The notes beneath the pieces are model-generated. The model had not been told where the DNA came from. It saw only the letters and a list, made by a program, of their open reading frames with translations, and did not search any database. Made by a program: the position numbers and the translations under genes. Of a stretch of DNA of 34,858 nucleotides, positions 1 to 34,858 are shown piece after piece (the first letter of the stretch is position 1; every line of letters starts with the position of its first letter). Origin of the DNA: Piscirickettsiaceae bacterium (GTDB lineage: Bacteria > Pseudomonadota > Gammaproteobacteria > Nitrosococcales > Methylophagaceae). The stretch is from the NCBI GenBank assembly GCA_024685975.1, contig JAIBDZ010000017.1:1-34858 (forward strand). Reading direction: 5' to 3'.

Positions 1-127
1 ATTTGCATGTTCGTGTAAATACTCAACATCGGTTCTTGTACAACAAGTTTACCTATGCAAGTACCCACACACATTATTTGATATTATTTTGTTAAAGAGC
101 GCTTTGCCGCATCGCTGCAACAAAGAA
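1..127 (-). other. 5' leader of a leftward rRNA operon; 16S gene lies off the left end
   Basis: Read on the minus strand, this stretch follows a consensus promoter. It contains a boxA at 90-101 and then GTGTGGGTACTTGC (rc of 58-71), very like the GTGTGGGCACTC that follows boxA in E. coli rrn leaders. In such leaders this region forms the 5' arm of the RNase III processing stem of pre-16S rRNA. No 16S start (AGAGTTTGAT-type) is present, so the mature rRNA begins before position 1. That an rRNA operon lies there is inference from the leader. Confidence 0.8.
90..101 (-). promoter_or_regulatory. boxA antitermination site of the rRNA operon
   Basis: The minus strand reads CGCTCTTTAACA, differing at the first base only from the E. 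coli rrn boxA TGCTCTTTAACA. BoxA RNA binds NusB/NusE (S10) and lets RNA polymerase resist Rho in rRNA operons. Its position just downstream of a strong promoter and upstream of the GTGTGGG element is as expected. Confidence 0.85.
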
Positions 128-133
128 GCGAGA

Positions 134-161
134 ATTATACAGCTCTCCGCTAAACTGTCAA
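134..161 (-). promoter_or_regulatory. Proximal rRNA promoter (P2-like), consensus sigma70
   Basis: On the minus strand a perfect -35 TTGACA (156-161) and a perfect -10 TATAAT (134-139) are separated by 16 bp. An A-rich run just upstream of the -35 (about 162-180) resembles an UP element. The start site should fall near 126-128. Transcription runs left into the boxA leader. Confidence 0.88.
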
Positions 162-218
162 TCTTTTTTCTTAAGCTTTTATTCTTGCGAAACCGCTAGA
201 AGCTCAAGAAAGATGGGC

Positions 219-246
219 ATTCTACAGCTTCTCACCAAGGCGTCAA
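219..246 (-). promoter_or_regulatory. Distal rRNA promoter (P1-like)
   Basis: On the minus strand TTGACG (241-246) and TAGAAT (219-224) are 16 bp apart, the same spacer as the proximal promoter and 85 bp upstream of it. Directly upstream is an A/T-rich run (253-268) placed like an UP element. The tandem arrangement mirrors the P1/P2 pairs of E. coli rRNA operons. Confidence 0.78.
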
Positions 247-387
247 CCGCCAGTTTTTTTATTATTTTGCCAGACCTTACTAACCCTATAAATCTATAGT
301 GTTTTTTTATTTTCATTATTTTCAAATTTGCATAAAACAGTTACTGATAAATGAAATAACTAGGCGAGATACCGGCAATATACCAAT

Positions 388-417
388 AAAAAAGCTCGGA
401 CTAGACCGAGCTTTTTT
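388..417 (-). terminator. Rho-independent terminator of tyrS
   Basis: A 12-bp stem (388-399 with 406-417, GC core GCTCGG/CCGAGC) has a 6-base loop. On the minus strand its 3' arm ends in a run of six T's. It lies about 20 bases past the tyrS stop codon. The flanking A and T runs make it potentially bidirectional. Confidence 0.85.
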
Positions 418-438
418 ATATGATGGCATTCTAATAAT

Positions 439-1635
439 CTATTTCAGCGTCACCCAAGCTATTTTTTTCTTACCAGCCTGAATCAAATATTTACCGGCTT
501 TTAATTTCAGTGTTGACTCAACAGCTTCCCATTCAACTTTAACGCGACCATTTTTAAGCATATCTCTTGCTTGTGCTGAGTTAGATACTAAGTTTGCTTT
601 ATTGATAACGGCTGCAATCGCAAGATCGTCTTGACCTTCTAATGCAACTTCAACCTCTGGTGTTCCTTCTGGGACTTCGCCTTCGGTAATCACATTGCCA
701 GCACCTTTATGTGCATTTAATGCCGCTTCTTCCCCATGAAAACGTGCCACAATCTCACGCGCTAGTTCAACTTTCACATCACGCGGGTTAGTTCCATTTT
801 CAACATTCGCCTTTAAGAGTTCAATTTCTTCTAGTGATTTAAAGGAGAGCAATTCATACCAACGCCACATGAGTGAATCAGGGATAGATACAATTTTTTG
901 GAACATGGTGCCAGGTGCTTCTGTAATCCCAACATAATTTCCCAAAGACTTCGACATTTTCTTTACGCCATCTAAGCCTTCTAGTAATGGCATCATCATA
1001 ACGACTTGTGTATCTTGCCCTTCACCTTTTTGAAGTTCGCGCCCCATTAATAAGTTGAATTTTTGATCTGTGCCGCCTAATTCAATATCTGCCTCCAAAG
1101 CTACAGAGTCATAACCTTGAACAAGCGGATAAAGAAATTCATGAATTGAAATGGATTGGTTTGCCTTAAACCGCTTTTTAAAATCATCACGTTCAAGCAT
1201 GCGGGCAACACTTAACTGACCCGCTAACTTAATCATAAAGTCAGCGCCCTTTTCTTTAAACCATTCAGAGTTAAAACGCACTTCCGTTTTCGCAGGATCT
1301 AAGATCTTGAATACTTGCTCTGTATAGGTTTTGGCATTAGCTTGTATTTCTTCAGGTGTTAGTGGTGGACGCGTCGCACTCTTCCCTGATGGATCGCCGA
1401 TCATGCCGGTGAAATCACCAATCAAGAATATGATTTGATGACCTAAATCTTGAAATTGTTTTAACTTATTTAATAGTACTGTGTGGCCAAGGTGTAAATC
1501 TGGTGCCGTTGGGTCAAATCCAGCTTTAATACGTAATGGTTTACCCGTTTCGAGTTTTTCAACTAACTCACTTTCGACTAAAATTTCTTCTGCGCCACGG
1601 CGTATTTCGGCTAATGCTGTTTGCACGGGAACCAT
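439..1635 (-). CDS. tyrS: Tyrosine--tRNA ligase
   Basis: Cytoplasmic enzyme that activates tyrosine with ATP and charges tRNA-Tyr. The 398-residue length fits the shorter TyrRS subgroup (TyrZ type) rather than the roughly 424-residue E. coli TyrS. Class I signatures are clear: HLGH at residues 48-51 and KMSKS at 226-230. The GGTDQ segment near 187-191 lines the tyrosine pocket, and the C-terminal ~65 residues look like an S4 RNA-binding domain. The ATG start is preceded by TGGAGA at a good distance. It is monocistronic, ends in a strong hairpin, and is divergent from the M23 peptidase gene across 127 bases. It lies just upstream of the promoters of an rRNA operon running in the same direction. 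Confidence 0.96.
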
Positions 1636-1762
1636 TGATTTCTCCAGATTGACTAATTATCTGGCGCGCATAGTACCATAACCTTACTAAATTAAGGCTT
1701 CCATTAAGTTAGAAATACTGCGAGAATGTGAAGTTAACAACGCCAAATTATTAGAGTTTTTA

Positions 1763-3271
1763 ATGAAGCGAAATCGATTAGTCAATTCACGACAACATCC
1801 TGCTATCTTTTCATCTGCGCCGAGTTATTTTCGGATTCGGTATATTGCGTTAGCGATAATCGTCGCAGTTATTGCCTTTTTCTTAACAGGTTTTTTCAGT
1901 AACGAACCGACACATACCGTCAGCCAATCGCATGTGATCGACCTTCCTGGGCTGCCAGCTACGCAACAAGTCAAAACTGACTTACCCAATACAAACACAT
2001 TGGCATTAGCGACCCCAGTTAATCACACGCCCCAAGACAAACAGATTACAAAACAAGCCACAGACGTTAGTGAAACGCTCATACCTACTAATGAGCAAAA
2101 TCAAAATGAAGTCAGTGCAATAGAAGCTGCTGACACCTCAGTGGATACACCCGCTTTTGATTGGCAAGAAGTCGTCGTAAAATCTGGCGACAATCTTTCT
2201 TTAATTTTTGATCGGGTCGGTTTAACTGCGCGAGATGTCTATAACGTCACCCAATTGGACAAAACTTTAATTAACCCTTTATTTAGCTTAAAACCAGGCC
2301 AAACAATTCACATCGCAACATTGAGTCTTGACGATAGTACTAAGTCACTCGAAGCATTAAAAATCATTTTAAGTCCCATCGAAACCTTTTTCCTTCAAAA
2401 AGAAAACGATGAATATCATGCTGAGATTGTCACTCGTGAGTTAGATATTCTACAAAAGCAAGTCACAGGTGAGATTGAGACTTCTCTTTTTGGTTCAGGT
2501 TTAGCCGCTGGCCTCTCCGATAAAGTCGTTATGGAGCTAGCTTATATTTTTGGTTGGGATATTGATTTTGCTCTTGATCTAAGACAAGGCGATCAATTTA
2601 AACTCATCTACGAAGAACAATACCTTGATGGGGAAAAAATAGGTGACGGGGATATTCTTGCGGCAGAATTTACAAACCGTGGTCAATCATTTCGTGCTAT
2701 TCGCTTTACTGATGATGAAGGTGAAAGTGATTACTTTTCACCAGAAGGTGATAGTATGCGTAAAACGTTTAACCGTACGCCTGTCCCTTTATCCCGTATC
2801 AGTTCCCGCTTTAACCCAAACCGTAAACATCCTATATTACAAACCAACCGCCCTCATCGTGGCGTTGATTATGCCGCTAAAAGAGGCACTCCTATTCTTG
2901 CAACAGGAGATGGCAAAGTCAGTTTTGTGGGTACAAAAGGGGGGTACGGTCGTACAGTGATCCTATCTCATATTGGAAAATACACGACTTTATATGCTCA
3001 TATGTCACGTTTTAAAAAAGGATTACGTACAGGACAACGTATCAGACAAGGGCAAGTCATTGGTTATATTGGTAGTAGTGGTCTCGCAACTGGACCACAC
3101 TTACATTACGAATTCCGCGTCAATGGTGTTCATCGAAATCCGCTTACGGTAAAATTGCCCAAAGCACAACCATTAGCAAAACAATATCGTGCTCAATTTA
3201 AAACACTTGCAACACCTTATTTAGCCCAACTTGATGCGATGCAATCTACTGCTTTAGCGCAATCTGAGTAA
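1763..3271 (+). CDS. Membrane-anchored M23 metallopeptidase, MepM/YebA-like
   Basis: Predicted murein DD-endopeptidase that cuts peptide cross-links in peptidoglycan. One transmembrane anchor is seen at about residues 27-45, followed by a disordered periplasmic linker. A LysM/OapA-like domain lies at about 135-185 (QEVVVKSGDNLSLIFDRVGL). The LytM/M23 domain is at about 345-460: HRGVD gives H365 and D369, H413 sits in YAHMSRF, and GPHLH supplies H448, a complete Zn/catalytic set. The length (502) and order match gammaproteobacterial MepM-like proteins. anmK follows after 6 bases, so the two are probably cotranscribed, pairing wall cleavage with wall recycling. The exact bond cut is inferred from family. 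Confidence 0.93.
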   Translation: MKRNRLVNSRQHPAIFSSAPSYFRIRYIALAIIVAVIAFFLTGFFSNEPTHTVSQSHVIDLPGLPATQQVKTDLPNTNTLALATPVNHTPQDKQITKQATDVSETLIPTNEQNQNEVSAIEAADTSVDTPAFDWQEVVVKSGDNLSLIFDRVGLTARDVYNVTQLDKTLINPLFSLKPGQTIHIATLSLDDSTKSLEALKIILSPIETFFLQKENDEYHAEIVTRELDILQKQVTGEIETSLFGSGLAAGLSDKVVMELAYIFGWDIDFALDLRQGDQFKLIYEEQYLDGEKIGDGDILAAEFTNRGQSFRAIRFTDDEGESDYFSPEGDSMRKTFNRTPVPLSRISSRFNPNRKHPILQTNRPHRGVDYAAKRGTPILATGDGKVSFVGTKGGYGRTVILSHIGKYTTLYAHMSRFKKGLRTGQRIRQGQVIGYIGSSGLATGPHLHYEFRVNGVHRNPLTVKLPKAQPLAKQYRAQFKTLATPYLAQLDAMQSTALAQSE

Positions 3272-3277
3272 TGTAAT

Positions 3278-4384
3278 ATGGCTCTTTATATTGGCGTTAT
3301 GTCCGGCACTAGCCTTGATGGTTTAGATGTCGTTATCGTCGATATAATGACGGATCAACAATTCGTTTTAAAAGCAGCTAAAACCTATGAATTCTCGGCT
3401 GAGTTGCATAAAAAATTAAGTGATTTAGTGCTTTCTCCTCAATGTCACTTAAGTCATTTTGCTCAATTAGATATTGAACTTGGGCAGTTTATCGCCCAAT
3501 CTATCCAACATATTTTGGCTGACAATCAATTATCACATTACGATATCAATGCGATAGGCAGTCACGGCCATACTCTTTTTCATAGTCCTGATAGCTCGCC
3601 TTCATTTAGCCTTCAAATTGGTAATGGCCATCACATTTGTAGTGACACTGGCATTACTACCGTCACCGATTTTCGCCAACGCGATATGGCTATCGGTGGG
3701 CAAGGTGCCCCACTCGTTCCCGCATTCCATCAAGCAATGTTAAGCCAATTTAATACCGCTTGTGTTGTGGCGAATATTGGTGGCATTGCTAATATCACGA
3801 CTTTAATTCCAAACCAGCCTGTTATTGGTTTCGATACTGGCCCAGGTAATGGTTTAATGAATGCTTGGATCCAGCGTCATCATCGTGTTGATTATGACCA
3901 TAATGGCGAATGGGCAAAACAAGGTCAGTGCCATCCAACTTTATTACAACATTTGTTATCAGATCCTTACTTTGCTCAAGCCAGTCCCAAAAGCACAGGA
4001 AAAGAATATTTCAATTTAGCATGGCTTGATAAGATCTTAGCAAAAATAGACATCAATATACCGTCCTGTGATGTACAAGCAACGCTGTTACAATTAACCG
4101 CTATTAGCTTAAGCCAAGCAATAAAAGATCAAAATGCAGGCATCAGCCATGTCTATTTATGTGGTGGTGGCGTTCATAATCTCGCCTTAGTCGAGCACAT
4201 TCAGCAATTATTACCCGATAAAGAAGTAACAACAACATCGGCTTTAGGCCTAGATCCTGACTCGGTCGAAGCTGCTGCTTTTGCATGGTTAGCCTATAGA
4301 ACAACTATTGGAAAACCGGGTAATTTATCATCGGTTACAGGGGCTGACCATACCACACTATTAGGTGCTATTTACCCTGCTTAG
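3278..4384 (+). CDS. anmK: Anhydro-N-acetylmuramic acid kinase
   Basis: Cytoplasmic kinase that hydrolyses the 1,6-anhydro ring of anhMurNAc and phosphorylates it to MurNAc-6-P, a step in peptidoglycan recycling. The N-terminal [12 protein letters not shown] motif (6-17), the [20 protein letters not shown] segment (131-150) and FDTGPGN (185-191, with the catalytic Asp) are all typical, and 368 residues is the usual size. It lies 6 bases after the M23 peptidase gene and its last 4 bases overlap the end of the convergent gcvH. The tyrS-peptidase-anmK order is common in gammaproteobacteria. Confidence 0.96.
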
Positions 4385-4758
4385 CTATCTAATTCGCTTT
4401 CATATTCAGCTAAGGTCAATAATGCATCAATATCCTTGTTATCATTCGGCATTATTTTAAATAACCAACCCGCATCATAAGGTGAATCATTGACTAATTC
4501 TGGTTCGTCTTCTAACTGAACATTCGTCGCAATAACTTTACCTGCAACTGGCATATAAATATCTGATGCAGCTTTAACCGACTCTATTAACATACAGGCA
4601 TCACCTGCTGCTATGACCGCGTCCTTATTCGGCAGTTCAACATAAACAATATCACCTAACTGGTCTTGTGCATGATCTGTAATACCAACGGTTAAACTAC
4701 CATCTTGCTCTTGTTTAACCCATTCATGCGATTTGGCATATTTTAGTTGTTGTGTCAT
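4381..4758 (-). CDS. gcvH: Glycine cleavage system H protein
   Basis: Lipoyl carrier protein that shuttles the aminomethyl group between the P, T and L proteins of glycine cleavage. The lipoylation site is [12 protein letters not shown] with K62 as the modified lysine. The 125-residue length and the start [11 protein letters not shown] are standard. Its ATG shares one base with the malQ stop (TAATG), so it looks translationally coupled as the last gene of a glucan operon. No gcvT, gcvP or lipoate gene is in the window, which makes the placement odd. H-like lipoyl carriers can serve other systems, but nothing here points to one. Confidence 0.93.
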
Positions 4759-6206
4759 TAGCGGTATCGCTCATATAGTTGGTTTAATTCAGTTAATTGC
4801 TGACGTGCTTCATTCGTCAATTGTGGCCAATCAAAACGCCATTGCCAGTTATCATCGACTGTACCAGGTGTATTCATACGATCTGCTGAACTTAATGCCA
4901 AAATATCTTGCATCGGCACCACAGCCACTTGTGCCACTGATTGCCACGCCATTCTAATTAAAGGCCAAGGCATTGTTTTATCTGACATTCCACTATATTG
5001 TTTGAAGTGATGTTTAACATGCTCTTCGGCCGATTGATACCAGCCTAAGCTCGTGTCATTATCATGTGTCCCCGTGTACACCACACTATCGACTTGGTGT
5101 CGATGAGGCAGATAAGGGTTATCGGATTGGCCACCAAAAGCGAATTGTAATATTGTCATACCGGGTAAGCCATAGCGTTCACGTAGGGCTGTCACTTCAG
5201 CGGTAATCACACCGAGATCTTCAGCAACAAAAGGCAATTGATCAAAGCTATTTTGCAAGCTATCAAACAAAGCCTCTCCTGGCCCTGTCACCCATTGGCC
5301 TTCAATGGCTGTTTCACATTCTGCGGGGATCTGCCAATACGCCTCAAAGCCACGGAAATGGTCTATTCGTACCAAATCAAATAAGGTTAATTGACTCGAT
5401 AGGCGATCAGTCCACCAGCTGAAACCTTGCTGTTGATGAATAGGCCAATCATATAGAGGATTACCCCAACGCTGACCTGTTTCAGAAAAATAATCCGGTG
5501 GCACGCCTGCAACATGTGTAGTTCTTCCTTGCTCATCCAGTAAGAACAGATCGCGATTTAACCATACGTCAGCACTATCATGAGCGACAAAAATAGGCAT
5601 ATCACCAAATAACAAGACGCCTTTACTGTCAGCATAATGCTTTAATGCTTGCCATTGTTGCCAGAACTGAAATTGTTCAAATTTTTTTTGCTGTAATGCT
5701 TGATGATATTGCGTTGTAAAATCATTCAGCGCCTTATCATCCCTATCACGAAGCGCCTCCGGCCATGCAGTCCAAGCTTGGTTCTCATGCTTTTCTCGTA
5801 TCTGACAAAACAAGGCATAATCCGTCAACCAAGTTTGTTGCTCACAAAAAGCAGTGAAAGCATTGTGTTGTCGTCTATCAGCATAACGCTCAAAAGCCTG
5901 ATAAGCATGATGAAAAAAGGCGTCATCATCTGGATTGATATTTAGGCTCGAAGCCCAATCTTGCGCTAGGATAGTTTGTTTACAAATAAATTGTTTATCA
6001 ACAGCATAAGCTGATAGACATTGATAAGGTGAGTGATCTTCATGTGTTGGTCCTAATGGCAACATTTGCCAAATACTGACACCACATTCATGTAAAAAAT
6101 CAATAAAACGATACGCATCGGTACCAATAGTGCCGCTTGGCAAGCTCGTTAGATGAAGTAATATGCCACTTCTTCTTCTATCAAAAACACTTGCTCGTTG
6201 ACTCAC
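4758..6206 (-). CDS. malQ: 4-alpha-glucanotransferase (amylomaltase, GH77)
   Basis: Cytoplasmic enzyme that transfers maltodextrin segments between alpha-1,4-glucans, releasing glucose. The start [14 protein letters not shown] is typical of GH77. The catalytic set is visible: nucleophile D282 in VRIDHFRGF, acid/base E329 in FVAEDLG, and D382 in TGTHDND. At 482 residues it is the short plant/Thermus-type form, lacking the N-terminal extension of E. coli MalQ. It starts directly after the GH57 stop (6207) and overlaps gcvH by one base. Together with glgC and the GH57 gene it probably forms one operon for glycogen or maltodextrin turnover. Confidence 0.95.
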
Positions 6207-7889
6207 TTAACCACCACGTCGCATCGTGCCGCCTTGTTCTGTTCCGCTGCCACCATAGGACACTACTTCAGATAAGACTTGAGGCACTTCTTCACCCAAC
6301 ATTTGATATAAGTTTGATAAGTGAAGACGGAAGAGACGCTCAAAATCACTCACGCTATCGCCAGAGTTATAATCGCCAAACCACCAAAACCAATCCGAGC
6401 CTTCACAAATCGCCAATTGACGTAATAAGGCTGCCATTGTTTCGGCATCAAAGCTACGAGTCGCCACCACACGATCAAATGTTTGTTTTGCTTCGCTCAA
6501 CAAATCCCAACCGCGATTTTTGTCAGGATCGCCAATCCATGTTGAAAATGTACCGTAAACCCAACTTCCGGCGACCATTTTCGGTAACGGTGTCGCTTTC
6601 ACGCCAGATGTTAAACAATCAGAAAATGTGGTTAACTCAATATCTGGGTGCTGGGCTAATGTTTTATACAAACCTTGTAAAAAATAATAGCCATTGTAGG
6701 AGTAGTACTCCCAAGCATTTTCACCATCCAAAATAACAGACACAACCCGATCGGATTCATCATGTGTTTCTGCCTTAATCGTCATCAAATGGCTCACGAA
6801 GTCAGCAACGGCATCTTTTGCATCCCATTTAGTGTAACTAAAGCCAATCAGATCAGATAAACCATCATCTCGGAAAAAACACGCTAAACCATTTTCAGTT
6901 AATTTATAAGGTTTATGAATATTGGCATCCGGCATTTTTGAGGCGTTTAAACTGTTTCTTAATACATTTTCACCCGTCGCAGCCCATGTAAAACCATGTT
7001 GCTCGATCAACGATATGGTCGCAGTTGAAACAGCCCCTTCTGATGGCCAACAACCTGTTGGTTTAAAACCAAAATAAGATTCAAAAACACGAATCCCTTC
7101 GTCCATATGCCAATGCGCCCGTGCGACGCCGCCAGGATAATCCGTAATTTGTGGCAACTCTGCTCCAGGCATAGCTTCATGGGTGCTATTGATATCTAAC
7201 ATCAAAGGCACAATTGGGTGGGCATACGGCGTGACGGATAGTTCTACTTTGCCTGCTTCAGCTAGCCTACGATACCGTGGAATCAAATCATCAAGTAACT
7301 CACCAATCACCGTCATGAGTTGCCTTCTATCATGGAAGTCAAACATCTGACCTTTTTTCATCAATGCTTGGATGCGAGTATCTGTTCTTCTAACTGACTC
7401 CCCCATCCATGCCAAGTGATACCAAACCAGTAGATCGATCATAAATTGATCGTTGATATAGGCAAGGCGATCTGTTTTTTCTAACAACTCTCTCGCCATG
7501 GCAGCCAAATTGGCAAAGGGCGGGTAAGGTGCAATTAATTTTTCATCATTGGCTCGTAAACAAGCCGAAATCAGCGTTTTACGTTCTTCAATATGATTCG
7601 GTTGTACTGGTGAGTCCAATGCAATTAGCATTGGATCTTTTAATCTTCCAGTGCCTTTGAACCGGCCTTTTAGCTGTTCATCATAATCGGCAATTTGTTC
7701 AATTAAGGTTGGTGCAAAATTGACAACGGCTCGCGCTCCAGGCGTATTTTCGATATGCCATGCCATATCGACATAATCTTTTATCGCATGCAAATACGTC
7801 CATGGCAGTTGATACATTCCGCCCAGCGGCTCGCTATATTGCGGCTGGTGCATGTGCCAACAGAGAACGACTTTTAATTTATCTGACAT
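6207..7889 (-). CDS. Glycoside hydrolase family 57 protein
   Basis: Predicted alpha-glucan-active enzyme. GH57 includes alpha-amylases, 4-alpha-glucanotransferases, amylopullulanases and branching enzymes, and the exact activity cannot be read from sequence. The family's HQP motif is at residues 14-16 (CWHMHQPQY). The likely nucleophile is E284 ([10 protein letters not shown]), and the likely acid/base is D388 ([12 protein letters not shown]). The whole 560 residues look like one GH57 catalytic region plus its helical C-terminal part, with no signal peptide, so it is cytoplasmic. The start overlaps the end of glgC by 11 bases and the stop abuts malQ. This is the usual company of GH57 proteins in bacterial glycogen clusters. 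Confidence 0.92.
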
Positions 7890-9150
7890 AACGATAGTTT
7901 TGTCCTAACATTTCTGGCGTGACTAAGACCACGCCTGATGGAGAAACATAAAACCGTTTGGCATCTTCTTCATGATCTTCACCAATCACGGTATTGGGTG
8001 GAATATCACAGCCTTTATCCAATACTACTTTATTTAAACGACAATGACGACCGATGTTAACGTCTGGCAAGACAACCGAATTTTCAACCACCGCATAACT
8101 ATGTACGTTCACATTAGAGAACAACACACTATGCCTTACCGTCGAACCAGAGATGAGACAACCGCCCGAGACCATGGAATCAACTGCTGAGCCTCTTCTA
8201 CCGTCATCATCAAACACAAATTTTGCCGGTGGCTCTTGTGCTTGATAAGTCCAAATTGGCCAGTCATCATCATATAAATTCAATTCAGGTGTAATCCCGA
8301 TCAATTCCAAATTGGCAGACCAAAAAGCATCGATCGTTCCTACATCACGCCAATAGCCTGGATCATTCCCTTGCACATCTTTGTATGGAAACGCGACAAC
8401 ATTATAGTTATCAATTAATGACGGAATGATGTCATGACCAAAATCATGGCTCGAATCTGGGTTATCAGCATCTTTAATCACTTGCTCATATAAGAATTTG
8501 GCGTTAAAGATATAAATCCCCATCGAAGCTAAAGCTACCCCATCTTTACCCGGAATAGAATTGGGGTTATTAGGTTTTTCGTCAAAGGCGTTGACATGCA
8601 TGTTTTCATCAACCGACATTACACCAAAAGCTTTGGCTTCCTCGACAGGTACTTGAAGGCAACCGATCGTCATATCTGCGCCTGTTTCCACATGAGCGGC
8701 TAACATATCACCATAGTCCATTTTATAGATATGGTCGCCCGCTAAAATGAGTACATATTCTGGGCTGTGGTTTCGTAAAATATCGACATTTTGGAAAACT
8801 GCATCAGCAGTTCCTGCGTACCAGCCACCACCTTCAGTTCGTTGTGATGCTGGCAATAACTCGACAAACTCACCGAGCTCGCCGCGCATAAACCCCCAAC
8901 CTTGCTGAACATGCCGCATTAACGAATGCGCTTTATATTGCGTTAAAATACCTACTCGGCGAATGCCTGAATTAACACAATTTGATAAAGGAAAATCGAT
9001 TATGCGGAATTTGCCTCCAAACGGCACTGCTGGCTTTGCTCGCCAATCGGTTAATTGTTTCAACCTTGAGCCGCGTCCTCCTGCCAAGATAAGTGCCAAC
9101 GTGTCTCGAGTAAGACGGCTGACAAAACGCGTGCTATTATTAGCAGACAT
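7879..9150 (-). CDS. glgC: Glucose-1-phosphate adenylyltransferase (ADP-glucose pyrophosphorylase)
   Basis: Makes ADP-glucose from glucose-1-phosphate and ATP, the committed step of glycogen synthesis. The nucleotide-binding start [32 protein letters not shown] and the C-terminal left-handed beta-helix hexapeptide pattern (about residues 300-400) are clear. The reading frame is open to an ATG at 9198, but the ATG at 9150 (MSANNSTRF) is preferred. It has GGGAG at a proper distance and gives 423 residues, close to the 431 of E. coli GlgC. It is the first gene of the leftward glgC-GH57-malQ-gcvH set and is divergent from glgB across 93 A/T-rich bases. No glycogen synthase (glgA) gene is in view. 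Confidence 0.95.
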
Positions 9151-9243
9151 GAATAACTCCCAACGATGGATAAGTAACTTTGTATATAAGACTGCCACAG
9201 GATTTCATATTCATCAAAATATTTTTTTTGGAATTTTGATACG

Positions 9244-11421
9244 ATGATTTTATCACCTGCTCGCTCTAAAGATTTAATTAAAATCATTGAAGCTCGTCAT
9301 CATGATCCCTTTGCTGTTTTAGGACCGCATCATGATCAAGATAACGTGACCGTTACGGCCTTTTTACCTGATACAGATACGGCTTCACTGAATGGCGAAT
9401 TAAGCCTTTCACGTATTGAAGGAACAGATATTTTTGAATGGTCTGGCCCTGCTAGCCAACTCAAAACACCCTACTTTATTCATCGAAAAAACAGTCAAGG
9501 TGATATTTATCAACACTATGATCCTTATAGTTTTTCGCCACAACTTTCTGACTTCGATTTACATTTGTTTTCTGAAGGTCGTCACTGGCACGCCTATCGT
9601 TTTTTTGGCGCACACCACCATGAAGTCGACGGGATAAAAGGGGTCTTATTTTCGACCTGGGCACCGAATGCAGAACGCATCAGCATTGTCGGCAACTTTA
9701 ACCAATGGGATGGACGCTGCCATCCAATGCGCGTACGTGGTCACAACGGTGTATGGGAGTTATTTATTCCAGGATTGACCGAAGGTGATTTATATAAATT
9801 CGAAATTCGCAACCGAGATGATGGTTCATTACACACTAAAATGGATCCCTATGCGCAACAAACTGAGCTTCGTCCTGGTACGGCATCAGTCGTTGCAGCC
9901 AAACAACAACATCAATGGCAAGATCAAGACTGGTTAAGTCGCCGTGCGGAAAGTGATTGGCTGCATGAAGCCCATTCTGTTTATGAGGTTCACTTAGGTT
10001 CTTGGCAACGTGATGCCAACGGAGAATTTTTAGACTATCAGGCAATGGCAGACCGTCTTGTGCCCTATGTTAAGCATATGGGGTTCACACATATTGAATT
10101 GCTACCCATTACAGAGCACCCGCTGGATGCGTCATGGGGCTACCAAACGACAGGTTATTTTTCTCCGACTAGCCGTTTTGGCACACCTGACCAATTTCGC
10201 TATTTTATTGATCAATGTCACCAACATGGCATTGGTGTCATTCTTGATTGGGTACCGGGACATTTTCCTAAAGATAACCATGGCTTAGCCCGCTTTGATG
10301 GTAGTGCTTTATATGAGCATGCCGATCCGCGTCAGGGGGAACATCAAGATTGGGGCACTTATATCTTCAATTATGGCCGCCCTGAGGTCACTAACTTTCT
10401 ATTAGCCAGTGCGATGTATTGGCTGGAAGAGTTTCATATTGATGGCCTTCGTGTCGACGCCGTCGCATCCATGCTATATCTCGATTATTCACGTGAAGAA
10501 GGCCAATGGATCCCCAATAAGCATGGTGGTCGCGAAAATCTCGATGTGATTGCCTTTTTACAACAACTCAATACTGTTTTACATCAAGAACACCCTGGTT
10601 GTTTAATCTCTGCAGAAGAATCAACGTCTTACCCGATGGTTTCAAGGCCCACACATATGGGCGGACTTGGTTTCTCGATGAAATGGAATATGGGTTGGAT
10701 GCATGATGTATTGCATTATATGCAACATGATGCCATTCATCGTCGTTTTCATCATGATTCTTTAACTTTTGGCTTGTTGTACGCCTTTAATGAAAACTTT
10801 ATTTTGCCCTTTTCACATGATGAGGTCGTGCATGGTAAAGGAGCAATGATCAACAAAATGCCGGGGGATGAATGGCAACGGTTTGCTAATCTCCGCTTGC
10901 TCTACACGTTTATGTATACCTACCCTGGTAAAAAGCTTTTATTCATGGGCTCAGAGTTTGCTCAAGGCTCAGAATGGCGTTGTGATGGCACATTGGATTG
11001 GTATATTCTGCAATACCCCTTACATCATGGTATGCAGAGCTTAGTACGTGATTTGAACCATACTTATCGTGACCTCCCTGCTTTACATCGCTACGATTTT
11101 AGCCCGCAAGGATTTGATTGGATAGATTGTTCTGATCAAGAACAATCTATTCTCAGCTATGTACGACGAGATGGTGAAGACTACATCATTACTATTTTCA
11201 ATTTCACGCCTGTGCCACGAGAAAATTACCGTATTGGCGTACCAGAATCAGACCAATATCAGATAGTGATTAACTCTGATTCACATCACTATGGTGGTAG
11301 CAATATTGAAAATGTTGATGTCTTTGAAACTGAGCATATTGCTTGGTCTGATCAACCTTACTCTTTGACACTGCATCTGCCACCTTTAGCAGGGATTATC
11401 CTGCGAAAAGTGGCAGATTAA
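9244..11421 (+). CDS. glgB: 1,4-alpha-glucan branching enzyme (GH13)
   Basis: Introduces alpha-1,6 branches into glycogen by cutting and transferring alpha-1,4 chains. The 725-residue length equals the long E. coli type. It has an N-terminal branching-enzyme module (about 1-115), a CBM48 domain (about 125-215) and a GH13 barrel carrying nucleophile D405 ([10 protein letters not shown]), acid/base E458 (SAEESTSYP) and the [10 protein letters not shown] motif. A C-terminal beta domain follows. It is divergent from glgC and stops 17 bases before the convergent pgi stop. The ribosome binding site is weak (GGA about 11 bases upstream). Confidence 0.96.
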
Positions 11422-11438
11422 TCTATGTGATTAGTGTG

Positions 11439-13079
11439 TTAACGCACCGTTAATTGTTTAATCAATTTAATCAAACTGGTCGTTGAACTATCGTGAGCCG
11501 AAATAGCGCTATCCGCTTGTAAGTCAGGCAAAATAGCTTTTGCCAATTGCTTACCGAGTTCAACGCCCCATTGATCGAATGAGTTAATATTCCAGATAAC
11601 GCCTTGAACAAAGACTTTATGTTCATATAAAGCCACTAACTGCCCTAACATTTCGGGAGTTAACTTTGGAAAGATCAAGGTATTACTAGGACGATTTCCA
11701 GGGAAAATTTTATGTGGTAGTAATGCTTCTAGTTCTTCACCTTCAAGCCCACTCTTCGCTAATTCGACTCTGACTTCTTCTGCCGACTTACCTTTCATCA
11801 ACGCTTCTGATTGCGCCAGCCCATTTGCCAATAAAATCGATTGATGGTCACAATCAGGGTAATGACTGTTAACAGGTAACACAAAGTCGACAGGAATCAA
11901 CTGCGTACCTTGATGGATCAATTGAAAATAAGCATGTTGCCCATTTGTGCCTGGTGTTCCCCAAATCACAGGGCCAGTTCTATAACTGATTCGCTGGCCT
12001 GTTCGGTTGGTCACTTTACCATTACTTTCCATATCAAGCTGTTGCATATGATTCGGAAAACGCGCTAGGGAATGATCGTAAGGCACAATCGCATGGGTTT
12101 GTGCACCAAAGAAATTGATATACCATACACCCAACATGCCCATGATGACTGGCATATTGCGTTCTAACGGTTGTTCTCTGAAATGCTTATCCATCGTATG
12201 ACCACCTTCTAACAGGCGCTCAAAATTATCCATACCAACATATAACGCTATCGGTAAACCAATCGCACTCCATAAAGAGTATCGACCGCCAACCCAGTCC
12301 CAAATTTCAAACATATTTTTAGTATCAATACCAAAGGCAGACACCGCTTCTGCATTAGTTGAGACTGCCACAAAATGTTTTGCAATGTCTTGTTCTTGGG
12401 CTGCGTTTAAAAACCATGCTCGTGCTGATGTCGCGTTGGTAATGGTTTCTTGAGTGGTAAATGTTTTCGACGCCACAACAAATAAAGTCGTTTCTGGATT
12501 GAGCTTATCTAAAGTTGTACTCAGATCAGTACCATCAACATTGGAGACAAAATGTACCGTCATGCCATCAATGCCATACGGTTCAAGCGCATCACAGATC
12601 ATCGCCGGACCCAGATCTGAGCCCCCAATCCCAATATTGACAATATCCGTTATTTTTTGTCCACTGAAACCTAACCATTTTCCTGAATGCACTAACTCGC
12701 AAAACGCTTTCATTTGCGATAACACGGCATTCACTTTCGGCATAATATCTTCGCCATCAACCATAATTGGCGTATTGCTACGATTTCGTAAAGCGATATG
12801 AGAAACGGCACGTCCCTCTGTCGTATTAATGCTTTCGCCGGAGAACATACGTTCTATCCAGTTCTCTAATTTTAATGATTTGGCTAAAGCGACTAATTTC
12901 TCAACCGTTTCTTTCGTGATACGGTTTTTGGAATAGTCTAATAATAAGTCCCCACTTTTAAGGGAAAAACGTTCAAAACGGCCTGAGTCTAATGCGAATT
13001 CATCTCGCATTGATAGATATTTCACATCATCATAATGGCGTTCTAATGATTGCCATTCAGGAGTATTCAATGGGGTCAT
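11439..13079 (-). CDS. pgi: Glucose-6-phosphate isomerase
   Basis: Interconverts glucose-6-P and fructose-6-P. At 546 residues it is the long (E. coli/eukaryote) type. Signatures are [11 protein letters not shown] (148-158), [12 protein letters not shown] (201-212), [16 protein letters not shown] (261-276) and ESNGK with catalytic E351. The catalytic His is in NGQHAYFQ (H382), and the Lys-bearing helix LGKQLAKAI is near the C terminus. It lies 19 bases downstream of hisS on the same strand, so it may be the last gene of the ndk-to-hisS cluster. It also links fructose-6-P to the nearby ADP-glucose/glycogen genes. Its place after hisS is not the common gammaproteobacterial order. Confidence 0.97.
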
Positions 13080-13098
13080 ATTTGTCTTCTATCTATAT

Positions 13099-14355
13099 TT
13101 AAGATTGTAAATAAATGGCTAAATCATCCCAAGCAACAGTCTCTTGTTCACCCGTTGCCATTGTCTTCACACCAATCGTTTGTTGATTAATTTCTTCTTC
13201 GCCAAGGATTAACGCCCAACGAGCTCCGCTGCGGTCTGCCTGTTTAAATTGGCTTTTAAAACTACCACCACCACAATGAGTAATCAACTTCAAACCCGGA
13301 ACTTTATCCCGTAACTGCTCTGATAATTGAGGCGCATACTGTTGCGCAGCCTCTCCTACAGCGACAAGATAGGCATCTAATTGAGGTATTTCGGGCAAGG
13401 CATCCGTTGCTTCTAATAAAGCGATAAGACGCTCTATCCCAATCGCAAAACCAATCGCCGACGCCCCTTTGCCGCCTAATTGGGTTACCAAACCATCATA
13501 ACGGCCACCAGCGCAGACTGTACCTTGAGAGCCTAAATGATCTGTGACCCATTCAAAAACTGTTTTGCCATAATAATCTAAGCCACGAACAAGACGAGGA
13601 TTAATGTCGTATTCAATGCCTGCCGCATCCAAATACGCACATAATGCATCAAAATCTTGTTTAGATTCTTCATCTAAATGAGCCAGTAATTGAGGAGCGC
13701 CATCATTTAAAGCCTGCATGTCAGGATTCTTACTATCCAATATCCGCAATGGATTGGTATGTAATCTACGTTGGCTATCTTCGTCTAATTGATCTTGATG
13801 TGCTTCAAAATAGGCAATCAATTTATCACGATAAGCTAGACGTGCTTCGGTGCTGCCTAATGAATTAATTTGTAAGGTAATGCCGGTCAGACCAAGTTCT
13901 TTCCATAAGCGTGACGTCATTAAGATCATTTCAGCATCAATATCTGGCCCTTTGAAGCCATATGCTTCGACGCCTAATTGATGAAACTGTCGATAGCGTC
14001 CTTTTTGAGGACGTTCATGACGAAACATTGGGCCCATATACCATAAACGTTGTGTTTGTTGAATCAAGCCATTTTGCATAGCTGCTCTAACGCAACCCGC
14101 CGTCCCTTCAGGACGTAGCGTCAATCCATCACCGTTACGATCTTCGAAGCTATACATTTCTTTCTCAACGATATCAGTGACTTCACCAATAGAACGTGAA
14201 AATAATGCAGTTTTTTCAATAATTGGAAAACGAATCTCTTGATAACCATAATTGGTTAAAACGCGATTTAATGTTGCCTCTATCGATTGCCAATAGGCGG
14301 TTGTTTCAGGAAGAATATCATTCATTCCCCTGACTGAACGGATCATCTCTGCCAC
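13099..14355 (-). CDS. hisS: Histidine--tRNA ligase
   Basis: Class II synthetase that charges tRNA-His. The start [13 protein letters not shown] is diagnostic of HisRS. The class II motif 2 region ([20 protein letters not shown]), the HisRS-specific motif [15 protein letters not shown] and a C-terminal anticodon-binding domain (about 325-418) are present, and 418 residues is the normal length. It follows ispG after 2 bases, the standard coupling in gammaproteobacteria. Its substrate tRNA-His is also encoded in this window, at 28788-28864. Confidence 0.97.
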
Positions 14356-14357
14356 TG

Positions 14358-15482
14358 TTAACTCATGTCCTTAATTGGAATAACTCTTTCTGTTGCTTGT
14401 GCTGTTTGTTGACGTGCAATACGTTGGCGAATTTCTTTCTCTAACTCATCAACTAATTGCTCATTATTGACTTTATGGTTAGGTTGTCCATCAACATACA
14501 ATAAATTGGGGGTACCACCTGTCAGTCCAATGGCTGCCTCTTTTGCTTCACCCGGTCCATTCACCACACAGCCAATCACCGCAACATCCATGGGTTCTGT
14601 AATATCTTCGAGCCGTGCTTCAAGTGCATTGACGGTTGAGATCACATCAAATTGTTGGCGTGAACAAGAAGGACAGGCAATTAAATTAATGCCTTTATTA
14701 CGAATCCGTAAGCTTTTTAAAATATCAAAGCCGACGCGAATTTCTTCAACCGGATCAGCGGCCAGAGATACACGAATTGTATCGCCAATGCCTTCTGACA
14801 ATAACATGCCAAGCCCAATAGCTGATTTCACTGAGCCTGAGCGTAAGCCGCCTGCTTCCGTAATCCCTAGATGTAATGGTTGTTCGATTTGTGTCGCAAG
14901 CTGGCGATAAGCATGTACTGTCATGAAGACATCTGACGCTTTTAGGCTCACTTTAAAATCTGGGAAATTTAATCGATCTAAAATATCAATATGGCGCATT
15001 GCTGATTCAACCAACGCTTCTGGGGTTGGTTCACCATATTTTTTCTGTAAGTCTTTTTCTAATGATCCGGCATTCACACCGATACGAATTGGAATACCAT
15101 TATCGCGTGCGCTTTCAACGACGGCTCTAACGCGGTCTTCACGTCCGATATTACCTGGGTTAATGCGTAAACAATCGACGCCTAACTCAGCCACTCTCAG
15201 AGCAATTTTATAATCGAAATGAATATCTGAAATCAGCGGAATGGCAGATTGCTGTTTAATTTTGCCGAAGGCTTCAGCGGCTTCCATCGTGGGTACAGAA
15301 ACACGTACTAAATCAGCACCGGCCTTTTCCAATGCTTTAATTTGGGCAACGGTTGCATCAACATCACACGTATTTGTATTCGTCATACTTTGCACTGCGA
15401 TAGGTGCATCGCCACCTATCAGTACATTACCAACTTTAATTTGACGTGATTGCCGTCTATTAATAGGTGAAGCTTGTGTCAT
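14358..15482 (-). CDS. ispG: 4-hydroxy-3-methylbut-2-en-1-yl diphosphate synthase (flavodoxin)
   Basis: [4Fe-4S] enzyme of the MEP isoprenoid pathway that reductively converts MEcPP to HMBPP. The cluster ligands are visible: C270 and C273 in [10 protein letters not shown] and C305 in [11 protein letters not shown]. The N-terminal TIM-barrel part starts with the typical [12 protein letters not shown]...[11 protein letters not shown]. At 374 residues it is the two-domain bacterial type. It lies between pilF (next base upstream) and hisS (2 bases downstream). rodZ, which often separates pilF and ispG in related bacteria, is missing here. Confidence 0.97.
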
Positions 15483-16259
15483 TTAATAGCCACCACTAAT
15501 CTGTTTCGCTTGATCTGAATCTGGGAAACGGCCTCGTAACAATACGATATAGCTCGCAACGGCATTTTCATCATTCATTCTTCTTGCTGTTCTTATCGCT
15601 TGCAATAACGCGTTGGGTGTCCATTGCGCTACCGTACGATAACGATCGATATAAGTTTGTGATGTCGCGTAATCGCCTTGTTGATAGCTAATTTCAGCCA
15701 TGCCTAATAAGGCTTTACCTAAACGTGGATTCATTTGTAATGCAGTGCGTAAATACTGTTCTGCCATGGCAACATCAGGAATTTGCTGGGCGCATAAACC
15801 TGCATTTTCATACGCTTGGTCAGGATTACGATACAATGGGTTTTCTATCGCAATAAGAAAACGTTCAATTGAATCACCATATTTGCCTTGCTTGCACAGG
15901 AACACACCATAATTATTTTGAGCCTGTGAATATTTAGGGGCAATGTCGACGGCACGGCGATAATGATATTCCGCTTGTTCAACTTCCCCTAAATTATCAT
16001 ATAAAATCGCGATAGTATGATGAGCACTACTTGAATTGGGATCTTGCTTTAAGGCTTTTTCTAATTTATCTAATGCGGTTTCGTATTCTCCACGCTGCAA
16101 GTAACTCAAACCTAATTGCGTATTTAGTTCGGCAGCTTTTTTATCAGGCTTAATATATTCACCATCATGATTCACATTTGGCCTTATCGAGCCGTTATCA
16201 GGCTGACAAGCCATTAAGAAAATCAGGGGTAATATGACTAGCGCTTGATATCGTTTCAT
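15483..16259 (-). CDS. pilF: Type IV pilus biogenesis/stability lipoprotein PilF (PilW), TPR protein
   Basis: Outer-membrane lipoprotein pilotin that helps PilQ secretin assembly. The N terminus is a lipoprotein signal, LIFLMAC with the lipidated Cys at 18. The rest is TPR repeats from about residue 40, for example AAELNTQLGLSYLQRGEYET, then SSAHHTIAILYDNLGEVEQA and YSQAQNNYGVFLCKQGKYGD. The 258-residue length matches PilF/PilW. Its ATG overlaps the rlmN stop by one base (TAATG), and the next gene, ispG, begins at once. Together with pilS/pilR at 28867-31862 it supports type IV pili in this organism. Confidence 0.92.
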   Translation of the reverse strand: MKRYQALVILPLIFLMACQPDNGSIRPNVNHDGEYIKPDKKAAELNTQLGLSYLQRGEYETALDKLEKALKQDPNSSSAHHTIAILYDNLGEVEQAEYHYRRAVDIAPKYSQAQNNYGVFLCKQGKYGDSIERFLIAIENPLYRNPDQAYENAGLCAQQIPDVAMAEQYLRTALQMNPRLGKALLGMAEISYQQGDYATSQTYIDRYRTVAQWTPNALLQAIRTARRMNDENAVASYIVLLRGRFPDSDQAKQISGGY

Positions 16260-17356
16260 TAGACTGCTGCTGCCTCTTGTGTATTCAATCGCTGTGTTCG
16301 TTTTGTTTTATCTTGTACTTCGCCGGCTAATTGGCCGCATGCCGCCACAATATCATCGCCCCGAGTCTTTCTCACCGTCGCGACAAAACCACCATCTAAT
16401 AATTGTTCTTTAAAGCGTTTAATCACGGGTTTTGCCGAACAACGATAATCTGTGCCGGGAAAAGGATTAAATGGGATTAAGTTAATTTTTGTCGGCAAGC
16501 CTTTTAACACTCGCATCAAATCGCGGGCGTCTTGTTCTGAGTCATTAATCCCCGCGAGCAAGACATACTCTACTGTAATATGCCTTTTTTGCTGCGCGCC
16601 TTCGACATACCGTTTACATGCCGCTAATAATTCGGCAATCGGGTATTTTTTATTTAATGGGATAATCTCATCTCGCAAAGCATCATTAGCAGCATGTAAT
16701 GATATTGCCAAACTGACATGACAATCTTGTTTCAATTTATCAATCATTGGCACCATGCCAGACGTACTTAACGTCACACGGCGCCATGAAATCCCATAAG
16801 CTAAATCATCTAACATCAAATTCATGGCTGAAACAACATTATTATAATTAGCAAGGGGTTCGCCCATGCCCATCATAACCACGTTGGTTACCATGCGTTT
16901 TCCTTTAGGATCTTTACCTAAATATTCATTGGCCAACCACAACTGTCCAATGATTTCACTGGCAGTAAGATTGCGGTTAAAGCCTTGTTGTGCTGTCGAG
17001 CAAAATGTACACGCTAACGCACACCCTACTTGTGACGAGACACATAATGTTCCTCGCTCGCCCTCTGGAATATACACTGTTTCAATGGCATTGCCGCCGG
17101 ATAAGCGCATCACCCATTTTCGTGTTCCATCAGTGGAGATATGTTCTTGCAGGACTTCTGGCAACTCAAGTGTCGTTTTATCCGCCAATGTCTGACGTAA
17201 ACTTTTACTCAAGTTGGTCATTTCATCAAAATCAACAACGCGATATTGATGTATCCATTTCATGACTTGACGGGCACGGAAAGGCTTTTCACCGATCTCG
17301 GTGAAAAACGCTTCCATCTGTGTCAGATCTAACCCTAAAAGGTTTGTGCGTGCCAT
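16259..17356 (-). CDS. rlmN: Dual-specificity 23S rRNA/tRNA (adenine-C2) methyltransferase RlmN
   Basis: Radical SAM enzyme that methylates C2 of A2503 in 23S rRNA and A37 in some tRNAs. The [4Fe-4S] motif CALACTFC gives C112, C116 and C119. The methyl-carrying Cys is expected in the C-terminal AACGQLAGE segment, and the [12 protein letters not shown] motif is typical. The 365-residue length is normal. It follows ndk after 12 bases and is coupled to pilF. It is the only radical SAM protein I see in the window, and it is a housekeeping one. Confidence 0.96.
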
Positions 17357-17368
17357 ATCAATAGTAAC

Positions 17369-17800
17369 TTAGCGAGTACGTGGGCAAATTTGATCTTCAG
17401 TGAAGAAGTAAGCAATTTCACGCGCAGCACTTTCTGTTGAATCAGAACCATGTACCGCATTTTCATCAATACTGCTCGCAAAGTCAGCACGAATTGTTCC
17501 GGCTTCAGCATCAGCTGGGTTTGTGGCGCCCATTAAATCACGATTTTTTAATACAGCACCTTCGCCTTCCAACACTTGAATCATGACAGGACCCGATGTC
17601 ATAAAGCTAACTAAAGCACCAAAGAAAGGACGTTCTTTATGTTCTGCGTAAAACCCTTCCGCTTGTTCTTGACTCAAATGCACCATACGCGCAGCAATAA
17701 TTTTTAATCCTGCTTTTTCAAAGCGGGCATAAATATCACCAATTGCATTCGCTGCAACAGCATCTGGTTTAATAATAGAAATAGTACGTTCAATTGCCAT
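17369..17800 (-). CDS. ndk: Nucleoside diphosphate kinase
   Basis: Balances nucleoside triphosphate pools by phosphate transfer through a phospho-histidine. The active-site segment [12 protein letters not shown] places the catalytic His at residue 117. The start [12 protein letters not shown] and the 143-residue length are typical. AAGG lies 8 bases before the ATG. It is the first gene of the leftward ndk-rlmN-pilF-ispG-hisS-pgi cluster, so the cluster's promoter should be in the 167-base gap to nadK. I could not settle on a -35/-10 pair there for this strand. Confidence 0.97.
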
Positions 17801-17814
17801 GTGTTTACCTTATT

Positions 17815-17844
17815 TTGACATGTCGTTAAAAATTCCACTATTTT
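17815..17844 (+). promoter_or_regulatory. Candidate sigma70 promoter for nadK-recN
   Basis: A perfect -35 TTGACA (17815-17820) is followed after 18 bp by TATTTT (17839-17844), pointing toward nadK. It would give a leader of over 100 bases. The -10 is weak and no other support is visible. Confidence 0.4.
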
Positions 17845-17967
17845 AGCATTTTATGGCTGCTATGATAGAACTATTAAGATAGAATTAACTGAATTCATCT
17901 ATTTTGTGCTGTATTTTGGTGTTAACAAGGGTGTCTCGCACATCTGTACTGGGATTTAAATCTGACT

Positions 17968-18834
17968 ATGCCTCAATCATTTCATCATATCGGCCTATTT
18001 ATTCGTAAAGACGACCCCATCTTAGAGAATGCGGTTGTGAAGGTCAGCCAGTTTTTGTCTTCACATGCGACTTCCGTCGTGATTAACGAACCCTTACCTT
18101 TTCTGCCAGAGTTGGCAGTATTGTCAGTGTCGGACTTTCCCCAACAATGTGATTTAACCATTGCGATTGGCGGAGATGGCACGATTTTATCAGCCTCACG
18201 GGCATTGGCGGGTACAGATCTACCTTTAGTTGGTATTAATGTCGGTCGACTTGGCTTTTTAGCCGATGTCACCTTGGACGAATTAGAGCAACAGCTCGAC
18301 CAAATTCTAACAGGACATTATCGTGAAGATAGCCGCTATTTAATGCAAGCGACCATCAATGGTTCATCAGACCCTATTGGTTGTGCCATGAATGATGTTG
18401 TTATTCATGCTTCACAAAGTTTGCATATGGTTGAATTTGAAACATCTATTAATGGGCGTTTTTTAAATAGCCAACGTGCTGATGGTGTTTTAGTGGCGAC
18501 CCCAACAGGTTCAACCGCCTATGCTATGTCTGCAGGCGGACCTATCTTAGATATTGACCTCGATGCGCTAGTATTGGCATCTGTATGTCCTCATACCTTA
18601 AGCAATCGACCTTTGGTCATCGCTGCGGATAGTGTGGTTGATATCACTTTAAGTGATAATAATATTGCTAATTGTTTGGTCACCTGTGATGGCAGGCCCG
18701 GGCATTTGTTACAACCTGGCGATACGGTACGCATTGAGCGCTACCCTAAAACGATTACCTTATTGCATTTAGAGAGCCACGATCATTATTCTATTTTACG
18801 CGCCAAACTGGAATGGGGACGCAAGTTGACATGA
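17968..18834 (+). CDS. nadK: NAD kinase
   Basis: Phosphorylates NAD+ to NADP+. The GGDGT motif is at residues 68-72 (AIGGDGTILSAS). The NAD-binding segments AMNDVVIH and ADGVLVATPTGSTAYAMSAGG are intact, and 288 residues fits the E. coli length of 292. The stop codon overlaps the preferred recN start as ATGA, so the two are coupled; nadK-recN is a recurrent order. A shadow reading frame on the opposite strand is not a gene. Confidence 0.97.
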   Translation: MPQSFHHIGLFIRKDDPILENAVVKVSQFLSSHATSVVINEPLPFLPELAVLSVSDFPQQCDLTIAIGGDGTILSASRALAGTDLPLVGINVGRLGFLADVTLDELEQQLDQILTGHYREDSRYLMQATINGSSDPIGCAMNDVVIHASQSLHMVEFETSINGRFLNSQRADGVLVATPTGSTAYAMSAGGPILDIDLDALVLASVCPHTLSNRPLVIAADSVVDITLSDNNIANCLVTCDGRPGHLLQPGDTVRIERYPKTITLLHLESHDHYSILRAKLEWGRKLT

Positions 18835-20501
18835 TTCGCCAGTTAACGGTTCGACACTTAGCGGTCGTTGAAGATTTATCGCTCCAATTTGCTAACGGTA
18901 TGACGTCTTTGACAGGAGAAACGGGAGCAGGAAAATCTATTTTGGTCGATGCGCTTGGCTTAGTTTTAGGCGATCGCGCTGATTCAAATATGATACGTCA
19001 TGGCTATGACCGCGCTGAAATCGAAGCCGACTTTGATATTCATCATATTCCCCGCTTGCAAAAATGGTTAATCGACCATGAACTAGATGATGATGGTCAA
19101 TGTCATTTACGCCGAACTATCTCACGTGACAGCGCATCTCGCGGTTATATTAATGGCCGTAATGTGCCACTGACGCAACTACGTATGATCAGCGAACATA
19201 GTATTGATATTCATGGTCAACATGCTCATCAATCTCTTATCCGAAACGATACCCAACGTTTACTGCTCGATACCGTTGCCGGTACAGACACCTTATTAAA
19301 GCAGCTTTCTGACCATTATCGACAATGGCAACAAACCAAATCGGCAATCGCAGAATACGAACAACATGCCGCCCAGCAGGCCGCGCAATTAGAATTACTG
19401 CAATATCAGGTCGATGAATTATCGGCCTTTGAATTAACCGAATCCTATATTCAAGACTTAATTCAAGAGCAACAAAAGTTAGCTAATGCCTCACAGCTCC
19501 TGACAGCAGCCCAGTCCAGTTTATATCAGCTGACAGAACAGGAATCAGGCTCCGCTTATAGTGTGGCATCTCATGCCTTAGCGGAGTTAGCCGATCTAAC
19601 CGAGATCGAACCGCAATTTAATAATATTGTTGAAGCACTCAACTCGGCCATCGTGCAAATTGATGAGTCAGCGAATGATATTCGTCATTACCTCGATAAA
19701 ACAGAACTAGACCCTGCACGCTTAGATGAGATCGATAGCGTTTTATCTCAGCTTCATCAATTAGCGCGTAAACACCAGATTGATATCGAAGCTTTACCAG
19801 CCCATTACAATGAACTGACAGAGCAACTGGCGACATTATCACAAAATGAACAACAGCAACACGCGCTCCAACAACAACTCGATGACTTAACAGCGCAATG
19901 TCACACATTATGCTTAAAGATCAGAAAAAAACGACAAGCAGCGGCAAAACCACTCGCGAAGACGATTACTGAAACGATCCAGCAGCTTGCTATGCCAGGC
20001 GGAGAATTAAAATTTGTTATCACCCCGATGGCAGAAGATAAGTTTACTGAAACGGGTGCAGATCAAATCCAGCTATTGGTGAGTACTAATCCGGGACAAT
20101 CGGCCGGTGAACTCGGCAAAATAGCTTCTGGTGGTGAATTAGCGCGAATCAGCCTTGCGATACAAGTTGCTACTGCCGGCACAAAAACGGTTCCAACCTT
20201 AGTATTTGATGAAGTCGACGTCGGTATTGGCGGTGGTATTGCAGAAATTGTAGGTCGCCATCTACGCCAATTGGGTGAAACGCGGCAAGTGATTTGTATT
20301 ACCCATTTACCTCAAGTTGCCGCCCAAGCGCATCAACAAGTACAGGTCAATAAAAAACAAACCGCTAATGCGACACATATTGAGCTCATTGAGCTCAATC
20401 ACGATGCTAGAGTGGAAGAAATTGCGCGCATGCTAGGTGGCGTGACGATGACCAATGCCACCCTCACACACGCAAAAGAAATGTTATTACAGTCTGATTA
20501 A
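18831..20501 (+). CDS. recN: DNA repair protein RecN (SMC-like ATPase)
   Basis: SMC-family ATPase acting in double-strand break repair. Walker A is GETGAGKS (29-36). A long coiled coil fills about 150-370, followed by the ABC signature region SGGELARISLA and Walker B PTLVFDEVDVGIGG. The frame is open to an ATG at 18813, but the ATG at 18831 is preferred. It forms an ATGA overlap with the nadK stop, begins MIRQLTVRHLAV as RecN proteins do, and gives 556 residues (E. coli 553). The last 4 bases overlap the end of the convergent fur gene. Confidence 0.95.
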   Translation: MIRQLTVRHLAVVEDLSLQFANGMTSLTGETGAGKSILVDALGLVLGDRADSNMIRHGYDRAEIEADFDIHHIPRLQKWLIDHELDDDGQCHLRRTISRDSASRGYINGRNVPLTQLRMISEHSIDIHGQHAHQSLIRNDTQRLLLDTVAGTDTLLKQLSDHYRQWQQTKSAIAEYEQHAAQQAAQLELLQYQVDELSAFELTESYIQDLIQEQQKLANASQLLTAAQSSLYQLTEQESGSAYSVASHALAELADLTEIEPQFNNIVEALNSAIVQIDESANDIRHYLDKTELDPARLDEIDSVLSQLHQLARKHQIDIEALPAHYNELTEQLATLSQNEQQQHALQQQLDDLTAQCHTLCLKIRKKRQAAAKPLAKTITETIQQLAMPGGELKFVITPMAEDKFTETGADQIQLLVSTNPGQSAGELGKIASGGELARISLAIQVATAGTKTVPTLVFDEVDVGIGGGIAEIVGRHLRQLGETRQVICITHLPQVAAQAHQQVQVNKKQTANATHIELIELNHDARVEEIARMLGGVTMTNATLTHAKEMLLQSD

Positions 20502-20923
20502 TTATTGTCTTTTTGACATTGTTTACAGATCCCATAGATATAGAGGCTATGTTCTGTCATTTGAAAGCCTTTTTCTTTCGCAATCGCATGTTGGCGTTCT
20601 TCGATCACTTCATCCATAAATTCTTCAATGCGATTACATTTCACACATAAAAGATGATCATGATGCGCACCATCTTCTAATTCAAATACCGCATGGCCGC
20701 CATCGATACTTAATCTTGAGACTAATCCTGCGCCCTCAAACTGCGTTAAGACACGGTAGACTGTTGCTAAACCAATTTCTTCTCCAGTGTCCAACAATGC
20801 CTTGTATACGTCTTCTGCGCTCATGTGACGATGGTCTGACACTTCCAAAATTTCTAGTACTTTTAATCGTGGCAAAGTGACCTTCAAGCCAGCTTTTCTT
20901 AAATCCTGTCTTTCCATACTCAT
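20498..20923 (-). CDS. fur: Ferric uptake regulator
   Basis: Iron-responsive winged-helix repressor. The N-terminal DNA-binding domain (about 1-85) contains the recognition helix region GLATVYRVLTQFE. The metal-binding part has HHDHLLC and paired cysteines C93/C96 (CVKC) and C133/C136 (CKQC), consistent with a structural zinc site. The length (141) and start MERQDLRKAGLKVTLPR fit. The ATG at 20923 has GAGG 7 bases upstream. It is divergent from bamE across 74 bases, a conserved neighbourhood (recN-fur-bamE/omlA). I see no clear Fur box in that gap. Confidence 0.97.
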   Translation of the reverse strand: MSMERQDLRKAGLKVTLPRLKVLEILEVSDHRHMSAEDVYKALLDTGEEIGLATVYRVLTQFEGAGLVSRLSIDGGHAVFELEDGAHHDHLLCVKCNRIEEFMDEVIEERQHAIAKEKGFQMTEHSLYIYGICKQCQKDNN

Positions 20924-20997
20924 AAAGATGCCTCGTCGAAAGAGTGCGATTAGCGTATCATCGCAGTTTGTTAATTAATTTTAGATGCTCAATATAA

Positions 20998-21783
20998 ATG
21001 AAAACATCCAGCATTTACACTCTTTCGTTATTAATTCTTGTTCTTTCTGCTTGCTCTAAAGATAAAATCCCCGGTGTTTACCGTGTCGATATCCAGCAAG
21101 GTAATGAAGTCACGCAGGAGATGATTAACCAACTCAAACCTGGAATGACCAAAAACCAAGTCGCCTATATCATGGGCACACCGTTAATTATGGATACATT
21201 CCACCCAGACCGCTGGGATTATTTATATAGCTTCCACCCGGGCAATGGTGATAGAGAACAAAGCCGTATCACTATTTATTTTTCAGGCGACACATTATCT
21301 TACTTAGACGGTAATATGCGCCTAGTCGAGCGCGCAGAGCTGCCTCAAATAGAAAAAGTGGATAGCAACGTTGTTGTGCCACTATCTGACAAAAAAGTGG
21401 GCTTAATCGAAGATATCAAAGAAACTATCGGGATTGCAGAAGACAGCGAAACCAATGTCAAAGAACAAGTCGACTTATTTAAAGATCGCCCTATCCCACA
21501 GCCAACACAATCTAAAGGCCTATTAGGCCGAATTTCTGGCTCTGTGAGTGCTGATGAAACACAAGAAGATATCACGGCCCCAGTTGACCCTGAGACCAGT
21601 GAAAAACCAAGCTTATTAAAACGTTTTATTGGTTCAAGTAAAGATTCTGAAGAAGTTATTACGCCCGTTGATGTTGAAACAGCACCAAATAATCAAGACG
21701 ACATCACACCGACCTCTAACGTCGATGATGAATCCGTCAGCTTTTTTCAGCGATTAAAACAAAGCGTAGGCTTAGGCGAGTAA
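20998..21783 (+). CDS. bamE: Outer membrane assembly lipoprotein BamE (OmlA/SmpA) with long acidic C-terminal tail
   Basis: Lipoprotein of the BAM complex that inserts beta-barrel proteins in the outer membrane. The lipobox LSAC places the lipidated Cys at 19. The BamE fold lies at about 22-115 ([50 protein letters not shown]). At 261 residues it is more than twice E. coli BamE (113). The extra ~145 residues are acidic and contain four short amphipathic segments (134-147, 174-182, 205-214, 247-258), several carrying a hydrophobic pair followed by Arg, such as [19 protein letters not shown] and [10 protein letters not shown]. It is convergent with the carbonic anhydrase gene, with stops 5 bases apart. 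The core assignment is firm; the role of the tail is unknown. Confidence 0.92.
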
Positions 21784-21796
21784 CTCGCTTAAGCCT
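21768..21796. terminator. Hairpin joining the ends of bamE and can
   Basis: A 13-bp stem (21768-21780 with 21784-21796, one G-T wobble) has the bamE stop codon TAA as its 3-base loop and covers the can stop codon in its right arm. There is no clean T-run on the plus strand and only a broken one on the minus strand, so intrinsic termination is uncertain. It could still pause polymerase or protect the 3' ends of both transcripts. Confidence 0.45.
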
Positions 21797-22424
21797 CTAA
21801 AACTGAGATGAATTTATCGGCCTCAGGTCGGTAACTTAATAACTGTCCTGTTCTGACATCAAAATACCAGCCATGAATGCGTAAGTTACCAGCCTCAATG
21901 CGTTGCTGAATAAAAGGGAAACTCATTAAGTTTTCTAATGACACTAGGATTGATGACTGCTCACAAGCACAGAGTTGCTCAGATAAGCTACTATCCTGAT
22001 GCGTTTCTTGAACTGTTTCTTTAGCTTTTTTAGCGACTGATAACCAAGATTGAATCAAATGAGAACCACTGGAAGCCTCTCCTTCCCATAATGCATTGAT
22101 GCCGCCGCAATTAGCATGACCCATCACAATAATTGTCTCGACTTCTAAATGATTGACCGCAAAATCTAAGGCTGCACTAGTACCATGATGATCAGTATCT
22201 TCAGTAAATGGCGGGACTAAATTAGCCACATTTCGCACAATAAATAAATCGCCAGGTTCGCAACTCGTTAAGATGGCAGGGTCAACACGTGAATCACAGC
22301 AGGCAATCATCATAATTTTAGCTGGTTGGCCTTCTTTCATACTGGCATATAAGGAATTGTCATCTCCAAAATATGTCTCTTGAAAACGTGTGAATCCTTC
22401 GATTAACTTTTTTGTACTCGCCAT
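21789..22424 (-). CDS. can: Beta-class carbonic anhydrase
   Basis: Zinc enzyme that interconverts CO2 and bicarbonate in the cytoplasm. The beta-class ligands are C42 and D44 in ACCDSRVDP, and H103 and C106 in GHANCGG. The length (211) fits. AGAGGG precedes the ATG. The gene starts just 26 bases after the terminator hairpin of the upstream repeat-protein gene, so its own promoter must overlap or lie within that hairpin region. The final HGWYFDVRTGQLLSY segment is typical of the family. Confidence 0.95.
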   Translation of the reverse strand: MASTKKLIEGFTRFQETYFGDDNSLYASMKEGQPAKIMMIACCDSRVDPAILTSCEPGDLFIVRNVANLVPPFTEDTDHHGTSAALDFAVNHLEVETIIVMGHANCGGINALWEGEASSGSHLIQSWLSVAKKAKETVQETHQDSSLSEQLCACEQSSILVSLENLMSFPFIQQRIEAGNLRIHGWYFDVRTGQLLSYRPEADKFISVLEA

Positions 22425-22450
22425 CTATTGACCCTCTATTGTCATCTCAT

Positions 22451-22486
22451 AATAAAAAGCTACCGTTATATTTTATAACGATAGCT
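22451..22486 (-). terminator. Rho-independent terminator of the WYEAN-repeat gene
   Basis: A 13-bp stem (22474-22486 with 22458-22470, one mismatch) has a three-base TTT loop as read on the plus strand. On the minus strand it is followed by the T-rich run TTTTTATT. It lies about 37 bases past the stop of the repeat-protein gene and just before the carbonic anhydrase gene. It separates the two transcription units. Confidence 0.8.
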
Positions 22487-22522
22487 TCCTATTATGCAGC
22501 GTCTAGATGAATTAAGTACGTT

Positions 22523-23719
22523 TTAGTGCTTATTTCTCACCGCTTCGGTATTAGCTTCATACCATTTTTGTTTAATTTGTTTTTTTCTCGCTGCCGCTAG
22601 ATTAGCTTCGTACCAACGTTGTTTCACATCAGCATGGCTTTGCTCTACTGCATTCGCTTCATACCATGGCGTTTGCTTGTTTGCACTTCTCACTTGTGCA
22701 AGGTTTGCTTCATACCATTTTTGCTTCACATCTGCATATTGATTAACAACCTTATTGGCTTCATACCAAGGTGCATGCTGTCGAGTCTGTCTTGCTTGGG
22801 CAAGGTTTGCTTCATACCATTTTTGTTTAACTTCAGCATGAGGACTGTTATTTAGGTTAGCTTCATACCAAGGTGTGACATCAGAATTATCTTGCTGAAT
22901 TTGATTCGCTTCATACCATTTATTTCGGCTTTCACGTGCTGTCGCTAAATTAGCTTGATACCATTTTTTCTTAATATCAGCATGAGGATCGGCGTGAAGG
23001 TTTGCTTCATACCATTTCTGGCTGCTTGCTCGCACAGCTTGTGTGTTAGCTTCATACCATTTCGAATTAATTTGTTTTTCTTTGGCCAAAGCCAAGTTGG
23101 CCTCATACCACTTCTGTTTCACATCAGCATGCGGATCGACAACGATATTGGCTTCATACCAAGGCTTATGTTGTCTAGCCTGTCTTGCTTGGGCAAGGTT
23201 CGCTTCATACCATTTTTGTTTTACTTCAGCGTGAGGGCTGTTATTAAGGTTTGCTTCATACCATGGGGTAACATCAGAATTATCTTGCTGAATTTGATTC
23301 GCTTCATACCATTTATGGTGGTTTTCACGTGCCGTCGCTAAATTAGCTTCATACCATTTTTGCTTAATTTCAGCATGCGGTCCTGTATGCATATTCGCTT
23401 CATACCATGGTGTTTTAGACGCTAATTGTTGTTGATTCGCTTCATACCATTTCTGACGAGTGACTTTCACAGAAGAGACGGCCGCTTTCAGATTAGCCTC
23501 ATACCATTTCTTTTTGGTATCGATATGCTTTTCCATATTTGCCTCATACCAATGTGTACTGACTTTTTTAGCAGGTAACTTATTGGCTTCATACCATGGT
23601 GTTACTGCTTTTTTTGTCGTTTGTACTCGGTTAGCTTGATACCACTTTTTGACTTTTTGTCTTGTGCCTTCTCTTTCAGCATCAAACCATTTTGAATGTA
23701 TTGTATATGTTGTACTCAT
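22523..23719 (-). CDS. WYEAN tandem-repeat protein, unknown function
   Basis: I do not recognise the family. The 398-residue product has no signal peptide, no membrane segment and no cysteine, and is lysine- and glutamine-rich. It is built of 24 short motifs whose Trp residues fall at 11, 26, 42, 57, 72, 91, 105, 122, 137, 153, 170, 187, 204, 221, 236, 253, 268, 284, 301, 318, 335, 352, 369 and 386. Twenty-one read WYEAN, two WYQAN, and the first is a degenerate WFDAE. The residues before Trp are usually QK or TP. Spacers fall into classes, such as LAxAR after QK-type motifs and HADVK before them. SD AAGAGGAG lies 7 bases before the ATG and a terminator follows the gene. Helical repeat scaffold, binding array or multi-core peptide precursor are all possible; none is shown. 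Confidence 0.85.
   Translation of the reverse strand: MSTTYTIHSKWFDAEREGTRQKVKKWYQANRVQTTKKAVTPWYEANKLPAKKVSTHWYEANMEKHIDTKKKWYEANLKAAVSSVKVTRQKWYEANQQQLASKTPWYEANMHTGPHAEIKQKWYEANLATARENHHKWYEANQIQQDNSDVTPWYEANLNNSPHAEVKQKWYEANLAQARQARQHKPWYEANIVVDPHADVKQKWYEANLALAKEKQINSKWYEANTQAVRASSQKWYEANLHADPHADIKKKWYQANLATARESRNKWYEANQIQQDNSDVTPWYEANLNNSPHAEVKQKWYEANLAQARQTRQHAPWYEANKVVNQYADVKQKWYEANLAQVRSANKQTPWYEANAVEQSHADVKQRWYEANLAAARKKQIKQKWYEANTEAVRNKH
22754..22963 (-). repeat. Second copy of a 393-bp-offset internal duplication (residues 253-322)
   Basis: These 70 residues match residues 122-191 at 64 positions, including 45 identical residues in a row. The offset is exactly 393 bp (131 codons, eight motifs), so the array grew by in-frame segmental duplication. 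Confidence 0.88.
23147..23356 (-). repeat. First copy of the internal duplication (residues 122-191)
   Basis: This is the partner of 22754-22963. Differences are E/Q, N/S, H/R, H/N, A/T and K/A, all outside the Trp-Tyr core except one Glu-to-Gln change. Confidence 0.88.
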
Positions 23720-23782
23720 TGTTCATCTCCTCTTGGATAAGATATATCCACGTCTTCGATATTACACGAGTTTTACAAAAAA
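23720..23782 (-). promoter_or_regulatory. Ribosome binding site and candidate promoter of the WYEAN-repeat gene
   Basis: AAGAGGAG at 23727-23734 (minus strand) is a near-perfect Shine-Dalgarno sequence 7 bases from the ATG. A small inverted repeat GGATA/TATCC (23735-23749) touches it and could mask it weakly. Upstream, TAATAT (23759-23764) may be a -10, with a poor TTGTTT/TTGTTG-like -35. The ribosome site is firm, the promoter weak. Confidence 0.5.
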
Positions 23783-23815
23783 CAACAACTTTATATACGT
23801 ATTTTTACGCATATT

Positions 23816-24232
23816 TTATTCAAAACAATACTTCTCCGCCTTCAACTGTTGTAATAAGGCAATACGTTGTTCCACTAGTATTTGACGGCGCTTTTCTTTT
23901 TCTTCAACCGATGCTGAATAGCCTAAATATGCCATGCCTGCCAGTCCATTAACTATAGGAATCGCATCGACGGTAATTAATGCTGCTGCGACTTTATTGG
24001 CGTTATCTTCATAAAATGGTGCTTTGTAACTATATCGGTATGGTTGCATCATCCGTAAGGCATTGTCTAAACCAACACATGACATCTGGTTTAACTGTTC
24101 ATTTCGCTCAATAACAGGCGGTTCAAAGTAAATTGGCTCTAATGGAACATTAGGTAAAGTAATCGCGGACACAGCGTGAGTTATCATGATGCAGCCAAAA
24201 GCAATGAATAAACGCAGGTATCTGTGGGTCAT
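23816..24232 (-). CDS. Small secreted/periplasmic protein of unknown function
   Basis: I do not recognise this protein. The preferred start is the ATG at 24232 (MTHRYLRLF), with AGGA 8 bases upstream; an ATG at 24250 in frame has its AGGA too close. The product has 138 residues. A Sec signal peptide covers about 1-24 with a likely cut after AVSA. A proline-rich stretch follows (ITLPNVPLEPIYFEPP), then a single Cys in MSCVGLDNAL, a Gly/Ala-rich hydrophobic segment (VDAIPIVNGLAGMAYLGYSA) that could touch a membrane, a charged helix (EEKEKRRQILVEQRIALLQQ) and a final KYCFE. The two cysteines left after cleavage could pair. It lies about 96 bases upstream of the WYEAN-repeat gene on the same strand. 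Confidence 0.7.
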   Translation of the reverse strand: MTHRYLRLFIAFGCIMITHAVSAITLPNVPLEPIYFEPPVIERNEQLNQMSCVGLDNALRMMQPYRYSYKAPFYEDNANKVAAALITVDAIPIVNGLAGMAYLGYSASVEEKEKRRQILVEQRIALLQQLKAEKYCFE

Positions 24233-24297
24233 CTTATTTTTCCTAATCATTTCCTATTTACCTTATCGGCATTTATGATGAAAACTAAAATAGTCAG

Positions 24298-24326
24298 TTG
24301 TCAGACACAGGTCATAGTTTTATTTT
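24298..24326 (+). promoter_or_regulatory. Candidate sigma70 promoter for the PilZ gene
   Basis: TTGTCA (24298-24303) and TATTTT (24321-24326) are 17 bp apart, directed to the PilZ gene 58 bases on. Each box departs from consensus, so support is moderate. Confidence 0.4.
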
Positions 24327-24383
24327 TTGATATTGATTAATCTATTTAGTAAACCTATTGTTTTCATCAGCATGGAGTGAGTT

Positions 24384-24695
24384 ATGGTTGACAATACATT
24401 GGATGAAAGACGTCGTCATGTCAGAATGCGCATTGATACTTTCGTCACTTTCACAATAGCAGGTCGTGATGGCCAGAACCACAAAGGTGAAAGCCACAAT
24501 TTAAGTGCTGATGGTCTCAGAATGTCGACCGATGTCCCTTTGGAGGTTGGTGATGAAATTCATGTCACCTTAAATTCTAACGATGCTCGTTTACCGCCTT
24601 TTTTGGCTAAAGGGGTTGTCGTACGACGTGAGACTTCACCGCAAACCGTTCACCCGCTTTATGATGTTTCTTTATCTTTCACAGAGACGCAATAA
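24384..24695 (+). CDS. PilZ domain protein (c-di-GMP binding)
   Basis: This 103-residue protein is a single PilZ domain. The c-di-GMP ligands are present: the Arg-rich RxxxR region ERRRHVRMR (residues 8-16) and NLSADG (39-44), matching (D/N)xSxxG. It is therefore expected to bind cyclic di-GMP and act as a stand-alone effector in the cytoplasm, for example on pili, motility or polysaccharide. The target is not indicated by its neighbours. GGAGTG precedes the ATG. Its stop is 2 bases from the stop of the convergent coq7. Confidence 0.92.
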   Translation: MVDNTLDERRRHVRMRIDTFVTFTIAGRDGQNHKGESHNLSADGLRMSTDVPLEVGDEIHVTLNSNDARLPPFLAKGVVVRRETSPQTVHPLYDVSLSFTETQ

Positions 24696-24697
24696 CA

Positions 24698-25339
24698 TTA
24701 CAACCGATAGCTCGTCGCTATCATGACTTGAGACATATAGGTCATTGTTGACTTGATTGCTTCAGGTAAGACTCTCCCACCTGCAGCGACAGCCACCTCT
24801 TTATGATGTTGCTCGTCATCACACATTTGTTGAATGATCGCACGGCTTTTACTGTCTTTATCACTTAATTCTGCAAGGTGACCTTCTAAATGTTTCACTA
24901 CTTGTGTTTCAGTTTCAGCGACAAAACCTAAACTCCATTTGTCACTGATTTTTCCTGCCACAGCCCCTAATGTCAAAGAACCGACATACCAGAATGGATT
25001 CAATAAACTTGTTCTGCCGCCTAACTCTGTAATACGTTGCTCACACCAGACTAAATGATCATTTTCTTCTATTGCTGCCTGGTCCATCGCTTGTCGAACT
25101 TGGGGTAATTTAGCTGTTAGAGCTTGTCCTTGATATAACGCTTGTGCAGAGACTTCGCCGGCATGATTGACCCGCATCAGTCGCATTGCATGTCGCTTTT
25201 CTTGTTCTGTTAACTCAGGTTCCTGTATCTCATTTGCTGGTGATGTTCTGTCACTGACAATGGGTTGGCCCCAGACAGTTCTGATCGCTTTATCACATTC
25301 AATAATAAATTTATCTATTACGTTAAACTGTCTCATCAC
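24698..25339 (-). CDS. coq7: 3-demethoxyubiquinol 3-hydroxylase (Coq7)
   Basis: Carboxylate-bridged di-iron hydroxylase that performs the penultimate step of ubiquinone synthesis at the membrane. The metal ligands are in RVNHAGEVSAQALYQGQ, IEENDHLVWCE, LEGHLAELSDKD and CDDEQHHKE, giving the paired E/ExxH pattern of a ferritin-like bundle. The length (213) matches the Pseudomonas-type enzyme, used in place of the UbiF flavoprotein. The start has two adjacent ATG codons. It follows cheV after 6 bases and so may share its promoter, a pairing with no obvious functional reason. Confidence 0.95.
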   Translation of the reverse strand: MMRQFNVIDKFIIECDKAIRTVWGQPIVSDRTSPANEIQEPELTEQEKRHAMRLMRVNHAGEVSAQALYQGQALTAKLPQVRQAMDQAAIEENDHLVWCEQRITELGGRTSLLNPFWYVGSLTLGAVAGKISDKWSLGFVAETETQVVKHLEGHLAELSDKDSKSRAIIQQMCDDEQHHKEVAVAAGGRVLPEAIKSTMTYMSQVMIATSYRL

Positions 25340-25345
25340 GCTATT

Positions 25346-26302
25346 TTATGCTGTCTTATCAATAAAAAATTCTTCTAATGTCGCCGCTAACTCATAAGGT
25401 TCGAACTTAGGTACATAAGCATCAGCTCCGACATGTTTACCCATATTCTGGTTCGCAGCAGCCGTGAGGGAAGAATGCATAATGACGGGCAAATTTTGCG
25501 TTCTAGGATCAGATTTAATGTTTTGCGTTAACACATAACCATCCATTTCAGGCATTTCAACATCAGTTAAAACGAGCTGGATTTCATCTTGAATATCACG
25601 CCCTTGTTCTTGGCATAAAGTGGCAAGACGCTCAACTTCAGCCCAAGCTGATGCGCCATTGACGTGACTGATATATTGCACGCCCATTTTGTCTAATGTC
25701 GTCGTGATTTGTTTTCGAGCAATGGCAGAATCATCTGCGAACAAGATTTTATATTCTTTATCCGCATCGATTTTTTTAATTTTATCTAGAATCATCTCAT
25801 CGTAAAAACCACCCGCGTCGGCTAAGACTTTCTCCACATCCATGATCATCACTAAGCGACCATCTTGCAGCTCTGATACTGCTGTCACTAAACCGCCAAG
25901 ACGTTTCGACAATAAGGGTGGTGGCTCTTTCACCTGTTCCCAATTGAGACGCTGAATGGTGTCGACTGCCGTCACTAGAAACCCTTGAACATGAGTGTTA
26001 TATTCCGTGATCATCAGTATTTTAGGTTCGTCAGTTGAGGATAGTTTACAAAATTTTTGCAAATTAATAATGGGAACCATATCCCCACGAAGACTAACAA
26101 AACCTTCAACGCCTTCAGGCATTTCAGGCGCGGTGGTAATTTCAGGTACATTGAGTACTTCACGTACTTTAAACACGTTAATACCAAACACTTCATCACG
26201 TCCGGTATCTTGATTGGTACCAATATTAAACAATAAAACTTCTAGATGATTTGTGCCTGCAAGTTTTGTTCTTTCGTCTATCGAGTCAATTAAATTGGCC
26301 AT
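25346..26302 (-). CDS. cheV: Chemotaxis coupling protein CheV (CheW domain plus receiver)
   Basis: Links chemoreceptors to CheA and can take phosphate. A CheW-like domain occupies about residues 20-170 of the 318-residue product. A response-regulator receiver domain follows from about 184, with FADDS for the acidic pair and phospho-acceptor D247 in LTDVEMPEMDGY. The frame is open to a GTG at 26317, but the ATG at 26302 gives the family's usual MANLIDSIDERTKLAG start and has GGGAC upstream. It has a good promoter and is divergent from rnr. Confidence 0.93.
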   Translation of the reverse strand: MANLIDSIDERTKLAGTNHLEVLLFNIGTNQDTGRDEVFGINVFKVREVLNVPEITTAPEMPEGVEGFVSLRGDMVPIINLQKFCKLSSTDEPKILMITEYNTHVQGFLVTAVDTIQRLNWEQVKEPPPLLSKRLGGLVTAVSELQDGRLVMIMDVEKVLADAGGFYDEMILDKIKKIDADKEYKILFADDSAIARKQITTTLDKMGVQYISHVNGASAWAEVERLATLCQEQGRDIQDEIQLVLTDVEMPEMDGYVLTQNIKSDPRTQNLPVIMHSSLTAAANQNMGKHVGADAYVPKFEPYELAATLEEFFIDKTA

Positions 26303-26352
26303 GTATGTCCCAGACACTGTTTAAGTGTGTCATTTATTTATAAATAGATACC

Positions 26353-26381
26353 TTTATAGTAATTTACACACAAAGGGTCAA
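26353..26381 (-). promoter_or_regulatory. Sigma70 promoter of cheV (and probably coq7)
   Basis: On the minus strand TTGACC (26376-26381) and TATAAA (26353-26358) are exactly 17 bp apart, about 50 bases upstream of the cheV ATG. It is sigma70-like rather than a flagellar sigma28 form. Confidence 0.72.
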
Positions 26382-26534
26382 GCCACTTTACATTCGATTT
26401 TGCCGACTCCCCCTCAATTTGCTGCATTTTTTGCTTCCTTTTGGGATAATCTGTAGTGAAAGTGTAAATCAGGTTAGAATAGAACATCATTAAATCATCT
26501 TTTCTGATGCATTATAAAATTTGAGACATTAACC

Positions 26535-28703
26535 ATGGCTGATCCCACCACTCCCGATCCTTATTCATCACGTGAAGCGGAAAAGTACGACAACCCGATT
26601 CCGAGTCGCGAGTTTATTCTAGAATTACTCAAACAAAACAATCGTCCACTGACTCGACGCAGTATCGGTAAATTATTAGGTATTAAAGGCGAAGAACAAA
26701 CAGAAGCATTACGTCGCAGGTTAAGAGCCATGGAACGTGATGGTCAGCTGTTGCGCAATAGAAAAAGCGCCTACGGCATCGTATCCAAAATGAATATGAT
26801 TACCGGTCGTGTCATGGGGCATCAAGATGGCTTTGGCTTTTTAATTCCAGACGAAGGTGGCGATGACTTATTTTTAAGCCAACGTGAAATGCAGGTGGTC
26901 CTGCATGGTGATCGTGCTGTTGCTCGTGTCACTGGTATTGACAGGCGCGGTCGAAAAGAAGGCGCCATTGTCGAAGTGATTCAACGCGCAAACGAACGTA
27001 TTGTCGGACGTTTGCTCTCTGATGCTGGGATTTATTATTTGATCCCACATAACCGTCGTATTAGCCAAGATATTTTGATTCCGCCGGAGCATTTATTAAA
27101 TGCAGAAATTGGACAAATTGTTGAGATAGAAATCACAGACCATCCCAACCGACACCGGTCTCCACTTGGCAGAGTTGTGACCATTTTAGGTGATCATATG
27201 GCGCCAGGAATGGAAATTGATATTGCCTTGCGTGATTTTGAATTACCGCATGTCTGGACACCTGCAGCACTCAAACAAGCTGAATCCTATGGTGAAAGTA
27301 TTCCCGAATCAGCCATTCAAGATAGGCTCGATTTACGCCATCTTCCACTCGTCACTATTGATGGTGAAGATGCGCGCGATTTTGATGATGCTGTTTACGC
27401 CGAAACATTAGAACAAGGTGGTTGGCGCTTATGGGTAGCTATTGCAGATGTATCATATTATGTCGAGCCTGATAGCCCATTAGATAAAGACGCTCAGGAA
27501 CGAGGAACATCTGTTTATTTTCCTAGCCAAGTCATCCCAATGTTGCCTGAAGCCTTATCGAATGGTTTGTGTTCGCTCAACCCAGAAGTCGATAGATTAT
27601 GCCTCGTTTGTGAAATGACTATCGATGAAGCTGGTATCGTACAATCACATCAATTCCATCAAGCCGTCATGCATTCCAAAGCGAGGCTCACGTATACTCA
27701 CGTCGCTGCAATGCTCGTTGACCACGATGAAACCTTGCGCGAGCAATACCGAGCTGTTGTCCCTGTTTTAGACACCATGCACGCGCTCTATCACGCGATG
27801 TTATCGGCACGGAAATCTCGCGGAGCAATTGATTTCGAATTGACTGAAACTCAATTCCTTTTTGATGATAACCGCAAAATTTCTGCGATTGTGCCAAGAG
27901 AGCGTAATGATGCCCACCGTTTAATTGAAGAGTTTATGGTGGCTGCTAATGTTAGCGCAGCTAATTATTTACTCGAACATCAAATTCCGGCTTTATACCG
28001 TGTACATGAAACGCCTTCTGAAGAAAAATTATCTGGACTACGTGAATTTATTGGTGAACTCGGATTAAGTTTAGGCGGCGGTGACGAACCAAGCCCGTCA
28101 GACTATGCCCGGTTATTAGTGTCAGCCAGACAACGTGATGATGCCCATCTATTACAAACCGTGATGCTACGTAGCATGAAACAAGCGATGTATCATCCTG
28201 ATAATGTTGGCCATTTTGGTTTGGCCTTAGAGGCATATGCACATTTCACCTCACCTATTCGTCGTTACCCTGACTTACTAGTGCACCGTGCCATCAAACA
28301 TATTTTGCAGAAGAAACAAGTCAATAAATGGCGTTATTCCCATGAAGATATGGTTCAGTTAGGGGATCATTGTTCATTGGTCAGCCGACGTGCAGATGAA
28401 GCCACGCGGGATGTGAGTGACTGGTTAAAATGCGAGTTTATGCAAGATCGCGTTGGCGAAGTCTATGACGGGGTCATTAGCGGTGTGACCGGATTTGGTC
28501 TTTTTGTAGAATTAGACAATATTTATATTGAAGGTTTGATTCATATCACCGCATTGCGTAATGATTATTACGCTTTTGATGCGGCAGGACACCGCCTGCT
28601 CGGAGAACGTACTCGTACTGTTTATCGTTTAGCCGATAAACTTCGCGTCAAAGTGGTCAGAGTGGATTTAGATGAGAAAAAAATCGACCTTGAATTAGCT
28701 TAA
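26535..28703 (+). CDS. rnr: Ribonuclease R
   Basis: 3'-to-5' exoribonuclease that degrades structured RNA and takes part in rRNA/tmRNA quality control. The order is a winged helix (about 25-82, SREFILELLKQNNRPLTRRS), cold-shock domains from about 86, an RNB catalytic domain with the Asp cluster in DGEDARDFDDAVYAE (about 276-290), and an S1 domain (about 640-722, GVISGVTGFGLFVELDNI). At 722 residues it stops right after S1, without the Lys-rich tail of the 813-residue E. coli enzyme. In the 232-base gap to cheV I see weak -10 candidates for this strand (such as TAGAAT at 26475) but no convincing -35. Confidence 0.95.
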   Translation: MADPTTPDPYSSREAEKYDNPIPSREFILELLKQNNRPLTRRSIGKLLGIKGEEQTEALRRRLRAMERDGQLLRNRKSAYGIVSKMNMITGRVMGHQDGFGFLIPDEGGDDLFLSQREMQVVLHGDRAVARVTGIDRRGRKEGAIVEVIQRANERIVGRLLSDAGIYYLIPHNRRISQDILIPPEHLLNAEIGQIVEIEITDHPNRHRSPLGRVVTILGDHMAPGMEIDIALRDFELPHVWTPAALKQAESYGESIPESAIQDRLDLRHLPLVTIDGEDARDFDDAVYAETLEQGGWRLWVAIADVSYYVEPDSPLDKDAQERGTSVYFPSQVIPMLPEALSNGLCSLNPEVDRLCLVCEMTIDEAGIVQSHQFHQAVMHSKARLTYTHVAAMLVDHDETLREQYRAVVPVLDTMHALYHAMLSARKSRGAIDFELTETQFLFDDNRKISAIVPRERNDAHRLIEEFMVAANVSAANYLLEHQIPALYRVHETPSEEKLSGLREFIGELGLSLGGGDEPSPSDYARLLVSARQRDDAHLLQTVMLRSMKQAMYHPDNVGHFGLALEAYAHFTSPIRRYPDLLVHRAIKHILQKKQVNKWRYSHEDMVQLGDHCSLVSRRADEATRDVSDWLKCEFMQDRVGEVYDGVISGVTGFGLFVELDNIYIEGLIHITALRNDYYAFDAAGHRLLGERTRTVYRLADKLRVKVVRVDLDEKKIDLELA

Positions 28704-28717
28704 AACGTAGATTTTGC

Positions 28718-28745
28718 TTGACCTAAAAAATAAAGGCAGTAGAAT
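28718..28745 (+). promoter_or_regulatory. Promoter of tRNA-His
   Basis: TTGACC (28718-28723) and TAGAAT (28740-28745) are separated by 16 bp, about 40 bases before the tRNA. It starts 15 bases after the rnr stop, so the tRNA is transcribed independently. Confidence 0.75.
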
Positions 28746-28787
28746 GTCTTGCTTTCGAAATGATTATTTATTTCGTTACGCATCTAT

Positions 28788-28864
28788 GGTGACTGTAGCT
28801 CAGTTGGTAGAGCCCCGGATTGTGATTCCGGTGGTCGTGGGTTCGAGCCCCATCAGTCACCCCA
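28788..28864 (+). tRNA. tRNA-His (anticodon GTG)
   Basis: The acceptor arms GTGACTG (28789-28795) and CAGTCAC (28854-28860) pair perfectly. The D-arm GCTCAGTTGGTAGAGC, the anticodon arm CCGGA-TTGTGAT-TCCGG and the T-loop GGTTCGAGCCC are all present. The anticodon GTG reads His codons. G at 28788 is the extra G-1 typical of tRNA-His, opposite C73, and the CCA end is encoded. It ends 3 bases before the convergent pilR stop. Confidence 0.96.
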
Positions 28865-28866
28865 CT

Positions 28867-30264
28867 TTATTCTAAATCTAGTTTTTTCAACTTATAGCGT
28901 AACGCTCGGAAACTAATCCCTAGCTTTTTCGCTGCAGCAGTTTTATTCCATCTCACAGACTCTAACGCTTCTCGAAGCAATACGCGCTCTTGCTCTTCCA
29001 TATGTGATGTTAGGTCGTTAGGTAACGCAGTTTGTTTGATTTCTGTTGACGTCCTGTTGTGTGTATCCGTCGTCTCTTCACTCGCTTTTTCTTGATACTT
29101 GAACGAATCATCATGGTTAGTAGTGAGCATCAAATCAGACTGTGTGATGACATCCCCTTCCATCCAAGTCAGCGCACGCTCTAAAATATTTTCCAATTCC
29201 CGCACGTTACCTTTAAACGGGTATGACGTTAATGCCACTAAAGCTGTATTTTCAATCGTTGGCGGGTGTTCTAAGCCATTTTTTCGCGCTAACTGTCTCA
29301 GGATATGTTCCGTCAAAATCGGTAAGTCCTCAGCACGTTCTCGTAAGGCTGGCACTGACAGTTCTATCACATTTAAACGATAAAAAAGATCTTCACGAAA
29401 ACTACCTTGTTGGACTTTTTCTGCCAGATTTTTATGGGTAGCACATAAGATCCGCACATCAACGGCAAACTCTTCTTGGCTACCAACTGGCCGTATGGTT
29501 TTTTCTTGTAATGCGCGTAATAGTTTAACTTGCATCATAAGAGGTAGATCCGCAACTTCATCTAGAAATAATGTGCCACCATCCGCCGCTTTAAATAAAC
29601 CTTCTTTATCAGTAACCGCGCCAGTAAAAGCGCCTTTTTTATGACCAAAAAATTCACTTTCAACTAATTCATTCGGAATAGCACCACAGTTAATCGGCAC
29701 AAAAGCTTTATCTGCACGCACGCCCAATTCATGAATCAAACGCGCGACTAATTCTTTCCCAGTACCAGACTCACCTGAAATATAAACGGGGGCTTGGCTT
29801 CTTGCCAATTTTGCGATTTTGCCTCGTAACTCTTGTATTGCCGTCGTACCGCCTAATAAGCGATCACGAGAGCGGCGTTCCAATTTTTGCGGTCTTTCTG
29901 GTGACAGTTTTAATGCGGTTTCAACTAAATCTCTTAAAACCCGTAATTTAAGCGGTTTAGAAATAAAATCAAACGCGCCCGACTTTAAGGCTTGTACAGC
30001 AAGATCCATATTGCCATGGGCACTGATGACGGCCACAGGTAAATTGGGTTTATCTTGTTGTAATGTTTTAACCAACTCTAATCCGTTGCCATCAGGGAGT
30101 CGCATGTCGGTTAAACAAAAATCAAAAGCTTGTTGCGTTAATGCTTGTTTAGCCTGTTCAATATTTTCAGCGGTTACACAATCAATCGACATATTTTCCA
30201 GTGTCATGGTTAATAACGCTAGAATATCTGGTTCATCATCAATGACTAAAGCCTGTGGATTCAT
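28867..30264 (-). CDS. pilR: Sigma54-dependent response regulator PilR
   Basis: Activates sigma54 promoters, classically the pilin gene pilA, when phosphorylated by PilS. The receiver domain (1-115) has D53 in LTDMRLPDG. The AAA+ domain has Walker A GESGTGKE (164-171) and the sigma54-contact loop GAFTGA (211-216). The C-terminal Fis-type helix-turn-helix lies at about 425-463 (WNKTAAAKKLGISFRALRYK). The 465-residue length is normal. Its start overlaps the pilS stop by 4 bases (ATGA). pilA is not in the window. Confidence 0.94.
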   Translation of the reverse strand: MNPQALVIDDEPDILALLTMTLENMSIDCVTAENIEQAKQALTQQAFDFCLTDMRLPDGNGLELVKTLQQDKPNLPVAVISAHGNMDLAVQALKSGAFDFISKPLKLRVLRDLVETALKLSPERPQKLERRSRDRLLGGTTAIQELRGKIAKLARSQAPVYISGESGTGKELVARLIHELGVRADKAFVPINCGAIPNELVESEFFGHKKGAFTGAVTDKEGLFKAADGGTLFLDEVADLPLMMQVKLLRALQEKTIRPVGSQEEFAVDVRILCATHKNLAEKVQQGSFREDLFYRLNVIELSVPALRERAEDLPILTEHILRQLARKNGLEHPPTIENTALVALTSYPFKGNVRELENILERALTWMEGDVITQSDLMLTTNHDDSFKYQEKASEETTDTHNRTSTEIKQTALPNDLTSHMEEQERVLLREALESVRWNKTAAAKKLGISFRALRYKLKKLDLE

Positions 30265-31862
30265 TTCAACCCTTCTTGTTGTTTGATAGGCATATGCAAA
30301 CTAAAACAGCTCTTTCCTACTTTATCGAATATATAATTTAAACGCACGCCATTGGCCTGACATAGTTCTCTTGCAAGATATAACCCCAATCCTGTTCCAC
30401 CTTGCCGGTCTGACTGGAAAGGTTCAAATAATACAGATGTCATCTCTTTTGAAACGCCTGGACCATTATCAATAATGTCTAACTGTACTTCATCACCTGT
30501 TTGGCTGATTCGTAACACTATACAAGGCCCATCTCGATTCGGTGTCGCATAATGTGATGCATTATCTAACAAATTCCAAATCACTTGCCGTAATTGTTCT
30601 TGATCTAAATAGGCTGTAGCTAAAGGCGCCTTCACGTCTAATGCAATGTCATGCTGAGTTAATGACGTGGTCTCTTCATATTCTGTTAATAAAGTCTGTA
30701 ACCATGAAGATAATACAATGACTGACGGGTCAATATGTTTACGTCGGCTCATTTCTAAAATGGTTTCAATAATCGTATTCACTCTACCGCTATGGCGTTG
30801 AATAATATCGGTCAGCTTTGTTATTTCAGCTTCTGTTTGTTGGCCTTCAGATAATAATTCTGCAGCATGATTAATCGCACTCAAGGGGTTGCGTATTTCA
30901 TGGGCAATACTTGCTGTTAATTGCCCTAAAGAGGCCAGTTTCAATTGTTGGGCTTGTTGCGCTACTGCAGATGTATTCTCAATATATAATACTGATTCAC
31001 CACTTTCTAATAGAACCGCATTGACGGCGACTTGTGGTAAGTCATTTTGCGCTTGGAATGCAGTAAAGGGTCGACTGATATTACGTCGCCATAACCTAAG
31101 TTGATTCCCTAATTCTGGGACATTATCCGTTAATACTCGCGATGAGGGATGTTCGCTTAATGCCAGTAATTGCCGTGCGGCATGATTACTTAATTGAATA
31201 TTACCGACATTGTCGACCACCAATACGCCAGTTTGCATTCGGCTAATGATGTGGCTGTTGAGCATCGCTAGATTGGCAATATCTGCTGCGCGTGCTTCTG
31301 CTAACGCCTGGCTCTCTATAATTTTCCGCGATAAAATTTGAGTCAGGACTGCGGTTGCAAAAAAGGTAGCCCCTAAAATGCCTGCGCTACTGTAATGCGT
31401 ACTACCGGTCGAAAACAGCTCGGAATAGACCGCTTCTGATAACACTGCAAGGGTTGCGATCGCGGCAATAAAAATTGAAAGTCGTCCTGGCACCAATACA
31501 CTGCCCGCGACCACCACCACTACCAACAAAGAACCGAGGCTGGTTTTCAAGCCGCCACTAGCATGAATCAAGACCGTGATTAACACGATGTCGATCACCA
31601 GTTGAAACTTCACCTGTGTTTCTAAATCGGCAAAGCGTTGAACTGTAATAAATAACAGTCCCACCGCAACCAAAAAATAGAGCTGTGCGGTGATATTGTA
31701 AATTTCAGGTGAAGATTCACCTAAAAACTCAGGGGGAAGTTCCAAATGAAAAGCGGCCAATAAGATGGCCGCTAATAGAAAGCGATAAGTGGCAAAAACA
31801 GTCAACGAACGCCAAGATGTCGCGTCCTCGTACATCTGATGTTTCGTTAAGATATCAGCCAT
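30261..31862 (-). CDS. pilS: Sensor histidine kinase PilS
   Basis: Inner-membrane kinase partner of PilR. The N terminus (about 18-178) carries roughly six hydrophobic segments, as in Pseudomonas PilS. A PAS domain follows (about 200-300, TGVLVVDNVGNIQLSNHAAR). The HisKA box SIAHEIRNPLSAINHA puts the phospho-accepting His at 321, and the ATPase part has NLLDNASHYA, DNGPGV and GGTGLGLYLARE. The 533-residue length is normal. It overlaps the small PP0621-like gene by one base (TAATG) and pilR by four, a clear coupled set. Confidence 0.94.
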   Translation of the reverse strand: MADILTKHQMYEDATSWRSLTVFATYRFLLAAILLAAFHLELPPEFLGESSPEIYNITAQLYFLVAVGLLFITVQRFADLETQVKFQLVIDIVLITVLIHASGGLKTSLGSLLVVVVVAGSVLVPGRLSIFIAAIATLAVLSEAVYSELFSTGSTHYSSAGILGATFFATAVLTQILSRKIIESQALAEARAADIANLAMLNSHIISRMQTGVLVVDNVGNIQLSNHAARQLLALSEHPSSRVLTDNVPELGNQLRLWRRNISRPFTAFQAQNDLPQVAVNAVLLESGESVLYIENTSAVAQQAQQLKLASLGQLTASIAHEIRNPLSAINHAAELLSEGQQTEAEITKLTDIIQRHSGRVNTIIETILEMSRRKHIDPSVIVLSSWLQTLLTEYEETTSLTQHDIALDVKAPLATAYLDQEQLRQVIWNLLDNASHYATPNRDGPCIVLRISQTGDEVQLDIIDNGPGVSKEMTSVLFEPFQSDRQGGTGLGLYLARELCQANGVRLNYIFDKVGKSCFSLHMPIKQQEGLK

Positions 31863-32086
31863 TATGACTTATTTTGTTCAGCCTCAAGATGCTCTTGTGA
31901 GCAATAGAACTCACCTTGTGATGCAATGGCTTCTTGCTCCAAAATGTGCAATCCACAATGATGACATCGAACCATTTTTTCTGCAGATACGGCATCATTT
32001 TGGCGTTCCACTTTTTGTCGACGCAAGTAATTCCCAATGATGAAATACAGTAATAAGCCAATGGCTATTAATACTAAAATCCGCAT
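31862..32086 (-). CDS. Small membrane-anchored zinc-finger-like protein, PP0621 family
   Basis: This 74-residue protein has an N-terminal transmembrane helix (about 2-20, ILVLIAIGLLLYFIIGNYL), a basic linker, and a C-terminal metal-binding-like motif CHHCGLHI...GEFYCSQEH. The paired Cys and the Cys-x3-His end suggest a treble-clef zinc site. It matches the PP0621 type of small protein found beside pilS/pilR in pseudomonads, as I recall it. Its stop overlaps the pilS start by one base, so it is probably the first gene of the pilSR operon. Its function is unknown; a role linked to the kinase is inference from coupling only. Confidence 0.82.
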   Translation of the reverse strand: MRILVLIAIGLLLYFIIGNYLRRQKVERQNDAVSAEKMVRCHHCGLHILEQEAIASQGEFYCSQEHLEAEQNKS

Positions 32087-32157
32087 AACTCTAACACCTT
32101 GATGAGGTTGCTCTTTCCTTATAGTAAAAGCATACCTTGTTCTGTGACAACTGGCTA

Positions 32158-33990
32158 TTAGCCACGAGAAGCGCGCTTACGCTCATGCTCGAGCAATAAC
32201 TTCTTCCGGACTCGTAACGATTCAGGCGTGACTTCCAATAACTCATCTTCACCAATGAATTCTAACGCTTGTTCTAAACTCATTCTAATAGGCGGCGTTA
32301 AGTTAATGGCTTCATCTGTACCTGATGCACGAACATTCGTTAGCTGTTTTCCTTTTAACGGATTCACAACTAAATCGTTATCTCGTGAATGAATACCGAT
32401 AACCATACCTTCGTATACATCATCGTTATGACCAATAAACATGCGGCCACGTTCTTGTAGGTTAAAGATAGAAAAGGCCACGGCTTTACCCATGCCATTG
32501 GCGATCAATACACCATTATTTCTCTTACCAAAATCACCTACTTTAACCGGCGCATAATGATCGAAGACGCTGAAAATTAAGCCTGTACCTTGTGTCGCTG
32601 TCAGAAATTCAGTACGGAAACCAATTAGACCACGAGATGGGATAATAAAATCTAGTCTGATCCGACCTTTACCATCAGGCACCATGTCACTTAGCTGTGC
32701 ACCACGTTCACCCAGTTTCTCCATGATGCTACCTTGATGAATCTCTTCAACATCAGCCGTCACTGCTTCATAAGGTTCTTCTTTAACGCCATCCACTTCT
32801 CGGATAATCACTTCTGGACGCGATACACCCATTTCGAAACCTTCACGACGCATATTTTCAATCAAAACAGATAAATGTAACTCTCCCCGTCCTGACACTT
32901 TGAATTTATCTGGGTCTTCAGGCACCTGGTCTACTTTTAATGCCACATTATGAATCAATTCACGCTCTAAACGTTCTTTGATTTGGCGTGTCGTCACAAA
33001 TTTACCTTCTTTACCTGCCATTGGTGAGTTATTGACTTGGAATGTCATTGTCACCGTAGGTTCATCTACTGTGAGCGGCGGTAATGCTTCAACTTCTGTT
33101 GGGTCACATAAGGTATCTGAAATATTCAGTGGATCAAGACCGGTAAAGGCAATGATGTCACCCGCTTGCGCTGATTCGACTTCTTCACGTTGCAAGCCCA
33201 TGAACCCCATAACTTTAAGTACACGGCCATTACGCGTATTGCCTTCGGTATCCACTACGGTCACAGGTGTATTGGTTTTCACCATGCCACGTTCAATTCG
33301 TCCTACACCGATGACGCCGACATAACTGTTATAGTCGAGCGAAGTCACCTGCATTCTAAAAGGACCTTCAACATCAACATCTGGCGCCGCGACTTTATCG
33401 ACAACCATTTCGAATAATGGTGTCATATCTCCATCACGAACATCATCTTCTAAACCAGCAAAACCATTCAAACCTGATGCATAGATCACATCAAAATCTA
33501 ACTGCTCATCGGTCGCATCTAAGTTAGCAAACAAATCAAATGTTTGATCTAATACCCAACCAGGTCTTGCACTCGGTTTGTCTATTTTATTAATAACAAC
33601 AATTGGCTTTAAACCTAATGCTAATGCTTTTTGAGTAACGAAACGAGTTTGAGGCATTGGACCTTCTGCAGAATCGACTAAGAGTAAAACTGAGTCGACC
33701 ATCGATAAAACACGTTCTACTTCACCACCAAAGTCAGCATGTCCTGGGGTGTCGACAATATTGATGTGATAATCCTGCCAACGAATCGCAGTATTTTTCG
33801 ACAAAATGGTAATACCACGTTCACGCTCTAAATCATTTGAATCCATCACGCGCTCTTGCAGCTCTTCGTGCTCGCTGAATGTGCCCGATTGGCGTAATAA
33901 TTGATCAACTAAGGTAGTTTTACCGTGATCGACGTGGGCAATGATGGCGATATTACGCAGCTTGCTAATTTCTCGTGTTGGTGAGGTCAT
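32158..33990 (-). CDS. typA: Ribosome-associated translational GTPase TypA/BipA
   Basis: EF-G-like GTPase that binds the 70S ribosome and assists 50S assembly and stress adaptation. G1 is AHVDHGKTT (18-26), the switch region has [14 protein letters not shown]3 is [15 protein letters not shown] and G4 is NKID. Domains II, III and V follow and a BipA-specific C-terminal domain is present. The length (610) fits E. coli BipA (607). GAACGAG precedes the ATG. It is on the same strand as suhB across 48 A/T-rich bases and 71 bases upstream of the pilSR set. I see no strong terminator on either side. Confidence 0.97.
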
Positions 33991-34038
33991 ATCTCGTTCT
34001 TTATAATAAAAGGTAAATAAATACTAATCGTTGACGTG

Positions 34039-34833
34039 TTATTTCAACTCGTCACTCAAGTGTGGCGTAATTTCATCTAATAACGCTTGTTGCACGTTTA
34101 AACTACCGGCAACAATATTGCCAGAATCAAAATGGTTATTATCACCTTTAAAGTCAGTGATGACACCACCCGCCTCTTCGACGAGTAAGATGCCTGCAGC
34201 CATGTCCCATTTTTGCAAACCAATTTCCCAATAGCCGTCGACTCTACCGGCAGCAACATATGCTAAATCTAATGCCGCAGAACCGCCTCGGCGTAGATCA
34301 GCGACCTGAGGGAAAATCGCGGTCATCATATTGACAAAAGCAGGGAAATGTTGGTGATACTTAAAAGGGAATCCGGTTGCGATGAGTGTGCCTTCTAAGG
34401 TTCTACGTTTATTCACCCGTAGACGGCGATCATTTAATTTTGCGCCAGCGCCACGTGTCGCAGTAAACAATTCGTCGCGCAGTGGATCGTAAATAACGCC
34501 ATGTTCTATGCGCCCTTTGACCATAATACCAATAGACACACAATAATGCGGATAACCATGTAAAAAGTTCGCTGTACCATCTAAAGGGTCAATAACCCAA
34601 ACCGTTTCATCACCTTCAATAGCGCCTGATTCTTCCGCCAAAATAGCATGGTCAGGATAGGCTTTTTTAATGATATTGATGATTTCTTGCTCAGCTAATC
34701 GATCCACATCTGAGACAAAGTCATTACGACCTTTTGTTGTAATTTCAAGATGTTCCACGTGTTGAAGTGAACGGATAATAATATTACCCGCACTACGAGC
34801 TGCTCGAATAGCAATATTCAGCATTGGGTGCAT
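34039..34833 (-). CDS. suhB: Inositol-1-monophosphatase family protein SuhB
   Basis: Mg-dependent phosphatase. In E. coli, SuhB also binds NusA and joins rRNA antitermination complexes at boxA. The metal sites are E67/E68 (LAEESG), DPLDGT (82-87) and WDMAAGILLVEEAGG in the C-terminal half. The 264-residue length matches E. coli SuhB (267). The start MHPMLNIAIRAARSAGNII is typical. The right end of the window leaves only 25 bases upstream, which contain a weak GGA but no complete promoter. It may be cotranscribed with typA. Confidence 0.95.
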   Translation of the reverse strand: MHPMLNIAIRAARSAGNIIIRSLQHVEHLEITTKGRNDFVSDVDRLAEQEIINIIKKAYPDHAILAEESGAIEGDETVWVIDPLDGTANFLHGYPHYCVSIGIMVKGRIEHGVIYDPLRDELFTATRGAGAKLNDRRLRVNKRRTLEGTLIATGFPFKYHQHFPAFVNMMTAIFPQVADLRRGGSAALDLAYVAAGRVDGYWEIGLQKWDMAAGILLVEEAGGVITDFKGDNNHFDSGNIVAGSLNVQQALLDEITPHLSDELK

Positions 34834-34858
34834 AGTTCGTTTTTCCAGAGCAAAAAAT

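Follow-up and report, generated by a model that had tools for sequence, protein, structure and literature searches.

A tandem array of Trp-Tyr motifs in one protein of Methylophaga and close relatives, a possible sticker-and-spacer scaffold

The closest described counterparts of the protein analysed here are the linker proteins of pyrenoids. In the cited excerpts, PYCO1 of diatoms is described as a tandem repeat protein with KWSPR tryptophans that are needed for Rubisco condensates; once these tryptophans were replaced, homotypic condensates were strongly impaired and those with Rubisco all but absent (PMC10288592). According to the excerpted text on CsLinker, it binds the Rubisco large subunit via repeated helical regions, and the FLIPPer search for Rubisco linkers used a sticker spacing of 20-120 residues (PMC11570498). 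As far as the cited parts of both papers go, EPYC1 is not conserved beyond close relatives (PMC10288592, PMC11570498). The array protein resembles EPYC1, PYCO1 and CsLinker, as they are portrayed in these excerpts, in that short Trp-containing or helical binding elements are repeated along a tandem repeat chain. Pyrenoid linkers are, however, eukaryotic and bind Rubisco, whereas the array protein is bacterial, carries many more motifs and has almost no glycine.

Among bacterial proteins, the carboxysome linker CsoS2 is a repeat protein that gathers an enzyme via repeated short motifs and lies in carboxysome operons together with shell genes. In contrast, inspection by eye of the ORFs listed for the window, that is, the whole stretch of 34,858 nucleotides analysed here, revealed no shell gene, and the likeness to CsoS2 is one of description alone. 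Sel1 and TPR repeats are also helical and rich in letters of the W/Y/A/N type, in units of approximately 34-36 amino acids that form defined helix pairs; Pfam listed no match of the window protein to these or to other solenoid families (HEAT, ARM).

The array gene occupies positions 22523..23719 of the minus strand as one intact ORF, which starts with ATG at 23719, ends with its stop at 22523 and encodes 398 amino acids, while stops interrupt the plus-strand reading of the same interval. From the translation, the unit list and the composition, the protein has a mass of 47.3 kDa, pI 9.5, a net charge of +17 and 24 tryptophan units spaced by 14-19 residues. The first-pass annotation had described it as a near-pure tandem W-Y-[EQ]-A-N protein lacking cysteine, with a Trp-Tyr core in 23 of 24 units, and all of this was confirmed. 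Its count of 24 WYEAN motifs stands for the number of units; strictly, there are 21 WYEAN, two WYQAN and one degenerate unit, WFDAE, which is the first. WY and WY[EQ]AN thus each occur in 23 of 24 units, while the maximum number of WY[EQ]AN in 20,000 residue shuffles was one. The synonymous variation of the motif codons is real as well: alanine is encoded by GCT (8), GCC (4), GCA (5) and GCG (6), asparagine by AAC (9) and AAT (14), and the 23 motifs are encoded by 12 distinct 15-mers.

A Shine-Dalgarno-like AGGAG (23727..23731, minus strand), recognised by eye, lies shortly upstream of the ATG. Just 3' of the gene, before the carbonic anhydrase gene, there is a strong hairpin with a T-run resembling an intrinsic terminator (22454..22490, minus strand). 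Folding of 22440-22510 yielded -31.1 kcal/mol (z -7.7, with none of 200 shuffles equally good), the best single hairpin having -20.3 kcal/mol; a consensus terminator scanner reported no terminator at 22454..22490. Hairpins of -15 kcal/mol or lower with a T-rich tail follow the array in 17 of 50 loci, the window included, so such a hairpin is not general among array loci.

Thirty-two distinct homologues, which vary about twofold in length (202-427 amino acids; the arrays of L052 and L053 run into the contig end), share pI values of 9.3-9.8, GRAVY values from -1.1 to -1.5, 12-29 tryptophans and the absence of cysteine. In these 32 proteins, the window protein included, 633 tryptophans are followed by Y in 89%, E in 71%, A in 86% and N in 88% of cases, and a lysine occupies positions -1 to -3 of the tryptophan in 41-63% of units. 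Of 601 intervals between tryptophans, 590 are 10-19 residues long, seven are 1-2 and four are 23-31; the dominant spacings are 15 (284 intervals) and 17 (162 intervals). Stops or frameshifts in homologues, which the first-pass annotation had named as evidence that would refute its reading, were found in a minority at most and so mostly did not refute it: each of the 31 fetched loci has one array ORF, and among 18 further loci the array is in one frame in 16 and in two frames in two (L092 and L093), which may reflect sequencing error or decay.

When the window protein itself served as the first query, 33 of 59 relatives had matches. A profile built from 31 of the 32 distinct proteins identified the array in 53 of 57 Methylophagaceae genomes, including 34 of 36 genomes of good quality. 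At the level of the order, 53 of 63 genomes matched, with none among six genomes of another family; in a sample of the class, four of 369 genomes matched, all four being Methylophagaceae, and the array was found in none of the 365 genomes from outside the family. In a sample of the phylum, two of 398 genomes matched, the window's own genome and G438. The G438 match is spurious, as it lies in a pentapeptide-repeat-like ORF with a period of five (by eye). Pentapeptide-repeat proteins have xEANL-like letters in common with the array but, unlike it, have a period of five and no W-Y-x-A-N array, the tryptophans of the window protein being 14-19 residues apart; the likeness is a chance similarity of composition. 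Collections of plasmids and phages gave no array match, and two stretches in IMG/VR fit a pattern, neither of them confirmed as an array. In the genomes searched, the gene has so far been detected in no lineage other than Methylophaga and close relatives.

Four Methylophagaceae genomes were array-negative: G022, G070, G029 and G031. The absence in G022 and G070 is uninformative, as their recN-bamE contigs end beside bamE. G029, a genome of 1.1 Mb that is rated 100% complete, has its coq7-like, carbonic anhydrase and bamE-like ORFs one after the other without an intervening array, and in G031 genes other than the array follow bamE. The bamE-like ORF of the reduced genome G029 (L089, 3325-3582, minus strand) carries a short KSD tandem repeat. 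In G004, G015 and G076 the array is spread over contig ends. The motif is confined to the array: in eight of ten genomes, for which the DNA matches to WY[EQ]AN were fully listed, G000 and G012 each had a single match elsewhere and the others had none, which is no more than the two matches of a reversed control pattern in ten genomes.

The protein family appears undescribed in the libraries and literature searched. Pfam yielded two sub-threshold matches (best E 0.031), neither to a solenoid family; NCBIfam matches of the window protein were all sub-threshold (best E 0.025); and the best match in a sequence search of the PDB was insignificant (E 0.6). The first-pass claim that the protein has no recognisable domain is thereby borne out, and the check it had proposed for a characterised repeat family revealed no significant match in these three sources. 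Among the papers listed in a literature search by motif there was none on this protein, longer spellings of the motif gave no results, and among the matches listed for Methylophaga repeat, scaffold, disorder and proteome literature there was nothing on the array protein. The kind of architecture, a linker of repeated motifs, is already known.

To determine the pattern of selection, we divided the codons into the WYxAN core and the spacer in 17 species pairs. With the motif of the first sequence defining the core positions, a choice that somewhat favours a low core figure, dN/dS was 0.012-0.126 for the core and 0.081-0.331 for the spacer, and the core value was lower in all 12 pairs for which both could be calculated; the other five of 17 pairs had saturated synonymous sites in one or both codon classes. 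By raw nonsynonymous differences, the core was below the spacer in all 17 pairs. Core and spacers are both constrained, the core far more, which bears out the proposal that the motif itself is under selection and shows this selection to be strong.

The flanks of individual units (12 residues around the tryptophan) were also compared between genera. They were alike at 37-44% for the same array position, a figure that the alignment somewhat favours, versus 17-19% for other positions. Hence the units are not interchangeable: the unit at a given array position retains its particular flanks from genus to genus. The earlier statement that spacers drift is valid between units of one protein, but same-position spacers are alike between species. 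Within single proteins, unit similarities point to duplicated blocks of units. In the window copy, a block of 300 nt is present twice on the minus strand, at 22698..22997 (approximately units 16-21) and at 23091..23390 (approximately units 8-13), the two members being 85% identical and 393 nt, or 131 codons, apart. Such internal duplications, together with the arrays in two frames in two of 18 further loci, could be explained by repeat expansion without a selected function, the array being selfish or neutral. This explanation is extremely improbable: in every case in which dN/dS could be calculated it is below one, for core and spacer alike, and the array is kept in 53 of 57 genomes of the family.

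Structure prediction yielded no confident fold. The AlphaFold2 model of the whole chain has a mean pLDDT of 44 and pTM of 0.16 (with only five aligned rows), and that of a 139-residue module 54 and 0.22 (with only nine aligned rows); the low confidence may be a mere effect of the shallow alignments. Both models feature helices parted by breaks, the longest being 43 and 45 residues. Of the 15 helices in the low-confidence whole-chain model, 11 begin at most two residues after a proline, consistent with the earlier remark on proline at helix starts. The helical moment averaged around the tryptophan is 0.18 at 100 degrees and 0.29 at 150 degrees; the averaged unit is therefore not clearly amphipathic as a helix. 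Given the pLDDT and pTM values and the weak amphipathicity, a helical repeat scaffold in the sense of a compact fold, one of two readings offered by the first-pass annotation, is not supported so far. Its other reading, a repeated module for ligand binding or assembly, is a better fit.

We therefore consider the array protein as a lineage-specific, cytosolic, multivalent scaffold of stickers and spacers that would cross-link a partner or itself, with a probability of about 0.4. The cytosolic location is suggested by the lack of a signal peptide by eye. The sticker would be the K-W-Y-E-A-N element on a short helix, and all stickers would dock on one shared surface of an oligomeric partner, or else on further copies of the chain. 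Segments rich in Lys, Gln, Ser and Thr and broken by proline would serve as spacers of set length. With approximately 12-29 stickers per chain, partner molecules could be cross-linked into a cluster, a condensate or an ordered lattice.

Several observations argue for the scaffold reading: the large number of copies of a short conserved aromatic motif per chain (23 WY[EQ]AN in 398 amino acids), selection on this motif, its confinement to the array, the basic hydrophilic composition, the broken helices without a confident fold in the models, the weak amphipathicity, mildly ribosomal-type codon usage and a design that resembles pyrenoid linkers. The codon usage of the array gene was assessed with a score controlled for amino acids, since raw CAI may be inflated by amino-acid composition. 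After this control it shows a mild bias towards the codons of ribosomal genes (z 3.0 in each of two relatives), ranking second of 30 and third of 29 local genes. The absolute score is near zero (-0.006 and -0.007) and below that of an ndk-like gene (0.09), so that abundance of the protein is merely hinted at.

Counted against the scaffold are the tryptophan spacings, which are mostly (590 of 601) 10-19 residues and hence under the 20-120 residues given for the Rubisco-linker search FLIPPer in the cited excerpt (PMC11570498). The same-position likeness of flanks (0.37-0.44 versus 0.17-0.19) together with purifying selection argues against free spacers, and the low content of glycine (0.5%) and high content of alanine (14.6%) in the window protein favour a helix over a flexible linker. 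The main rival is an ordered alpha-helical rod or filament, in which long helices would pack with their W/Y edges on neighbouring chains and which would act as a fibre or a spacer of defined length. The long helices of the models (maximum 43 and 45 residues), the dominance of spacings 15 and 17 (284 and 162 of 601), the unit identity kept across genera and the Ala-rich, Gly-poor chain are in line with a rod, while the pTM values (0.16 and 0.22), many helix breaks after proline, mixed spacings that preclude a single helical register, the weak helical moment and the approximately twofold variation in length (202-427 amino acids) oppose it. We regard the rod as unlikely, but it stays a live rival because the conserved unit order argues for some order.

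The basic, W/Y-rich helical segments broken by proline could also form a surface coat, with aromatic-rich helices lying on a membrane, a storage granule or a polymer in the manner of apolipoproteins or phasins. This is distinctly improbable, as asparagine and glutamate are among the most conserved residues beside W and Y, the averaged helical moment is weak and no such family is among the Pfam and NCBIfam matches. Binding of DNA or RNA by Lys-rich repeats with stacking of Trp and Tyr, to which the pI of 9.5 and the lysines at -1 to -3 in 41-63% of units might point, is very improbable: the net charge is merely +17 over 398 residues with Glu in most motifs, and none of the Pfam and NCBIfam matches is to a DNA-binding family.

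The array is found at one genomic site, where the order is bamE, carbonic anhydrase, sometimes a hydrolase of the metallo-beta-lactamase fold, the array and orfS; beyond orfS, part of the relatives have sortase-type regulators and a LonB-like protease, followed by pilZ, coq7, cheV and rnr. Names of neighbours were given by eye, except for the family-scanned carbonic anhydrase and PilZ genes and the genes of L038 and L040. The upstream neighbour orfS (23816..24250, minus strand) is small and has a signal-like N-terminus by eye, so its product is probably exported; EPIYFEPP and two cysteines are invariant in five aligned sequences, and no Pfam or NCBIfam match was found. It lies upstream of the array in 30 of 31 loci, and weak matches to it are present in seven of 271 other genomes of the class sample. 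The downstream neighbour (21789..22424, minus strand) is a carbonic anhydrase (PF00484, by Pfam), and 26 of the 28 loci extending to bamE have it there. As neither gene is obligatory, the neighbours are weak functional clues.

Some further features of the region were observed. In L040, regulator-like genes of the proteobacterial dedicated sortase system adjoin the array (9694-13468), a response regulator scoring over the NCBIfam cut-off and PdsS- and PdsO-like genes being best matches under the cut-offs; according to the ORF lists, several relatives have similar ORF sets. A gene for a LonB-like AAA/Lon protease follows in L040 (13497-15896, minus strand), near the array, and ORFs of 802-823 amino acids occupy this place in 14 of 31 loci, that of L040 being the one scanned, with none in the window. 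The cheV-like and ntrB-like matches of L025 are split over several ORFs, which suggests decay or assembly errors. In the window, genes of glycogen type (glucanotransferase-, GlgC-, GlgB- and glycoside hydrolase-like) and a pgi-like gene, all by eye, are located at 4758-13079, approximately 10 kb from the array.

The protease bears on another explanation, in which the protein is a multi-core precursor from which WYEAN peptides are cut out and modified. The invariant short core with variable surroundings and basic flanks, the presence of nearly all motif copies in one protein, and the LonB-like protease of L040, with ORFs about as long in 14 of 31 loci, are what such a precursor might show. It is nevertheless highly improbable, since no signal or leader peptide is seen by eye, no family of peptide-modifying enzymes is among the scanned subset of neighbours, the flanks are unit-specific and conserved, and no LonB-like ORF stands beside the window array.

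For the scaffold, three candidate partners were considered. Carbonic anhydrase is weakened by L025 and L041, which have the array without it at the site, and by G029 with the reverse; orfS is weakened by G018 (99% complete), which has the array and no orfS match, and by the weak matches in other genomes of the class sample. Hexulose-phosphate synthase, which scored over the family cut-off in eight of nine genomes tested, has one point for it (G029 is without both) and one against (G031 has the enzyme without the array). That the partner is an enzyme of one-carbon metabolism is no more than a guess, and helical stickers, their docking and the resulting cross-linking are inferred.

In summary, our best reading is that the array protein may work like pyrenoid linkers, without being classed as one. 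It is doubtful, though conceivable, that it is a shell-free bacterial counterpart of these linkers, a membraneless organiser so far without a known equivalent elsewhere, in which some two dozen Trp-Tyr stickers would bring together the molecules of a metabolic enzyme as a condensate or lattice; the enzyme might belong to formaldehyde or methanol metabolism. It is unusual for a conserved gene at a single locus to mark a family, to be built from one short motif and to have no match in the families searched. Whether the protein is a scaffold or a rod, the pattern of selection means that the motif can be tested directly. A scaffold would imply that methylotrophs cluster an enzyme by means of a shell-free linker, and its homologues would then offer a naturally graded set of sticker numbers and spacings; a rod would represent a new helical repeat.
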